From Nitrospirales bacterium (GTDB taxonomy: Bacteria; Nitrospirota; Nitrospiria; Nitrospirales; UBA8639), in NCBI GenBank assembly GCA_022828225.1, contig JAJEJG010000005.1:186001-250000 (forward strand): DNA of 64,000 nucleotides, given 5' to 3'. Both the position numbers and the translations under genes were made by a program. Within the stretch, counting starts at the first letter, position 1, and each line of letters starts with the position of its first letter. Positions 1-64,000 of this stretch are shown here, piece after piece. A model generated the notes under the pieces. It made no database searches. It was not told where the DNA came from and saw only the letters and a list, made by a program, of their open reading frames with translations.

Positions 1-85
1 CATAGAGGTAAGTCGTCTCAGCATGAGTCGGGTCCTGGATGCAGAAACGAAACTCCATTCACCTATCCTCAGATACCAGTCATAG

Positions 86-1015
86 CTATAGAGCAGGCTC
101 TAACCGACCTTCTTCCTCATGGAGACAAATGTCATGGGTGATATGCTCTATTCCAGCCATCAGATCACTATAGCCTTTAACCTTCGGCCCTTTGGTCTTT
201 GTTAGCGCTGGCTTTGCAAAAATCAACACATACTCGTGAACATTTTTAAACAGGAAATTTGGTGGATAAGGATAACTTCCAAATATCGGGCGCTGTGCGC
301 CATACGAACCCCACTTACCTCCAGACCTATCCTTCGACCAGATGATCTCGTTGACCATCACAAACCCAATGTCGCGCAACAGAACTGCAAAATCAGTTAC
401 CAAAGGGAACGTCAAAAGGCCGTGATCCGTGTGCTGATTAACATTCGCCGTAACAACACAAATCTTTCGGCCAGGCATCAAAACCCGGAAACATTCTTGG
501 AAAACGGGGCGTATGTTTTTGAGAAAAGACACGTAACTTTCGATCTTTCCAAGATTGCTGCTTGATCTGCCATAGTTTGCCTTATTCCAATATGGTGGGC
601 TCGTAACGATAAGGCCGATGCTGTCATTCTTTATGAAGCTTAAATCCCGACTGTCTCCGTGAACTGCTTCAAGTGCCTGAAATGCGTCGTCATGCCCGTT
701 ATGCAATTTATGACACTCTTTTTTTATCGTGTTTACGTAAGTTGCCTTCTGATCCACACAGACAGCACGCCGACCAATTGGGATGACTGCCCGTGCAGTC
801 GTTCCTGTACCAGCAAACGGATCAAGAACCGTCTCACTATAAAAGCTGAACATCTTTGCCAGTCGGCGAGGAATTTCCTCAGGAAAAACCGCCGGGTGAT
901 CATCCCTGCCCGTATTCGCAATCGTCCATACCGTTTTTGTGTATTCTCTCCATTCGTCCTTGGTTAACTTACTTCTCTCTTTGACCTCTTGACTGATACG
1001 TTTCGTCATTGACAT
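86..1015 (-). CDS. DNA methyltransferase (N4-cytosine/N6-adenine family)
   Basis: 309-residue SAM-dependent DNA methylase. The SAM-binding motif DPFAGTGTT lies near residue 64, and the catalytic TSPPYW motif near residue 138 follows it. Motif I before motif IV with no long gap between them points to a gamma-like order, and an S/T-P-P-Y catalytic motif is typical of N4-cytosine enzymes; the modified base is inferred. The ATG overlaps the end of the upstream 719-residue methylase by 10 bp, so the two are very likely translated from one mRNA. The gene is lower in GC than most of the window. No restriction nuclease is visible; one could lie beyond the left edge. Confidence 0.85.
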   Translation of the reverse strand: MSMTKRISQEVKERSKLTKDEWREYTKTVWTIANTGRDDHPAVFPEEIPRRLAKMFSFYSETVLDPFAGTGTTARAVIPIGRRAVCVDQKATYVNTIKKECHKLHNGHDDAFQALEAVHGDSRDLSFIKNDSIGLIVTSPPYWNKANYGRSSSNLGKIESYVSFLKNIRPVFQECFRVLMPGRKICVVTANVNQHTDHGLLTFPLVTDFAVLLRDIGFVMVNEIIWSKDRSGGKWGSYGAQRPIFGSYPYPPNFLFKNVHEYVLIFAKPALTKTKGPKVKGYSDLMAGIEHITHDICLHEEEGRLEPAL

Positions 1016-3165
1016 TCACCTCTCTCTTCGGTGTTTATGCAATCGCCACCATAATCTCGAAGCCTAGCCGTTACTGTGTGCACAGTAAAATGCTGAAGTT
1101 CATCAACAAAATCACGCTTAATGCTGGCTACATCAACCAATACTTCATCCGCACATCGTCGCACATCGTCATGACCATTCGGCGGGTAAGCAAGGGAAGT
1201 CCGTCCTTTATTAAGACTTACAATCGGATTCCACCTTATGGCAGACCAAAGAGCCGCTCCGCTCTCATGCAGTCTGTCAGCCTCTCTAGTCTCAAAAACT
1301 TCCAGACCGAATGGAAACTTCGAGAGGAACCGCCTTGATACATGAAAACCGTCACCGTGAACGTGCCACCACCAATAGGCCAAATGACTTGTCAAAATGC
1401 TGAACACTATCAGTGCATCCTTTGACGACGCACACCTGATTACATGTAGCGGATGTTCAGAGAGTTTCGATCGCTCTTTCAACAGAATAGCGGGCGGCTG
1501 TAAAAATACGTTAAGGAAATTGTATGCTGTTGGCCCAACGAACACCATTCGATCACCAGCATTCAGCGCTTCACACAAATTAAGCCGTTCAACGCCCTGC
1601 ACCGCCTGTTCAAGGCAGCCCCATCTGACACTAAGCATTTGGAAGGCGGCTGCCTGACAGGCACCATCAATCTTCGGGATGCTTGCACATATATCTCCCT
1701 TAAACTCTGTGTGGCGGATATTGCTAAGCATCGCTGCACGACTATCACCCCGCCATTTCATCAAGGGACCGCTCGCGAGCACAGCTTCTGTGTTCGACCG
1801 ATCCCTCGACCAAGAAAGAATCGCATTCCTTGTTTTTACGTCTTCACCAAACAATGCATGTGGCTCTCTGTCAAAAAATGTAAATCGCCAATGGCCCGGC
1901 GTATCTTGAATAAGCTTCCGCGTGATCATAAACTGCGATCCGATGTTACACGCTAGGGAGATCGGCAATACGAGCGCTCCCGCACATTTTTCTCTATTGG
2001 CCAAGCGTGTCATCTGCTCAATGAAAGCAAGATAAATTTCAGCGTTCGTGTACGATTTAATGGCCAATGTTTTGAAGACCAGGCCGAGTTGTTCGAGGTC
2101 TGCATGTTCCCCCAAAGCCGCATAGGGAGGATTGCCGACAACCACCGTCGGCTCACTTTTCAGTTGTGGAAACAACCTTGATAAAGTTACACGTAGTCCG
2201 TTTTCTTCCTTCGTCTCATCACTCACGAGGTCTGCATTAACGGGATCGATTTGTAATGTGTTGATACATCTAAAATTCAACCTCAACCGTCGCCATACTT
2301 CAACCGGGCTCTCCTGTGATTCCGCTTCATCGACCAAAACATCGGACAACAGCACGAACGCAGACGCATCAAGTGGCCATGGATCAATATCAACACCAAA
2401 TAGGCATTCTGAGGCCAAGGAAATGGCACTCATCTCACAATGGCGCCGCCTTAGCTCTTTCAGTGCTGCTCTTAGGAAGACACCTGTTCCGCAGGCTGGA
2501 TCGAAAACCGTCGGAGCATTTTCATTCCGTCGTATAGAATCAAGACAATCCCTAACCATGTACTCGGCCACATCCGCCGGTGTATAGAACACCCCAATCG
2601 CACGCTTACGCATTCGCGCAGCACGGGTTGCCGGATTACGCCTTACACTCAACCGGCTTCCTGGGCCATGGGGATCAAATATGTACGGCAAAAGTTCGTG
2701 GTAGGCAGCAACGTCTACGTTTGTTTGCAAAATTCTTTCCGCGTGGCTAATTACTCGCAGGGATGCTAGGTCCGTCAGTTGCATGTCACGCTCTCGGCCC
2801 CAAAACCATTCCTCGGCATCCTTCAATGTACCAGTCGCAGGTACGGCTCTTGTTGCTACGCTGACGACCCAAATCGCGGCAATGACCCAGGCAGCCATTT
2901 CCGCCTCTGTCCGCACCAAGTCAGGCTTAGGTTGCAAGCGCGGCCAAGGGAATAGAGATTCAAGAAGTTCGTCGCAACCTCTTTTCTCAAGTGCGCCCGA
3001 CAAGATGTAGACAACCTCACGGATTGGCCCCCCGTACTTTTCCGCAACCGTCGTCAGTACATGGCCTCGTCGCGGAACATCACGACGAAATTGTTGTTCT
3101 TGTGATGCAGCGGGTGACGGACCCCTAATCTGATCTTTGTTTTTGCCTGGCAACGCTAGTGACAT
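1006..3165 (-). CDS. N6-adenine DNA methyltransferase, Eco57I/TaqI-like
   Basis: 719-residue protein with an N6-adenine methylase core: FYTPADVAEYMV near residue 193, the SAM motif DPACGTGVF near residue 222, and the catalytic NPPYAALG near residue 345. The C-terminal half (for example SHLAYWWW and a following K-F-P-F) resembles the target-recognition part of TaqI/Eco57I-like enzymes. The ~190 residues before the methylase core show no PD-(D/E)xK nuclease motif that I can recognise, so it may be modification-only. It overlaps the next methylase gene by 10 bp. The start is the first ATG; a shorter start is possible. GC is low relative to the rest of the window, suggesting horizontal transfer. 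Confidence 0.8.
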   Translation of the reverse strand: MSLALPGKNKDQIRGPSPAASQEQQFRRDVPRRGHVLTTVAEKYGGPIREVVYILSGALEKRGCDELLESLFPWPRLQPKPDLVRTEAEMAAWVIAAIWVVSVATRAVPATGTLKDAEEWFWGRERDMQLTDLASLRVISHAERILQTNVDVAAYHELLPYIFDPHGPGSRLSVRRNPATRAARMRKRAIGVFYTPADVAEYMVRDCLDSIRRNENAPTVFDPACGTGVFLRAALKELRRRHCEMSAISLASECLFGVDIDPWPLDASAFVLLSDVLVDEAESQESPVEVWRRLRLNFRCINTLQIDPVNADLVSDETKEENGLRVTLSRLFPQLKSEPTVVVGNPPYAALGEHADLEQLGLVFKTLAIKSYTNAEIYLAFIEQMTRLANREKCAGALVLPISLACNIGSQFMITRKLIQDTPGHWRFTFFDREPHALFGEDVKTRNAILSWSRDRSNTEAVLASGPLMKWRGDSRAAMLSNIRHTEFKGDICASIPKIDGACQAAAFQMLSVRWGCLEQAVQGVERLNLCEALNAGDRMVFVGPTAYNFLNVFLQPPAILLKERSKLSEHPLHVIRCASSKDALIVFSILTSHLAYWWWHVHGDGFHVSRRFLSKFPFGLEVFETREADRLHESGAALWSAIRWNPIVSLNKGRTSLAYPPNGHDDVRRCADEVLVDVASIKRDFVDELQHFTVHTVTARLRDYGGDCINTEERGECQ

Positions 3166-3461
3166 TTGACCTATCGCGCTTAGTGTCGGTCGGTTCAGGG
3201 ATCATATCACATTCACCTGAATTCATTACTTATGCTTGCAAGATCAGCATCTAAGTAATTCCCTTTCGCCCTCGTGGGGAACATGTACAGAGGCTGCCAT
3301 CCCTTTGTCTTCCATGCGAATGCTGGAATCCAGAAAGTCTCAAACCTTTGTATGGGCAGTAGCAAGTTGAGGCTTCAGGCTTTACCTCTCCCTCGTCCCC
3401 TCACCTCAACCCTCTCCCAAAGAGAGAAGGAGTAAAGGACGCCCTTGACCGGCGCCAAGCT
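3166..3461. other. Intergenic tract with decayed repeat
   Basis: No convincing gene. Positions about 3387-3430 carry a pyrimidine-rich tract of the short repeat also seen near 28005-28110, 43315-43345, 44165-44205 and 57265-57300. The shift from lower-GC to higher-GC sequence occurs around here. Confidence 0.5.
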
Positions 3462-3908
3462 TCAGGCAAAAACCAGATCCTTCAGCCTCAGCACGATACT
3501 GTGGCCTTTCATCTTTCGCAGCAAGGCCTCATCCGCCGTCACGCAGGGGAAGCCCAAAGTCTCGGCTAGGGCGACATAGACTGCGTCGTACCACGTGAGT
3601 TTGTAGGCCCACGCCACCGCATTAGTTTTCCGCAAAACCGGGGCCGTGTGGCGTTCGATATGCATCTCCAGGTCCCCGAGCGTCGCGAGCACATCGGCCA
3701 ATTCAGATTCCGTGCCCTTTCGACCGGCCTTGATGGCGTTCGGCACTTCCAGGACAAACAACTCCGGCACGATCAAGTGCGTGTTGCCGTCGATATGCCG
3801 TTGTCGCAGGGCTAGGGCAGCCTCGCGGTCTTCTTCCCGGTCGCGCACGAACCATTTCACTCCGACGGAGGCGTCCACCACATAGCCGGCATGATACGCG
3901 GCGATCAT
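3462..3908 (-). CDS. vapC: PIN-domain toxin VapC
   Basis: 148-residue PIN-domain ribonuclease. Acidic residues expected of the Mg2+ site are visible: D12 in VVDASV, the E of LFVLEVPNAI, the D of YDAVYVALAE and the D of VTADEALL. The ATG at 3908 was chosen over the longer frame opening at 3965 because it overlaps the antitoxin stop in an ATGA arrangement, the usual vapBC coupling. The partner is the ribbon-helix-helix protein immediately upstream. By family knowledge it would cleave a specific RNA when the antitoxin is degraded. Confidence 0.88.
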   Translation of the reverse strand: MIAAYHAGYVVDASVGVKWFVRDREEDREAALALRQRHIDGNTHLIVPELFVLEVPNAIKAGRKGTESELADVLATLGDLEMHIERHTAPVLRKTNAVAWAYKLTWYDAVYVALAETLGFPCVTADEALLRKMKGHSIVLRLKDLVFA

Positions 3909-4177
3909 GGGTTCCTCTCCGTTCGTTGGTCGCGAAACCGGCGGATGGTACCCACCCCGTCCCACTTACCGAACGTGTCGGCCAGCACATCCATCTTGGC
4001 AGCGGCGTTCTGCATTCGCTGCTTGCGTGCGAGAGCTTCCTGTTCCAAACGCTTCGTCTCCAGATACCGGCGTGCTGCCTTCTGAAGCCACGCACTGCGC
4101 GACAGACGTTCCTCTGTTGCCGCGTGATCCACCGTTTCCAGAATGTCGTCCGGCATCATCACGTTGATCCGAGCCAT
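3905..4177 (-). CDS. vapB: Ribbon-helix-helix antitoxin VapB
   Basis: 90-residue antitoxin. The N-terminal ~45 residues (MARINVMMPDD... then LSRSAWLQKAARRYLE) form a ribbon-helix-helix DNA-binding fold; the basic, charged C-terminal half is the probable toxin-binding arm. Its stop overlaps the vapC start by 4 nt. A strong promoter (TTGACA, 17-nt spacer, TACAAT) lies just upstream in AT-rich DNA, where autorepression by the VapBC complex would be expected. Confidence 0.85.
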   Translation of the reverse strand: MARINVMMPDDILETVDHAATEERLSRSAWLQKAARRYLETKRLEQEALARKQRMQNAAAKMDVLADTFGKWDGVGTIRRFRDQRTERNP

Positions 4178-4207
4178 GGCATCTCCCTTCCCAGCATAAT
4201 GACGCGC

Positions 4208-4236
4208 ATTGTAAGGTGTATATATATGTGTGTCAA
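4208..4236 (-). promoter_or_regulatory. Sigma-70 promoter of vapBC
   Basis: Read on the minus strand: a perfect -35 TTGACA (4236-4231), 17-nt spacer, -10 TACAAT (4213-4208), about 30 nt before the vapB ATG. The surrounding AT-rich sequence (4214-4262) contains TGTGTA/TACACA half-sites that could be operators. Confidence 0.6.
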
Positions 4237-4403
4237 TATGTGTAATTATATAATATTTCTACACACTAACGGCAAGGGTGTCTCTTGCAACGACTTCCTT
4301 CTCCCCCTTTTTCATTCTTGTATGTGTTCAGTAATTCGTTGACAATCTATTCCTTTTCCTTCCCCTGCTTTGCAAGCAGTAACCTGGCAAGGTACATTCA
4401 CTC

Positions 4404-5783
4404 TTGGCCATGAAACGGAAATCTTCAGCGCGGGCAAGTCGGCAGGCGTTTTTGCCTGGGTTGCGGGCGTCGGGGGTGCCGCTGGTGGCGGTGATTGGGC
4501 GGCCGAATGTGGGGAAGTCCACCTTGTTCAACCGGATTTTGGGGACTCGGAACGCCATTGTGGACGACCGGCCGGGGGTGACCCGAGACCGGATTTATGC
4601 CGAGTGCACTTATCAGGGGCGGCGTTTTCAGCTTGTGGATACGGGTGGGCTGGATCCTACTTCCGATGACGGCATGCTCGGGCTCATCCGCCGGCAATCG
4701 CAGGCCGCCCTCGCCTCGGCGGATATTCTGCTCGTGATCATGGACGGCCGGGCCGGGTTGACGCCGTTGGATCAGGAGATCGTGAACGGGTTGCACGGGG
4801 TGGAAAAACCTACGTTCTGGGTGGTCAATAAGATCGATACCCCGAAGTCGGAACTCCTGCTGGCGGATTTTTACCAGCTCGGGAAGGACATGCTGTTTCC
4901 CGTTTCCGCGGAACACGGCAACGGGGTGGATGAATTGCTCGAAGCCTTCCTGCATCTCCTGCCGGCGCATGACGAAGACCTGACGGAAACCGCCACGACA
5001 CGGGTGGCCGTGGTCGGGCGGCCCAACGTGGGCAAATCCACGCTAGTGAATACCATCCTGGGCGAAGAACGCGTCGTCGTCAGCGACGTGCCCGGTACCA
5101 CGCGAGACCCCATTGACACGCAACTGGAACGCGAGGGCCAATCATTTCTGTTGACGGACACCGCGGGGCTGAGGCGTCGCGGCCGCGTGGAGCCGGGAAT
5201 CGAAGGCTACAGCGTCGCCAGAACCATGAGGGCGTTGGGGCGGTCGGATATCGGCGTGCTGTTAATTGATGGAGTCGAGGGCGTCACGGACCAGGACACC
5301 AAGATCGCGGGCCTCATCCAACGGCAAGGCCGGGGCTGCGTCATGCTCGTCAACAAATGGGATCTGCGCCGGCGGCAACCCGACGCCAAGAAGCAATTTA
5401 CTCTGGAGTTGCAGCGACAGTTTCCCTTTTTCACCTTTGTGCCGGTGCTTTTCGGGTCGGCGCTTTCGCCCAGGACCGTGGATCAGGTGTTCAGCGCCGT
5501 GACCCGGGTCATGGATGCGTTCTCGTACCGGGTGCCGACCGGTCGCCTCAATCAATTCCTCCAAAAGGCGCTGACCGACAACCCCCTGACCGTGAAAAAA
5601 GGCAATCCGCCCAAATCGCTCTATATGACCCAGGTCGCCACCAAACCACCCACGTTCGCACTGTTCGCGGGCAAATCGGCGGTGGTTACCCCCGCGTACC
5701 TGCGTTACCTGGAAAATCAACTCCGGGCCATGTTCGGGTTCGAAGGCACGCCGTTGCGGATTATGATCCGCAAGAAATCGTGA
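4404..5783 (+). CDS. der: Ribosome assembly GTPase Der (EngA)
   Basis: 459-residue tandem GTPase needed for 50S subunit assembly. There are two G domains with GRPNVGKS P-loops near residues 32-39 and 208-215, each followed by DTGG/DTAG and NKID/NKWD. A C-terminal KH-like domain ends in IMIRKKS. Length is normal for the family. The frame opens with TTG at 4404; the ATG at 4410 is an alternative start two codons in. Element A begins 11 nt after the stop and may end the transcript. Confidence 0.95.
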   Translation: MAMKRKSSARASRQAFLPGLRASGVPLVAVIGRPNVGKSTLFNRILGTRNAIVDDRPGVTRDRIYAECTYQGRRFQLVDTGGLDPTSDDGMLGLIRRQSQAALASADILLVIMDGRAGLTPLDQEIVNGLHGVEKPTFWVVNKIDTPKSELLLADFYQLGKDMLFPVSAEHGNGVDELLEAFLHLLPAHDEDLTETATTRVAVVGRPNVGKSTLVNTILGEERVVVSDVPGTTRDPIDTQLEREGQSFLLTDTAGLRRRGRVEPGIEGYSVARTMRALGRSDIGVLLIDGVEGVTDQDTKIAGLIQRQGRGCVMLVNKWDLRRRQPDAKKQFTLELQRQFPFFTFVPVLFGSALSPRTVDQVFSAVTRVMDAFSYRVPTGRLNQFLQKALTDNPLTVKKGNPPKSLYMTQVATKPPTFALFAGKSAVVTPAYLRYLENQLRAMFGFEGTPLRIMIRKKS

Positions 5784-5794
5784 AGGGTGTGGGT

Positions 5795-5993
5795 GCGGGG
5801 TTTCGCCCCCGCGCGACGAGATCCTTTTGTTTCGGCAAAAGGACCCAAAACCATTGGCGCCCGGGCGTGGCCCTCCGGGTGCCTTTGCCCCAGTCCCGGT
5901 GGCTTGGGCTGCGGAACTCGCTTCGCTCAGACAGTCCTCGCCTCCACATAGAGTTTTCGGGACCGGGGCACAGCCACGCCCGAAGGCGCCGGG
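5795..5993 (+). repeat. Element A, copy 1
   Basis: ~200-bp dispersed element starting with a GCGGGG/CCCCGC hairpin, then CCTTTTG/CAAAAGG with a 6-nt loop, then a GGCGCCCGG/CCGGGTGCC stem, and ending in a GC-rich block. Near-identical to copies at 11781 and 34094. It starts 11 nt after the der stop and is in the same orientation as der. Confidence 0.85.
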
Positions 5994-6159
5994 AACGGGC
6001 ATTGGCATTTGCTGTCATGCCCGGCTCGATCGGGCATCCAGTGTCTTGGTGGTTGTTTTTTCTTCTTACAGAATAAAGACGCTGGATCCCTATAGATCGT
6101 CTGGATCCCCGATCAAGTCGGGGACAAGCGTCGAGGATGACAGATAAGGGGAAAAGACG

Positions 6160-6197
6160 CTCTACCTCCCCTGGCCCCTCCTTACAAAGGAGGGGAA
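6160..6197. repeat. Family B ~38-nt palindrome
   Basis: Palindromic repeat with core CTCCTTACAAAGGAGGGG. Other copies are at 21003-21040, 22467-22504, 33056-33092 (inverted), 33113-33151 and 45075-45114. Confidence 0.8.
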
Positions 6198-6256
6198 TAA
6201 AAGACACTGGATCCCCGATCGGGGTCGGGGATGACAAATAAGAAAGGGAGAGGGTT

Positions 6257-7615
6257 TTAGAGGGACGCTACGCGGGTGAAGTAGTCGACGAACGTGCGGA
6301 TTCCGCCCGAGGCCTGGCCCCAATCGAAGTTTTCATTCGGCGCGTGGTAGCCGTGTTCGGGCAGGCTCAATCCGCAGAAGAGGATCGGCACGTTCCATGC
6401 CCGTTCCATCAGTGAAATGGCGCCGATCGATCCCCCTTCCCGGACCAGTGACGGGTTCTTGCCGAACCCCGTGCGCACCGCCTGACGGAGCGCGTCGGCA
6501 TACGAACCCTGCGTCACGCCGCGGAACGGTTCGAGTTGCCCGTCGGGTTCGACGCAGATGTCGGGATTCAGTTTCTTGAGATGGGCCTTTAACCGGGAGA
6601 GGATCGTCGCGGGTTTCTGGTTCGGGACCAGCCGCATGCTCACCTTGAGTTCCCCGAAGGGAGGCACCACGGTTTTCACGCCGGGCCCCGAATACCCGCC
6701 CACCAACCCATGTACCTCGAACGTGGGAGAAGACCAGATCCGTTGAATCAACTCGGCACGGTTTGTTGTCCGGATCGATCGGAACCCGTAGGCCTTTTTG
6801 AAGCGGTCCACTTGGAAGCCGGACGAGAGAAATTGCTTCATTTCCGCGGCCGTGGGCGGGACCACGTCATCGTAAAACCCGGGAATCGTGACGCGGCCGG
6901 TGCGCGCGTCCACGCACGACTGCGCGGCTTCGCAGAGTTCGGCCAGCGGGTTTCTGGCCCCGCCGCCGGTCAACCCGGAATGCACGTCGGTGGTTCCCGT
7001 GCGCAGGGTCAACCGGGCGCCCAACAACCCGCGCAACCCCGTGGAAATCGCCGGGCGCTGGCGCGACACCCAAATGGTATCCGACACCAGGACCGAATCC
7101 GGACGCGGGACCGCCGCCCGTTGCTCCAGGGCATCCTGGAAATTCGGGCTGCCGATTTCTTCTTCCAGTTCCCAGAGAAACCGGATATTCAACCGCACGC
7201 CCTGCTCCACTGCATATCTGGCGGCCAGGAGCGCGGCCAGCGCCGGCCCTTTGTCATCGGTAGTGCCCCGGCCCCGATAGGTGTCCCCCTGTTTGCGAAA
7301 GACGAACGGGTCTTGTAGCCACTCCGGTTCCTGCGCGGGTTGCACGTCCAGATGATTGTAGATCGTCAACGTGGGATATTGCTTCCCCGCCTGCCAGCCT
7401 CCCGACACCACGGGATAACCCTTGGTCTTTACAATCTGCGCTCGGGCTCCGAAACTCCGCAGATACTGCGCCGCCACTGTGGCCATCCTGGCGATAGCCT
7501 TCCCGCGAAACGGATCGGCACTCACCGACGGAATCTCCACTGCCTCCCCGAGCATCTCCTCAAACTGCGGCCGAACCGACCGGATATAGGATTCCAGATG
7601 ACCGGGACGCTTCAT
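6257..7615 (-). CDS. M20 family metallopeptidase (dipeptidase-like)
   Basis: 452-residue cytosolic zinc peptidase/deacylase of the M20 family. Metal-site and catalytic residues are visible: H88 and D90 in NHLDVQP, the aspartates of GTTDDKGP near 119-122, the ELEEEIGS run near 149-156, and a late histidine in the EHGYHAPNE segment. A dimerisation domain insertion (about 190-310) starts near STGLRGL. Length is typical of dipeptidases of this family acting on di- or tripeptides; the substrate is not predictable. It is transcribed alone, convergent with der. Confidence 0.88.
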   Translation of the reverse strand: MKRPGHLESYIRSVRPQFEEMLGEAVEIPSVSADPFRGKAIARMATVAAQYLRSFGARAQIVKTKGYPVVSGGWQAGKQYPTLTIYNHLDVQPAQEPEWLQDPFVFRKQGDTYRGRGTTDDKGPALAALLAARYAVEQGVRLNIRFLWELEEEIGSPNFQDALEQRAAVPRPDSVLVSDTIWVSRQRPAISTGLRGLLGARLTLRTGTTDVHSGLTGGGARNPLAELCEAAQSCVDARTGRVTIPGFYDDVVPPTAAEMKQFLSSGFQVDRFKKAYGFRSIRTTNRAELIQRIWSSPTFEVHGLVGGYSGPGVKTVVPPFGELKVSMRLVPNQKPATILSRLKAHLKKLNPDICVEPDGQLEPFRGVTQGSYADALRQAVRTGFGKNPSLVREGGSIGAISLMERAWNVPILFCGLSLPEHGYHAPNENFDWGQASGGIRTFVDYFTRVASL

Positions 7616-7700
7616 GGACAGGCTTTTTCGTGGTGGCCGGGTCAGATACCCGTCTGAATGATGGTTGGATGGAAGACTGTTCCAGGCCGGAGGTTGAATC

Positions 7701-8012
7701 TCATGGCTGGCATTTCCGGTCTCTGCTCTTTAGCCACTTCCTGAGCGAAGACTGGCTTTCTCCGGATGGCTTTCCCCGCAGCAGACCTTCGACGCTGATG
7801 TCTTCGTCGATGTCTTCCCAATGAATGCCTTAGCCGCCGCCGATGATTTTCCAGTTGTCTCTCTCTTCCGGTGTCGCATGAGTGAGCCTGGGGTACCAGC
7901 CGACAGGAACCGAAATGGTTCGCCCGTCGTTCAATTCGACGCTCAGTGTATTTTCCGACACCTCGACGCCAGTGGCGCTCGACACCTTTATCTCAACTGT
8001 AGAAGTAGTCAT
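7701..8012 (-). pseudogene. DUF2442 protein, interrupted by an in-frame stop
   Basis: The frame starts at ATG 8012 (MTTSTVEIKVSS) and matches DUF2442 through GWYPRLTHATPEERDNW. It meets a TAA at 7832-7830, directly after IIGGG. The same frame then continues with GIHWEDIDEDISVEGLLRG and runs to a stop at 7703-7701, exactly the usual family C-terminus. One base change (GAA to TAA) would explain the break. Its start overlaps the end of the upstream DUF4160 remnant, the standard pairing of these families. Readthrough or a sequencing error cannot be excluded. Confidence 0.8.
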
Positions 8013-8218
8013 TCCACGCCTCGATGATTTCCGTTCGGTGTTCTTCAATCATTTCCGCAACGCGCGTAAGTTCAGACTGATGAAATCCGCCCCTTTTCTG
8101 CAGCCAGCCAAAATTTCGCAACGTGGTTGTCACGCTCGACGTGCACGTGTATGGGTTCGTCACCAGCGCCGGAGTAGAAGAAAAGCCGGTATGGCCCTTG
8201 CCTCAATATGGTCGGCAT
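7993..8218 (-). pseudogene. DUF4160 protein, frameshifted
   Basis: Begins at ATG 8218 with MPTILRQGPYRLFFYSG and continues through HVHVERDNHVAKFWL. After that the family sequence resumes in a different frame (GGFHQSELTRVAEMIEE, ending AWNDYFYS). Only 13 nt separate the two parts where the family normally has about 24, which fits an 11-nt deletion. Some 16 codons from the end the frame overlaps the DUF2442 start. With its partner also broken, the module is probably dead. No full-length reading frame exists here. Confidence 0.8.
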
Positions 8219-8452
8219 CTACAATCGCCTGATTGGCTTATTCTGTCAACTTGATCCGCCCCCGCTCTCATCGTCGCATGCGGTCTTTCAGTTTGACCTG
8301 CTCACCCTGGCCTCTCCCGATTTCCCGCGTATTGCGGAAAATCGGAGAGGGAAAAAACAAAAGGCAGAGACACTGGATCCCCGATCAGAGCCTGTCCTTG
8401 ACGTTTGTAATCGAGGATCGGGGATGACAGACTTTTTCTTTGTCAGCAATCT
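8219..8452. repeat. Intergenic family C repeat
   Basis: No gene seen. Positions about 8368-8432 hold a family C palindrome (two arms around GATCCCCGATC / GATCGGGGATGACAG) enlarged by a central insertion. Confidence 0.6.
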
Positions 8453-9433
8453 TCAGCCGAAATAGAAGGGGACCGGGGAAAAGCTGACGAGAAAAATGGC
8501 GAGGGCGCCCCAGCCCACCCAGATCCGGCCGCGACCCAATTCCGTTGCCGGATCGATGACCGGCGGATGACTGATCCCGACCAGACCGGCCAGGAACGTC
8601 CATAAGATCCACCCCGGCCACCCCCACAAACCCAACACCAGCAGGATGGGAATGGCCGCCAACGCCAGGGTCCGTTGCCGGCGTCCGAGCAGCGCATAGG
8701 CCACGTGCCCACCGTCGAGTTGCCCGATCGGCATCAAATTCAACACGGTGATAAAAAAGCCGAACCACGCCGCAAAGGCCACGGGATGCAGCACGATGTC
8801 GTAGGTGGCGGGGAGCGGTCCGAACATGAGCCACGCGAAAAATTGCAGCAACAGCGGCTCCCCCAATTGCAGACCATAGAGGCCCATCGTGGGTTCGACT
8901 CTCGAATAGGACAGCCCGACGAGCAATGCCGGCACGGCCACGACAAAGCCTGCGATCGGGCCGGCCACGCCGATGTCGAACAAGGCGCGACGATTCATGA
9001 TGGGTGAGCGCATGCGAATGACGGCGCCGAACGTCCCGATGAATTGCGGAGGGCCGGGAATGAACAACGGCAACGACGCGGGGACCCGATGCACGCGCGA
9101 CAAATGGAAGTGCCCGAATTCGTGCGTGACGAGGATCCCCAACAACGTGCAGGCGAACGGCCACCCGTTCCACAGGCTGCCGGGATAGCGCACAAGAAAA
9201 TCCCATGCGCCTGACACCGGCTCGGTATTGACCTGATAGGCGCCAGCCCAAAACGTGGTGAAGACCGTAACGACAAACAAACCAAGCGGCAGATACAGGA
9301 CCGACAGCGCGCTTTCCGGCTCGGGCTCGGAACGTTCCCAATCCGGCGACCATTCCTCGTGGGCATGGGGCCGGTCCTCCGGGTCATCGGGAAACCCTTT
9401 CTGCGGTCCGGAAGGAAATTGTTGCTGATCCAT
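8453..9433 (-). CDS. M50 family membrane zinc protease
   Basis: 326-residue multi-pass membrane protein with the site-2-protease zinc motif HEFGH at residues 104-108 and the third ligand in LDGG at 239-242. A soluble, acidic, proline-rich N-terminus (about 1-45) precedes the first membrane segment. Several further hydrophobic stretches (about 45-65, 95-112, 155-175, 192-240, 265-300) give the usual embedded active site. The SREBP/RseP PDZ insertion is absent, as in the short plant EGY-like group. It lies 24 nt after the macro/MBL fusion gene on the same strand and is probably co-transcribed. Substrate unknown. Confidence 0.85.
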   Translation of the reverse strand: MDQQQFPSGPQKGFPDDPEDRPHAHEEWSPDWERSEPEPESALSVLYLPLGLFVVTVFTTFWAGAYQVNTEPVSGAWDFLVRYPGSLWNGWPFACTLLGILVTHEFGHFHLSRVHRVPASLPLFIPGPPQFIGTFGAVIRMRSPIMNRRALFDIGVAGPIAGFVVAVPALLVGLSYSRVEPTMGLYGLQLGEPLLLQFFAWLMFGPLPATYDIVLHPVAFAAWFGFFITVLNLMPIGQLDGGHVAYALLGRRQRTLALAAIPILLVLGLWGWPGWILWTFLAGLVGISHPPVIDPATELGRGRIWVGWGALAIFLVSFSPVPFYFG

Positions 9434-9457
9434 AACGAGTGCTGAGCGGTGACTGAA

Positions 9458-10801
9458 TCAACCAAAGGGGTTCATGACGCGTTCCTCGCTGACCGTGGTC
9501 GGCGGCCCGTGCCCGGGGAGCAACACCGTGTCCGGGTCCAACTGCAAGACTCGACGGCGAACCGACGCCAAGTGATCCTCATATAACGACAGCGGATTGG
9601 ACCCGCCCACGGACCCGGCAAACAGCGTATCCCCGACGAAACAGAGCGCCTGGTCTTGAGATTGGACTCTATAGCAAATCCCGCCGGGCGTATGGCCGGG
9701 CGTGGCGAGACACTCGACCTTCAGGTCTCCCGCGGCAATGACCCGGCCATCCTCGGGAACGACGACCGATTCTTGCGGCGGCTTCCAGGGCAACAACGGG
9801 AAATCTCCTTCTCCAAGATACACCGGCACGGGCCATGCGGACAAAATTCGATCCAGGCCCCCGGCATGATCCATATGCCCATGCGTGAGGCATACGCCGG
9901 TCAACGTCGCGTGGTGCGCGTCAAGCACGGCCAGCATGGCCTCCGCATTGTACGCCGTATCGATAAAGACCGCCTGTTTGGTTTGCGGATCGATCAGAAC
10001 GTACCCTTTGACTTCGTAACCTCCGATGTCGCCCAGCACCGTGACCACCAGCGAAGAGACCCATTCAGGAGAAGGCTGCGGCACCCATCCCCCTATGGAC
10101 ACCGCGGCCAGCGCCTCGGCTTTGAGGGCCAGAACCCGGGCCATGGCCCGGATTTCGTGTTCCGACGGGGCGCGGATGCCCTGTTCCAGGCACTCCCAAT
10201 CGTCTTTGCGAAGCTGCGCGGTTTCCGCCGCGCCGGTGATGGATTGCGAGAGCCCTTTCCGGGCCTTTTTCACGATGTCGCAAAATTCGTCTTCGAGTAC
10301 CACGGGCCGCGACAGGACAGCCTGCCAGGCCCGGACCATCACGGGATCAACGTCAACCAACGTGACCGATCGCAGGGATTGAGGCTGAAACTCCCGAATT
10401 TCCTCGACCATCCCTTGCGCGGCTTCCTCCGGAGCGACGCTGCCCACCCCCGTGCCCATGCCGGGAATGGCGATGGAGACAAAGCCCTGCTCATTGGCCA
10501 ACCGGAGCGCGGCCCGCGTGGCCAATCTCACGTTTTCGACGGGAATGCGCATGGACGGTTCCGGCATGGTCGGCGCGTGAATGATTGCCGCAAAGCGGGT
10601 GCGTCCGCCCGACGTCAACACGGCCCGGCCCACGGGTATCGGCGCCTGTCGTCGCGCTTCGTCCTCCACGATCGACCCCGCGGAGCGCCGAATGATCCCG
10701 GCCACGCCTCCGCCCATGAGGCCGTGACTGTTTGCCGCATTGACGATGACCTGCGCCTCGACGTCGAGGAGGCTGCCTTGAACACACGTGATGTCTATCA
10801 A
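9458..10801 (-). CDS. Macro domain / HTH / metallo-beta-lactamase fusion
   Basis: 447 residues with three recognisable parts. Residues 1-165 are a macro domain (NAAN at 21-24, GGGV at 30-33, GMGTGVG at 114-120), a fold that binds or hydrolyses ADP-ribose adducts. Residues about 171-240 resemble a short XRE-like helical domain. Residues 250-447 are a glyoxalase II-like metallo-beta-lactamase fold with THGHMDH at 306-312, a later TPGHTPGG, a GDTLF and a GHGP motif. The parts are in one continuous frame with no internal start needed. A hydrolase acting on an ADP-ribose-related or thioester substrate is possible; this is inference. Confidence 0.85.
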   Translation of the reverse strand: MIDITCVQGSLLDVEAQVIVNAANSHGLMGGGVAGIIRRSAGSIVEDEARRQAPIPVGRAVLTSGGRTRFAAIIHAPTMPEPSMRIPVENVRLATRAALRLANEQGFVSIAIPGMGTGVGSVAPEEAAQGMVEEIREFQPQSLRSVTLVDVDPVMVRAWQAVLSRPVVLEDEFCDIVKKARKGLSQSITGAAETAQLRKDDWECLEQGIRAPSEHEIRAMARVLALKAEALAAVSIGGWVPQPSPEWVSSLVVTVLGDIGGYEVKGYVLIDPQTKQAVFIDTAYNAEAMLAVLDAHHATLTGVCLTHGHMDHAGGLDRILSAWPVPVYLGEGDFPLLPWKPPQESVVVPEDGRVIAAGDLKVECLATPGHTPGGICYRVQSQDQALCFVGDTLFAGSVGGSNPLSLYEDHLASVRRRVLQLDPDTVLLPGHGPPTTVSEERVMNPFG

Positions 10802-10875
10802 CTATTGCCTCATTTCCCCTGGTCTAGTACTGTTAGGCGAACAATGATCGCATCATTTCACGAAAAGGATGTTGC

Positions 10876-11763
10876 ATGCATATAGCAGAAGTGTTTCGGC
10901 AAAGCCACCCTGCAATCAGTTTCGAGTTTTTTCCCCCAAAGAGTGAGGCTGCGTCCGAGTCGCTGTTTCATACTATTCGGAAGTTGATTCCCCTGAAACC
11001 CGCCTACGTCAGCGTCACCTACGGCGCGGGTGGGTCAACGCGTGAGTTGACTCATGACCTGGTCGTCAAGTTGCACAATGAGACGAATCTCACGATCGTG
11101 TCGCACCTGACGTGTGTGAAATCGAGCCGGGATGAAATTTTCAAGATTCTCCAACGGTATGACCAACACGGCGTCCACAACATCATGGCCCTGCGAGGCG
11201 ACCCCCCCACCCAGGAGCCGTGGGATCCGGCCGAGCAGGACTTTCATCATGCCGTGGAATTGGTGGCCTTCATCAAAAAACATTTTCCCCATATGGGGAT
11301 CGGCGTAGCGGGATTCCCCGAAGGCCATCCCGACACGCCCAACCGACTCCAGGAAATGGAGCATCTCAAGGCCAAAGTCGACGCCGGCGCCGATTACATC
11401 TGCACGCAACTCTTTTTCGACAATCGCGACTTCTACGATTTCTGCGAACGCTGCCGGCTGGCCGGGATCCACGTTCCCATCATCGCGGGCATCATGCCGA
11501 TTACCTCACTGAAAGGGATGAAGCGGATGGCGGAACTCGCCTTGGGCGTACGCTTTCCGGGCAGATTGCTGCGCGCCCTGGCGAGCGCGCAGAATGACGC
11601 CCAAGCCGAAAAGATCGGCACCCATTGGGCCACGGAACAGGTCCTGGACCTGTTGGATAACAAGGTCCTGGGCGTGCATCTCTACACCCTGAACAGATCC
11701 AGAGCCTCGTTACAGATCTACGAAACGCTGGGACTCCAGCGCGTCGACATGCCTATGGAATAG
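10876..11763 (+). CDS. metF: 5,10-methylenetetrahydrofolate reductase MetF
   Basis: 295-residue FAD-dependent reductase converting methylene-THF to methyl-THF, the methyl donor used by MetH (encoded near 53.5-57.2 kb). The N-terminus reads SFEFFPPKSE, the family's folate/FAD barrel opening, followed by TYGAGGSTR, NIMALRGDPP and a QLFFDN segment. Length is normal. AAGGATG precedes the ATG by a few nt. Divergent from the macro/MBL gene with only 74 nt between; no SAM riboswitch can be fitted in so short a space. Element A starts 17 nt after the stop. Confidence 0.93.
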   Translation: MHIAEVFRQSHPAISFEFFPPKSEAASESLFHTIRKLIPLKPAYVSVTYGAGGSTRELTHDLVVKLHNETNLTIVSHLTCVKSSRDEIFKILQRYDQHGVHNIMALRGDPPTQEPWDPAEQDFHHAVELVAFIKKHFPHMGIGVAGFPEGHPDTPNRLQEMEHLKAKVDAGADYICTQLFFDNRDFYDFCERCRLAGIHVPIIAGIMPITSLKGMKRMAELALGVRFPGRLLRALASAQNDAQAEKIGTHWATEQVLDLLDNKVLGVHLYTLNRSRASLQIYETLGLQRVDMPME

Positions 11764-12115
11764 GAACGAGGTCCGAGTGAGCGGGGTTTCGCCCCCGCAC
11801 GACGAGGTCCTTTTGTTTCGGCAAAAGGACCCAAAACCATTGGCGCCCGGGCGTGGCCCTCCGGGTGCCTTTGCCCCGGTCCCGGTTATTAGGGCTGCGG
11901 AACTCGCTTCGCTCAGACAGTCCTCGCCTCAAATATAGAATCTTCGGGACCGGGGCGCAGCCACGCCCGCAGGCGCCGGCTTTTCTGTTATCCCCGGCTT
12001 TTCCTGCTGTCATTCCCGACCTGATCGGGAATCCAGTGTCTTTGTTTTTCCTTCGTTCGTAAGAATAACGACTCTGGCTCCTCGCGTTCGCACGGATGAC
12101 AGAAGAAGGAAGATA
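11764..12115. repeat. Intergenic repeat tract
   Basis: 352 bp with no gene: element A copy 2 (11781-11980) followed by a degenerate family C palindrome (about 12005-12105). Confidence 0.8.
11781..11980 (+). repeat. Element A, copy 2
   Basis: The cleanest copy. It has a GCGGGG/CCCCGC hairpin at the 5' end, CCTTTTG (11809-11815) paired with CAAAAGG (11822-11828), and GCCCCGGTCCCG (11873-11884) inverted at 11945-11956. Begins 17 nt after the metF stop. Confidence 0.85.
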
Positions 12116-13795
12116 CTACTTTTTTTCGAGTTTCGACCAGGAATCGCGGAGGGCGACGGTGCGGTTGAAGACGAGTTGTTGGGCGGTGGAATCGGCATCG
12201 ACGCAAAAATAGCCCTGCCGTTCGAACTGGAACCGTTGGCCGGCGGTCGAGTCCCGCAACGCCGGTTCGACCCGGCAGCCCTGCAACCGTTCCACCGAGT
12301 TCGGATTGAGCACGGTCCGGTAATCCCGGCCGTCCTTTTCGGGACTGGGATCGGAAAACAGATGATCGAATAACCGCACTTCGGCTTCGAGCGCATGCGG
12401 CTCGGATACCCAGTGAATGGTGCCTTTCACCTTTCGACCGGGCTGTCCTGATCCGCTCCTCGTTTCCGGATCATACGTGCAGCGGACTTCGACGATTTCT
12501 CCCTGCTCATCCTTGACCGCGTCCTCGCATCGAATGATGTAGGCATAGCGCAACCGCACCTCCTGTCCGGGCGCGAGCCGAAAATATTTTTTCGGCGGAT
12601 CTTCACGAAAATCTTCACGCTCGATATAAAGAACGCGGGAAAACGGGACTGCCCGGCTCCCCATCTCGGGATCCTCGGGGTTATTGACCGCCTGCATGTC
12701 TTCCACTTGATCTTCCGGGTAATTCGTGATGACGACGCGCAGGGGCCGGAGGACGGCCATAACCCGTTGTGCGCTCGCATTCAGGTTCTCCCTGACGAAA
12801 TGCTCCAACAGGTTCACCTCCACCACGCTGTCGCGTTTCGCCACCCCGATGTGCTCGCAAAACCGTCGAATCGCCTCCGGGGGATACCCGCGGCGGCGCA
12901 AGCCCATCAACGTGGGGAGGCGCGGGTCATCCCATCCGGACACGTGCGACTCTTCAATGAGTTCCAACAGCTTCCGCTTGCTCATCACCGTGTGCGTCAG
13001 GTTCAAGCGCGCAAATTCAATCTGCCGGGAATGGCAGGCCACTTCACATTCGTCCAGCAACCAATCGTACAAGGGCCGGTGATCCTCGAATTCCAGGGTA
13101 CAGAGGGAATGGGTAATCCCTTCGATGGAGTCGGATAGCGGATGCGCGAAATCATACGTGGGATAGATGTTCCACGCCGTGCCCGTCCGGTGATGCGGCA
13201 CCCGCCGGATCCGGTACAGCGTGGGGTCGCGCATGTTGATGTTGGGCGACGCCATGTCGATTTTGGCGCGAAGCACGTGCGCCCCATCTTCGCAGTCGCC
13301 GGCACGCATCCGCGAGAACAAGTCAAGGTTCTCCTCCACCGACCGCGTGCGATGCGGGCTCTCCTTGCCCGGTTCCGTCAGGGTCCCCCGGTAGGACCGG
13401 ATCTCGTCCGCGGTGAGGCTGTCCACGTAGGCCTTGCCTTTTTTGATCAACAGCACCGCGTACTCGTACAACTTCTCGAAATAATCCGAGGCGAAAAAAC
13501 GCCGGCCCTGCCAGTCGAAACCCAGCCAGCGCACGTCCTCCTGGATGGACTCCACGTATTCCACGTCTTCCTTTGTGGGATTGGTGTCGTCGAACCGCAG
13601 ATTGCATAGACCCTCGGGCCATTCCTGCGCGATACCGAAATTCAAACAAATCGATTTGGCGTGCCCGATATGCAGATAGCCGTTGGGTTCCGGCGGAAAC
13701 CGCGTATGCACGACGCCCTCGAATTTCCCGCTCTCCCGGTCCTGAGCCACGATCGCGCGAATGAAGTCTGTGGAAGCCTGCTGAGGATTGGACAT
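12116..13795 (-). CDS. glnS: Glutaminyl-tRNA synthetase
   Basis: 559-residue class I synthetase attaching glutamine to tRNA-Gln. The HIGH motif lies near residue 42 ([17 protein letters not shown]) and the second ATP motif VMSKRKL near residue 270. The C-terminal anticodon-binding beta-barrels are complete, ending [10 protein letters not shown]. Length matches E. coli GlnS (~554). A matching tRNA-Gln (anticodon CTG) and gltX lie within 4.5 kb, so direct charging rather than only GatCAB transamidation is likely. Confidence 0.95.
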
Positions 13796-13802
13796 GCTCC
13801 CT

Positions 13803-14168
13803 TTACTCTTTTGACGTGTTCACCCATCGCTCACCATTGCGAGACAAAATGACCAGATGATTGCGAAGGGTTTCCTGCACGTATCTTTTCAAAAACGGAA
13901 GCAACAGTTCTTCGATCCGATGGGTTGTTGCCGGGTGGACTTTCACTCTGATGACACCACAATGATGACTTAAAGGAAGGATAACCCAATCGCCAAAATG
14001 CTGATCGAGCGTTACGAGAATTCTCCGTTCCAAACGCGCGTGCTCCAGAATCAATTCATCATCCGCTCGGGCCTGACCAACGTCCGCGGCTCGTTGCACA
14101 TCATGGCCTTCCTGCCGCAGACGGGTCGCCAAATCGACGTTCAGCATCTGGTCGAGATAAATTCTCAC
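13803..14168 (-). CDS. DUF5615 PIN-like protein (putative toxin)
   Basis: 121 residues, opening [19 protein letters not shown], with the conserved [12 protein letters not shown] and a later [11 protein letters not shown] segment. This is the DUF5615 PIN-like family, which usually pairs with DUF433 proteins. The DUF433 gene lies 21 nt upstream on the same strand, so the pair forms a toxin-antitoxin-like module. The PIN-like acidic residues (D6, D in VTLDQHFGD) are present; nuclease activity is inferred. The stop is 7 nt from the glnS start. Confidence 0.8.
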
Positions 14169-14189
14169 CAGTGACTATAGCGCTGTACT

Positions 14190-14405
14190 CTATACAAGTG
14201 CGGTGTGGTCGATGGAAGACTTGGCATAGAGCAAGGCAGCCTTGATATCTTCCACCATGATTTCCGGATAGACTCTTAAGATGGCATCCCAACTTTGCCC
14301 GTCAGCCAACTGTTCGAGGAGGATGGTCACGGGAATTCTCGTGCCCTTAATCACCGGCTTCCCGTTACACACTCGTGGATGAATTTCAATTCGTTCCTGT
14401 AGCAT
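14190..14405 (-). CDS. DUF433 protein (putative antitoxin)
   Basis: 71 residues: RIEIHPRVCNGKPVIKGTRI followed by PVTILLEQLADGQSWDAILRVYPEI, the diagnostic DUF433 opening with a winged-helix-like fold, probably DNA-binding. It precedes the DUF5615 gene by 21 nt and is its likely antitoxin. Confidence 0.83.
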   Translation of the reverse strand: MLQERIEIHPRVCNGKPVIKGTRIPVTILLEQLADGQSWDAILRVYPEIMVEDIKAALLYAKSSIDHTALV

Positions 14406-14485
14406 TCACTATTTCCCCAAATTCACGAAGATTAGAATACTCTAACCTTGTCGTCTAAGCAATATGGTAAGGGAAAGCCGTCACG

Positions 14486-14866
14486 TTACTCGGACACGTT
14501 CGGTCCGTATTGTTCGAGCAGGTACTCGAGCACACGCGGAGCGTTCTTGATCAACGTGTCCCGGGCTCGTCGATCATGGCACTGCCCCGCCAGGATCCAG
14601 CCGAAGGCTTTTTCATGATCGCCTTTTCGATAGGCCTGAACGGCGTGGGTCAGGCACGTGCGACCCGAGACGGTCCCCCGCAAAATCTTCGGAGGGCCGG
14701 CCTTGACCACAAACGTTTTGCACCGCCCCTTGGACGTGGCTTTCGTGTCGTTCCACATCCAATCCACCTCGTTCTCATAACCAAAGCCTTGGACCGGAAC
14801 CAGGAGAACCGTCAGAGTCAGAATAATAGAAAGTGAAAAAGCCAAGTGTTTGATCGTCGTTACCAT
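14486..14866 (-). CDS. Secreted protein of unknown function
   Basis: 126 residues from the ATG at 14866, chosen because it opens a clear signal peptide (MVTTIKHLAFSLSIILTLTV...QGFG); the frame extends upstream to 15082 without protein-like sequence. The mature part is rich in charged residues with three cysteines (GRCKTF, RTCLTHA, GQCHDRR) and a TCLTHAVQAYRKGDHEKAFGW segment that resembles one TPR-like helical pair. No family recognised. It is on the same strand as, and 92 nt downstream of, the outer-membrane barrel gene. Confidence 0.6.
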   Translation of the reverse strand: MVTTIKHLAFSLSIILTLTVLLVPVQGFGYENEVDWMWNDTKATSKGRCKTFVVKAGPPKILRGTVSGRTCLTHAVQAYRKGDHEKAFGWILAGQCHDRRARDTLIKNAPRVLEYLLEQYGPNVSE

Positions 14867-14958
14867 CACCGGACGAAACCTAGGAAAAACGTTCGGATGT
14901 GTCAAGACCCCAGATCTGACGGGGCCGCTACGGTGACGAACGCAACCGGGTATCAGCG

Positions 14959-15870
14959 TCAAAAGGCATACTTCAGTCCGACGCTGAGCCCCCAGTATTG
15001 CAGGTCGCTGAAGGTCAACTTGCTGTCGAACGGGGTCTGCCCGTCCGCCCGGACCGGCCGGTGACTTCTGATGAGGCTCCACACGGTGTCGCCTTCGAGG
15101 TCCTGGAAGGAAGCCCAGCGCGCTTTCATCCCGATTGACACCTTTTCCGTCAGCGCGTAATCCAGGCCGCCCAGGAATTGGAAGCCGAAGAGCGTGTCGG
15201 TGAACCCGGCATCCAGAAGGCTCAGCGTGCCGGCGGCAGCCGGTGGTTGATTGGCCGGATAGCCTTGAGCGATCGTCTTACGCACGAGGCGGGTCTGGTA
15301 ATCCAGACTGGTGTGCGCCCACCCGATGCCCGCGCCGACGTACGGCGTCCAGCGCGAACTGTTCAGAAAGTCGTAGTAGGCGTTCACGAAGAATTGATGG
15401 GCGCTGAAGTCCGACACCCGTTCCGAGGGCGGATCGATTTCGCTCACCTCCGGTAGCTTGCCGCTTATCACGTTCCCGCCGAACCTCCAAGGTACGGAAT
15501 CGCCACTCTGAGACCGGTTCAGGTATTCGAACTCGACGCGAAACCTGTCCAGCGCATACCCGACGCTGACGCCGCCCATGAACCCCGTGCCGAGATCAAA
15601 CGAATTGGCGGTCAGCGTTTCCGGCGAATCAGCCGCGCAACCCGGGCCGGTGGGATCACCCCCGACTAATGTGTCGCATCTCGTCGGATGGTTGACCCCG
15701 GACAGGACAGACCCCATATCCGCGGCATTCGCAAATCCCAACTCGATGCCGGCGTAGAATCCCCGCCGGCTCGTTTCGGCGTTCGCCACGCCTGCGTAAA
15801 CGAGCAGGCAACAACCCACCAGCGCCAAGGCAAGCCTTCCGGATGGGAGGAAGGTCATCATTTTCGTCAT
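14959..15870 (-). CDS. Outer-membrane beta-barrel protein
   Basis: 303 residues from ATG 15870, preceded by AGGAG ten bases upstream. The signal peptide ends at AGVANA before ETSRR. Alternating strands typical of OmpA/OmpW-like barrels follow (GFYAGIELGFANA, GGVSVGYALDRFRVEFEYL, WTPYVGAGIGWAHTSL), and the chain ends in a terminal phenylalanine (SVGLKYAF), the outer-membrane insertion signal. Two cysteines near residues 82 and 94 may form a loop disulfide. The longer frame starting at 15936 adds no plausible sequence. Function beyond barrel unknown. Confidence 0.8.
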   Translation of the reverse strand: MTKMMTFLPSGRLALALVGCCLLVYAGVANAETSRRGFYAGIELGFANAADMGSVLSGVNHPTRCDTLVGGDPTGPGCAADSPETLTANSFDLGTGFMGGVSVGYALDRFRVEFEYLNRSQSGDSVPWRFGGNVISGKLPEVSEIDPPSERVSDFSAHQFFVNAYYDFLNSSRWTPYVGAGIGWAHTSLDYQTRLVRKTIAQGYPANQPPAAAGTLSLLDAGFTDTLFGFQFLGGLDYALTEKVSIGMKARWASFQDLEGDTVWSLIRSHRPVRADGQTPFDSKLTFSDLQYWGLSVGLKYAF

Positions 15871-15964
15871 AGTTTCTTTCTCCTGGTCACGCCGGATACA
15901 CGCCAAGCCCCTGCGTAGCATTCGCCTTCCGATCATAGACTGAACATTATAAAGTCGCGGATAG

Positions 15965-16038
15965 TGGCTGGGGGAGAAGGATTCGAACCCTCACGCTCAG
16001 ATCCAGAATCTGATGTCCTACCCTTAGACGATCCCCCA
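15965..16038 (-). tRNA. tRNA-Gln (anticodon CTG)
   Basis: 74 nt on the minus strand. The acceptor stem is TGGGGGA/TCCCCCA, the anticodon stem TCAGA/TCTGA around loop TTCTGGA (anticodon CTG), the T arm GAGGG-TTCGAAT-CCTTC, discriminator G, and CCA is encoded. It lies between glnS and gltX. Confidence 0.93.
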
Positions 16039-16254
16039 ACCGGTTAAAAAGCTTAAATGGAGCCTTTTCTTGGAGTCAAGAACGTGTCATCATTTTGTAT
16101 GCTGCCCGTTCCGACTATTCCCCGGCGCTTGCACCACTCGCGGCCTTCACGGATCACGGCCGCCGCTGAGCGGGGCCCTCCAAAACCGTGGGATTTGCCA
16201 TTTCAAGACTTCTCAATTCAAAATGATCATTCCAGAATACTTGCAATTATATAC

Positions 16255-16276
16255 CACTTAAGTTTAATATTAAGTG
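16255..16276. promoter_or_regulatory. Inverted repeat, putative TetR operator
   Basis: Perfect arms CACTTAA and TTAAGTG around 8 nt, 48 nt before the TetR start codon in AT-rich sequence. The size and place suit autoregulation. Confidence 0.5.
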
Positions 16277-16323
16277 TAATATTTGCCATTCAGTGCCACA
16301 ACCTTTATTATCTGGAGCGAACG

Positions 16324-16989
16324 ATGCCCAGAAAAAAAGAGTTCGACGTAGACACTGTTCTGGACAGGGCCATGGAAGCCTTCTGGACCCGGGGCTATGA
16401 GGCCACGTCCTTGAACGATCTCTTGGACTGCATGCAGATCCAGCGCGCCAGTCTGTATAACGCGTTCGGCGACAAACACACCCTCTTCCTCGAGACCCTG
16501 CGCCGATACGACGTCGTCCTCCGCCGGGCCGAGGTCGCAAGGCGGATGCAAATGCCTTCGCCCCGCCATGCCATTCTCAGCTTATTCCAAGATACGGTCA
16601 CTGCGACGGTGAAGCATGGGGCGCGCAATGGCTGCTTTCTGATCAATACGGCCCTGGAGTTATCGCCGCACGACAAGGAAGTAGCCGAGATCGTCCGCGC
16701 GGCCTTCAACCACATGGAGCAAAAATTCTTCCGCAAAATGATCGAAAAGGGCCGAGCCGTAGGAGAGATTGCCAAGTCGGTCGTGCCGGCTCCGACCGCG
16801 CGCGCGCTACTGAGTCTCCTCATCGGATTAGTAGTACTTTCGCGTAGCCGTCCTGAGAAGCTCTTGCTGGAGTCGATCGCGAAACAAGCGGAGGCTCTTT
16901 TACCTCCCGGTGACAAAGCAACCCCTCCTCTCGCCGTCGCCGACGTCTCAGTCTCCAGTTTGCATGGGCTGATAAACATCCCGGCCTGA
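16324..16989 (+). CDS. TetR/AcrR-family transcriptional regulator
   Basis: 221 residues starting MPRKKEFDVDTVLDRAMEAF at 16324. The HTH lies at about 12-55 (GYEATSLNDLLDCMQIQRAS then LYNAFGDKHTLF), the classical TetR DNA-binding unit. The remaining all-helical C-terminal domain would bind a ligand and dimerise. The frame runs open upstream to 16057, but that part is not protein-like and contains the probable operator. No effector gene is beside it: gltX is convergent and the tRNA is divergent. Its target is therefore unknown. Confidence 0.88.
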   Translation: MPRKKEFDVDTVLDRAMEAFWTRGYEATSLNDLLDCMQIQRASLYNAFGDKHTLFLETLRRYDVVLRRAEVARRMQMPSPRHAILSLFQDTVTATVKHGARNGCFLINTALELSPHDKEVAEIVRAAFNHMEQKFFRKMIEKGRAVGEIAKSVVPAPTARALLSLLIGLVVLSRSRPEKLLLESIAKQAEALLPPGDKATPPLAVADVSVSSLHGLINIPA

Positions 16990-17003
16990 CGCAGGGATTT
17001 TAG

Positions 17004-18419
17004 CTAGTACGACCCGATGTGATCGAGAGCCCGTTCAAGGCGCTTGAGGGTCCGATCCTTCCCCAGTAATTCCATCACCTCATAAATGCCCGGGCTGAAG
17101 GTTCTTCCGGTGAGGGCAACGCGCAGAGGTTGGGCGAATTTCCCCATCTTCAACTGCTCTTCCTCGAGAATGGTGTGCACCACGGGTTCGAGCGTCTCTT
17201 TGGAGAAGGGATCGACCGTCTTCACCCGTTCGACGAACTTGTGCAGACCGGGTGCAATGGCGGGGGTGAGAAACTTGCCGGCCGCGGCTTCGTCCATGGC
17301 CACGGGTTCCGTCATGTAGGGCATGGTCCAGTCAGCCATTTCTACCAGTGTTTTGGCACGCTCGCGCAGGTGCGGGATCACCGCCTCAAGGCCGCCCTGC
17401 GGTTGAATCGCTCCGGTACCGTCGTATCCTTGCTTTTCCAGGAACGGCAACAACAACTCCGCGATGTGTCGTGGCTCACCTTGTTTGATGTACTCGGCAT
17501 TGAGCCATTGCAATTTTTCCGGGTTGAATACCGCGGCGGATGATTGCACGTGGTCGAATGAGAATTTTTCAATCATCTCCGGCATCGAAAAAATTTCCTG
17601 ATCGCCGTGTGACCATCCCAGCCTGACCAGATAGTTCACCAGGGCTTGCGGCAAATATCCCATTTCCTCGTAAGCCAGGATCGACGTGGCGCCGTGGCGT
17701 TTGGAAAGCCTGGATTTATCCTCACCCAAAATCATCGGTACGTGGGCAAACTTGGGCACCGGATACTCCAACGCTTCGAACAGGGGCACCTGGCGTGGCG
17801 TGTTGTTGACGTGATCGTCACCGCGAATCACGTGCGTGATGCCCATGAGGGCGTCATCGATCACCACGGACAAATTGTAAGTGGGATAGCCGTTCGACCG
17901 CAGAATGATGAGGTCGTCCAGCACGGCGTTGTCGAACGTGATGGAGCCTTTGATCAGGTCCTCGACAACGGTTTGCCCTTCTTGCGGAGATCGAAATCTG
18001 AGCGCCGCCGGTGCCGTGGGAGCAGTCAAACCGCGTTCACGACACCGGCCGTCGTACTTGAGGGATTCCCCTTTGGCCTGAGCCTCCTTCCGCCGCGCTT
18101 CGAGTTCTTCCGGCGTACACACGCACCAATAGGCTTGCCCCCGGTCGAGCAGTTCCATGGCCTTTTCCCTGTAGAGATCCAGCCGGTCGCTTTGACGATG
18201 CGGACCCTCATCCCAGTCCAGCCCGGCCCAGCGCAGGCCGTTCAGGATCGCGTCGATGGCGGCATCGGTCGATCGATCGCGATCCGTGTCTTCAATCCGC
18301 AAAATGAACGTGCCGCCATGTCGTCGTGCGAACAACCAGTTGAACAAGGCCGTGCGCAGGCCTCCGATGTGGAGATACCCCGTGGGACTCGGTGCAAAAC
18401 GAACTCTCACGTCGCTCAT
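17004..18419 (-). CDS. gltX: Glutamyl-tRNA synthetase
   Basis: 471-residue class I synthetase. RFAPSPTGYLHIGGLRTAL holds the HIGH motif (residues ~7-25). EDTDRDRS follows and LSKRHGAT near 240 is the KMSKS-equivalent. A zinc-binding segment near residues 100-130 has two cysteines (YWCVCTPEE) and a later CRERG. The C-terminal alpha-helical anticodon cage is complete. It is convergent with the TetR gene (14-nt gap). Confidence 0.95.
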   Translation of the reverse strand: MSDVRVRFAPSPTGYLHIGGLRTALFNWLFARRHGGTFILRIEDTDRDRSTDAAIDAILNGLRWAGLDWDEGPHRQSDRLDLYREKAMELLDRGQAYWCVCTPEELEARRKEAQAKGESLKYDGRCRERGLTAPTAPAALRFRSPQEGQTVVEDLIKGSITFDNAVLDDLIILRSNGYPTYNLSVVIDDALMGITHVIRGDDHVNNTPRQVPLFEALEYPVPKFAHVPMILGEDKSRLSKRHGATSILAYEEMGYLPQALVNYLVRLGWSHGDQEIFSMPEMIEKFSFDHVQSSAAVFNPEKLQWLNAEYIKQGEPRHIAELLLPFLEKQGYDGTGAIQPQGGLEAVIPHLRERAKTLVEMADWTMPYMTEPVAMDEAAAGKFLTPAIAPGLHKFVERVKTVDPFSKETLEPVVHTILEEEQLKMGKFAQPLRVALTGRTFSPGIYEVMELLGKDRTLKRLERALDHIGSY

Positions 18420-18444
18420 GCTTCTCTTCCTATCAACGCCATGA

Positions 18445-18762
18445 TCAATGAACCGCCCTTACTTCTAAGCAGATACCTTCTCTTTTTTGCAGCCATTCAA
18501 TAATTTCGAACAGGTTCCTGGCCTGCGGATTCCCTTTGGGACCAAACATGCGCATCAAACTTTTCGGAGACTTGTCCGTCAGAGCACCCAACTCTTCAAA
18601 GCCGACCGTGGCATTGATATAATCACGCAAGATCGTTTTACCGGTATCCATATCACCGGATACCAAACATTGTACCCCTTCTTTTAACAATTCTTCTCTA
18701 AAAACGGGGTCGGTTTGCACTCTTTTTTGTACTGTTTCCTTAAAGTCTCTTGTCAATGCCAT
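18445..18762 (-). CDS. Orphan HigA/HTH addiction-module antidote
   Basis: 105 residues: MALTRDFKETVQKRVQTDPV, LRDYINATVGFEELGAL, PKSLMRMFGPKGNPQARNLF. These are the marks of the antidote family usually partnered with a HigB/RelE toxin. No toxin frame is found on either side: gltX is 25 nt downstream and upstream lie 244 nt without a gene. Compare the intact pair at 34508-35104. It may be a solitary regulator. A TTGCCG-N17-TACCAT promoter-like sequence lies upstream. Confidence 0.75.
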   Translation of the reverse strand: MALTRDFKETVQKRVQTDPVFREELLKEGVQCLVSGDMDTGKTILRDYINATVGFEELGALTDKSPKSLMRMFGPKGNPQARNLFEIIEWLQKREGICLEVRAVH

Positions 18763-18862
18763 TTTTCTTATAAGTGATTGCGAGTACTGGTGTTGGTTGT
18801 AAGTGAGTGGCGGTTGACTTCCCTAAATGGTAACACAAAAGTTCCTTTACGGCAACACTTGC

Positions 18863-18895
18863 CATGAGAGAGATCGCGAAGCATGTTCTCTCATG
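18863..18895. promoter_or_regulatory. 9-bp inverted repeat upstream of the orphan antidote
   Basis: CATGAGAGA (18863-18871) and TCTCTCATG (18887-18895) around 15 nt. It could be an operator or a small hairpin. The region 18763-19006 otherwise shows no gene. Confidence 0.45.
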
Positions 18896-19006
18896 AAAGA
18901 CTGTCGTTGTTGTCCAATTCTGAAAATGTTGTGCGCGATTCAAGCCGGACAGGCAGGGTGAAGGCCCATGGCGGACGCCCGGGCCGGGGGCGGTGAAACC
19001 ACGCAG

Positions 19007-20239
19007 TCAGGGCTCTTCGATAAGCTGATATTTGGCGATCCGGTAGGCGACTTGACGCGGCGTCATGCCCAACAGTCTGGCCGCCTTCGCCTTGACCCAT
19101 CCTGTTTTCTTGAGGGCTTCCCGAAGACGGTCCCGTTCGATTGCATCCAGGCGCGCGGCAAGTGTTGGCCGGGATGCAGGGCCGTTTGAGCTGGTGGCGG
19201 ACTGAGATTGAACGGTTCGCATGTGGTCGAAATACGGCGTGAGCGATTCCGGAATGGTTTCCAAATCGACACGCGAGGCCTCCGCGAGGACGACCAGCCG
19301 TTCAATGCAATTTTGTAATTCACGAATGTTTCCGGGCCAATGGTAGACACTCATCATGTGAACCACGTCCTGGCCCAATTCAATGTGTCGGCTATTGGTG
19401 CGATTGAATTTGTCCAGAAAATGCACAATGAGCAACGGCATGTCGTCGCGCCGGGCACGTAAGGGAGGCAGCGTGAGCGGGACGACGTTGAGCCGGTAAT
19501 ACAGATCTTCCCGAAACTCGCCGGTCTGGACCATGGCTTCGAGATGACGATGCGTCGCGGCAATCACCCGGACGTTCACCGAGAACGTGTCCTCACCTCC
19601 GACTCGCTCGAAGGTTTTGTCCTGCAGGACGCGAAGCAGCTTCACCTGCGTTGACAGGGGAATATCCCCGACCTCATCCAGAAACAGCGTCCCGCCGGCT
19701 GCCTGTTCCAGTCGTCCTTTTCTGGCCTGGTTCGCGCCCGTGAAGGCTCCGCGTTCCTGTCCAAACAGGGTCGTTTCAATCAGGGTTTCCGGAATCGCCG
19801 CGCAATGCACGACCACGAAGGGTTGCCCGGCACGTTCACTCAAACCGTGAATCCTTTGCGCCGCCAATTCCTTGCCCGTCCCGCTTTCGCCGCGGAGCAA
19901 TACCGTCGCCGAAGTGTTCGAGATTCGCTGGATGGCGGCCTCCACCGCTTGCATCGCCGCACTGTTTCCAATAAGCACCGGCCCCCGTTTCTTTCGCCTG
20001 GCGGCAGGGACGACACGCCCGTCGTCCTCTATAGGGGCGCGTGCATCACCGGCTTGCCTGAGGCGTGGCGATGATTCGGCAATCTCGTCAGACCGGCTTG
20101 GAGCCTTTCCCGCCGCGGATTCTTGGTTCAACAAGTCCAGGGCCTGGCCAATCCGGGATTCGGGAGCATCCTCTCGATCCAAAATAGCCCGCAGTCGGGT
20201 TATGAGCTTGACGTCGTCCTTTGAACGTTCTCGTTTCAT
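19007..20239 (-). CDS. Sigma-54-dependent activator (NifA-like, short N-terminus)
   Basis: 410 residues from ATG 20239. The AAA+ core has Walker A GESGTGKE near residue 118, the sigma-54-contact motif GAFTGA near 163, Walker B GGTLFLDE and an arginine-finger FREDLYYRLN. The C-terminal Fis HTH (ALKKTGWVKAKAARLLGMTP...) resembles NifA. The first ~95 residues are low-complexity and lack a recognisable GAF, PAS or receiver domain, so the signal input is unclear. The frame extends to 20458, but that stretch contains a terminator-like hairpin, so 20239 was preferred. Divergent from the cyanate operon, its likely target. Confidence 0.85.
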   Translation of the reverse strand: MKRERSKDDVKLITRLRAILDREDAPESRIGQALDLLNQESAAGKAPSRSDEIAESSPRLRQAGDARAPIEDDGRVVPAARRKKRGPVLIGNSAAMQAVEAAIQRISNTSATVLLRGESGTGKELAAQRIHGLSERAGQPFVVVHCAAIPETLIETTLFGQERGAFTGANQARKGRLEQAAGGTLFLDEVGDIPLSTQVKLLRVLQDKTFERVGGEDTFSVNVRVIAATHRHLEAMVQTGEFREDLYYRLNVVPLTLPPLRARRDDMPLLIVHFLDKFNRTNSRHIELGQDVVHMMSVYHWPGNIRELQNCIERLVVLAEASRVDLETIPESLTPYFDHMRTVQSQSATSSNGPASRPTLAARLDAIERDRLREALKKTGWVKAKAARLLGMTPRQVAYRIAKYQLIEEP

Positions 20240-20400
20240 CGTTCCGTTCACGTCCGCATAAAACAAAAGGCCCCGGTAGGTCCACGTGCAAACTCGTTGC
20301 TCCGTGGCTTCCCGGCGCCCTTGCCTTGGTACACGATCGACTGCCCGAATCAGAACGTTCCCCGTACTCGCAGGATGTACGGCAAGCCTTCTCTTCGGCC

Positions 20401-20437
20401 AAAAAAAACGCCCTTTCCCAACTTTCATTGGGGAAGG
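20401..20437 (-). terminator. Terminator-like hairpin in the leader of the sigma-54 activator
   Basis: Minus-strand stem CCTTCCCCAA / TTGGGAAAGG (one mismatch) around 6 nt, then GCG and eight Ts. It lies 160 nt before the ATG at 20239 with no gene upstream to terminate, so an attenuator or small leader RNA is possible. A smaller hairpin (GAGGAC...GTCCTT) just upstream overlaps its 5' arm. Confidence 0.55.
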
Positions 20438-20473
20438 ACGTTCATTGTCCTCGCGCAATTTGTCTCTGTCAGT

Positions 20474-20495
20474 GCAATGACGACTTTGTCATTGC
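20474..20495. promoter_or_regulatory. Perfect inverted repeat upstream of the activator gene
   Basis: GCAATGAC and GTCATTGC around 6 nt. It lies downstream of a minus-strand TTGACA (20530-20525) near where transcription of the activator leader could start, suggesting an operator. Confidence 0.45.
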
Positions 20496-20545
20496 CGGTT
20501 GTAGTTACCGCACTTTTCTCTTTTTGTCAATGGGGCGCACTGCTT

Positions 20546-20690
20546 CCCCTCGTCGCGCGGGGCCGAAACCCCGCACCCACTTTCCTCTTTCTGTCATTCC
20601 CGCGAACGCGGGAATCCAGCGTCTTTATTCTTTGCGAACATAGGAAAAAACAAAAGACACTGGATCCCGGATCAAGTCCGGGATGACAGC
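20546..20690. repeat. Truncated element A end and family C copies
   Basis: Positions 20547-20580 hold an inverted fragment of the 5' end of element A. Positions about 20594-20690 hold two family C palindromes (cores GGGAATCCAGCGTC and GGATCAAGTCCGGGATGACAG). No gene. Confidence 0.6.
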
Positions 20691-20721
20691 AGGAACAGCG
20701 GGAGAGGGAGTCTCATACGAA

Positions 20722-20776
20722 CCTGACAAAATTGTCGGGTTCGGACAAAGATGTCAGGATCCTGACAAAGATGCGC
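20722..20776. promoter_or_regulatory. Enhancer-type array of TGACA-N4-TGTCA sites
   Basis: Three sites with helical phasing: TGACA-AAAT-TGTCG (20724-20737), GGACA-AAGA-TGTCA (20743-20756) and TGACA-AAGA-TG.. (20763-20776, right arm degenerate). Centres are 19-20 bp apart. They lie about 75-130 bp upstream of a sigma-54 promoter, the place expected for a bEBP binding region. Confidence 0.6.
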
Positions 20777-20845
20777 GGCGCACGATCCGTCTCACTTCAA
20801 CTCCGAACTTCAATAAAATTCAATACTTGGTTAGGAAAAAGAACG

Positions 20846-20861
20846 TGGCATCGTTTTTGCG
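20846..20861 (+). promoter_or_regulatory. Sigma-54 promoter of the cyanate operon
   Basis: TGGCAT-CGTTT-TTGCG with the invariant GG and GC separated by 10 nt. Points to the transporter/cyanase operon whose first ATG is at 21109. It fits the adjacent divergent sigma-54 activator. Confidence 0.7.
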
Positions 20862-21002
20862 TAAACCTATTCATAGAGACACAACGGTATCGGTAGAAGC
20901 CTTGTAATCTGACAGAGCAGTCAAAGTCGTTCTGGCAATGACGCCAGGCCTGAGAGTTTTCGGAACTCTTGGCTTGGCGTTTTTTTTGATGGCCGCAAAG
21001 CT

Positions 21003-21040
21003 TCTACCTCCCCTGGCCCCTCCTTACAAAGGAGGGGAAT
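21003..21040. repeat. Family B palindrome in the cyanate operon leader
   Basis: Copy of the CTCCTTACAAAGGAGGGG palindrome between the sigma-54 promoter and the first gene. Confidence 0.75.
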
Positions 21041-21108
21041 GAAGTGTCGGAAATTGTCAACAAATAACTGAACACAGACAGGAATGACAGAAAAAGGAAG
21101 GAGGAGCC

Positions 21109-22455
21109 ATGGCACACACAGTTCACCATACTGAAAACTCTGGATCCCCGATTAAAAATGTCGGGGATGACAGCAATCGAGAGGAAAACCTCACCTCTGA
21201 AGAGTACCTGTCCAAGACGCTGGAAACGGCAGTGACCAAAGCCGTGTTGCAGGCTATCGGGCCGACGCGACGACAACTGCTGGCCGGCGTCGGCAGCGCG
21301 GCGCTGGTCGGCCTGATCAGCGAGTTTCTTCCTCTTTCCCAATTGCAGGCCCTGGCCGCGGACCCCGTGGGCAAACCGGAAAAGACGGATCTCGCGATCG
21401 GGTTCATTCCCATTACCTGCGCGACGCCGATCATCATGGCCGAGCCCATGGGGTTCTACAGCAAGCACGGCCTGAACGCCAAAGTCAAACGGGCGGCGGG
21501 ATGGGCCATGGTCCGGGATTGGGCGATCAACAAGGACGTGGACGCCGCGCACATGCTCTCGCCCATGCCCCTGGCCATCACCCTGGGCGCGGGCTCGCCG
21601 CAGGTGCCCTTCTATATGCCGGCCGTGGAGAACATCAACGGGCAGGCCATTACCCTGCACAATAAACATCAAGGCGTGAAAACGGCCGCGGACATGAAAG
21701 GGTTCCGCTTTTGCGTGCCCTTTGATTATTCGATGCACAATTACCTGTTGCGCTACTTCCTGGCGGAAGGCGGCGTGCATCCGGACAAGGACGTGCAGAT
21801 CCGCGTGGTGCCGCCCCCGGAAATGGTCGCCAACCTGAAGGCGGGCAACGTGGACGGGTACCTGGCTCCCGATCCCTTCAACCAACGCGCGGTGTACGAA
21901 AACGTCGGTTTTATCTACAAGCTGTCGAAGGACATCTGGGACAAACACCCGTGTTGCGCGTTTGCGATCTCCCAGGAATTCGCAAAGACATATCCCAATA
22001 CGTTCCTCGCGTTGTTCCGGGCGATCGTCGATGCCACCCATTACGCGTCGAACCCGGCCAACCGGAAGGAAATCGCCAAAGCCATTGCCCCGGCGAATTA
22101 CCTGAACCAGCCGAGAATCGTGCTGGAACAAGTGCTGACCGGGACGTTCGCCGACGGGTTGGGCGGAATCAAGAAGGTGCCGAGCCGCATCGATTTCGAT
22201 CCGTATCCCTGGCATTCCATGGCCGTCTGGATCCTGACTCAAATGAGACGCTGGGGCCATTTGAAAGAGGACGTGAATTATCAAAAGGTCGCGGAGCAAG
22301 TCTATCTCGCGGCGGAATGCGACAAGGTGTCCGAAGATCTGGGGTATCCCACGCATACCAAGACCATGACGAAGCACGTCATCATGGGCAAGACGTTCGA
22401 TCCCATGAATCCGGACGCCTACGTGAAGAGTTTTCCGATTCACAGTATGGCGTAG
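21109..22455 (+). CDS. cynA: Cyanate/nitrate-type ABC transporter, substrate-binding protein
   Basis: 448 residues of the NrtA/CmpA/CynA binding-protein family. The twin-arginine signal TRRQLLAGVG begins near residue 58 and is followed by a long hydrophobic stretch to QALAAD, so export by Tat is likely. The domain begins KTDLAIGFIPITCATPI and continues AEPMGFYSKHGLNAKV. GGAGGAG precedes the ATG. First gene of a four-gene operon ending in cyanase, so cyanate is the favoured ligand; nitrate or bicarbonate relatives cannot be excluded. Positions 21138-21174, ahead of the Tat motif, are an in-frame family C repeat (SGSPIKNVGDD). Confidence 0.88.
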   Translation: MAHTVHHTENSGSPIKNVGDDSNREENLTSEEYLSKTLETAVTKAVLQAIGPTRRQLLAGVGSAALVGLISEFLPLSQLQALAADPVGKPEKTDLAIGFIPITCATPIIMAEPMGFYSKHGLNAKVKRAAGWAMVRDWAINKDVDAAHMLSPMPLAITLGAGSPQVPFYMPAVENINGQAITLHNKHQGVKTAADMKGFRFCVPFDYSMHNYLLRYFLAEGGVHPDKDVQIRVVPPPEMVANLKAGNVDGYLAPDPFNQRAVYENVGFIYKLSKDIWDKHPCCAFAISQEFAKTYPNTFLALFRAIVDATHYASNPANRKEIAKAIAPANYLNQPRIVLEQVLTGTFADGLGGIKKVPSRIDFDPYPWHSMAVWILTQMRRWGHLKEDVNYQKVAEQVYLAAECDKVSEDLGYPTHTKTMTKHVIMGKTFDPMNPDAYVKSFPIHSMA

Positions 22456-22572
22456 GGGGGAAGACGCTCTACCTCCCCTCGCCCCTCCTTACAAAGGAGG
22501 GGAAGGGAGGCAAAGGAGAAAGACACTGGATTCCCGATTACGAATGTCGGGAATGACAGGAGGGAGATTGGA
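22456..22572. repeat. Repeats inside the cyanate operon
   Basis: A family B palindrome (22467-22504) and a family C palindrome (about 22523-22560) fill the gap between the binding-protein and permease genes. They could fold in the mRNA and tune the ratio of the two products. Confidence 0.7.
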
Positions 22573-23466
22573 ATGACGATGGGCGGAAAATCGACACAAC
22601 ATCCGTTTTTTATCTCCGTGTTTTTCCTCGGGATTTTCCTGTTCGCGTGGCACGTGGCCACCATCAGTCCTCCGTTCGATCCCACGGGCAAGACGGACGA
22701 GGAATTGATGGTCATGGAGTTCAACGGCGATATCATGCAAACCGACGACGGCCAATACGTGTGGAACCCGGAGAAAGAAAAAGTGAAAGGGGTGCCGGGT
22801 CCGATGACGGTGCTGGAGAAAGCCTGGGTCGAATTGAACGAAGCCTTCGTGATCAAGGGGACCAATGATCACGGGATCGCCTTTTTGGTGGGCTATACGG
22901 TTTCGCGATTTTCCGCAGGGTTCCTGGCGGCTTCGCTGGTGGCCATCCTGGTGGGGATTATTCTGGGATTGAACCGGATGCTGTTTCGCGCGCTGAACCC
23001 GTTCATCCAGATCCTGAAACCCATCTCACCCTTAGCCTGGATGCCCTTGCTCCTGTACACGGTCAAGGACCCGAAATGGACCGCGGTCCTGGTGGTGTTC
23101 ATGGCCGCGGTCTGGCCGACCCTGGCCACCACCGCCTTCGGCGTGAACTCGCTTCGGAAGGAGTATCTGCAGGTGGCCGCGATTCTTCAGTTGTCCTGGT
23201 TCAAACGCCTGTACAAGGTGATTCTGCCCGGAGCCGCGCCGACCATCGTGAACGGTCTCCGCATTTCGTTCGGGAGCGCGCTGGTGGCCGTGGTGCCGGC
23301 GGAAATGTTGTTGGGGGAACTGGGCGTGGGCTACCTGAGTTGGATTGAATGGAACAACCTGGACATTGCCGGAGTCATCTTCGCCATCCTGGTGGTGGGA
23401 ACCGTCGGCGTGATCCTGGATTCGGGGTTCAATAAATTGGCCGGCTTGGTCACCTATCGGGAGTAA
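22573..23466 (+). CDS. cynB: Cyanate/nitrate-type ABC transporter permease
   Basis: 297 residues. A first membrane segment (FFISVFFLGIFLFAWHVA) is followed by an unusual ~80-residue extracytoplasmic stretch. The BPD permease domain then runs from about residue 100 to the end and includes the ABC-contact loop ending GLRISFGSALVAVVP. By family, it forms the transmembrane pore as a homodimer. It begins after the intra-operon repeats and ends 4 nt before the ATPase gene. Family naming as cynB rests on linkage to cyanase. Confidence 0.85.
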   Translation: MTMGGKSTQHPFFISVFFLGIFLFAWHVATISPPFDPTGKTDEELMVMEFNGDIMQTDDGQYVWNPEKEKVKGVPGPMTVLEKAWVELNEAFVIKGTNDHGIAFLVGYTVSRFSAGFLAASLVAILVGIILGLNRMLFRALNPFIQILKPISPLAWMPLLLYTVKDPKWTAVLVVFMAAVWPTLATTAFGVNSLRKEYLQVAAILQLSWFKRLYKVILPGAAPTIVNGLRISFGSALVAVVPAEMLLGELGVGYLSWIEWNNLDIAGVIFAILVVGTVGVILDSGFNKLAGLVTYRE

Positions 23467-23470
23467 CGCC

Positions 23471-24355
23471 ATGTCTTTTCTTGCAATCGATCATATGAAC
23501 AAGTACTTCCCGAGTCATTCGGGGGACGGCACGGTCTGCATCTTCGAAGACGTCACGGTCAAGATCAACAAAGGGGAGTTCGTGACCGTGATCGGCCATT
23601 CGGGGTGCGGGAAAAGCACGCTGCTGAACATCATCGCCGGGTTGGAGACGCCGACTGAAGGCGGCGTCATTCTGAACGGACAGGAAGTGACGGGTCCGGG
23701 ATTGGACCGGATGGTGGTGTTTCAGAGTTTCGCGTTGATGCCGTGGATGACGGTCTTCGAAAACGTCGCCCTGGCCGTCCGTTCGGCCTATCCCGACTGG
23801 AGTTCGCAGGAGATCAAGGCGCACGTGCAGAAATACATCACGCTCGTCGGCCTGCAAGGGGCCGAAACCAAGAAACCCACGGCCCTGTCCGGGGGGATGA
23901 AACAACGGGTCGGACTGGCTCGCGCGTTCTCCATCGAGCCGAAGGTCCTCCTGCTGGACGAACCGTTTGCGCAAATCGACGCGTTGACCAGGGGCGTGAT
24001 CCAGGAGGAATTGGTGCAGATGTGGAATGCCACCCGCAACACGGTCTTCATGGTCACGCACGACGTGGACGAGGCCATCCTGCTCTCCGACCGCATCATG
24101 CTCATGACCAACGGCCCTTCGGCGCGGATCGCGGAGATCGTGGACGTGACCATTCCCCGGCCGCGGTCACGCGAAACGATTATCGAAGACGAACATTATT
24201 ACAAGATTCGCAACCACATCATTCATTTTCTGGTCCGCCACGCCTCGCACGGACACGCGGATGAGAGCGGGGATGACGCGGAACGGTCCGGTCCCGTGGA
24301 GATCAACTTCCGCGATCAGGCGACGACCACGTATGAACCCGCAGTCACACATTAG
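23471..24355 (+). CDS. cynD: Cyanate/nitrate-type ABC transporter ATPase
   Basis: 294-residue ATP-binding subunit. Walker A GHSGCGKST is at 42-50, the Q-loop is near VVFQSFALMPWMT, the signature LSGGMKQRVG lies near 139, Walker B is LLLDEPFAQID, and the switch histidine follows in VTHDVDEA. The C-terminal ~45 residues extend past the domain and contain His/Asp-rich sequence (RHASHGHADESGDDAE). It is separated from the permease by 4 nt and from cyanase by 15 nt. Confidence 0.9.
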   Translation: MSFLAIDHMNKYFPSHSGDGTVCIFEDVTVKINKGEFVTVIGHSGCGKSTLLNIIAGLETPTEGGVILNGQEVTGPGLDRMVVFQSFALMPWMTVFENVALAVRSAYPDWSSQEIKAHVQKYITLVGLQGAETKKPTALSGGMKQRVGLARAFSIEPKVLLLDEPFAQIDALTRGVIQEELVQMWNATRNTVFMVTHDVDEAILLSDRIMLMTNGPSARIAEIVDVTIPRPRSRETIIEDEHYYKIRNHIIHFLVRHASHGHADESGDDAERSGPVEINFRDQATTTYEPAVTH

Positions 24356-24370
24356 AAAGGAGCCGTCATC

Positions 24371-24805
24371 ATGGAAGATACCAAAGCGGCCATCAAGGCC
24401 AAACGTCTGGAGAAGAACATTACGATTGCCGAGGTCGCGTCAGCGGTGGGGAAAAGCCCGACATTCGTGGCCGCCGCCCTGACCGGCAATCACCGCTTGA
24501 CGTCCGAGCAGGCGGCGACCGTCGGCGAACTGTTGGGTCTGGATCAGGAATCCACCGCCAGCCTGAGCCGGTTTCCCGTACGCGAGGACTTTCCGAACAT
24601 GAGCGATCCCTTCAAGTACCGGCTGCTCGAGGTGATCGGCGTGTACGGTGACGCCTTGCGGGAGATGGCCAATGAAATGTTCGGAGACGGCATCATGAGC
24701 GCCATCGATTTTTCACTCGACATGGAAAAGGTCAAGGGAAGCCAGGGAGAAGATCGTTGCAAGATCACCTTGAACGGCAAGTGGCTCGAATATAAGACGT
24801 TCTAG
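24371..24805 (+). CDS. cynS: Cyanase (cyanate hydratase)
   Basis: 144 residues (E. coli CynS is 156). Converts cyanate and bicarbonate to ammonia and CO2. An N-terminal HTH-like domain spans ~10-70. The catalytic core has YRLLEVIGVYGDALR (R84 and E87) and IMSAIDFS (S110), the Arg/Glu/Ser triad of the decameric active site. AAAGGAG precedes the ATG. Last gene of the transporter operon; a CCTGC-CCG-GCAGG hairpin (24821-24833) lies shortly after the stop. Confidence 0.95.
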   Translation: MEDTKAAIKAKRLEKNITIAEVASAVGKSPTFVAAALTGNHRLTSEQAATVGELLGLDQESTASLSRFPVREDFPNMSDPFKYRLLEVIGVYGDALREMANEMFGDGIMSAIDFSLDMEKVKGSQGEDRCKITLNGKWLEYKTF

Positions 24806-25143
24806 CAAGAATGACGCCACCTGCCCGGCAGGCGCCCTCTTTAATTCCTCCTCCTTGTAAAGCGGGGCGCCTGCTTCCCTTTCCCTTCCCCTGTCATTTT
24901 TGCCGCTTTTAGCCAGCATTCGAATCTGTTTTTCCCTGTCATCCCCGACCCCGATCGGGGATCCAGTGTCGTTATCCTGCGAACTCAGGAAAAAGCAAAG
25001 ACACTGGATTCCCGATTAAAAATGTCGGGAATGACGGGAGTGAGAGTCGGGGACAAGCGCCGGGCATGACGGAAGAGAGTTGTCTTTTCCTGGTCCTACA
25101 GAGCATCATGGGGTTTCTTGTCACCTTCAAAGGAGTTGCACTC
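24806..25143. repeat. Intergenic repeat tract
   Basis: 338 bp without a gene. After a short GC hairpin there are two family C palindromes (about 24935-24975 and 24990-25040) and a third, partial one up to 25070. Confidence 0.7.
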
Positions 25144-25719
25144 ATGACCAATCGTTTGAGAACGACCGTCCGGTTGCCCATCGTGGCTTTCAGTTTCGTA
25201 AGCCTGCTGGCCGTGACCGCGCCGCTTCAGGCCGCCACGATTCAGGGGATCGGAGCCTTGAAATTCGGCATGACCCCCGCGGAAGTCACGGCGCTTGAAG
25301 ATTGTTCAAGCCAGACCCAATGCCTGTATGACCTTTTTGGGAAAAATCGCTATTTCACGTTAGGCTATGGCCCCGGAGCGGGCGCACCGGATTTCTCTGC
25401 TCCATCAGCGGACCGGGCCATACCGGCCACCCTGAGTCATATCGACATTGAAATGGGTACCTATAGGCAGGAATGGTTCTTTGAAGTATTCGACGCATTA
25501 ACCGCTGAATACCCCGTCACGCACGAGCCCACCGAACATGAACAGGCGGTTTTTAATCAGGAAACTGCACAGGAACTGACATTCGGGCTTGCGGACGGTT
25601 TTGTGCTGTTGAAGCTGGTGCGGCGCCCATTCGGGAATATGATCATTCACGTCGTCTTTCAGGATTCCGCCCACGCTCAAGCCCAGAGAGATGCCTGGAA
25701 CGCCGCCGTTACACCTTAG
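25144..25719 (+). CDS. Secreted protein of unknown function
   Basis: 191 residues from ATG 25144 with AGGAG upstream; the frame extends to 25066 into repeat sequence, so the later start was chosen. The signal peptide ends near PLQAATIQG. An N-terminal LKFGMTPAEVTALEDC segment looks like the BamE/SmpA-type opening found in several small envelope proteins. Two cysteines in DCSSQTQC could form a disulfide. No domain can be assigned. Confidence 0.65.
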   Translation: MTNRLRTTVRLPIVAFSFVSLLAVTAPLQAATIQGIGALKFGMTPAEVTALEDCSSQTQCLYDLFGKNRYFTLGYGPGAGAPDFSAPSADRAIPATLSHIDIEMGTYRQEWFFEVFDALTAEYPVTHEPTEHEQAVFNQETAQELTFGLADGFVLLKLVRRPFGNMIIHVVFQDSAHAQAQRDAWNAAVTP

Positions 25720-25729
25720 CCGCGCAGCC

Positions 25730-26560
25730 ATGCCGAACCCCGATCATCCCGTTGTCGAACGCACGGACGTGAATCCTTTTGCCGTTGTCACCGGGGCTTC
25801 ACGCGGAATCGGGGCCGCCTATGCCCGCCTCCTCGCCAGCCGGGGCTATGACCTGTTGCTGGTTTCCCGTGACGAGACGCGACTCACGCATCTTGCCCGT
25901 CAACTCGAGACGAACCACGGCATTCAGGCCCACGTGTCCATCGCCGATCTGGCCCGTTCCGATGCCGCCCACCAATTATTCGTGGAAAGCCGGCAATACC
26001 GGCAGACCCCGGACATGCTGATCAACAACGCCGGGTTCGGATTGTACGGGGAATTCGTCTCCCACCCGCTGCCGCGCATCCAGGAGATGTTGCACGTGCA
26101 CGTGCGAACCGTGGTGGAAAGTATCCGCTTGTTTCTGCCGGGAATGATCGAGCGCGGGTCCGGGACCATCATCAACGTGGCCTCCATCGCCGGCCTGCTC
26201 CCTATCCCGCATTTCGCGGAGTACGCCGCAACCAAAGCGTTCCTGGTGTCGTTTTCGGAAGCCTTGGCCGAGGAAACGCGCGACACCGGCGTGGTGGTCC
26301 AAGCCTGTTGCCCGGGACAAACGGAGACCGACTTTCATGGCACGGCCGGCTATCGTCCGCCCGGCCGCTTGCCCATGCAAACGGCCGACCAGGTGGCCCA
26401 CACGTCCCTGGCCGCATTGCCGAACAAGAGCCCCGTCGTCACCATCGGCTGGCAGGGCAAGCTGACGGCTTTGGCGATAAAATGGTTGCCGCGGACGTTC
26501 CTCATCAAAACGGTGGGGCGGATCACCAAGCTGGCAACCCGGTCAGGCTCCACTGCTTGA
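25730..26560 (+). CDS. Short-chain dehydrogenase/reductase
   Basis: 276 residues. TGASRGIG (21-28) is the NAD(P) motif, and NNAG follows. The catalytic serine is in VASIAG and the YxxxK of YAATKAF gives the proton-relay pair. Substrate unknown. ATG 25730 was chosen, with a shorter gap to the upstream gene. The 3' end overlaps the convergent SRAP gene by 18 bp. Confidence 0.85.
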   Translation: MPNPDHPVVERTDVNPFAVVTGASRGIGAAYARLLASRGYDLLLVSRDETRLTHLARQLETNHGIQAHVSIADLARSDAAHQLFVESRQYRQTPDMLINNAGFGLYGEFVSHPLPRIQEMLHVHVRTVVESIRLFLPGMIERGSGTIINVASIAGLLPIPHFAEYAATKAFLVSFSEALAEETRDTGVVVQACCPGQTETDFHGTAGYRPPGRLPMQTADQVAHTSLAALPNKSPVVTIGWQGKLTALAIKWLPRTFLIKTVGRITKLATRSGSTA

Positions 26561-27235
26561 CGGTTCGTCCAAGGCTTCGAGGCAACGCGCGTCATCCACG
26601 CGTGGATCATTGACCAAGCGGCTGACCGGCACCGCGATCATGGCGTCCGCGGGATAGGACGTCAGGAACGGGACCAGATGCCTCGCGTCCCGCAACCCGG
26701 GATCCAGCCACGGTTCATACGCTACGGGCGGTAAAATGACCGGCATCCGGTCATGGATCGAGGCCAGACGTTCGTTGGGCGTGGTGGTGAGGATCGCGCA
26801 CGATTCGATGGTCTTCCCATCGGCACCCGTCCACCGGTCCCACAGCCCGGCGAACGCAAACGGGCGTTCACTGTTCAACCGGATATGGTAGGGCTGTTTT
26901 CGTGCGCCTTCCCGTTTCCATTCATAATAGCCGTCCGCCGGCACCAGACAGCGGCGTTCTCGAAACGGTTTTCGAAAAGACGGCTTTTCCGCCACGGTTT
27001 CCGCGCGGGCGTTGATGAGCTTCATCCCCATGGCGGGGTCCTTGGCCCACGAAGGAATCAGACCCCACCGCAGCATGACGGCCTCATGTTTTCGTTCCCG
27101 AAGTCCCGCTCTCACACTGGCGACCCATTGGGAGGGCGCCACGTTATAGCGAGGGTGAAGGTGCGGGGTGGATTCGAGTCGAAACGCTTCGGCGAGAACC
27201 TCGGGCGTACACGTTAGGGTATACCGTCCGCACAT
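26543..27235 (-). CDS. SRAP-domain protein (YedK/HMCES-like)
   Basis: 230 residues starting MCGRYTLT: Cys2 becomes the nucleophile after Met removal and crosslinks abasic sites in single-stranded DNA. Other family residues are visible: an N in INARAETVAEKPSF, the E in the same segment, and the H in HDRMPVIL. The ATG at 27235 is required to expose Cys2, so the longer frame was rejected. Not clustered with other repair genes here. Confidence 0.9.
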   Translation of the reverse strand: MCGRYTLTCTPEVLAEAFRLESTPHLHPRYNVAPSQWVASVRAGLRERKHEAVMLRWGLIPSWAKDPAMGMKLINARAETVAEKPSFRKPFRERRCLVPADGYYEWKREGARKQPYHIRLNSERPFAFAGLWDRWTGADGKTIESCAILTTTPNERLASIHDRMPVILPPVAYEPWLDPGLRDARHLVPFLTSYPADAMIAVPVSRLVNDPRVDDARCLEALDEPSSSGA

Positions 27236-27288
27236 CTTGCTTGCGCTCCCCCACCTGTTCGCCAGCGGGCTTACGCCCTGGGCTCCCC

Positions 27289-27313
27289 GACTCCCCCTCA
27301 AGGGGGGAGTGAT
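27289..27313. repeat. Short repeat, two copies
   Basis: CTCCCCCTCAAGGGGGGAGTG-like sequence that recurs nearly identically at 61009-61033. Both lie just before or after small membrane/envelope genes. Confidence 0.5.
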
Positions 27314-27372
27314 GAAAAGACAGGCGGAGCGCCTTGGGAACCCGGCTCCTTGCGGGGGAAGTCAGCCGGTTG

Positions 27373-27843
27373 CTATTTCTCTTCCGTTCTGAAGTGAAGT
27401 CTGATCGTCACTTCTCCATCGACGAACTCGTCCCCGTTCATTTGGGGATCGAACGTCCATTGTTTGAGCGCTTGCACGCCGGCCAGGTTGATTCGGCGAT
27501 TTTTGGCGGGCACCAGCACCACGAGCGTGGTCTCCGCGGTCTTGCTGACGAGAATGCGGGCTTTCATCCAGTCATCGACTTCCTGCCCTTGCAACTCCGG
27601 CGGCATGATGGGCCATGGGGTGTGCTTGGGGACCGGACCAAGCTGTTGATCTTTGTTCAACTTGAATCCATGCACGTGCACGGTTTCCAGGACCAGTACT
27701 TCCTCATCCTCCAAATGATCCAATTCATGAGTGGGGTCATCGACATGGCCATGGGTGGAATCATCGACCTGGCTCCACACAAACGGGGGGCTCATGACCA
27801 GCAAGACACTCGTCATCACGAGAAACATCCTGAAGCACTTCAT
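27373..27843 (-). CDS. Exported protein with TonB-C-like domain
   Basis: 156 residues. Signal peptide MKCFRMFLVMTSVLLVMSPP ends near WSQV. An acidic, His-rich stretch follows (DDSTHGHVDDPTHELDHLED), perhaps metal-binding. The C-terminal ~75 residues carry the TonB-C signature VQALKQWTFDPQMNG, the part of TonB that usually contacts outer-membrane receptors. Unlike TonB it has no proline-rich membrane anchor, so it is probably a free periplasmic homologue. Confidence 0.7.
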   Translation of the reverse strand: MKCFRMFLVMTSVLLVMSPPFVWSQVDDSTHGHVDDPTHELDHLEDEEVLVLETVHVHGFKLNKDQQLGPVPKHTPWPIMPPELQGQEVDDWMKARILVSKTAETTLVVLVPAKNRRINLAGVQALKQWTFDPQMNGDEFVDGEVTIRLHFRTEEK

Positions 27844-28127
27844 TTTGCAAACCTCCTTCACCCTTTTTCCCTGACAATAGTAGGTCGGATTAGCATAGCC
27901 CTTCGACTTCGCTTCCTTCGGCTTCGCTCCGCTACGCTCAGGACAGGCGTAATCCCACAATTTCCGTCCTCGTCGAACATTCCAGCAGCCGCTTCATCCA
28001 CCCTCACCTTCATCCTCTCCCATCAAGGGAGAGGAAATTTTATCTCCTCTCACCTCAGACGGGAGGGCTGGCATCTCCTCCCTCTCCCCTGGCGGGAGAG
28101 GGCTGGGGTGAGGGGGAAGGAAACGCA

Positions 28128-28934
28128 TTACACCTGCAGGAGATGGCCGCGGAGTGCTCGAGATTGACTGCGGCTCACTCGTAATTGTTGTGTATTCGTC
28201 AACGTCACGAGATAGGATCCTCCCGGCATGGGAGTAATTTTCCTGATCGTCTCGACGTTGACCAAGGCCCCGCGACCGACTCGCAGAAACCGCCTGGGGT
28301 CCAGCTTGGCTTCCAACGTTTTCAACCGATAGTTCATCGTATATCGTTCCTTGGCAATCGTCGTCACGTGCATCAACTCCCCCTCCGAGACCACCGAGGC
28401 AATATGGTGAACGGGCAACAAATAAATATCGTCCTGTTTGCGAATGGGAAACCGATCGATATACTGCCCCGCCAGCGCCGGCGATTCACGATCAGCGGGT
28501 GCGGACGGCCTGTCACGCCTGCCCTGGACGGAGTCGAAGGGTTCCTGTTCCGCCAATGAGGCCCGTTCGAGTCTTTCCCGGGCGCGATCGATCGTTGCGC
28601 GAAGGCGGTCTCGATCAACGGGTTTGAGGAGGTAATCCAACGCTTCAATTTCAAAGGCGCTCACGGCGTACTCATCGAACGCCGAAACAAAGGCCACCAG
28701 CGGGATTCGCCCGTGGCGCAAGGACCGGACGATGGACAGCCCATCCATTTCCGGCATTTGCAAATCGAGGAAGGCCAGATCGGGTTGCGTTTGCTCGATC
28801 AACCGCATGGTTTCCTTCCCGCTCTTGGCTTCCCCTACAATATCGACGTCGTCAAATGATCGCAGCATGGTCACAAGAAATTGCCTCGCCGGACGTTCAT
28901 CATCAGCCACGATCACGCGCAACGTCATGGTCAT
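28128..28934 (-). CDS. LytTR-type response regulator
   Basis: 268 residues. The N-terminal receiver has D57 (FLDLQMPEMDG). The C-terminal LytTR DNA-binding domain (about 165-268) includes YRLKTLEAKLDPRRFLRVGR. The linker contains a segment (EPFDSVQGRRDRP) encoded by a copy of the 24-nt family F repeat at 28517-28541. The start overlaps the kinase stop by 4 nt, so the two are co-translated. Confidence 0.9.
   Translation of the reverse strand: MTMTLRVIVADDERPARQFLVTMLRSFDDVDIVGEAKSGKETMRLIEQTQPDLAFLDLQMPEMDGLSIVRSLRHGRIPLVAFVSAFDEYAVSAFEIEALDYLLKPVDRDRLRATIDRARERLERASLAEQEPFDSVQGRRDRPSAPADRESPALAGQYIDRFPIRKQDDIYLLPVHHIASVVSEGELMHVTTIAKERYTMNYRLKTLEAKLDPRRFLRVGRGALVNVETIRKITPMPGGSYLVTLTNTQQLRVSRSQSRALRGHLLQV
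28517..28541. repeat. Family F repeat inside the LytTR gene
   Basis: ~24-nt motif (minus strand CCTTCGACTCCGTCCAGGGC then AGGC), close to intergenic copies at 27900-27946, 34137-34160, 39234-39282 and 45166-45192. Confidence 0.6.
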
Positions 28935-30928
28935 GCCACTCCCTGTCCCTGCGGAAGTGACGAAGCGTGCGTCAACTCATGGCCGTCAAGAGGGATCAGG
29001 ATGTTCACCGCCGTTCCCTGCTCCGCACTGCTTTTGACATCCATGGTTGCTCGCTCGCTGTAGTGCAACGCCAACCGTTGTCTGATACTGGACAGACCCA
29101 GCCCGGTTCCTCGACCATCCCCGTTGGGGGCTGATCCTCTTTCGCCTCCCGTGTTCCATACTTGAAAGTGCAGCCGAGGCGGGAAACCCTGTTCCCGGCA
29201 ATCGCACGCTTCTTCAATCCATGCCGTAATCCGCACGTGTCCACCGGATGCCGAAGGCTGAATGCCGTGCTTGACGGCGTTCTCCACCAATGGTTGGATG
29301 ATCAACGCGGGGATCGGAACTTCACGTACCGACTCCGGCACGTCGATATGGACCGTCAACCGATCCTCGAAACGCATCCGTTCGATTTCCAGGTAGGCCC
29401 GTATCAAATCCATTTCATGACCTACGGTCGTCAATTCTTGATCCAACCGCTTTAACACGCTTCGTAAGAGATCGGTCAATCGCATGAGCGTGTCAACGGC
29501 CTTCGCCGGAGAAGTCTGGATCAAATAGCCGATCGTCGTGAGGGCATTGAAGAGGAAGTGGGGATTCAATTGCGCGCGCAAAGCCCGCAGTTCCGATTCG
29601 GTCGCCAGCTTTTGCATCTCCTGTTCCCGGAGAACCTGCGCACAGCGTTCGTGCGTGACCCGTACCGTCATAATCCGGCGGGAAACCAGATGCGCCAATG
29701 CCTCCAGATGATACAGGTCATCGGATAACAGTCTTCGCCCATGGGGAAGCGGCCCGATCCTGATGCAATAATGGGGAGGATCGACCGTTGGAATCTCCAC
29801 GGTCACGTGGGGAGCGTCGCGCGCCACAATCGGCTTTCTCGACGGGGAACGAGTCGGCGGACCGTCGATTTCGCGTTCCTCCATGGACGCCCATTCGATC
29901 TCTTCCGTGGACAGCACGGGTTTCAGCATCGCGCAACATTGATCCAGGATGGCTTCCGGCGTGTCCCGTCGCATGATGGCCTGCGCCACGTCGTCCTGGA
30001 ATTTCTCGTAATCCGGCCGCCGCAACACCACCGTATCGACAACCCACGACACAGCGCGCGAGACATGAGGATAGAGCAACGCGGTCCCGACCCACAATCC
30101 GATAAGGACCGCGTCCATGAACGGGCTCGGCTGTTCCGTCCGCGGGATAAATTGCGAGGCCCCCAGCCCCGCGTACAGCCCCATCGCAATACCGACCAAG
30201 CCAATGAGCGAGAGCGCGCGTTTCAAGAAGATGTCTCCGAAGGCAAAACGGAAGTCCTGATACAAAATGGCTAAGGCCAGGGGCAAGGAAGCATGGTGCC
30301 CGATCAACTCCACCCACCACGCGTATTCCCCGGATTGATGGTGGCTGAACGGTATCGCAGCCGCAGCCAGCGCGGCCAGCGTCACCACCCCGGCATGGTG
30401 ATCCCACCCCTGTTGCCGGACGGTATCGGCCAGCACGACGACAAGCAGCAGAACAAAGCCCATGGCCAACAGGGGCACCGCCTCGACCGCAACGACGGTT
30501 GTTCCCGGTATGACGGCCAGGGCATTGAACACTCCTGCTCCGGCGCTTAACGCATACGCCCCCGCGAGCAGGATACGCCGGTTCCACCTGACGTGTCGGC
30601 GCATCCCGGTTTGCAGAAATGAATGGACCACCACGGCAGGGAGAAAGCCCAGGGCGGACAGCGCCGTCACCTGCAGCACGTGCTTCAGCAAATCGGGCGA
30701 AGCGGCCGGCAGGAGAAATGAAGCCAATCCTCCCACGTTCCACAGTAAGCCCAGGACGGCGGTCCACAGCGACAATCGCCTCAAGGGCGTCACTCGCGCA
30801 CCGTCCACGTTTCGTAAGACGGATTTCCGGGACGTCTGCAACACCAGGACCAGGATCATGGCGTAGAGAACCGCGCCGGTGATGAACCCGATGGGGTGCG
30901 CAAGAAGACTAACAGCCGTGTTCGTCAT
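28931..30928 (-). CDS. LytS-like sensor histidine kinase
   Basis: 665 residues. Residues 1-280 hold about eight hydrophobic segments. The C-terminal kinase has the H-box QLNPHFLFNAL near 450 and a LIIQPLVENAVKHG segment (N-box), the order typical of the LytS/His_kinase family, then GLGLSSIRQR. Its ligand is unknown. The gene overlaps its LytTR partner by 4 nt. Confidence 0.85.
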   Translation of the reverse strand: MTNTAVSLLAHPIGFITGAVLYAMILVLVLQTSRKSVLRNVDGARVTPLRRLSLWTAVLGLLWNVGGLASFLLPAASPDLLKHVLQVTALSALGFLPAVVVHSFLQTGMRRHVRWNRRILLAGAYALSAGAGVFNALAVIPGTTVVAVEAVPLLAMGFVLLLVVVLADTVRQQGWDHHAGVVTLAALAAAAIPFSHHQSGEYAWWVELIGHHASLPLALAILYQDFRFAFGDIFLKRALSLIGLVGIAMGLYAGLGASQFIPRTEQPSPFMDAVLIGLWVGTALLYPHVSRAVSWVVDTVVLRRPDYEKFQDDVAQAIMRRDTPEAILDQCCAMLKPVLSTEEIEWASMEEREIDGPPTRSPSRKPIVARDAPHVTVEIPTVDPPHYCIRIGPLPHGRRLLSDDLYHLEALAHLVSRRIMTVRVTHERCAQVLREQEMQKLATESELRALRAQLNPHFLFNALTTIGYLIQTSPAKAVDTLMRLTDLLRSVLKRLDQELTTVGHEMDLIRAYLEIERMRFEDRLTVHIDVPESVREVPIPALIIQPLVENAVKHGIQPSASGGHVRITAWIEEACDCREQGFPPRLHFQVWNTGGERGSAPNGDGRGTGLGLSSIRQRLALHYSERATMDVKSSAEQGTAVNILIPLDGHELTHASSLPQGQGVA

Positions 30929-31093
30929 GTTTTTGGTCTTCCGGAAGCGGGGTTACGGACAGTATAGGGGACGGGACAATGCGCGGCAATCCATTCCATA
31001 TGAACGGGCATATTCTTCAGATAAACGGCCTGTTCGTGCCCATCAATAGACATCCTTCGCAGGAGGCTATGGGAGAGGCCAACGGGTTCTCAC

Positions 31094-31528
31094 TCAGGAA
31101 ACGGATTCTTCAAAACGCGGTCGGGGTTCCAAGCAGCCGGCGATCTTCTCGGCGAGCGCAGCCCCGTCGTCGAGAGACTTGGTGGTCCACCCGATACCCA
31201 AGCCGGAACCATCGCCTTCTTTCGGGATGATGTGGAAGTGTACGTGCCCAATGGCCTGGTGGGCCGGGGCGCCGTTGTTCTGCAAGACGTTGAAATCCAC
31301 GGTCCCCGTGGCCTTCCGTACCGCGCGGCACAGACGCGGCAACACGCGACCGACGGCCGCGGCCGATTCATCCGACAGTTGGTCCAACGTTTCAGCCGGC
31401 TCTTTCGGAATGACCAGGGTATGGCCGCGGGACAAGGGATAGATATCCAGGAAGGCCAGGACGTGTTCGTCTTCATACACCTTATGACACGGAATCTCAC
31501 CGTCCAGGATTTTTTGAAAGATCGTCAT
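31094..31528 (-). CDS. HIT family hydrolase
   Basis: 144 residues. MTIFQKILDGEIPCHKVYED starts the HIT fold, and GHVHFHIIPK is the catalytic histidine triad. HIT proteins cleave nucleotide-phosphate bonds such as AMP-lysine or Ap4A. The start at 31528 was chosen over a longer frame with no protein-like sequence. Its start is ~100 bp from the divergent Cys-cluster gene. Confidence 0.9.
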   Translation of the reverse strand: MTIFQKILDGEIPCHKVYEDEHVLAFLDIYPLSRGHTLVIPKEPAETLDQLSDESAAAVGRVLPRLCRAVRKATGTVDFNVLQNNGAPAHQAIGHVHFHIIPKEGDGSGLGIGWTTKSLDDGAALAEKIAGCLEPRPRFEESVS

Positions 31529-31629
31529 CCCGCGCAGAATACGCCACAGCGCCGATCGATCGCAAGCGACCTTGTGCCAGCCGGAACATCGCGCTATAGT
31601 GAGAATCCGAATATTCCTGGTGGCAGCCC

Positions 31630-32418
31630 ATGCCGAAACAACAGAGTTCGTCGAACCCCCTCGACACTTTTCGCCTTTCCCTTCCCACTCCTGCCGGCGA
31701 CCTCCAAGCCGAGATTTCCGTCCCGACAAGTTTCATTCCGGTGTCGGACATTGTCCCCCTGATGCGTTCCTTGGGGGAAGAAGCGCTCCAACTCGAAGAA
31801 GCGAAGGTACGGCAGGCCGGGCAAACGATTTCCTGTCAAAAAGGGTGCGGCGCCTGTTGCCGCGTGATGGTCCCGGTTTCTCCCCCGGAAGCCTTTACGC
31901 TCAAGAAAGGGGTCGAGCAATTGCCCGCCCCGCATCAAGACCGGATCCGTCAGCGTCTTTCCAAGGTCAAGGACGCCTTGAACGAGGCGGGCCTCCTGGG
32001 CCGGCTCGTGCAATTGTCCGAAACCCGCACGCAGTTGTCCGACGCGGATATGGAGCCCATCAACCAGGCCTATTACGCACAGCGCCTCCCATGCGTGTTT
32101 CTCGAAGATGAATCGTGCAGCATTTATGAATTTCGCCCCGCGGCCTGCCGGGAATACCTCGTAACCTCCCCGGCTGCGTTCTGCCAGGACATGACGGACC
32201 CCGCGGTCAAACCCGTTTCCGTGCCGTTTCGCATCGCCACGGTCTTGAGTCTCATGTGGGCGAAACTGACCGGAGGCCCGGCGCGATTGCTTCCCCTTCC
32301 CATCGCCCTTGATTGGGCGGACCGGCATGCCGAAGAAAACAAGGCGTATGAAACCGGGAGCACCTTGCTTGAAATGGGGATGGAAAAAATCTGGGGCTTC
32401 CTGCGTCAACGATCCTAG
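31630..32418 (+). CDS. YkgJ-type cysteine-cluster protein
   Basis: 262 residues. A CQKGCGACCRV motif near residue 60 and a later CSIYEFRPAACREY form the CxxCxxCC-type cluster of the YkgJ family, thought to bind Fe-S or zinc. The C-terminal half is helical with no other motif. Family function uncertain. Confidence 0.8.
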   Translation: MPKQQSSSNPLDTFRLSLPTPAGDLQAEISVPTSFIPVSDIVPLMRSLGEEALQLEEAKVRQAGQTISCQKGCGACCRVMVPVSPPEAFTLKKGVEQLPAPHQDRIRQRLSKVKDALNEAGLLGRLVQLSETRTQLSDADMEPINQAYYAQRLPCVFLEDESCSIYEFRPAACREYLVTSPAAFCQDMTDPAVKPVSVPFRIATVLSLMWAKLTGGPARLLPLPIALDWADRHAEENKAYETGSTLLEMGMEKIWGFLRQRS

Positions 32419-32564
32419 CCCGAAGGCATTCCGTTCCCTGTCTATCCCGTGTATTTGATCTCCGTTGGGCAAGCGACCCACTCGTGCACAATCTTGACAA
32501 GCAAACGCGCCGGTATGATAGAAGGAAATGTTTGTCATCATGTTCACAGAGAGGCTGATTACGT

Positions 32565-33011
32565 ATGCGAGTCTTTATTTACGCCGAAAACCTGAACCCG
32601 AACCAATTGAAAAGACGGGCCCCGGAACATAAGTTTTTATTCAAGGCCTACCTCCCGGACCACACCCTTCACTTCCCGCGCTTTTCCTCACAATGGCGGT
32701 GCGGCTTGGGCAGCATCACCCCGTCGCCGGGAGAACGCGTGTGGGGGGCGGTATTTGAACTCACCGACGAAGATCTGAAAATCCTGGATGCCTATGACGG
32801 GGAAGTCCCGGAAGGGGCCTTCCGTCATCTGGAAGTAACCGTGATGACGGAAGACGAGGAGAAAGAATTGGTGACCACCCACGCGGCCAATCCGATCGGC
32901 AAATTTCGCGTCAAGGACGACTACCTGGATTTCGTTGGAAAAGGCGTCAAGCACTGGGATTTGCCGGAAGAATGTCTCGAGACGTGGGAACTGTTTCGCC
33001 CCCGGAAATAA
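32565..33011 (+). CDS. Gamma-glutamylcyclotransferase-like protein
   Basis: 148 residues of the AIG2/GGCT fold: YAENLNPNQLKRRAP, then FSSQWRCGLGSITPSPG, WGAVFELTDEDLKILDAYDG. The conserved catalytic glutamate near the middle (DGEVPEGA) is a candidate. Substrate cannot be inferred. Confidence 0.75.
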   Translation: MRVFIYAENLNPNQLKRRAPEHKFLFKAYLPDHTLHFPRFSSQWRCGLGSITPSPGERVWGAVFELTDEDLKILDAYDGEVPEGAFRHLEVTVMTEDEEKELVTTHAANPIGKFRVKDDYLDFVGKGVKHWDLPEECLETWELFRPRK

Positions 33012-33055
33012 CCTTCGGGCACCGGCTGCGTCCGGGGAAGCACGAGTGTCCTGTT

Positions 33056-33151
33056 CCTCCCCTTTGTAAGGGGAGGATAGGTGGGGTAGAGTCCTCTCGT
33101 CGGTTGCCGTAAGCTCTACCTCCCCTCGCCCCTCCTTACAAAGGAGGGGAA
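33056..33151. repeat. Inverted pair of family B palindromes
   Basis: An inverted copy at 33056-33092 and a direct copy at 33113-33151, separated by ~20 nt, between two plus-strand genes. Confidence 0.65.
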
Positions 33152-33193
33152 CTATATGGCTATTATCGTATCAATATACCGAAAGGAGTCGTC

Positions 33194-33520
33194 ATGCCCA
33201 AGCCGAAATATCATATCGTCGTCTGCACCAATACCAGGCCGCCGGGACACCCGAAACCCTCGTGCGGCGCGGAAGGCTCTCAAAATATCCTGATGAATCT
33301 CAACATGGGGCTGATGGAACGGGGCTTTCAACCCGGAGAAGTGCTCGTGACCGGAAGCACCTGCCTGGGTCCCTGCGAAAATGGCCCGACCGTGGTCGTT
33401 TACCCGGATGGTATCTGGTACTCCAAGGTCAAAGAAGAACACGTGCCCTTGATCCTGGATGAACATATCAAAAAAGGAACGCCGGTGGCGGAGTGCAATC
33501 CCGATTCCATCTGGGCCTAG
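33194..33520 (+). CDS. Thioredoxin-like [2Fe-2S] ferredoxin
   Basis: 108 residues. HIVVCTN (C11), PSCGAEGS (C24), then TCLGPCENGP (two cysteines four apart) give the four-cysteine pattern of thioredoxin-fold [2Fe-2S] ferredoxins. A strong ribosome site (AAAGGAG) precedes the ATG. The next gene, moaB, begins 15 nt after the stop. Confidence 0.85.
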   Translation: MPKPKYHIVVCTNTRPPGHPKPSCGAEGSQNILMNLNMGLMERGFQPGEVLVTGSTCLGPCENGPTVVVYPDGIWYSKVKEEHVPLILDEHIKKGTPVAECNPDSIWA

Positions 33521-33535
33521 CGTCCTCTTCTGATC

Positions 33536-34084
33536 ATGTCTGCGCGTCACGATCCTCATGGGCACGAACCCGGGCACCAGGCACCCCCAGCCGAACACAA
33601 GGCCCGCGGGCCCATTTCCATCGAGTGCGGCATCATTACGTGCAGCGATACGCGGACCCCGGAAACCGATAAAAGCGGGCAGCTCATTCGAGAGTTGCTG
33701 ACGCAGGCCGGCCATCGCGTCGGCGCTTATCACGTGGTGAAGGACGAGCCGGTCGAAGTCCGGGAACTGGTCGGGCAATTGGGAGCGCAGCCCGGACTCG
33801 AGGCCCTCATCATCAATGGCGGCACCGGCATTTCCCGTCGCGATTCCACGTTTGAAGCCGTGGACGGCCTCCTGGAAAAGCGATTGCCGGGCTTCGGCGA
33901 ACTCTTTCGCTACCTGTCCTACAAGGAAATCAGCTCGTCTGCGATGCTCAGCCGCGCCACCGCCGGTCTGTATCAGGGGATCGTGCTGTTCTCGATTCCA
34001 GGATCGAGCGGCGCAGTCCGCCTGGCCATGGAAGCCCTCATTCTTCCCGAACTCCCGCACATCGTCGGGGAAATGCGGAAGTAA
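33536..34084 (+). CDS. moaB: Molybdopterin adenylyltransferase-like MoaB/MogA
   Basis: 182 residues of the MoCF-biosynthesis fold. ITCSDTRTPETDKSG begins the domain, NGGTGISRRDSTFEAV is the conserved catalytic GGTG/D region, and SRATAGLYQG follows. By family it activates molybdopterin with AMP before Mo insertion. An odd N-terminal 25 residues (HDPHGHEPGHQ...) is histidine-rich and may hold metal. Fe-S gene upstream; element A begins 9 nt after its stop. Confidence 0.85.
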   Translation: MSARHDPHGHEPGHQAPPAEHKARGPISIECGIITCSDTRTPETDKSGQLIRELLTQAGHRVGAYHVVKDEPVEVRELVGQLGAQPGLEALIINGGTGISRRDSTFEAVDGLLEKRLPGFGELFRYLSYKEISSSAMLSRATAGLYQGIVLFSIPGSSGAVRLAMEALILPELPHIVGEMRK

Positions 34085-34507
34085 GATCGTCATGCGGGGT
34101 TTCGCCCCCGCGCGACGAGGTTCCTTCGCTCTGCTTCCTTCGACTTCGCTCAGGACAGGCTCTTTTGTTTCGGCAAAAGGACCCAAAACCATTGGCGCCC
34201 GGGCGTGGCCCTTCGGGTGCCTTTGCCCCAGTCCCTTTTATTTGGGCTGCGGAACTCGCTACGCTCAGACAGTCCTCGCCCCCAAAATAGAGGTGTCGGG
34301 ACCGGGGCGCAGCCACGCCCGCAGGCGCCGGCTATTCTGTCATTCTCGGTTTTTCCTTCTGTCATGCCCGACCCCGATCGGGCATCCAGTGTCTTTGCTT
34401 TTCTGTAGTCGTAGCCGCGCCATCTCATGGCCCTTTCTCCGCTGGACGGCCTCCCGGTGCAGCAATGCACCCTTGTTTATTAGTATCTTTTGGGATACGG
34501 TTAGATA
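34085..34507. repeat. Intergenic repeat tract
   Basis: 423 bp without a gene: element A copy 3 (34094-34332) and a family C palindrome (about 34358-34394), then an AT-rich stretch before the HigB start. Confidence 0.75.
34094..34332 (+). repeat. Element A, copy 3, with nested repeat
   Basis: Same hairpin chain as copies 1 and 2 but ~40 nt longer: a family F motif (34137-34160) with flanks is inserted after GACGAGG near the first hairpin. Starts 9 nt after the moaB stop. Confidence 0.8.
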
Positions 34508-34798
34508 ATGCTTGAGGTTCGCCAAACCGATGTCTATGCCCAATGGTTCAGGCGGCTTCGAGACAGACAGGCAAAGGCGCGCATCAACGCTCGTATCAGG
34601 CGGCTGTCATTAGGCAATCCAGGAAATGTGCGAGCGGTTGGAGAAGGCGTGTCTGAGCTTCGCATAGACTACGGGCCTGACTATCGCGTTTATTTCGTAC
34701 AGCGAGGACAATCTTTGGCGCTCTTGCTGGCCGGTGGCGATAAGAGTACCCAAGATCAGGATATCGAAAAGGCACGCAACCTGGCGAAAGAGCTATAG
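34508..34798 (+). CDS. higB: RelE/HigB-type toxin
   Basis: 96 residues: FRRLRDRQAKARINARIRRL, then SELRIDYGPDYRVYFVQRG, the RelE-family core that often cuts mRNA on the ribosome. The antidote gene begins 9 nt after its stop (toxin-first order of HigBA). Confidence 0.85.
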   Translation: MLEVRQTDVYAQWFRRLRDRQAKARINARIRRLSLGNPGNVRAVGEGVSELRIDYGPDYRVYFVQRGQSLALLLAGGDKSTQDQDIEKARNLAKEL

Positions 34799-34807
34799 GA
34801 GGCGACA

Positions 34808-35104
34808 ATGGCAAAAGTCCAAACCCGGCCGTGGGACGCGGCGGATCACCTGGAAACAAAGGAAGACATCGTGCTCTACCTTGAAGCGGCTTTTGAAGAC
34901 GGCGACCCTGGACTCATCGCGGCTGCGTTGGGCGACGTGGCGAGGGCCAAGGGGATGACAAAGGTCGCCGCCGACGCCGGTTTGGGTAGGGAGAGCCTGT
35001 ACAAGGCACTGTCACCGGATGGCAACCCGGAGTTGGCCACCGTGCTCAAGGTCATGCAAGCCCTGGGCCTCCGGCTTCATGCGTCCACTACGACCGTTCG
35101 ATAA
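34808..35104 (+). CDS. higA: HigA-type antitoxin
   Basis: 98 residues. The HTH region KGMTKVAADAGLGRESLYKAL and the GNPELATVLKVMQALGLRL segment mark the HigA antidote family. It also resembles the orphan antidote at 18445. It probably represses its own promoter with HigB. Confidence 0.87.
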   Translation: MAKVQTRPWDAADHLETKEDIVLYLEAAFEDGDPGLIAAALGDVARAKGMTKVAADAGLGRESLYKALSPDGNPELATVLKVMQALGLRLHASTTTVR

Positions 35105-35438
35105 CATGAGTCTAGCCCACGTCGGATTGCGCTACACTCATCCGACTACCTAGGACTACGGTTTCCTCTCTTGCTGTCACCCTCGACATTGTTAATCGAG
35201 GATCCAGGGTTTTTTCTTCGTCCGTGAAGACTAAAGACACTGAATTTCCCCTCGAAGATGTCGGGGACGAGAAAGGAAGGGCGGGCACACAGGCCCGCCC
35301 CTACGCATAGGAACCATGATTCTGTAGGGGACGACCTGCGTGTCGTCCCGAGTCGTTACAAACAAAGAAACAAGCCAAGACTCTGGATTCCCGCTAGCGA
35401 CATGCGGGAATGACAGTAAGCAGGCAAGGTTCGCGGGC
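35105..35438. repeat. Intergenic repeat tract
   Basis: 334 bp without a gene. It has family C palindromes (about 35175-35275 and 35380-35418), and between them a pair of GC-rich segments (GGGCGGGC..GCCCGCCCC; GGGGACGACC..GTCGTCCC) that could form hairpins. Confidence 0.6.
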
Positions 35439-36470
35439 TCAGGGCACGAGGATGATTTTGCCGAACATCTTGCGAGAGAGCATGTGTTCCTGGGCTTGGC
35501 GGGCTTCGGATAAGGGGAAGACCGAGTCCACGACCGGACGGACGGTTCCGGCTTCGATGAAGCGGCCGGCTTCCAGGAGTTCGGCGCGAGTGCCCATGTA
35601 GGATCCCCGGATCGTCAATTGCCGGGAATAGACGTAGCGCATATCCAACGGACTCTCCGGTCCGGACGTGGCGCCGCAGGTGATCAACCGTCCCCCGCGC
35701 GTCAACGATCGCAAACACTGGTCCCAGACCGCCTGGCCGATGTGCTCGATGACCATGTCCACCCCGCGGCCATCGGTGAACGTCAGGACGCGTTCGGTCA
35801 CGTCCTCCCTGGCATGGTTGATCACAAGCGCCGCGCCGATCGCTTGGGCCTTTTCGATTTTGTCGTCCGTGCCGACCGTACTGATCACCCGTGCCTCAAG
35901 CCGGCGGGCGAACTGGATCGCCATGCTGCCGACGCCGCTCCCGGCTCCCATGACCAGCACGGTTTCCCCGGATCGCACGTCCCCCAGGGTTTTCACCATG
36001 TGCCAGGCCGTGACCGACACCAGGGGATAGGCCGCGGCTTGTTCAAAGGTCAACCCGGGAGGCATCGGCAACAGGTTTCTTGCGGGGACCTTGACGTATT
36101 CCGCGTAGCCTCCGTGAACCCCGGCGCCCACGAGGTGATACGTCGGGCAGAAATTATCCTTCCCGGCCAGGCAGGCCTCGCACTGCCAACAACTGATGCC
36201 CGGGGAAATGACCACGGACTGTCCGATGGGATAGGCCGCGTCCGTGCCCTCTCCGATTTGTTCGACTACGCCGCTCACGTCGCACCCGGAAATGTGCGGG
36301 AGCGGGATCGTATAACCGGGAATTCCCTGGCGGATCCAAATGTCCAGGTGATTCAGTGCGCAGGCTTTGACGCGGACCAGGACTTCACCGGCCCGGAGCG
36401 AGGGAACCGGGACGTCTTCAAGCGTGAGCTGTTCCGGGCCGCCGTGATGATGGAAGGTGACTGCTTTCAT
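35439..36470 (-). CDS. Zinc-type alcohol dehydrogenase/quinone oxidoreductase
   Basis: 343-residue MDR-family reductase. Catalytic-zinc region: VKACALNHLD and a GCDVSGVVEQIGEG; structural zinc cysteines in ISCWQCEACLAGKDNFC; the nucleotide-binding GAGSGVGSMAIQ. Substrate unknown. It starts 13 nt after the PhzF-like stop on the same strand and is the last gene of a minus-strand run. Confidence 0.85.
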   Translation of the reverse strand: MKAVTFHHHGGPEQLTLEDVPVPSLRAGEVLVRVKACALNHLDIWIRQGIPGYTIPLPHISGCDVSGVVEQIGEGTDAAYPIGQSVVISPGISCWQCEACLAGKDNFCPTYHLVGAGVHGGYAEYVKVPARNLLPMPPGLTFEQAAAYPLVSVTAWHMVKTLGDVRSGETVLVMGAGSGVGSMAIQFARRLEARVISTVGTDDKIEKAQAIGAALVINHAREDVTERVLTFTDGRGVDMVIEHIGQAVWDQCLRSLTRGGRLITCGATSGPESPLDMRYVYSRQLTIRGSYMGTRAELLEAGRFIEAGTVRPVVDSVFPLSEARQAQEHMLSRKMFGKIILVP

Positions 36471-36483
36471 GGGGAGAGCATAT

Positions 36484-37416
36484 CTAGAACAGGAGTTTTC
36501 CTTCAGCCACCATCACGGCTTGTCCTCCCACCTTGATCTCCTGGATGGCATCGTCATCGGAGAACACCTGGACCGTGATCCGTGAAGGCCGGTCGATTTC
36601 ATAGCCCTGTTCCATGAAGACTTCGGTGGTCGGGCCCACGTCCACGACACCGTTCTTGACGAGATACGCGCCGAGGGCGCCGCTGGCGCTGCCCGTGGCC
36701 GGGTCCTCCCAGATCCCGATGGGCGCCGCGAACATGCGCGTATGCACGTGCGCCCATTCTTCCACGGTCACCGGCGTAAAGACCATGATGCCGTTGGCCC
36801 CGAGTTTGTCGCAGACTTCCTTGATGCCAGCCGGGTCGGCTTGAATCGATTTCACCGCGGTCAGGGTCCGGACCGGGACGATGGCAACCGGCAAGCCGGT
36901 CGACACCACTTCGATGGGCAGGTGCGTTTCCGTAATCGCGGTCTTGTTGACCCCCAAGGCCTTGCTGACTTCGTAGAGGTCCTGAATGCTTTCGGCCGTT
37001 CCCAAAAATTGCGGCTTGGGCTGAGTCATGATGACGTTGTCCACCTGCCCGTCCACCACGTGTAACTCCACGGGAAAGAGGCCGATGTTGCATTCGAAGA
37101 CGTATCGCGTCAGCGGTTGCGTCAAAGGAAATTTCTGTAACAAACTCAGCACGAAAAAGGTGCCGATCACCGGATGGCCGGCAAACGGAATTTCCTGGGT
37201 GGGGGTAAAGATACGGAGTTTGACGATCGCCGCCGGGTCCGTCGGAGGCACTACGAAGACGGTTTCCGAGAGATTCATCTCACGGGCGATCTGTTGGAAT
37301 TCCCGCTCGGTCAAATCCGTGGCGTCGGGAATCACGGCCACGGGATTGCCGCCGAACGGCTCTTCCGCAAACGCGTCCGCCGTGTAAAATAGAAGCGATC
37401 GGGTGGGAGTCGTCAT
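36484..37416 (-). CDS. PhzF-family isomerase-like protein
   Basis: 310 residues. FGGNPVAVIPDATDLTE, then the NLSETVFV segment with the catalytic glutamate, and GGYxxxPG... DPATGSASGALGAY near the end are PhzF marks. The family includes diaminopimelate-epimerase-like isomerases. The start at 37416 was preferred to 37437. Co-oriented with the radical SAM gene 60 nt upstream and the dehydrogenase 13 nt downstream. Confidence 0.82.
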   Translation of the reverse strand: MTTPTRSLLFYTADAFAEEPFGGNPVAVIPDATDLTEREFQQIAREMNLSETVFVVPPTDPAAIVKLRIFTPTQEIPFAGHPVIGTFFVLSLLQKFPLTQPLTRYVFECNIGLFPVELHVVDGQVDNVIMTQPKPQFLGTAESIQDLYEVSKALGVNKTAITETHLPIEVVSTGLPVAIVPVRTLTAVKSIQADPAGIKEVCDKLGANGIMVFTPVTVEEWAHVHTRMFAAPIGIWEDPATGSASGALGAYLVKNGVVDVGPTTEVFMEQGYEIDRPSRITVQVFSDDDAIQEIKVGGQAVMVAEGKLLF

Positions 37417-37476
37417 ACGCGGAGAACCCGCAGCCACGTCCCCGCCCGCACGATGGAGGCGAAGGTCGTCACCATG

Positions 37477-38715
37477 TTACGCACTGAACGGCAGGGCCTC
37501 GTACTCGGCAGCCCGGGCATTCCGAACGTAGTCTTCCACGAAATTTTGCAGGGTCCCGTTCCGGTAGAGCCGTGAATTGGCGAACTTGGTGTCGATCTTA
37601 TGGAGGACCTTGACCTTCACCCCGGTCTTCTTCGTGAATTCGTCCAGGGTCACGCCCTTGATATCCATGTTCGTCCCCCGGCCCGATTCCATGATACATT
37701 TGGGGATATGCAACCGTTTCTGGCCGGTCAACCGTTCGCGGATATCCTCGAACGTCAGCAACACGGTGCAATCGGAATCCCCGCCCAGCGTCGTATTCGG
37801 CACGAACAGGTAGCGCACCCGGTGCTTGCGATACATGTTCAGGATCTTGTGAACGCTCTTGGCCATCACGACCGTATCTTTTTTCTCCAGTTCCAGGGAA
37901 TCGAACGCGCTCACGATGCGCTTCCGATTGAGAAACGCGGTCACGTAGGCTTCGGTGTGGATCGTGGTCAAATTCGGCAGCCCGGCGTCATATATCCGTT
38001 CGGCTTCAACGCCCAGCGCCTTCCGGCCCTGGCGCATGAGACCGGCGGTCTCATCCTTGACGCCCTTCACGGGCGTGAGACAGCCCATCCACAACACGCA
38101 TTTCTGGTTGACTTTCGAAATCTCCTTCGCGTCCTCGGACATGGTGTGTTCGTCAAACGCGTAAAAGTTGGCCGACGACACCGCGGGGCCGTCCAACACT
38201 TTCATCAGGTGCCGCACGGACGGCGCATGCGGCATCATCTGCTGCCGGTACCGGCTCAGGGTAATGACCGACAATTCAAAGTTGATCCGCCCGGGATATT
38301 GTTCCACCAGCTTATGAATCTTGGGCACGTGGACGAAGCCTACCGTGAAAAACTGGATGTTCTTGTCGGTGTACTTCAAAAAATCTTCGACCCATTCCAT
38401 GGCCTTGGGATGGAGGAACAGGTCGGTCCATTCCATGTACTCATTGCCGCCCAAACACCAGAACTGCATGGGGTCCGTGGGCTTGGCATTGATGTAATTG
38501 AGGATGAATTCCCAATCATCCTGCGTGGTTTTCGGCGGGTCCTGGGTCTCGCGGTAGGAATGGTCGAGTTCGTAGCAAAAGGTGCATTCGACCGGGCACT
38601 TCTTGCCCAGGCTCAAGGGGATTTTGCCCGCGTCCATTTCGCGGATCAAGACTTCCCGATACCCTTTGTCCTGAAGCACCAGCGTCGGCTCCAGGACCGG
38701 CAGATCACTTCCCAT
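37477..38715 (-). CDS. Radical SAM protein of unknown function
   Basis: 412 residues with a canonical CX3CX2C cluster motif KKCPVECTFCYE (C40, C44, C47). No B12 domain precedes it and no SPASM domain follows. The C-terminal ~90 residues contain LTFEDIRERLTGQK and FVEDYVRNARAAEYE. Product unknown. The upstream neighbours are two B12-radical SAM enzymes; the downstream ones are a PhzF-like protein and dehydrogenase, so a short biosynthetic route is possible. Confidence 0.8.
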   Translation of the reverse strand: MGSDLPVLEPTLVLQDKGYREVLIREMDAGKIPLSLGKKCPVECTFCYELDHSYRETQDPPKTTQDDWEFILNYINAKPTDPMQFWCLGGNEYMEWTDLFLHPKAMEWVEDFLKYTDKNIQFFTVGFVHVPKIHKLVEQYPGRINFELSVITLSRYRQQMMPHAPSVRHLMKVLDGPAVSSANFYAFDEHTMSEDAKEISKVNQKCVLWMGCLTPVKGVKDETAGLMRQGRKALGVEAERIYDAGLPNLTTIHTEAYVTAFLNRKRIVSAFDSLELEKKDTVVMAKSVHKILNMYRKHRVRYLFVPNTTLGGDSDCTVLLTFEDIRERLTGQKRLHIPKCIMESGRGTNMDIKGVTLDEFTKKTGVKVKVLHKIDTKFANSRLYRNGTLQNFVEDYVRNARAAEYEALPFSA

Positions 38716-38948
38716 TGCTACAACCGTTCTCTTTGTTTGTGGTCACTCACTGATTGACAATGCCCCCTCACCCCGGCCTCGTTCATCTCCTTCTGTCATC
38801 CCGGACTTGATCCGGGATCCAGTGTCTTTTCTGTTTTTATCGCTCATAACGGCAAAGACGCTGGATTCCTGCTTTCGCAGGAATGACATCGTGACTTCAT
38901 TGACACCGTGACAACGCGTTTGCCACACTTCGGTGCGCGAGAACCCCG

Positions 38949-39227
38949 TTGACGATTATGCCTTCACCGACTGCAAACACGGAAGAGCCGGTGGCTCAAG
39001 CCCTCGAACTCTTCAATCTCACCCTGCCGCTGAACTCCACGACGCTGCACCAACGGTACCAGGAACTTCTGGTCACTTGGCATCCGCACCGGTACGCCAA
39101 CCTGACCAACAATCCCACCAAGTATATGCAGATGTACAAGAAAGCGGAGACGATGACCAAGGAAGTGCAGGCCGCGTACACACTGCTGAAGGAGTATCTG
39201 GAACACCACGGTCACGCGCCTTCCTGA
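38949..39227 (+). CDS. J-domain-like protein
   Basis: 92 residues. FNLTLPLNSTTLHQRYQELL then VTWHPHRYANL resembles the J-domain helix II and loop, but the HPD motif reads HPH, so Hsp70 stimulation is unlikely. It lies on the opposite strand between the radical SAM genes. Function unknown. Confidence 0.55.
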   Translation: MTIMPSPTANTEEPVAQALELFNLTLPLNSTTLHQRYQELLVTWHPHRYANLTNNPTKYMQMYKKAETMTKEVQAAYTLLKEYLEHHGHAPS

Positions 39228-39299
39228 CCCTTCGGCTCCGCTTCTCTCCGCTCCCTTCGGCTCCGCTCAGGGCAGGCGGCGGGCCTGACGGGCCACACC

Positions 39300-41264
39300 C
39301 TACGTGGTCGAATGGCTGACCACCCGCGTCATCCCCGGTTCCCCCTCTTTGCCGCCTTCGGGGTCCACCTTGGCCACCGGCCACGTGATCAACCCCGCCA
39401 CGGTATCGGGCGCGGCGTCGGCAGGACTGTGCCGGGTGGCGTAAATTTGCGGTAACCGGTTCGTGCCGAAGCGTGAAATGTAGAGGAAGATCTGCTCGCG
39501 GGCGTTGATCCGCACGGCCCAGGGTTCAAAATCGTTCTGGTAAAACTCCTCGCACAACTGCATGGCATCCAGGCAACTCAAGGTCCCCGGTTCGTTCAGC
39601 GTGTAATAGTAATCCAGGGGCATGTCGTATTCGTCCTGCTTCTGAATCGTAATGCCGAATTTGTCTGGATTCCTGACCATCGGCGTATGGCGATAGGCCA
39701 CGAAGTAAAACAACTCGACCGAATGGATTTCGGTTTTGTTGTCGATCAGGAACTGCCGTGTCTCCTCGGCTTCCGCCCTGGTCTCGCCGGGGAATCCGTA
39801 AAACGCCATGACGTGATTCCAAATGCCCGCCTTCGCGGCTTCCCGTAAATTGTTTTCGATCACGCTCTTCCGCGCATGCTTGTCCATGAGTTCCAGGACG
39901 CGCTCATTGGCCGACTCCATCCCGTAGTACAGGGTCTTGCAGCCGGACTCCGCGGCCAGCCTCCAGGTTTCAGGGTCCTGGAGCGTCTCCTCAAAGCGGA
40001 TCAACGTGGTCCACTTGATGCCCACCTGTTCTTCGACCAGGAGTTGGGACACCTTTTTGAAGAGCGCGGGCGGATAGGATTCGTCGGCAAAGAGAAAGTG
40101 ATCGGCCTGGTAGAGTTCCTTGAGCGCCTTGACTTCCCGGACCACGTCCTGGGCCGGCTTGCCGCGATACTGGTCGAAGTACCCTTGCCCGTGATCGCAG
40201 AACGTGCACCGCCCCCAGTAACAGCCCCGGGTCGCCAGATACGGCAGGATGCGCGTAGGCACGAAATAGGAATCCAGGGGCAACCCTTCAAAATCGGGCA
40301 ACGGGAGCGCCGTGGTCTTTTCCGTATAAATCTCCGAATTGATCCGGACGTGCCCATTTTCCCGGTACATCAGGTTGGGCAGCGATTGCCATGTTCGATC
40401 CCCTGCCAGGGCCTCCAACAACCACACGAGCGCATGTTCGCCCTCATACATGATGGCCGAATCGAACACGGACGAGAAAAACGGCTCCTGTTTCGCCAAG
40501 TCTTCCTGAAGCCGCGTGATCACATTCCCCCCGACGGTGACGTGGATATCCGGGAACGCTTCCTTGATCATTTTGCAGAAGGTGAATCCCGCGATCATTT
40601 GCATCTTCGTCCCGATGGAGACGCCGACCACGTCGGGGCGTTCCTTGGCGACCGAGGACAACACCAACTGCCGGCATACGTCCCGGTACACGTTCACCTG
40701 CTCGTCGTCCAAACACTCAAGGACTTCATTCGAGACCCCGGGCCGGTAGCCCAAATTGCTCTCCATGGGGTAATACACCAGCGAGGCGGGGAAATACGCC
40801 GCGGAGATGTACCGCATGACGTCACGAAACACGTTCAACGCCCATTCCAATTTATCGGCTTCGTAGAAATCGTCGCTCCGGTTGATGCGTTTCGCTTCCT
40901 CGGCGTTCGCGGCCAATTCCATCACGTCGAAGGCCAGGGCCTCCTCCAGACAGGCTTTCTGGTCGATCTCCTTATCACTCAATCCTTCGCGCGGCTCCTT
41001 GGCTTCGAGCGCCTTGAGTTGCTGGACCATGCGCGCGTTGACCCAGATCAGGAACATGTCGCTGAAGAACAACTCGTACATTTCGATGTTGATGTCCCGC
41101 TGCACGACCTCGTGCCCGTTTTCCCGAAGCACGGCCGTGAGACTCGGCAACGCCAGGTACGGAGCCGTGGGGACCCATTCCGGCGGGAAGAGCAGCATGG
41201 TTTTCAACTTCCGGCCGCTCTTGGTCTTCGGCGCCGCGTTATCGATGTTGATGAGGGAAGACAT
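39300..41264 (-). CDS. B12-binding radical SAM protein, paralogue 2
   Basis: 654 residues. The N-terminal cobalamin-binding-type domain (LLFPPEWVPTAPYLALPSLT) has a ~120-residue helical insertion. The radical SAM cluster motif is at about 348-358: ATRGCYWGRCTFCDHG, a CX4CX2C spacing (C-YWGR-C-TF-C). It starts with a TGATG overlap against the upstream paralogue. The two proteins are clearly homologous throughout. Product unknown. Confidence 0.85.
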   Translation of the reverse strand: MSSLINIDNAAPKTKSGRKLKTMLLFPPEWVPTAPYLALPSLTAVLRENGHEVVQRDINIEMYELFFSDMFLIWVNARMVQQLKALEAKEPREGLSDKEIDQKACLEEALAFDVMELAANAEEAKRINRSDDFYEADKLEWALNVFRDVMRYISAAYFPASLVYYPMESNLGYRPGVSNEVLECLDDEQVNVYRDVCRQLVLSSVAKERPDVVGVSIGTKMQMIAGFTFCKMIKEAFPDIHVTVGGNVITRLQEDLAKQEPFFSSVFDSAIMYEGEHALVWLLEALAGDRTWQSLPNLMYRENGHVRINSEIYTEKTTALPLPDFEGLPLDSYFVPTRILPYLATRGCYWGRCTFCDHGQGYFDQYRGKPAQDVVREVKALKELYQADHFLFADESYPPALFKKVSQLLVEEQVGIKWTTLIRFEETLQDPETWRLAAESGCKTLYYGMESANERVLELMDKHARKSVIENNLREAAKAGIWNHVMAFYGFPGETRAEAEETRQFLIDNKTEIHSVELFYFVAYRHTPMVRNPDKFGITIQKQDEYDMPLDYYYTLNEPGTLSCLDAMQLCEEFYQNDFEPWAVRINAREQIFLYISRFGTNRLPQIYATRHSPADAAPDTVAGLITWPVAKVDPEGGKEGEPGMTRVVSHSTT

Positions 41265-43159
41265 CAGACGTTCGCCAGTTCTTCGGAACTCTGTTCCGGC
41301 GTGATGCGGAATTGGAGGGCCGGCAGCTTGTTGGTGCCGAAATGCGCCACGTAGAGGAAGACGTATTCGCGGATGTAGATCTTCAAATCCCAGCCGGCGT
41401 AATGGTTCTGCTCGAACTCTTCAAACACCCGTTCGGCGTCCTCGACGCCCAGCCCCTCCTTCACGGTGAAGTAATAATCCAGGGCCAGGTCCCATTCGGG
41501 GTTTTTGTAAAACGTAATGCCCCACCGCTCCGGGTCCTTGGCCACCGGGGTATGCTTGCTGAGATCGAAGGTGCCGAAGCCGATGGAATGCACGTGATCC
41601 CTGTTATCCTCCAGGAACTGCATGGAGAACTTCGCGTCCTCGTACCGCTCGCCCGGGAACCCGAAAAAGCCCATCACGTGGTTCCACACCCCGTGTTTCG
41701 AGGACAATTCCAGGCTTCGTTGAATCACCTCCGTGGTCGTGGCCTTGTCCATGAGTTTCAGAACCCGCTCGCTGCCGGATTCATAGCCCATGTGGAGGAA
41801 CTTGCACCCCGAATCCTCGGCATCCTGCCACACCTCGTCGTCCAGCAGGCTCTTCTCGAAGCGGATGTGCGTGGTCCACGCGATGCCCAACTGGTGTTCC
41901 TTGAGTTGACGGGTCAGTTTGCGGAAAAGGGCCGGGGGATAGGATTCGTCGGTAAAGTGAAAATGCCGCGTCTGATACTTGTCGCGCAGGAACCGGACTT
42001 CCTCGATGATTTCCTGGATCTTCTTGGTCCGGTAGCCGGCCGTGTAGCCTTCGCCGTGATCGCAGAACTCGCACCGGCCCCAATAGCAGCCCCGCGTCGC
42101 CAGATAGGGCAGCACGGGTTCCGGCACGAAGTACCGGTCCATCGGGAGCCCGTCGAAATCCGGGGGCGGCAGGTCGGCCATGTTCTCGGAAGACGTGACC
42201 GGCGACGTATGAATGCCCGCTTCGTCCCGCCACAGGAGGTTCGGAATCTCGTTGAAATCGCGATCCGTCCCGACCGCTTCCACCAATTGCAGGAACGCGG
42301 TTTCGCCCTCGTACACCACCGCGGTGTCGAACAGCGCAAACAGGTTGGGCGTCGTGGGCAGCACGTCGCGCAAGCGGGTCACGGTATTGCCGCCGATGGT
42401 CACGTGGATCTCGGGGAACTGCTCCTTGATCATGGCGCAGAAGGTCAGCGTGGAAAACAGTTGCTGCCGCAACACGATGGAGATGCCGATGATCTCCGGC
42501 TTGTCTTCAAAAATGGCCGGCTTGACGATATGCTCGAACACGTCGCGATACACGTTGACTTGCGTATCCTCGACCGCGGCCAGCACCTCCGAGGACATGA
42601 AGAGTTTATACGACAGGTCCGTTTCCATCGGCGGCATACAAATGCGCGCGGGCGCGTACACCAGGGAAATCGTCGCGGTCACCTCCCGAAACACGTTCAT
42701 GGCCCATTCGAGTTTTTCCGCCTCGTAGAACTCCGGGGACCGGATGATCGCCTTGGCGCGCTCGGCCTGTTCGATCAAGTCCGCCACGCGAGACCGCGTG
42801 CATTCGCACAAGGCCATCTGCAACTGGGTTTCTTCTTCCGAGAGCCCCCGGTCCCGGGCCAGTCGTTTCAACCGGTCCAGTTGCTGGGGTACCCGTTTCA
42901 GCACGCGCTTGAGAAAGTCCGCGCTGAAATACCAATCGTACATTTCGAGGTTGACGTCCTTCTGCACCACGTCATGCCCGGCCCGTCGCAAGAACGCGGT
43001 CAACGTCGGCAGACTCAGGTAGGGCTCGGAGGGATACCAGTCCGGCGGGAAGATCAGCATGACCTTCTTCTTGGGTCCGCCGTTACCCTGGGATTCCGTG
43101 CGGCGCTGCTTCAGAAGCTGCGGGCTGATCAGCCCGCCTTTATTATAGTCGATCCTCAT
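41264..43159 (-). CDS. B12-binding radical SAM protein, paralogue 1
   Basis: 631 residues from ATG 43159; a longer frame to 43231 was rejected. VMLIFPPDWYPSEPYLSLPT starts the B12 domain and ATRGCYWGRCEFCDHGEGY (near 355) is the CX4CX2C cluster. Long helical insertions and a TIM barrel follow. The stop overlaps the next start (TGATG). The pair resembles radical SAM methyltransferases or RiPP-maturases, but no precursor peptide is seen. Confidence 0.85.
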   Translation of the reverse strand: MRIDYNKGGLISPQLLKQRRTESQGNGGPKKKVMLIFPPDWYPSEPYLSLPTLTAFLRRAGHDVVQKDVNLEMYDWYFSADFLKRVLKRVPQQLDRLKRLARDRGLSEEETQLQMALCECTRSRVADLIEQAERAKAIIRSPEFYEAEKLEWAMNVFREVTATISLVYAPARICMPPMETDLSYKLFMSSEVLAAVEDTQVNVYRDVFEHIVKPAIFEDKPEIIGISIVLRQQLFSTLTFCAMIKEQFPEIHVTIGGNTVTRLRDVLPTTPNLFALFDTAVVYEGETAFLQLVEAVGTDRDFNEIPNLLWRDEAGIHTSPVTSSENMADLPPPDFDGLPMDRYFVPEPVLPYLATRGCYWGRCEFCDHGEGYTAGYRTKKIQEIIEEVRFLRDKYQTRHFHFTDESYPPALFRKLTRQLKEHQLGIAWTTHIRFEKSLLDDEVWQDAEDSGCKFLHMGYESGSERVLKLMDKATTTEVIQRSLELSSKHGVWNHVMGFFGFPGERYEDAKFSMQFLEDNRDHVHSIGFGTFDLSKHTPVAKDPERWGITFYKNPEWDLALDYYFTVKEGLGVEDAERVFEEFEQNHYAGWDLKIYIREYVFLYVAHFGTNKLPALQFRITPEQSSEELANV

Positions 43160-43405
43160 ACTCGTCACTCCCAAGGACTGAATCCGGACAAAAGAAAAGC
43201 CTATCCCGGACAAGACCCCCCTTGATGCCACTCATTCTATGCCTTGGGAAAATAGCGGTCAAGGATTGTGTAAGTATGGGTGAGGCAGCATAGGACAAGG
43301 CCTCGGTCTTATAAAACCCTCGCCCCTGGAGGGAGAGGGTAGGGTGAGGGGGGGGCAGTCCGTAGGTCAGGAAGGACAAGATGTCTTCGCAGGTACGGCC
43401 GCGCT

Positions 43406-43861
43406 TCAACCTTTGTCCCCGCGACCGGATACCTCATCCAGGTACCGGACTTGCAACTTGTCGAAGCGCTCGAAGTCGCGGTCGTTGGTGAGAATCGCGG
43501 CAATGCCGTGCTCTCGGCACAAGGCGGCGATCTGCGCATCGAACATCAGGTTGCCTCGCGCATCGGCCCTGCGTACCGTGGTCTCGAGATGCCGGAGAAA
43601 ATCGGCACCCGGCAGGGCGACGTGGCACGTCGGCGCGGCCACGATCCCGTTGATGAAGTCCATCGCTTGGGCAATCGTGGAAGGAGGATTGAAGACGCGT
43701 CGATGCGTGACAACGCGCATGAACTCGGTCAGGCAGAAAACCGGCAGAGCCCACGGCTCCGCCCCTTCGGCCAACCGGACCAGTTCGGCCGTCGCCACGG
43801 CATTGAACTCGGTCTCGCGGCGGTGTGCGTAGATCAGGACGTTGGTGTCGACGGCTATCAT
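43406..43861 (-). CDS. vapC: PIN-domain toxin VapC (second module)
   Basis: 151 residues opening MIAVDTNVLIYAHRRE (PIN D5). A later FDAQIAALCREHG and ILTNDRDFERFD give the other acidic residues. It overlaps the VapB stop by 4 nt. Confidence 0.87.
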   Translation of the reverse strand: MIAVDTNVLIYAHRRETEFNAVATAELVRLAEGAEPWALPVFCLTEFMRVVTHRRVFNPPSTIAQAMDFINGIVAAPTCHVALPGADFLRHLETTVRRADARGNLMFDAQIAALCREHGIAAILTNDRDFERFDKLQVRYLDEVSGRGDKG

Positions 43862-44094
43862 TCGTGATCAAGCACGTCGTAGAGGGCTTCCCTGTCCGAG
43901 ATGTCGACGTTGGGCGGACGCTTCCCCTTCACGGCGGTAATTCGGAGCTTGAAACCCGGCCCCTTGCGAGGGATGGCCATCAGTTTCGCCCGCAGGGCAT
44001 TTTCGACGAACCGCGTAAGCGTGACGCCGTCCCGTGCGGCACGCTCCTTGGCGTGACGTAAAACCTGATCGTCCAAATTGAGCGTGGTCTTCAT
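43858..44094 (-). CDS. vapB: VapB-like antitoxin (second module)
   Basis: 78 residues. MKTTLNLDDQVLRHAKERAA resembles the CopG/VapB ribbon-helix-helix opening. The C-terminal acidic stretch SDREALYDVLDHE would cover the toxin. ATG 44094 was chosen because of the compact fold; the frame extends to 44145. Confidence 0.82.
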   Translation of the reverse strand: MKTTLNLDDQVLRHAKERAARDGVTLTRFVENALRAKLMAIPRKGPGFKLRITAVKGKRPPNVDISDREALYDVLDHE

Positions 44095-44117
44095 GAGAGG
44101 TTGGCCTCGGCCTGACG

Positions 44118-44153
44118 TATGGCTAAACCATATCAGATCAACCATATATATGG
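44118..44153. promoter_or_regulatory. Paired palindromes upstream of vapBC-2
   Basis: TATGG-CTAAA-CCATA (44118-44132) and the perfect 12-mer CCATATATATGG (44142-44153), 24 nt before the vapB ATG. Likely operators for autoregulation. Confidence 0.5.
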
Positions 44154-44303
44154 CAATAACGTTTTCCTCTCCCCTTGTTGTGGGAGAGGCAGAGGTGAGG
44201 GGGGGGGCAGGACAGAAAATGTCGGATTACGCTATGCTAATCCGACCTGCTTGCTCTGCTTCGTTGGAGCGAGTGTATCGTTTAGAAAAGGAGGGACTCG
44301 ATT

Positions 44304-45116
44304 ATGATACTCCCGGGACACGGGTGGAACGCGTTTGCCGGGTGGATCGGAATGGGCTTGGGGCTTGTCCTGTTTACCGGATCGCTCCAGGCGGAATCAC
44401 CGTCTGCCGTTCACGTGGGGGCCTTTTCCCGGGCGCAGGCCGGGGGAGCCTTTCCTGATTCCTGGAAGCCGCTCACGTTCCATAAGATCGACGAGCATAC
44501 CGAGTACTCGTTGGTGGAAGATGACGGGACCGTGGTGGTCAAAGCCGTGAGCCGTGGTTCGTCCTCGGGGTTGACCCGCGAGGTGGCTATCGACCCCAAG
44601 GAGTATCCGATTGTCGAGTGGCGCTGGAAGATAGAAAACGTATTGCAGAAGAGCGACGTGACCACCAAACAGGGAGATGACTACCCGGCCCGTTTGTATA
44701 TCTCTTTCGCTTATGACGAGAGCAAAATCGACTTTTTGGACCAGGCCCAATATGAAATGGCCAAACTTCTCCACGGGAAGTATCCCCCGACCGGAGCCAT
44801 CAATTATATCTGGGAGAGTCGAAGCCCGGTCGGGACCATGGTTCCCAATCCCTACACTGATCGCGCCATGATGATCGTCCTCGAAAGCGGAAAGGCAAAA
44901 GCCGGGCAGTGGGTGGCCGAATCGCGCAACCTGTACGAGGATTATCGAACAGCGTTCGGGGACGACCCGCCCCCGATTTCCGGGGTGGCCGTGATGACGG
45001 ATACCGACAACACCCAGGAATCCGCCGTGGCGTATTACGGCGACATCACGTTTAAAAAAGCGGCGGATAAAATGCCTCTACCTCCCCTCGCCCCTCCTTA
45101 CAAAGGAGGGGAATAG
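44304..45116 (+). CDS. DUF3047 exported protein with repeat-encoded C-terminus
   Basis: 270 residues. A signal-like N-terminus (GWIGMGLGLVLFTGSLQAES) is followed by the DUF3047 core (REVAIDPKEYPIVEWRWKIE, YDESKIDFLDQAQYEMAKLL, RAMMIVLESGK, VMTDTDNTQESAVAYYGDI). The last ~15 residues (KMPLPPLAPPYKGGE) are entirely translated from a family B palindrome at 45075-45114, so the native tail was probably lost. Confidence 0.8.
   Translation: MILPGHGWNAFAGWIGMGLGLVLFTGSLQAESPSAVHVGAFSRAQAGGAFPDSWKPLTFHKIDEHTEYSLVEDDGTVVVKAVSRGSSSGLTREVAIDPKEYPIVEWRWKIENVLQKSDVTTKQGDDYPARLYISFAYDESKIDFLDQAQYEMAKLLHGKYPPTGAINYIWESRSPVGTMVPNPYTDRAMMIVLESGKAKAGQWVAESRNLYEDYRTAFGDDPPPISGVAVMTDTDNTQESAVAYYGDITFKKAADKMPLPPLAPPYKGGE
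45075..45114. repeat. Family B palindrome within the DUF3047 gene end
   Basis: Same core CTCCTTACAAAGGAGGGG as other copies; it supplies the last codons of the upstream gene and its stop. Confidence 0.75.
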
Positions 45117-45240
45117 GAGGAGTAGGGAACAACGATTGTTGTTCCCTACTTGGTGTCGGGTTACGCCTGTCCTGAGCGAAGTTGAAGGGCTACACTAAAC
45201 CGACCTTCGCGGGCTGGACACATCGGCGAGACTTGTATGC

Positions 45241-45271
45241 AAAAAAATGGGGGAGCCGGACTGGCTCCCCC
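45241..45271 (-). terminator. Rho-independent terminator of the multicopper oxidase gene
   Basis: Minus-strand stem GGGGGAGCC/GGCTCCCCC (45271-45249) around 5 nt, then CA and seven Ts (45247-45241). It lies 22 nt after the stop of the oxidase at 45294. Confidence 0.85.
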
Positions 45272-45293
45272 ATGCCCGTTGAACCGCTCCCCG

Positions 45294-48200
45294 TCACTTC
45301 AAAGACGCCGGTGTGGCTTTGAGGCTTTCAAATGGATCAGCCTCCACTTGTCGCAGACTGGGGGAACCAACTCCGAGTGGCAGTATTCGCTGATCATCGG
45401 CGAAGAGCACCCTGAGGTACCCCCATTGACCTGATTGGGAATAAGGCAGCCGCCCGTTGCTCCATACATAATCCCCGGGCAACGCCCATTTTCCCCCGGC
45501 CGACGACAGGAACACATCCAGGCCTTCCGAACCGGCGAACTCCACGGTGCTGATCATATCCGCCCCGGGAAGGAAAGGTTCAATGGGCCATTCATGTTTT
45601 TCCACCGTAAACATTCCGTTCTGTTCACTGCTGGCGCCGAACACGTGGATGCGGACTTGATCTCCCGCATGTGCTTCGATAATCGGCGTGACGGGATCCT
45701 GCGGATTCTCGACTTCACAGGGTTGGAACATGCGACCGAGTGAGCACCCTGCTTCTTCGCGATACAGGTACGGCTCCGCCCGGTAGTTCACCCCCGTCAA
45801 GCCGGCCACGTTTTGTACATAGGGCATGAAGCTGGTGCCGATGATGTTATCCTCATCCTGGAAATACAACGCCGCGTCACGATAGTTTGCCCGGCCTTCA
45901 TTGCCCGGGATGGTGCGGTCCACGATGACGTCCGCTCTCCAGGTATTTTTCAGGGAAATGTCTTCCCCGGTCTTGGGATCACGATACGTCGAGCCTTGGG
46001 GGCCGATAATGAACCCGCCGAACAACCCGTTCCGGGGATTGGTGGCCACGTTCCCCCAGTCCCACACCAACGTTTGGCCCTCGCCGTTAAAGGGATCGGC
46101 ATAATAGGTGTAGACACGGGATTTCCCGGGAGCCACGGTCTGGTCGCCGGGGTTGTTGCCGAGGTTGACCCCCTGGGAATCCTTGGGATCGAACGCCAAC
46201 CCAAAGGCCGAGAACGACGCCCGCCCGTCCTTGAGCTTATTCGTGAGTTTGACTTTGAGGCAGTCGCCCACGTTGGCTCGAAGGGTCAACGGCATGGGTT
46301 GCGCGTCCCCGGACACCCGCTTGACGTCCTCCTCGAGCACGTAGATTTTGGCGTCCGGATTGCGCAGCTCGATGGTTCGTTCAAAGTCGACCTCGATGGC
46401 CTCCGGCGCATTGGAATTGAAACTCATGCCCGGATGATCCATCGCCACCACGTTGAACTGCTTGACCGGCGCATCAGGCGGACACACCGGCAACGGCTCC
46501 GGCATGCCTTCTTTGCCGTACGCCTTGTTGGGCAACGGTTGAAGATCGGAAACCGGGGCATCCAACACCCTGATGAGTCCCCACGCCCCTTCCGAGAACT
46601 TGGAATTCCGCCCGTTGAAGAACATGTAATCCCCCGGTCGATGGCGAGGTCCCCCGGCTTCGGGGATCACCAGGTCATACCGCTCGGCGATGCCGACGTG
46701 CAGGGCGTTCTTTCGGTTGGCTTCCTCCGCGTACCGTTCCGACCAGAACGTATGCCCCGAGATCGTAAACACGTTGCTTTCGTTCATCGTGACGTCCAGC
46801 AACCGGAACACGAGGGCATCGCCCAGGTACGCCCGCAGCATCGCCGTACTCGGATCACCGTGTACGCGACTGCTGAACAGCTTCGACGGGTCCGGGTCGT
46901 TCGCCAAACGCTGGGCAAACGGCTCGGCCCGGAAATTCAGCGCCCCTCCCGTGGTATGCGTGCCTCCGTTGAGGAAGGGCATGGGAGTCATTTTGATCGT
47001 CTCGTTGGGCGGCATCTGGAACGACACCGTCCGTCCCGCTTCCAACGCGACTTCCACCGGTTGCCCCGGAGGATTCCCGGCCGTCACCACGTTCACCGTA
47101 TGCGGGACGGTGTCCATGATGTGCACCATCAACTCACGGAAACTGCCCGCGACGTCATGGCCGACCCGCTCCGTCGCATGAATATCCGCGACCGGGCCGG
47201 TCCTGATCCGTTTGCCCGTCTTGGGATCATGCCACGTGGAGTTGAACGGCTCGGCAATCATCGTGCCCACGGCGCCGTGCGGCCACGTCGTGCCGCCAAA
47301 GGCGTGGTCGTGCCAGAATACGCTGCCCACGTCCGCGTCCACCCAGAACCGTTGCCGCACGTATTCCACCGTGACGATGTCGCCGGCCGGATGCGCGTGT
47401 TCCAGTACCGCGTCAAACGTCAGGGTCTTGTCACCGATGGCGACGATACGACGCACTTCCTTCCCCTCCACGTTGTCCGCTCCGACTAAAATGGGAATGC
47501 CCACGTGATACTGCTTGGCATTCGTCACGTGAATGGTCTTGTCTCCCGGCTTCGCCGCCTTGGAGACTTTGGCGTTCATCGGCACCGGCAACCCCTTCTC
47601 GGTGTCTTTCGTAAACTGCGTAAAAGGTCGCATCGACTGCTCGTACGACATGCCGGAAATCACGCCGTCGGAGGCCTGGTTGTCAAACTGGAAAAAGTGG
47701 AAATGCGTGTTGATTTTGGACGATTGGAAATTGGTAATGTCGTCGTCCAACCACTCGCTGGTCAGCGTCCAATCGATACAATCGTACACGTTCGCCCGAA
47801 CGACCAGCGGAAACTTCTTGTCGTTGTCGGCCCGCACGTCCGCCTCTTCTTCATGGACCACGTAGAGCAACCCGTTGGGATCGACGATGGCCGGCTCCTT
47901 GCCCTGCGCCGCGGACAATTCAATGGGCAGCTTGATGAAATGAATGTTGTAATCCTGGGAACCCGCCCGGTCCGGGCACAGGCTCCAGTTCCCGTTTTCT
48001 CCCGGCTCGGCCGGTCCCACCGACCGGGTCCCGTCGTCGTTGAGTCGAATCATCTCCAACCACGGAGCCGGATTGTGATCGTTGGAAAACGGCGCGCGTT
48101 TTCCAAAATGCGGCGTCAACCAGGGCCACGCCACTTTGCCGGTGGCCGGCTCGAACCGGATGGGACGCCGTTTTCCGGGTTCATAGCCTTGCCATTCGGG

Positions 48201-50189
48201 CTGATACTTCGGGTTATCGCCGATGGAGGGCTCCTTTTCGCTCATCGCGCGATTGTTATCCCATACCCAATCGACCACCGTGGCGTCATAGGCCTTGAGT
48301 TGCCCGAGTTCGTCGTCCTGGTGGCCCGGTTTGCCCTGGTTGCTGAGCTGCATGGACACCCAGTCTTTCAGCGTGACCACCGGAGGCTCGGCTTTCCAGT
48401 CGCTCTTACCGCCGTCCACGATCTTGAATTGACTGCCGAACCAATTCACGGTCGTTCCGGCCAACTGATCCGACGTCACCGGCTTGTTGATGCGTCCGAC
48501 CCGGTCCGGCAATTCCCGCAACGGCGCCATCACGTCGTTCTGGATGCCGGGCATTTGCAGGGTGTTGTAGACTCTCCAATACCCCCACATCCCCGCGACG
48601 TAGTGATGGGCCACGTGGCAGTGGAACAGGAAGTCTCCCGCCAGCCATTGACACAACCCTGACCCGCATTCCGTTTCCAGATCCAGGGCTTCGGAAGGTC
48701 CGATCACTTCCACGTCCACGCGGTCCGATTTGGTGCGAACCACCGGATATTTCACGGGCCCGTTCTGACCGGTGGTCCACACGGGCATTTGCGTGGCCCG
48801 CGGGCTGCGCTGCCAGCGAATGGCGCCGCCATGCGGATGGTGGGAATGGAACACTTCCGAGCCGCCGTGCACGACGCGGAACTTCGCGGGGTCCCCCAAA
48901 TAGCTTCGGGGAATCGTCGGCGCCGCGTCGCCGAACGTATACGAACTGTACGCCATGGATTCGTCTTCGAACCCGAAATATTCGTGCTGTACGTGCATGT
49001 TGTTGATGCCGAACGGTTCGCTGCGATAGTTCAAGGCGCGCGCGCCCGGACGATAGGCGTCCGTCAGCGGGTCGCGTTGGGGCAGGAAGTCGCCGTGCTT
49101 GTTCACCGGACGAAACGCCTCGTCACCCACTTCATGGTAAATCAACACGAACTCGCGAAAATCCGGGCCCGTGCCGTTCTTGATCATCGTCTGCCACCCG
49201 CTTCGATCCTTCGTGGCGGGACCCGTTCCCAACGGATCGTAGTACTCCGACCCGCGCGGTTCGACGACGAACACCCCGAACAAGCCCATGACCGTCAGTT
49301 CCCGGTCGTTACTGTACGTATGGAACTGCCGGCCGCCTTCCTGGGTGTCCGGATGGATGTACCATTCCATCTCGATGGCCTCTCCGACGCAATCCTTTTC
49401 ACAGTCTTCCGAAGGACCGGCCGCCACCGAATCCGGGTTGGTCGTGGTCGCCGGCTGCCCGGTTGTACTCATGACCATGTCGGACCCGTTGACGTGCAGG
49501 CTGACCTCCTCGCCGAATTCCAACGCGTTGCGCAGCGTAATTTTCACGCAATCGCCCTGGTTGCCGCGAATCACCAGGGGTTGGATCCATTGGTCCTGGA
49601 TGCCGTTTTTCACGCCGCCGGGATCATGATGGCCTTCTTTTTCCCGCGCCGCCGCATTCTTCGCTTCTTCTTCACGAATATTGGGAATGTCCTCGGTCAA
49701 GGCGTACATGTAGCCGGGATAGAAATCCAGCCATTGATTCAGGGTGATTTCCACGTTGATGGCGGAGACGTCATAGTGCCTCGCCGGCGCGGTTTTGGGA
49801 CACAATCCACCCTTCATCGAAACCGGCTCGACGTCGGAATTGGAGGCCAGCAAGCCGTTGGCCGGCCCGGCCCCGTATTGGTGCATCATCGACATGGTAT
49901 TGAAAGCGCCTGATGCATCGCCCTTATGCTGCACGTCTTTTTGCATCTGTTGCATCAACCGCTGGTGCTGCAACTCAACCAGAGCCGCGCGCTCGGCGCG
50001 TCCTTCCACCGCGTTTTCCGTGATGGTCTGGCCCTTGAGCCGCTCAGCCCACCCCGGGGACTGGGAAGACATGGACACCTTATGGGGAGAAGCCGAGTCG
50101 GCCGAAGCGTTCATGTCGAACAGCATAGCTCCTCCCCAACCCGCCAAGGCCACCGTTACCATGAATATAAGTCGTGTCGCGTAGTACAT
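45294..50189 (-). CDS. Giant multicopper oxidase (MofA/MnxG-like order)
   Basis: 1631-residue exported multi-cupredoxin protein. AGGAGG precedes the ATG; the signal region is MYYATRLIFMVTVALAGW. Copper motifs occur in a permuted order: HSHHPHGG (448-455) and the type-1/3 motif HCHVAHHYVAGM (523-534) come first. HFH (829-831) and WHDHAFGG (960) with H971 lie later. In classical laccases the HxHG/WYHDH pair precedes the HCHxxxH pair. This order and size recall the large Mn(II)-oxidising enzymes. The last ~600 residues have cupredoxin-like sequence but few His clusters. Substrate metal unproven. Confidence 0.85.
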   Translation of the reverse strand: MYYATRLIFMVTVALAGWGGAMLFDMNASADSASPHKVSMSSQSPGWAERLKGQTITENAVEGRAERAALVELQHQRLMQQMQKDVQHKGDASGAFNTMSMMHQYGAGPANGLLASNSDVEPVSMKGGLCPKTAPARHYDVSAINVEITLNQWLDFYPGYMYALTEDIPNIREEEAKNAAAREKEGHHDPGGVKNGIQDQWIQPLVIRGNQGDCVKITLRNALEFGEEVSLHVNGSDMVMSTTGQPATTTNPDSVAAGPSEDCEKDCVGEAIEMEWYIHPDTQEGGRQFHTYSNDRELTVMGLFGVFVVEPRGSEYYDPLGTGPATKDRSGWQTMIKNGTGPDFREFVLIYHEVGDEAFRPVNKHGDFLPQRDPLTDAYRPGARALNYRSEPFGINNMHVQHEYFGFEDESMAYSSYTFGDAAPTIPRSYLGDPAKFRVVHGGSEVFHSHHPHGGAIRWQRSPRATQMPVWTTGQNGPVKYPVVRTKSDRVDVEVIGPSEALDLETECGSGLCQWLAGDFLFHCHVAHHYVAGMWGYWRVYNTLQMPGIQNDVMAPLRELPDRVGRINKPVTSDQLAGTTVNWFGSQFKIVDGGKSDWKAEPPVVTLKDWVSMQLSNQGKPGHQDDELGQLKAYDATVVDWVWDNNRAMSEKEPSIGDNPKYQPEWQGYEPGKRRPIRFEPATGKVAWPWLTPHFGKRAPFSNDHNPAPWLEMIRLNDDGTRSVGPAEPGENGNWSLCPDRAGSQDYNIHFIKLPIELSAAQGKEPAIVDPNGLLYVVHEEEADVRADNDKKFPLVVRANVYDCIDWTLTSEWLDDDITNFQSSKINTHFHFFQFDNQASDGVISGMSYEQSMRPFTQFTKDTEKGLPVPMNAKVSKAAKPGDKTIHVTNAKQYHVGIPILVGADNVEGKEVRRIVAIGDKTLTFDAVLEHAHPAGDIVTVEYVRQRFWVDADVGSVFWHDHAFGGTTWPHGAVGTMIAEPFNSTWHDPKTGKRIRTGPVADIHATERVGHDVAGSFRELMVHIMDTVPHTVNVVTAGNPPGQPVEVALEAGRTVSFQMPPNETIKMTPMPFLNGGTHTTGGALNFRAEPFAQRLANDPDPSKLFSSRVHGDPSTAMLRAYLGDALVFRLLDVTMNESNVFTISGHTFWSERYAEEANRKNALHVGIAERYDLVIPEAGGPRHRPGDYMFFNGRNSKFSEGAWGLIRVLDAPVSDLQPLPNKAYGKEGMPEPLPVCPPDAPVKQFNVVAMDHPGMSFNSNAPEAIEVDFERTIELRNPDAKIYVLEEDVKRVSGDAQPMPLTLRANVGDCLKVKLTNKLKDGRASFSAFGLAFDPKDSQGVNLGNNPGDQTVAPGKSRVYTYYADPFNGEGQTLVWDWGNVATNPRNGLFGGFIIGPQGSTYRDPKTGEDISLKNTWRADVIVDRTIPGNEGRANYRDAALYFQDEDNIIGTSFMPYVQNVAGLTGVNYRAEPYLYREEAGCSLGRMFQPCEVENPQDPVTPIIEAHAGDQVRIHVFGASSEQNGMFTVEKHEWPIEPFLPGADMISTVEFAGSEGLDVFLSSAGGKWALPGDYVWSNGRLPYSQSGQWGYLRVLFADDQRILPLGVGSPSLRQVEADPFESLKATPASLK

Positions 50190-50214
50190 CGTTCGGCCTC
50201 CTGACTCAAATAAG

Positions 50215-50356
50215 GGAACCTCTGATTTATTGCACTATCGGGCGTATGGCTGCGTTGTGTCCTCGCTCAACCCTCGCCTATCTCTGTGATAAGCCTCGGG
50301 TTTCGCTGCGGGACGCCTTGCCCTGCATCCCGCTATCACCATAAATCAGAGGTTCC
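50215..50356. mobile_element. 142-bp MITE-like element with 16-bp TIRs
   Basis: Terminal inverted repeats GGAACCTCTGATTTAT (50215-50230) and ATAAATCAGAGGTTCC (50341-50356), with perfect 16-bp match. Flanking direct repeats ATAAG at 50210-50214 and 50357-50361 fit a 5-bp target-site duplication. No coding capacity. It sits 25 bp from the start of the giant oxidase gene, between promoter and ATG. Confidence 0.85.
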
Positions 50357-50431
50357 ATAAGAAATAGGTGGATGAAAACTTCATTCCTCACGGATGCATA
50401 CACGTGTGGCAGAGCACCTACCGGGACAATC

Positions 50432-50447
50432 TGCAAGGATGGTGCCT
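50432..50447 (-). promoter_or_regulatory. Sigma-54 promoter of the multicopper oxidase
   Basis: Minus-strand AGGCAC-CATCC-TTGCA with invariant GG and GC 10 nt apart. It points towards the oxidase start at 50189. The upstream NtrC-type regulator is the obvious activator. Confidence 0.7.
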
Positions 50448-50587
50448 CAGAAGGGTTTTGAAAGGTACTGCATCCAACTCACTGAATGTAAAAGGAAATG
50501 GTCCGATGCATGGAAGCCGTCGTGTGGTTAAAAGCGTCAGCGACAAGAAGCCGGATGTGGCAGGAAGGAACAAGCGGGGAGAGGGTT

Positions 50588-51766
50588 CTAGGGCGTCGGA
50601 TGGACGGGCAGATGGATATGGAACGTGGTTCCTTGTCCGGGTTCGCTATCCACCGTGATGGAGCCCTGATGCTCTTCGATAATGCCGTGCACAACCGTGA
50701 GTCCCAACCCTGTCCCTTCCCCCACTTCTTTCGTGGAGAAAAAGGGGGTGAAGAGTTTCGGAAGGTGTTCAGAGGGGATACCGTATCCCGTGTCGGACAC
50801 CGACAGATGTACGTGCTCGTTGCGACAACGGAGTCTGAGAGACAGGGTCCCTCCCCTGGGCATGGCCTGAATGGCATTGACGATAAGATTCAAGAGGACC
50901 TGGCCTATATGATCCCGGTCGGCCGACACGTTCGGACACGTCGACTCCATGTCCACTTCAAGCCTGATGTCTCGCTCTTCCAAACGTTCCTGAATCACGT
51001 CCATGATATCCTGCACCACCAGCGACAAAGCCAGCGGACGGCGTTCAATGGGGTGTTGTCTGGCGAAACTCAACAACTGATTCATGATTTTCGTGATCCG
51101 TTCGACCTGCGACACAATGGTGGTCAACCCTTTCTTGGTCGATTCCTCCGACGTCTTTCGCATCAGGTACTCGGCTCGCCCGAGGATGACGTTCATGGGC
51201 GTGCCGATTTCATGAGCCATGCCCGCGGCCAGCGTCCCCAATTCAGCCAATCGTTCGGCCCGCAGGAGTTGGCGTTCCAATCCCAGCCGCTCCGTGATAT
51301 CCCGAAGGATAACCGAATAAAACCGCTGCTTGTTTTTCTTGAACTGAGAAATGGACGCTTCGATGGGAAACTCTTCTCCATTGAACCGCCGCCCCGATAC
51401 GGCGCCCAAGGCCCCCATGCGCCGGTCGGTGACATGGGTTTTCCCAAAATTCTGCACGTGCTGACGATGATTGGCGCGAAACCGCTCAGGAATAAACCGG
51501 TCGATCGGCTTCCCCATGGCGTCCCCGGCCGAACAGCCGAACATGGTTTCCGCGGCCGCGTTGAATTGGACTACGTGCTGTTTCTCATTAATCGTGATGA
51601 TGGCATCCATGGCCGACTGAATGATGCCGGCCAGTTGCAGCTCCGCGCCTTGCAGCCCTTTTGCCCTCCGCTGATGGACGCCTTCCTGAGATCGAAGTTC
51701 GGCGATTTCGCGTCGAAGAATCTCGACCTCTTTCAAAAGTTGGGCTTTGGAGGGATGAGGCGCCAT
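50588..51766 (-). CDS. PAS-containing cytoplasmic histidine kinase
   Basis: 392 residues with no membrane segments. An N-terminal coiled coil (about 5-40) leads into a PAS domain (IIQSAMDAIITINEKQHVV...GEEFPIEASIS). The H-box AHEIGTPMNVIL (near 186), N-box LLNLIVNAIQAMP and G-boxes DTGYGIP and GEGTGLGLTVVHG form a full HisKA/HATPase module of the NtrB type. It lies 36 nt after the NtrC-type regulator. Confidence 0.9.
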   Translation of the reverse strand: MAPHPSKAQLLKEVEILRREIAELRSQEGVHQRRAKGLQGAELQLAGIIQSAMDAIITINEKQHVVQFNAAAETMFGCSAGDAMGKPIDRFIPERFRANHRQHVQNFGKTHVTDRRMGALGAVSGRRFNGEEFPIEASISQFKKNKQRFYSVILRDITERLGLERQLLRAERLAELGTLAAGMAHEIGTPMNVILGRAEYLMRKTSEESTKKGLTTIVSQVERITKIMNQLLSFARQHPIERRPLALSLVVQDIMDVIQERLEERDIRLEVDMESTCPNVSADRDHIGQVLLNLIVNAIQAMPRGGTLSLRLRCRNEHVHLSVSDTGYGIPSEHLPKLFTPFFSTKEVGEGTGLGLTVVHGIIEEHQGSITVDSEPGQGTTFHIHLPVHPTP

Positions 51767-51802
51767 GCTGTGTTCCCGACGGGTTCTTCAGGAAGCTGCT
51801 TG

Positions 51803-53158
51803 CTACATTTCTCCCAGTTTCCGGTAGAGGGTCTTGCGGTCGATGCCGAGGATCTGCGCCGCCTGCAATTTGTTGCCCCGTGTCTTTTCCAAAATCCTTT
51901 TGATGTACTCGCGCTCGACTTCTTCCATCGAAAGCGACCGCTCGCTTCCTTCCTCGATCAACCGCCGTTCTCCTTTCGCCTCGCGAATGGCGGCGGGTAG
52001 GGCCTCGACGGTCACGATATTTCCCGGCGCCAGGATGACGGCGCGTTCGATCACGTTTTCCAATTCCCGAACGTTGCCGGGCCACGGGTAATCGATCAAC
52101 AACCCGAGTGCCGACTCGGCGATTCCCGTAGACGGCTTGCCCATTCCGTTCGCTATCTTATGCAGCAACATGTTGCACAGCAACGGAATGTCTTCCTTAC
52201 GCTCACGCAAGGGAGGAAGCCGGATTTCAATGACGTTCAGTCGGTAGTACAGATCTTCCCGAAACCGTTTAGCCGTCACTTCCTCCGCCAACACCAAATT
52301 CGTGGCCGCGATAATCCGCACGTTAATGGGAACGGACTGCGTCGCGCCCACCCGTCGGATTTCACGTTCCTGGACGGCCCGCAACAATTTCGCCTGCAAC
52401 AGCATCGGCATTTCACTGATCTCATCCAAAAACAACGTGCCCTTTTCGGCCTCTTGGAACAATCCGCGTTTATCGGACCTGGCGTCGGTAAAGGCCCCTT
52501 TCACGTGCCCGAACAATTCGCTTTCCAGAAGCTGTTCGGGAATCGCCGCACAATTCACCGGGATAAACGGTGCATCCTTGCGGCTACTATTATAATGAAT
52601 GGCCTTGGCCACCAACTCTTTTCCGGTCCCACTCTCGCCGGAAATGAGAATATTCGCCTGGGAGTCGGCCACTCGGCGAATGAGTTCGAACACCTCCCGC
52701 ATGGGTTTACTCTTCCCGAGAATTTGATCGAAGGCGTATTCCCGATTGACCTGCTTCCTCAGGTGTGCGACTTCCCGGCGGAGGGACGCTTCGCGGAGAG
52801 CTTTCTCAACCGTCACCAGCAGTTCATCCGTTTTGATGGGTTTCGTCAGATAATCGAAAGCTCCCCGTTTCATCGCATCGACGGCCGACTCTACGGTGCC
52901 GAACGCCGTCATCATGATGGTGTTACAGGCGGGATGGCGTTGGACCAGTTCGCGCAGGAGTTCAGCTCCATCCATTCCCTTCATCCGGAGATCCGTCAAA
53001 ACGACGAGATATTCGTCATTCTCCAGACGGTCCAGGGCTTCCCGCCCCTCTCTTGCAACGCCGACCGGATAGCCGTGATCTTCCAAGATATCTTTGAGAA
53101 GATCCCGCATTTCCCGGTCGTCATCAACGATGAGAATGGAATTGGCGTGTGCTGTCAT
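51803..53158 (-). CDS. NtrC-family response regulator
   Basis: 451 residues. Receiver with D56 (VVLTDLRMKGMD), AAA+ domain with GESGTGKE near 172, and C-terminal Fis HTH ending KTLYRKLGEM. The sigma-54-contact loop reads GAFTDA rather than GAFTGA. It heads an RR-HK-oxidase order on the minus strand. Confidence 0.9.
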   Translation of the reverse strand: MTAHANSILIVDDDREMRDLLKDILEDHGYPVGVAREGREALDRLENDEYLVVLTDLRMKGMDGAELLRELVQRHPACNTIMMTAFGTVESAVDAMKRGAFDYLTKPIKTDELLVTVEKALREASLRREVAHLRKQVNREYAFDQILGKSKPMREVFELIRRVADSQANILISGESGTGKELVAKAIHYNSSRKDAPFIPVNCAAIPEQLLESELFGHVKGAFTDARSDKRGLFQEAEKGTLFLDEISEMPMLLQAKLLRAVQEREIRRVGATQSVPINVRIIAATNLVLAEEVTAKRFREDLYYRLNVIEIRLPPLRERKEDIPLLCNMLLHKIANGMGKPSTGIAESALGLLIDYPWPGNVRELENVIERAVILAPGNIVTVEALPAAIREAKGERRLIEEGSERSLSMEEVEREYIKRILEKTRGNKLQAAQILGIDRKTLYRKLGEM

Positions 53159-53542
53159 CCGGCACCTCTAAAAATGATGGTTGGACAATATTACACATTA
53201 TGTAGAAATTTGGTACTCAAATTTCAATATGGACCAGAATTCTACAATAGCTAGAAACCCTTGTTGTTTCCCAACAAATGCCTTTTGAAGCCAAAGACGA
53301 AATGAAGGAATTCTGGCATCGACGCGGTCGTCGCCGGACCGAGCCGGTCTTCCACTCATGCCTAAGCTCTTGCACATTTCGGGCCACGCATGGGTAGGAG
53401 CCGTCCGCCACGGAGGACCGGTATGCAATCGTGTCAGGCAATAGGGAAATACCACGGTGAGTTCGCCGGAGGGTGTTGCCCATGTATACGGCAGGCCCGT
53501 CACCCATAACCCGGGTCTGAAGGTTGGACGGGAATGGGCTTC
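53159..53542. other. Intergenic region before the NtrC-type regulator
   Basis: 384 bp between the metH stop and the regulator start. The regulator-proximal end is AT-rich and holds the promoter and palindrome given separately; nothing else recognised. Confidence 0.5.
53199..53227 (-). promoter_or_regulatory. Sigma-70-type promoter with overlapping palindrome
   Basis: Minus-strand TTGAAA (53227-53222), 17-nt spacer, TACATA (53204-53199), 41 nt before the regulator ATG. Perfect inverted repeat GAAATTTG-GTACT-CAAATTTC (53205-53225) fills the spacer, as expected of an operator. Confidence 0.55.
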
Positions 53543-56500
53543 TTACAGCAGATTCGGGGAGAGCCAGCGTTCCACGGCGGGGACGTCCATTTGCTTGCGT
53601 ACGGCGTAGTCTTTTACCTGGTCGTGGTCGATCTTGCCCACGGCGAAGTATTTGGCTTGGGGATGGGCGAAGTAGAAGCCGCTAACCGAGGCGGCCGGGA
53701 CCATGGCGAACGTTTCGGTGAGGTGAATGCCGGCTTGGTCTTCGGCTTCCAGCAGGTCGAACAGGATCCGTTTTTCGGTGTGGTCCGGGCACGCGGGATA
53801 GCCCGGAGCCGGACGGATACCCCGGTACCGCTCCCGGATCAGATCTTCAGCCGAGAGGTTTTCTTCTTTGCCGTACTCCCACGCCTTGCGGACTTCCCGG
53901 TGCAGCCATTCGGCAAACGCTTCCGCCAGCCTGTCGGCCAGGGCTTTGGCCATGATGGAGTTGTAATCGTCATGGTCTTTTTCGAATCGGCCGCACAGGG
54001 CGTCGAGTCCGATTCCCGTGGTCACCGCAAACCCGCCCAGGTAATCGGAGAGCCCCGTTGTCTTGGGCGCGATGAAGTCCGCTAGAGCGTAATTGGCATC
54101 GCCTTCGGCTTTTTCGAGTTGTTGGCGAAGGGTATGGAACGTCGCGAGCACTTCCGTGCGCGATTCATCCTTGTAGACCTCGATATCGTCGCCCACGCTG
54201 TTGGCCGGGAACAATCCGTACACCGCCCTGGCCGTGAATAATCGGTCGTCGAGCACGTCCTTGAGCAACTTCTGAGCGTCATCGAACAACTCTTTGGCCT
54301 TACTGCCGACAACCGCATCTTCGAAAATCCGAGGGTATCGCCCCTTCAATTCCCACGTATGAAAGAACGGCGACCAGTCAATGACCGGCACCAGATCGCT
54401 CAACGGCTGATCGTCGATCACCCGCGTGCCCAGGAAATTTGGCGTCGCCCGCTCCGACGCGTGCCAATCGACCGGGGTCCGCCGATTCCGCGCTTCTTGC
54501 AACGGCAACAATTTCTTCAGGGTTTTCTTGCCTTCATAGGCTTCCCGCGACTGTTCCTGTTGCTGCCGAACCTTGTCCACGAACCCGGGCTTTTCGTCCT
54601 TGCTCAAAAGCTGCCGGACGACGTTCACGGCCAGCGAGGCATCCGTCACGTGCACGACGGGCTCGGGATAGCCCGGCGCGATCTTGACGGCCGTGTGGGC
54701 CTTGCTCGTCGTGGCGCCCCCGATGAGGAGCGGCACGTCGAAGCCCTGACGGGCCATTTCCGTCGCGTTGTAGGCCATCTCCTCCAAAGACGGGGTGATC
54801 AGGCCGCTCAGGCCGATCATATCGACCCGCTCTTCTTTGGCCTTCGTCAAAATCTTGTCGCAGGGCACCATCACCCCGAGATCGATCACCTCGTAGTTGT
54901 TACACCCCAAGACCACGCCGACAATGTTTTTGCCGATGTCGTGCACGTCGCCCTTGACCGTGGCGAGCAGCACCTTACCTTGTGACGTACTCCCCGACGC
55001 TTCCTTTTCCTGTTCCATGAAGGGCAACAAGTACGCCACGGCTTTTTTCATGACCCGCGCACTCTTGACCACCTGCGGCAAGAACATTTTTCCGGCGCCG
55101 AAGAGTTCCCCCACGATGTTCATGCCGTCCATCAACGGGCCTTCGATGATCTTGAGCGGTTTGTCGTATTTCTGCCGGGCCTCTTCCACGTCGGCGTCGA
55201 TGAACTCCACGATTCCCTTGACCAGCGCATGGGAGAGTCGCGCTTCGACCGTGCCTTCCCGCCAGGCATCGGCCTTGACGACTGCCTTGCCTTCCTGTTT
55301 CACGGTTTCGGCGAAGTCGACCAGCCGCTCGGTCGCGTCCGGCCGTCGATTCAGCAAGACGTCCTCGACCAGTTCCAGCAGGTCCTTGGGGATCTCTTCA
55401 TACACGCCCAACTGCCCGGCGTTGACGATAGCCATGTCCAGCCCGGCCTTGATCGCGTGATACAGAAACGCCGCGTGCATGGCCTCGCGCACGACGTTGT
55501 TCCCGCGGAACGAGAAGGAAATATTGCTCACGCCGCCGCTGGTTTTACAGTGCGGCAACGTGGCCTTGATTTGCCGGACGGCCTCGATGAAATTGACCGC
55601 GTAGTCGTTGTGCTCTTCAATGCCCGTGGCGACCGTCAGGATATTCGGATCGAAAATAACGTCCTGCGGCGGAAACGCGACCTCTTCCGTCAGAATCCTG
55701 TACGCCCTCGTGCAAATCTCGACCTTCCGGTCGATGGTGTCGGCCTGCCCCGTTTCATCGAACGCCATCACCACGACGGCCGCGCCGTACCGCTTGACCA
55801 GCCGCGCCTGTTCGATGAACTTCTCCTCGCCTTCCTTGAGGCTGATGGAATTGACGACCCCCTTGCCTTGCACGCATTGCAGGCCGGCTTCGATCACCGA
55901 CCACTTCGAGCTGTCGATCATGACCGGGACGCGGCAGATATCCGGCTCCGACGCGATGAGGTTCAGAAACCGCGCCATGGCGTTTTCGGAATCCAGCAAG
56001 GCTTCGTCCATGTTGACGTCGATGAGTTGCGCGCCTCCCTCGACCTGTTGTCTGGCCACGGCCAGGGCTTCCTCGAACTGGTCCTCGCGAATCAGCCGGG
56101 AAAATTTTGGTGAGCCGGTGACGTTCGTTCGCTCGCCGACGTTCACGAAATTCAACTCGGGCCGGATCGTCAGCGGTTCCAACCCGCTCAACCGCGTGGC
56201 GTGGTCGGGTTCCACCACCGTATGCGGCGGCAGGTCGTGCACGGCCTCGGCAATCGCGGCAATGTGCTCCGGCGTGCTGCCGCAACACCCGCCCACGATG
56301 TTCAGCCACCCGTTCCCGGCGAACTCCCGCAGGTCCGCTGCCATCAGCTCCGGTGTTTCGTCGAATCCCCCAAAGGCGTTCGGCAGACCCGCATTCGGAT
56401 GGCAACTGATGTACGCCGGGGCCAATTTCGAGAGTTCCTCGATATAGGGACGCATCTGCTTGGCCCCCAGGGCGCAATTGATCCCGACGCTGAAGGGGTC

Positions 56501-57220
56501 CGCGTCGGCGATGGAGTGCCAGAAGGCTTCGATCGTCTGTCCGGACAGCGTTCGCCCGCTTTGATCGGTAATGGTCACGGACACCATGACCGGAATGGAC
56601 AGGCCTTGTTCCTGGCGATATTGGTCAATGGCAAAAAACGCGGCCTTCGCGTTGAGCGTATCGAAGATCGTTTCCACGAGCAGCAGGTCGCTTCCGCCCT
56701 CCACCAGGCCCCGCACCTGTTCGACGTAGGCTTGCCGCAACTGGTCGAACGTCACCGCGCGAAACGCCGGGTTGTTCACGTCCGGCGACATGGACGCCGT
56801 CCGGTTGGTGGGCCCCAGCACCCCGGCCACGAATCGCGGCCGCGAGGGATCTTGCGTCATCACCGCATCCGCGGCCTTCCGCGCCACCGACGCCCCGGCC
56901 ACGTTCAACTCATAGGCCAGATGCTCCATCTGATAGTCGGCCATCGAGATCGCGGTGGAATTGAACGTATTGGTTTCGATCATGTCCGCGCCGGCTTCCA
57001 GGTATTCCCGGTGCAGCGAGCCGATGAGTTCCGGTTGGGTCAACACCAACAGGTCGTTGTTGCCTTTGAGGTCGCAGGGATGCGCGGCGAAACGCTCCCC
57101 GCGAAAGTCCGCCTCCGACAGGTTCCGTTTCTGGATCATCGTGCCCATGGCGCCATCCAACACGATGATTCGCCGGCGAAGCCGGTCTTTCAGTTCTTCG
57201 ATGCGGGTTGTCGGATTCAT
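53543..57220 (-). CDS. metH: Cobalamin-dependent methionine synthase MetH
   Basis: 1225 residues: homocysteine, folate, B12 and activation domains. [12 protein letters not shown] opens domain 1, [11 protein letters not shown] holds the zinc cysteines, and [15 protein letters not shown] starts the folate barrel. [14 protein letters not shown] supplies the B12-binding histidine, and [15 protein letters not shown] is in the SAM-activation domain. ATG 57220 was chosen because upstream sequence is repeat. It consumes methyl-THF from MetF (10.9 kb). Confidence 0.95.
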
Positions 57221-57452
57221 TGCATGCTTCTCATCATCACATTGTTGCCGGGCACTACGCCTGCGCCCCCTTACCCCAGCCCTCTCCCAATGGGAGAGGG
57301 AAAGCGTCCGGTGCTCAGAACGAAGGGAATGACTATACTGAACCCCGTCCCACGCGGTCAAAATCCGCTGAATCGGACGCTATCTCCGTTTCCTTGACTC
57401 GATGGTCGTGCGGGGTTAGGATGAATTTCATTGAGTCTGATCGAGCCGATTC

Positions 57453-58238
57453 ATGGAACACCGTTATCCCCAGCGCATTCCCCTGCCGTTGCTCTTGTCC
57501 GCGGGCCTGCTGCTTGTTCTACCGGCGACCTCCTTGCACGCGAAACCTTTTTTCGAGGACGGGTTTCTCGGGCTCACGCAACAGGAGGTCCATGCCAAGC
57601 TGGGCATTCCTCACGCCATCCGTTCGAGAAAATCCGCCCTTCGCGTGTTCAGCTATTATTCGCCCAAGGACTGGAAGAAATATTTCAGTAAACTCGTGTC
57701 TCCCCAGAACGGCGAGGACGTGTACACGTACTCGCGAGACGGGGTTCAGGTCCGCTATTCGTTCGTCTACAAGCCGGACTTCCGTGAAGCCGTGGATTTC
57801 CCGACGCTGCACGTCAAACGGGTTGAAGTCGAATTCACGCCCAGTGTCCCCTTGAAGGCCGTTCCGTCGTTAGTCGGTGAATTCAACCCGACGGCCGGCC
57901 CGGATGACCCGGCGTTTCGCTCGAATCTGTGGGTCCTGTTGTTCAAAGGGCCTCCGTCGAAGGACGCGGAACTCGTGGTTGAGCAATGGGATAAGGAGGA
58001 CGGAGATTGGTCGCTGGCGTATCAATTGTTTTCTTTGAACGGTCTTCCGAGCTATTTGACCGTGGATTCCGCCATCGACCGGTTGGAGTTTACCGTGCAG
58101 AGCCTGACGCGAATTCATCAAATCGGCCGGCATACTCATGAACCCATGATGAACCCTTACTCCCTGGAATTTGCCCAACGCCCTCCCGAACCGGTCAAGC
58201 CCAAGAAACCCATTCCGGTTCCGGTCTACGCCGAATAG
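57453..58238 (+). CDS. Exported protein of unknown function
   Basis: 261 residues. Signal peptide LPLLLSAGLLLVLPATSLHA. After it, DGFLGLTQQEVHAKLGIPHA is BamE/SmpA-like. A C-terminal PEPVKPKKPIPVPVY proline-rich tail may lie near the cell wall. No family recognised. Confidence 0.65.
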   Translation: MEHRYPQRIPLPLLLSAGLLLVLPATSLHAKPFFEDGFLGLTQQEVHAKLGIPHAIRSRKSALRVFSYYSPKDWKKYFSKLVSPQNGEDVYTYSRDGVQVRYSFVYKPDFREAVDFPTLHVKRVEVEFTPSVPLKAVPSLVGEFNPTAGPDDPAFRSNLWVLLFKGPPSKDAELVVEQWDKEDGDWSLAYQLFSLNGLPSYLTVDSAIDRLEFTVQSLTRIHQIGRHTHEPMMNPYSLEFAQRPPEPVKPKKPIPVPVYAE

Positions 58239-58245
58239 GCGCCCT

Positions 58246-58611
58246 TCAGTCGCCTTCTTCCACTCGAAGATCATGCGCGTCCGTCAGCAGCATGTAGACT
58301 TCACCCCACTGGTTGGAACTCTCCAGGCTCCAAGCCTCCCGGATTCCCTCCGGTTTCAAACGCAACCCCCACACGCCTCCAAACACCACGTACGCCGCCC
58401 CTCGTCCGGATTCCTCAACGGGCTGCACCATGGCCTGGCATTCCGGCCGGTCTTCATTGTCGGTCCACCCCACGATATCGCACCATTCCCCCCGCGATGA
58501 GCGTTCGTAACTTTTCACTTGCAGGAGACGCTGGGCCGGGCCCAATTCCTTGAACCGGAGAAAGACGGACGCCTCACAGTTGGGGTTCTGTTCCACCTCG
58601 ACAAACATCAT
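58246..58611 (-). CDS. Hypothetical protein
   Basis: 121 residues, no signal peptide, no membrane segment. Contains WCDIVGWTDNEDRPECQ and a GVWGLRLKPEG segment; three cysteines. Convergent with the exported-protein gene by 7 nt. Not recognised. Confidence 0.5.
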   Translation of the reverse strand: MMFVEVEQNPNCEASVFLRFKELGPAQRLLQVKSYERSSRGEWCDIVGWTDNEDRPECQAMVQPVEESGRGAAYVVFGGVWGLRLKPEGIREAWSLESSNQWGEVYMLLTDAHDLRVEEGD

Positions 58612-58637
58612 CGCCCCCGTATTGACGGCCTTTATTC

Positions 58638-59081
58638 ATGGTTGCTAGAGTGACGACACAGCCCATGCAACCTCCAGAATCCCTCCCCACTTCAGTTGCT
58701 CCTGATGTTCCTCACGATACGGCTCTTCAGAACGACGTCTCGCGGGGACAATCAGTTTCCATCCCGCGCCGGCGCTCCGTCCGGGTCACCCTCTATGTTT
58801 TGCTGGGCGCCTTTGCCGTCTTCATGCTCGCCTGGGGATTGCTGCCCGGGTTCCTGGATCCGACGTTCGAGAACCATATCGAGGACAAGGACGTCATCGT
58901 AGGCATGTCGCGGGAACAAGCCATTGAAGCCTGGGGCTCACCCTACCAGATGAACGTCACGTATACCGACCGAGGCGTACGCAGGGAAGAATGGGTCTAT
59001 GAAGACTGGATTGAGGCGGGGTCCGTCAAGCACCGCTATCTGTATTTCGAGGAAGGCGTCCTGGTCGGAGGATGGAAATAA
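58638..59081 (+). CDS. Small membrane-anchored BamE-like protein
   Basis: 147 residues. A proline-rich cytosolic N-terminus, one membrane segment (VTLYVLLGAFAVFMLAWGLL, about 49-69), then IVGMSREQAIEAWGSPYQMN, a BamE/SmpA-like motif, and EWVYEDWIEAG. Function unknown. Confidence 0.6.
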   Translation: MVARVTTQPMQPPESLPTSVAPDVPHDTALQNDVSRGQSVSIPRRRSVRVTLYVLLGAFAVFMLAWGLLPGFLDPTFENHIEDKDVIVGMSREQAIEAWGSPYQMNVTYTDRGVRREEWVYEDWIEAGSVKHRYLYFEEGVLVGGWK

Positions 59082-59162
59082 CCCCCTTCACTCGACCTCA
59101 TTCCGGTCGCTGCTACGCGCTCTCCCTTGACGCCCGCTAACCCGTTTCTGTCCAGGGAACCT

Positions 59163-59453
59163 CTAAGGGGTTTCCGTAATCTGAACCCGCCTCTCCCGTT
59201 CTCCGCCCCCGCTGACCACGAGCACCCGTTTCCACTCTCGAATCTGATAGACGGCCCAGGCGTTGGGTTGTCCTTGGTAAAACGCTTGCGAATCCTCCCC
59301 CTTGGCATTCAGATAAGTCGGCTCCGTAAATCCTTCATCCAGAACGTAGTCCATCAGACTTTCGGTTGTCATCCCTTTTCCCCGCAAGGCCACGTGCGAC
59401 AAGAAGGTCAGAATCTCATCAGGGTCAGCCAGTGAAACCGGATCAAAAGCCAT
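59163..59453 (-). CDS. Hypothetical protein
   Basis: 96 residues: MAFDPVSLADPDEILTFLSH, GKGMTTESLMDYVLDEGFTE, QPNAWAVYQIREWKRVLVV. No signal peptide or membrane segment; not recognised. AT-rich sequence upstream fits a start. Confidence 0.5.
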   Translation of the reverse strand: MAFDPVSLADPDEILTFLSHVALRGKGMTTESLMDYVLDEGFTEPTYLNAKGEDSQAFYQGQPNAWAVYQIREWKRVLVVSGGGERERRVQITETP

Positions 59454-59607
59454 GTTCTTTTTTTCCTTAGTTATGATATGCTGATAAAGACGGCATTGTA
59501 GGGCGACAAAAACGGTAAACGCAAATAGGAGCGTTTCGACGATCCTGTTTTGCTCATATGTTCATTCCACCTGCATTTGATCGTAGATCAACTATCTATC
59601 CCCCTCC

Positions 59608-60357
59608 ATGATGTGGAAGCTTTCGGCTGAACAATTCCGCGACCGCATTCTCGATGTTCTCGGCCGCAAGCAACACTGGTCGACAGCCCATTTCAACGGA
59701 AGTACCGTCACCAAAGAACAACTCAACGTTCATTTCCGCCAGGAATACGCCGTCTATCTTCGAGATTTTGCCGTCCTGCTCGCGAGAATCGTTGGGAAAA
59801 ATCCACCCTGGCAAATCCGTCGTCACTTGGCCGCGACGATTTACGAAGAAGAAACCGGCAGGCTTTCGATGGGCAAACCGCACCAGGAACTCTTCCTTCA
59901 AATGATGATGGGCTTGGGGTACAAACGGGCTGAATTTCGCGACGTCGAGTTGTTGTCAAGAAGTTATGCGTACCGGGAATGGCTCGATGAAATCTGCGAC
60001 CGTGAAGACTGGATCGTAGGAGCGGCGGTGCTCACCATTTTCGTGGAAGGCTCCGTCCACGACCGGGAAGAGGTAATGAATCAGACAACTCCAAAATCCA
60101 AAGCGGACGTGGAAGACATCGTGAATAAACATCCCCTCGTGGTCTACCACGGACTCTCTCCGGAACACCTCGACCTGATCCGCGCGCGCGAGATGATCGA
60201 ACCCTGCAACCGTTCCGTCGTCTATGACCTGATCGTCAAAGAAGCCGCAGAATCGGGCACAAAAAACTTGATCCTGGAGAAATTGGAAACAGGATTGAAC
60301 GTATGGCTCCAATACCGTGACGGCATTGCCCGGGCCTGCGGCCTCAGGCAGCCGTAA
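59608..60357 (+). CDS. Heme-oxygenase-like (PqqC/TenA/CADD) diiron-type protein
   Basis: 249 residues, all helical. YEEETGRLSMGKPHQELF (E and H), a FVEGSVHDREE glutamate, and VVYHGLSPEHLDLIRAR (two H, one D) give the ligands expected of heme-oxygenase-like diiron proteins. Relatives include PqqC, TenA and CADD, one of which makes p-aminobenzoate. No PQQ or thiamin gene is near. Annotated here by family only. Confidence 0.65.
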   Translation: MMWKLSAEQFRDRILDVLGRKQHWSTAHFNGSTVTKEQLNVHFRQEYAVYLRDFAVLLARIVGKNPPWQIRRHLAATIYEEETGRLSMGKPHQELFLQMMMGLGYKRAEFRDVELLSRSYAYREWLDEICDREDWIVGAAVLTIFVEGSVHDREEVMNQTTPKSKADVEDIVNKHPLVVYHGLSPEHLDLIRAREMIEPCNRSVVYDLIVKEAAESGTKNLILEKLETGLNVWLQYRDGIARACGLRQP

Positions 60358-60373
60358 TATCTTGACAGAATAA

Positions 60374-60452
60374 CCGGCGCCTACTGGCGTGGCTGCGCCC
60401 CGGTCCCGAAACCTCACACCTTCCCCTCGTCGTGCGGGGGCGAAACCCCGCG
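60374..60452 (-). repeat. Element A, internally deleted copy
   Basis: ~79 bp, inverted relative to the other copies. Both ends of the element are kept and the middle ~120 bp is missing. It starts 17 nt after the diiron-type protein stop. Family C palindromes follow to about 60570. Confidence 0.7.
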
Positions 60453-60601
60453 AAAACCTTTCTCCATCTGTCATTCCCGACATTTTTAATCGGGAATCCA
60501 GCGTCTTTGTTTTTTATGTTTGCGAAGAGAACGACACTGGATCCTCGCTTTCGCAAGGATGACTGAAAGAGAATGCGGGGTTTCGGGCCTGGGGCCACGG
60601 T

Positions 60602-60961
60602 TCACCGCAACAGGAGATAGTGCAAAGCGGCATCTCCGAGAATCGCCGCCCACGCTACGGCGTTTACGACAACCAGCGAACGCCGTTGTTGCCCCCAAGC
60701 TCGAACGATCGCCCAAACGATCAGGATTTGCGTCAGGATTGAAAACGGTCGATGCACGTGAGACGAGATCCCGCCACCTTCACTGGCAATCGCCGTGACG
60801 GCCGCCAACCCATAACATATCAGGGCTCCGGCTTGAATCCGGATGGTGGGCCGATCCATGTTCCGGCGAACGACCATTACCAGGGCCGCTGTCAAGCACA
60901 CCACCACCACTAACAAGAGCAAAGGAAACAGGGGCCATAACGTTTTCGCACTCAGTTCCAT
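60602..60961 (-). CDS. Small membrane protein
   Basis: 119 residues with about four membrane segments (LWPLFPLLLLVVVVCLTAAL; IQAGALICYGLAAVTAIA; SILTQILIVWAIVRAW; VNAVAWAAILGDAALHYLLL). Two arginine-rich cytosolic loops. Not recognised. No lipobox or motif. Confidence 0.6.
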   Translation of the reverse strand: MELSAKTLWPLFPLLLLVVVVCLTAALVMVVRRNMDRPTIRIQAGALICYGLAAVTAIASEGGGISSHVHRPFSILTQILIVWAIVRAWGQQRRSLVVVNAVAWAAILGDAALHYLLLR

Positions 60962-61096
60962 GATTTCTCCATCACACGGGAACGTCGGGGCAGGCTCTTG
61001 GCTCTCCGACTCCCTCTCAAGGGGGAAGTGATGATAGAGGGGATTTCAACCCTCTCAAATTTTTGATATGGTAGGATTCGAGACTCCGGTGATGTT

Positions 61097-62053
61097 ATGA
61101 ATATTCGCCCACACATTTTGTCAATTGCCTTTCTGGGGACGTTGTTCCTTGGTGGATGCGTAGGAACTCCTCAAATCGAGACTGCCATTCATGAGGGGCC
61201 TGACGGCTCCCTTATGTTGCAAACCGTTTCGAAAGCTTCGCTCCGGCCTTCCCATCCGGCCGACGTCTCCGTCGAAACTTTTGAAAAGATTTTAACCGGC
61301 ATCCATTATCGACGGACCCCCGCAAGGTGGCTTCAACGACTCATGGACAGCGGGGCAAAATCGGCGCCTCTGCTTTCCCGGGAACAAGTCGCGTTTTGGG
61401 CTCCCCACTTACGTCGCGCCTTTCTGCGAGTCACGGCTGAAGAACAGGTCTTCCTGCGCATACCCTTACAGTCAACGCCGGAGGTTCAAGACCTGACGGG
61501 TATTTTATCCTTCGAACGGAACGATCTGCATATGGCCTTGAGTTTATCCGGTTTCTCGGGCCGGCGCCCGCATTCCAAAACCAAACCCAGGAGTTCAGAA
61601 GCCTTGGGGGTCACGAGGCCCACAGTCGTGTTTTCACCCAAGACCGCCGTCAAAACGTCTTTGGATCAGCACACGGTCACGAATTTCACCATTGATACCG
61701 CTTCGCTGGCGATGCGAGATGGATCGGGCTTCAAGGACAGCTCCGTACGACCCTCGCCGCCCAATGACATACCGCGCCTCATGACTCCGAAAGTCAGTCC
61801 TCAAGCCACGCCTCCACAGCGGTTGGACCCTTCTCCTCCATCCGTTTCCGAGGACAGCACCAAGACACTCTCGATGCCCGATGCCTCGCCACCGCGCGTT
61901 GCCCCGCCAAGTATTCCTCCGGATCGCCCCATTATCAGGTTGGAAGCCCCTCCATCCGAGGCTCTGATGAAGGAAATTCGATCCTTGCGGCGCGAATTGT
62001 CCAGGCAAAAACAGGAAATCGAACGCTTGAAGAAACAACGGGAGACCCCTTAA
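61097..62053 (+). CDS. Lipoprotein with proline-rich middle and coiled-coil end
   Basis: 318 residues. Lipobox LGGC at residue 18-21 follows a hydrophobic signal. A globular part (to ~165) is followed by ~120 proline/serine-rich residues, and the C-terminus (RREL...QKQEIERLKKQ) is a short coiled coil. The stop overlaps the convergent exonuclease gene by 4 nt. Function unknown. Confidence 0.65.
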   Translation: MNIRPHILSIAFLGTLFLGGCVGTPQIETAIHEGPDGSLMLQTVSKASLRPSHPADVSVETFEKILTGIHYRRTPARWLQRLMDSGAKSAPLLSREQVAFWAPHLRRAFLRVTAEEQVFLRIPLQSTPEVQDLTGILSFERNDLHMALSLSGFSGRRPHSKTKPRSSEALGVTRPTVVFSPKTAVKTSLDQHTVTNFTIDTASLAMRDGSGFKDSSVRPSPPNDIPRLMTPKVSPQATPPQRLDPSPPSVSEDSTKTLSMPDASPPRVAPPSIPPDRPIIRLEAPPSEALMKEIRSLRRELSRQKQEIERLKKQRETP

Positions 62054-62766
62054 CCCACCTCGATCAGTTGGGGATTTTTGAGGATCACGTCACTGCCGAG
62101 CGGGGCGTGGAACGTCATTCGTTGGTAGCAGGCATAGGTGACGTACGTGTCGCGCAGACAATACTCGGCGATCTCCCGTCCTTGCCCTTGAGCCCACATG
62201 GCAGCCACCTGCTTGCCGCTTCCGGATTTGGTTTCGACCTGTAACGCCCGGGCCAACACGTCCAGTTTAACCCAGCCGCGGTTGTCCCAGTTGCTCCACA
62301 CGGCCATCACGTCATAGACCGGCTCCGTGCGAAACTTGGCCAAACTGATCTCCAGCGACGGTTTCACGCCGTGGATGATCGAACGCTTTTTCAGAAACGG
62401 GAGATCGAAACCCAGCCCATTGTACGTAATAAACAGCGAGGGCCGCAGTTCGCCCAGGCGATCCCAGAACTGCCGAAGGAGTTCCTGCTCCCTGGCGCCG
62501 TACCAACTCACCGCCCCACGGAACTCCATGGCGTCGGAGAATACCAGGAGCCCGATGCACACGATCCGGCTGAAGGTTCCGTCAAAGGACGACTGCTCAT
62601 ATTTTTCATCTTCTTTTCGCCTTTGCTCCCGGGCCTCGGCCTGAGTGAATAAATCACTCGCGTCATTCCCTTCGCAGGATTCGAGGGTGACCGAATCGAT
62701 GCCGGCCAAGCGCGCCCATTCCTCCCGTGGCGCTTGAATCGTTTCTATGTCCAGCACGACTTTCAT
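62050..62766 (-). CDS. Predicted 3'-5' exonuclease (DnaQ-like)
   Basis: 238 residues. VVLDIETI is the Exo I motif, FITYNGLGFDLPFL is Exo II, and DTYVTYACYQR near the C-terminus fits Exo III. Related to the B-family polymerase exonuclease (WapA/PolB-like) proteins. Role in repair is inferred. Confidence 0.8.
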   Translation of the reverse strand: MKVVLDIETIQAPREEWARLAGIDSVTLESCEGNDASDLFTQAEAREQRRKEDEKYEQSSFDGTFSRIVCIGLLVFSDAMEFRGAVSWYGAREQELLRQFWDRLGELRPSLFITYNGLGFDLPFLKKRSIIHGVKPSLEISLAKFRTEPVYDVMAVWSNWDNRGWVKLDVLARALQVETKSGSGKQVAAMWAQGQGREIAEYCLRDTYVTYACYQRMTFHAPLGSDVILKNPQLIEVG

Positions 62767-62824
62767 GGGCTGCCAACCGAATGGCGCTCCTCCTTTACGT
62801 TTCCCGGCTCCCGGTCAGTAAGGA

Positions 62825-63241
62825 TCAACGATCGTTGATCCGTTCCATCAAGTGAGCCACGACCGGCCCGTCGGCCGGAGGAAATGAATACTCGGCCAGT
62901 TCCTCGGGCGTCACCCACCGGAATTCCGAGCAACCCAATGGCTGCGGGTCGCCCCGGGACACGGAACACGTGAAAAAATGCAGTTCCACGCTCTTGTCCG
63001 GATAGTTATAACGCGTCACCGTCAACGGTTTCGGCGCGGTGATCTCAATACCCACTTCTTCGAACACCTCACGGCGGGCACAGGCCTCGAACGTTTCATC
63101 CGCTTCGCGCTTCCCGCCGGGAAACTCCCAATAGCCCGCCAAGTGAACGCCGGCTTCCCGGCACGTAATCAAATACCGGCCCCGGTGTTCAATCACGGCG
63201 GCGGCGACCTGGAGGATTTCCCTTTCAGTCATATCCGCCAC
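62825..63241 (-). CDS. NUDIX hydrolase (MutT-like)
   Basis: 138 residues. The Nudix box GGKREADETFEACARREVFE then EVGI fits GX5EX7REUXEEXGU. ITCREAGVHLAGYWEFPGG resembles 8-oxo-dGTP diphosphatases. It lies 2 nt after mutY. Confidence 0.87.
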   Translation of the reverse strand: MADMTEREILQVAAAVIEHRGRYLITCREAGVHLAGYWEFPGGKREADETFEACARREVFEEVGIEITAPKPLTVTRYNYPDKSVELHFFTCSVSRGDPQPLGCSEFRWVTPEELAEYSFPPADGPVVAHLMERINDR

Positions 63242-63243
63242 AA

Positions 63244-63954
63244 CTATTTCGCGTCCACGGGATACGCTTTACAAAATTCCCGCATCGGACAATACAGGCA
63301 GTACGGATTGCGTGCCGTACACACCACCGCGCCGAAATCCATGAGGGCTTGATTGAAGTCATAGCCCTTGCCTTTGGGGATCAGGGCTTCAGACAAGGTC
63401 CAGAGTTTCGATTTACACGTTTTCGGGTCGCCCGTTCCCACAAAGACTCGATGCAGCACCCGCATCACGTTCGTATCGAGAATCGGGGCATCTTCCTGAA
63501 AGGCAAAGGATCGAACCGCTCCAGCGGTGTATCGGCCGATCCCTTTCATCGACTGCAATTGTTCGGCATCACTGGGAATCTTCCCGCCGTAATTGGCCAC
63601 CGCCTCACAGGCGATGCTGTGCAGGCGGTAGGGACGCACGTTGTACCCGAGGGGATACCACGTCTCCCGAACGTCGTCCGGTTCGGCTTCGGCCAGATCC
63701 CTGAGCGTCGGATATTTTTCCAGGAACTCATGGTATTTCGGAATGACCCGGTCTACCTGCGTCTGCTGAAGCATAACTTCGGAAACCAGAATCCTGTACG
63801 GGTCCGCGGTCCGCCGCCAGGGCAGATCCCGTCCGAATTGGTCATACCATTTCAGCAAACGAATTTGGAAACGGCGCTTGATACCCCGGTCAAGGTTGGC
63901 CGGTAGAGATGGAGTCGACTTGGACTTTTTGGGAGTCTTGGCTGGACGCGTCAT
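63244..63954 (-). CDS. mutY: Short A/G-specific adenine glycosylase MutY
   Basis: 236 residues. The helix-hairpin-helix GIGRYTAGAV, E in SEVMLQQTQ and D in ILDTNVMRV are the MutY catalytic pair. The four cysteines CTARNPYCLYCPMREFC (X6, X2, X5) bind a 4Fe-4S cluster. The protein ends ~15 residues later; the usual C-terminal MutT-like 8-oxoG-recognition domain (~120 residues) is absent. A NUDIX gene begins 2 nt later on the same strand. Confidence 0.9.
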   Translation of the reverse strand: MTRPAKTPKKSKSTPSLPANLDRGIKRRFQIRLLKWYDQFGRDLPWRRTADPYRILVSEVMLQQTQVDRVIPKYHEFLEKYPTLRDLAEAEPDDVRETWYPLGYNVRPYRLHSIACEAVANYGGKIPSDAEQLQSMKGIGRYTAGAVRSFAFQEDAPILDTNVMRVLHRVFVGTGDPKTCKSKLWTLSEALIPKGKGYDFNQALMDFGAVVCTARNPYCLYCPMREFCKAYPVDAK

Positions 63955-64000
63955 GGGCCGTGCCCGGATTGTAGGTAGGGAGGCAGGCCCATTGCAAGCG

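Follow-up and report, generated by a model that had tools for sequence, protein, structure and literature searches.

The locus examined here raises the question of what the short repeat lying between a sigma-54 type promoter and the start of a giant multicopper oxidase gene is, how it came to be there, and whether it affects the gene. The window, i.e. the whole stretch of 64,000 nucleotides analysed, comes from a Nitrospirales genome of 2.36 Mb in 24 contigs, called G000 below. The initial annotation had described a MITE of 142 bp with perfect 16-bp ends and ATAAG on both sides, placed 25 bp from the oxidase ATG and about 75 bp downstream of a -24/-12 motif. All of these features are confirmed in the sequence, with the ATG at 50189 on the minus strand and 77 bp measured to the motif (Table 1). 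The element is of an ordinary, already known kind, and its insertion is real and lineage-specific.

Table 1. Features of the oxidase locus (positions in the window)
Feature	Position	Strand	Remarks
MnxG-like giant multicopper oxidase, 1631 aa	45294..50189	-	Pfam Cu-oxidase_3; PDB 9bxa MnxG, E=1.4e-78
Ribosome-binding region AGGAGG of the oxidase gene	50194..50205	-	Intact between element and ATG
Target duplication ATAAG, left copy	50210..50214	.	One copy in the empty site of G003
MITE	50215..50356	.	142 bp; majority 'antisense' orientation of the family relative to the oxidase
Left terminal inverted repeat GGAACCTCTGATTTAT	50215..50230	+	16-bp end
Right terminal inverted repeat ATAAATCAGAGGTTCC	50341..50356	-	Perfect 16-bp inverted match to the left end
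Target duplication ATAAG, right copy	50357..50361	.	One copy in the empty site of G003
Sigma-54 (-24/-12) motif GGCACCATCCTTGC	50433..50446	-	GG-N10-GC; kept in seven genus loci (7/7, G000 included); predicted +1 near 50421
PAS sensor histidine kinase	50588..51766	-	Upstream of the oxidase, co-directional
AtoC/NtrC-type sigma-54-dependent response regulator	51803..53158	-	Profile match

The element and its insertion at the oxidase locus

The element, which begins with GGAACC, is a genuine MITE: it is short and without a transposase gene, has inverted ends and a target duplication, is missing from orthologous sites and exists in many near-identical copies. The family of copies, the duplications and the empty orthologous sites thus support the identity originally proposed. 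Neither strand of the MITE consensus contains a long reading frame, and no known RNA family matching the element was found. The sizes first given for ends and duplication are right for the oxidase copy and do not extend to the family, whose consensus ends measure 18 bp and whose duplication is of 4 bp (perfect in 36 of 87 copies examined, with 5 bp in two of the 87). ATAAG at the oxidase copy can be read as an uncommon 5-bp duplication or as ATAA with an additional G. The target consensus of the family is TTAA, which is symmetric, and the flanks are likewise symmetric in composition.

When the upstream regions of the oxidase were aligned for seven genomes of the genus (G000, G003, G011, G001, G008, G006 and G004), the element was present in G000 only, between the sigma-54 site and the start codon as annotated. 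The relatives were expected to lack it, and the idea that all might carry the same sequence, with no empty site anywhere, is not borne out, since all six orthologous loci are empty. In G003, whose oxidase is 96% identical, the empty site TTTCTTATTTGA is undisturbed and has a single CTTAT (ATAAG on the other strand). Judged from these alignments, the insertion at the oxidase locus is recent and lineage-specific, dating from after the split from G003, the nearest relative sampled. With one filled and six empty sites, the locus shows cleanly how a mobile hairpin can come to lie in the leader of a gene under sigma-54 control.

Copy family and distribution

The source genome contains about forty strong DNA matches to the element and 55 copies of its interior detected by a covariance model, most of them a few percent from the consensus. 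A genome search for the 16-bp end, allowing up to two mismatches, gave 94 occurrences in G000 as against one for a reversed-pattern control, so that the element is not a product of chance. Ten of thirteen other genomes of the genus carry the MITE, in 4 to at least 73 copies, and three do not; since each species is represented by a single draft or metagenome assembly, copy numbers are lower bounds. The genomes are Nitrospirales metagenome genomes, e.g. 'Nitrospira sp. SB0662_bin_26' and 'bin75', and we take them to be sponge-associated from names such as SB0662_bin_26. With the covariance model the MITE was absent from 35 genomes of nine other genera in the family, and it was absent from the order-level genomes sampled as well. 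On the searches made, the family is restricted to the genus.

Two further types of copy were seen. Length variants of about 170-204 bp bear arms, and MITE cores without recognisable ends are located at or just past stop codons (L218, L222, L223, L228, L230, L213 and others).

Relationship to IS5-family insertion sequences

An IS5-family IS of 1165 bp is present in G008 (L092:1014-2178) and encodes a 313-aa transposase scoring 312 bits against the NCBIfam IS5 model (cut-off 140); its insertion is flanked by a 4-bp TTTA duplication. The IS5-family IS of G008 and G013 shares GGAACCTCTGATT with the MITE, i.e. 13 of the 16 terminal bases. Only these 13-bp ends align convincingly; as the interior is unrelated and shares nothing with the IS found, the MITE is not a simple internal deletion of it. 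In G013 an arm-bearing MITE of about 196 bp (L191:1251-1446), with inverted ends of about 44 bp, sits within the left end of an IS5-family copy that has decayed.

No transposase with MITE ends and no DDE_Tnp_1 transposase was found in G000, an assembly of the kind from which multicopy IS are often lost. Regions of G000 with unpaired or widely spaced ends (C7, C12, C16 and C22) were read for a transposase and contain ordinary genes without one among them. An IS5-type search with PF13586 across the genus gave no match. A closer IS partner was also sought in the wider family, where related transposases were found, none with MITE ends 900-1700 bp apart. The IS with the same 13 terminal bases in G008 and G013 is thus a candidate for the transposase-bearing relative suggested by the initial annotation.

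Oxidase, regulators and sigma-54 promoter

The oxidase is MnxG-like and by sequence homologous to PDB 9bxa; with 121.9 bits it is far under the 3100-bit cut-off of the NCBIfam MnxG equivalog model, and manganese oxidation is a putative function. The kinase and the AtoC/NtrC-type regulator are the upstream neighbours of the oxidase in this genus. The stretch 45294-53158, with oxidase, kinase, sigma-54 regulator and conserved -24/-12 site, parallels the MnxS/MnxR control of Pseudomonas. A second giant oxidase, a paralogue with about 80% identity, is found at G000:C13:7193-12214 and at L082; some 1.4 kb upstream of it, between two short genes, is another copy of the MITE. Related giant oxidases (about 54% identity; L126-L150) are widespread in Nitrospinota.

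Most orthologues checked in other Nitrospirales genera (82-86% identity) have a strong TTGGCAY-N5-TTGC-type site 205-300 nt upstream of the start; few shuffles score as well as this -24/-12 site, and just upstream there is a gene for a sigma-54 activator. No sigma-54 site was detectable upstream of the distant Nitrospinota oxidases checked. If the conserved site is the promoter used, the element is part of the mRNA leader as first annotated. Counted from the predicted start site, the leader most likely measures about 232 nt with the element, against about 85 nt in G003. This length is unlikely to be harmful in itself, because the leader of this gene appears to measure at least 200 nt in other genera, where about 230 nt would be normal.

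Predicted RNA structure

The oxidase-locus copy is predicted to fold at -65.5 kcal/mol (z -7.2) when read from the minus strand and at -60.5 kcal/mol (z -6.0) from the plus strand, and within the leader the element forms a self-contained hairpin in the predicted fold. The predicted unpaired fraction at the ribosome site is 0.28 with the element and 0.21 without it, and at the start codon 0.32 and 0.30, respectively. The altered translation suggested earlier is thus unsupported, as predicted ribosome-site accessibility barely shifts, and from folding the effect of the element on translation of the oxidase is probably small. No terminator was found within the element.

Orientation near gene starts

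Of 181 independent MITE sites (142 in a discovery set and 39 new sites in a held-out set), those lying no more than 60 bp from a gene start comprise 56 antisense and 12 sense copies. The bias is present in the discovery set (44 antisense vs 9 sense, p=1.2e-6) and again in the held-out set (12 vs 3, p=0.035). In co-directional gaps the counts were 46 vs 16 (p=1.8e-4) and 16 vs 4 (p=0.012), respectively, and in divergent gaps the nearer start was the antisense one in 18 of 23. Gene calling relied on a simple script based on codon scores, which makes individual distances approximate; errors of this kind should not favour either orientation. The oxidase copy has the majority orientation and a typical distance to the start, which is mostly 20-50 bp in the family. 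An orientation bias at gene 3' ends was also considered and dropped (29 vs 10 in discovery, 5 vs 5 in the held-out set).

The bias near gene starts is a new observation of this work. Target choice does not readily explain it, given a symmetric target and two ends of identical sequence; both selection against the other orientation and an insertion-time effect of the interior are possible causes. That copies near starts face the same way in about five of six cases across the genus suggests that orientation matters, and with so strongly non-random a pattern, pure neutrality of insertions near starts does not fully account for the family.

One explanation is that the MITE acts as an orientation-dependent leader element, the minus-strand hairpin helping the gene or not harming it, for instance through a more stable mRNA 5' end, and the plus-strand form being harmful; the oxidase copy would then have been kept for this reason. 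The start-proximal antisense excess, its recurrence in divergent gaps and the symmetry of target and flanks fit this explanation, as does the better folding of the minus-strand consensus RNA (-73.6 vs -62.2 kcal/mol). Paired columns of the interior show half the variation of unpaired ones, and core pairs are mostly kept, four of them with compensatory changes, which are a modest sign of structural constraint. Such an element would resemble ERIC in Yersinia, where the effect on mRNA stability depends on orientation (PMC2229807). Against it, the bias already exists in copies at least 95% identical to that at the oxidase (32 vs 5), which fits an insertion-time bias as well, the core divergence of antisense copies at starts is only slightly lower (p=0.07), and predicted accessibility of the ribosome site at the oxidase is essentially the same with and without the element. 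We regard this explanation of the oxidase copy as unlikely. Its extension to the genus, a mobile 5' leader module whose minus-strand hairpin, 20-50 nt before starts, would affect how stable or how well translated the mRNAs of dozens of genes are, with the MnxG-like oxidase as its latest recipient, is about as unlikely. A replicated start-proximal bias in symmetric targets makes it a testable question whether bacterial MITE hairpins act on mRNA in one orientation only.

Origin of the interior and the case for a promoter

A different proposal concerns the origin of the family rather than this insertion, namely that a dispersed structured repeat residing after stop codons came first and was later captured by IS5-type ends to become the interior. 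The cores with missing or decayed ends at or just past gene 3' ends, which are still 82-95% conserved, point this way, together with one end-less core in the same position in G004 and G010 and the arm-bearing variants. Yet the end-less cores are few and scattered and fit old MITEs with decayed ends equally well, no cores occur outside the genus, and the orientation bias at 3' ends was not reproduced in the held-out set, so that we consider such a capture distinctly improbable.

That the element drives the oxidase from a promoter of its own, independently of sigma-54, as the initial annotation had also envisaged, would suit the start-proximal bias if the promoter faced outward, but is very improbable, as no sigma-70-like match to the E. 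coli consensus (from which the promoters of this phylum may differ) occurs in 50100-50600 and the best scores on either strand are weak and no better than those of shuffles.

Proposed history of the insertion

The account we prefer, and consider probable as a whole, is that the MITE is non-autonomous and confined to the genus, relies with its IS5-type ends on an IS5-family transposase acting in trans, and was recently inserted here at a site where it was most likely tolerated. The transposase would be that of the IS in G008 and G013 or of a sister element, and transposition would duplicate a TTAA-like 4-bp target. After the split from G003 a copy landed between the sigma-54 promoter and the ribosome site and left both of them intact; the extended leader would have gained one long self-contained hairpin. 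The post-transcriptional effect on the oxidase would be modest at most, and the insertion presumably near-neutral.

Comparison with known systems

In Pseudomonas putida GB-1, the sensor kinases MnxS1 and MnxS2 and the regulator MnxR exert sigma-54 control over mnxG and mcoA (PMC11409713, PMC11930936). The locus described here has the same components, i.e. a giant MnxG-like oxidase, a -24/-12 promoter, a sensor kinase and a sigma-54 response regulator; it differs in that the regulators adjoin the oxidase gene, that there is one kinase and not two, and that the oxidase falls far short of the MnxG equivalog cut-off. With MITEs having IS5 ends the element has in common that it is short, non-coding and multi-copy, shares its inverted ends with an IS5-family IS and shows a 4-bp duplication, while its interior is foreign to the IS found and no transposase with its ends was found in the G000 assembly. 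ERIC, Correia-NEMIS and RUP are bacterial MITE-like repeats which mostly start with 5'-TA (PMC2229807). From these the element is distinguished by starting with GG, by its TTAA-type 4-bp duplication and by its occurrence in one Nitrospirales genus; like them, it is 100-200 bp long, forms a long stem-loop once transcribed and lies beside genes.
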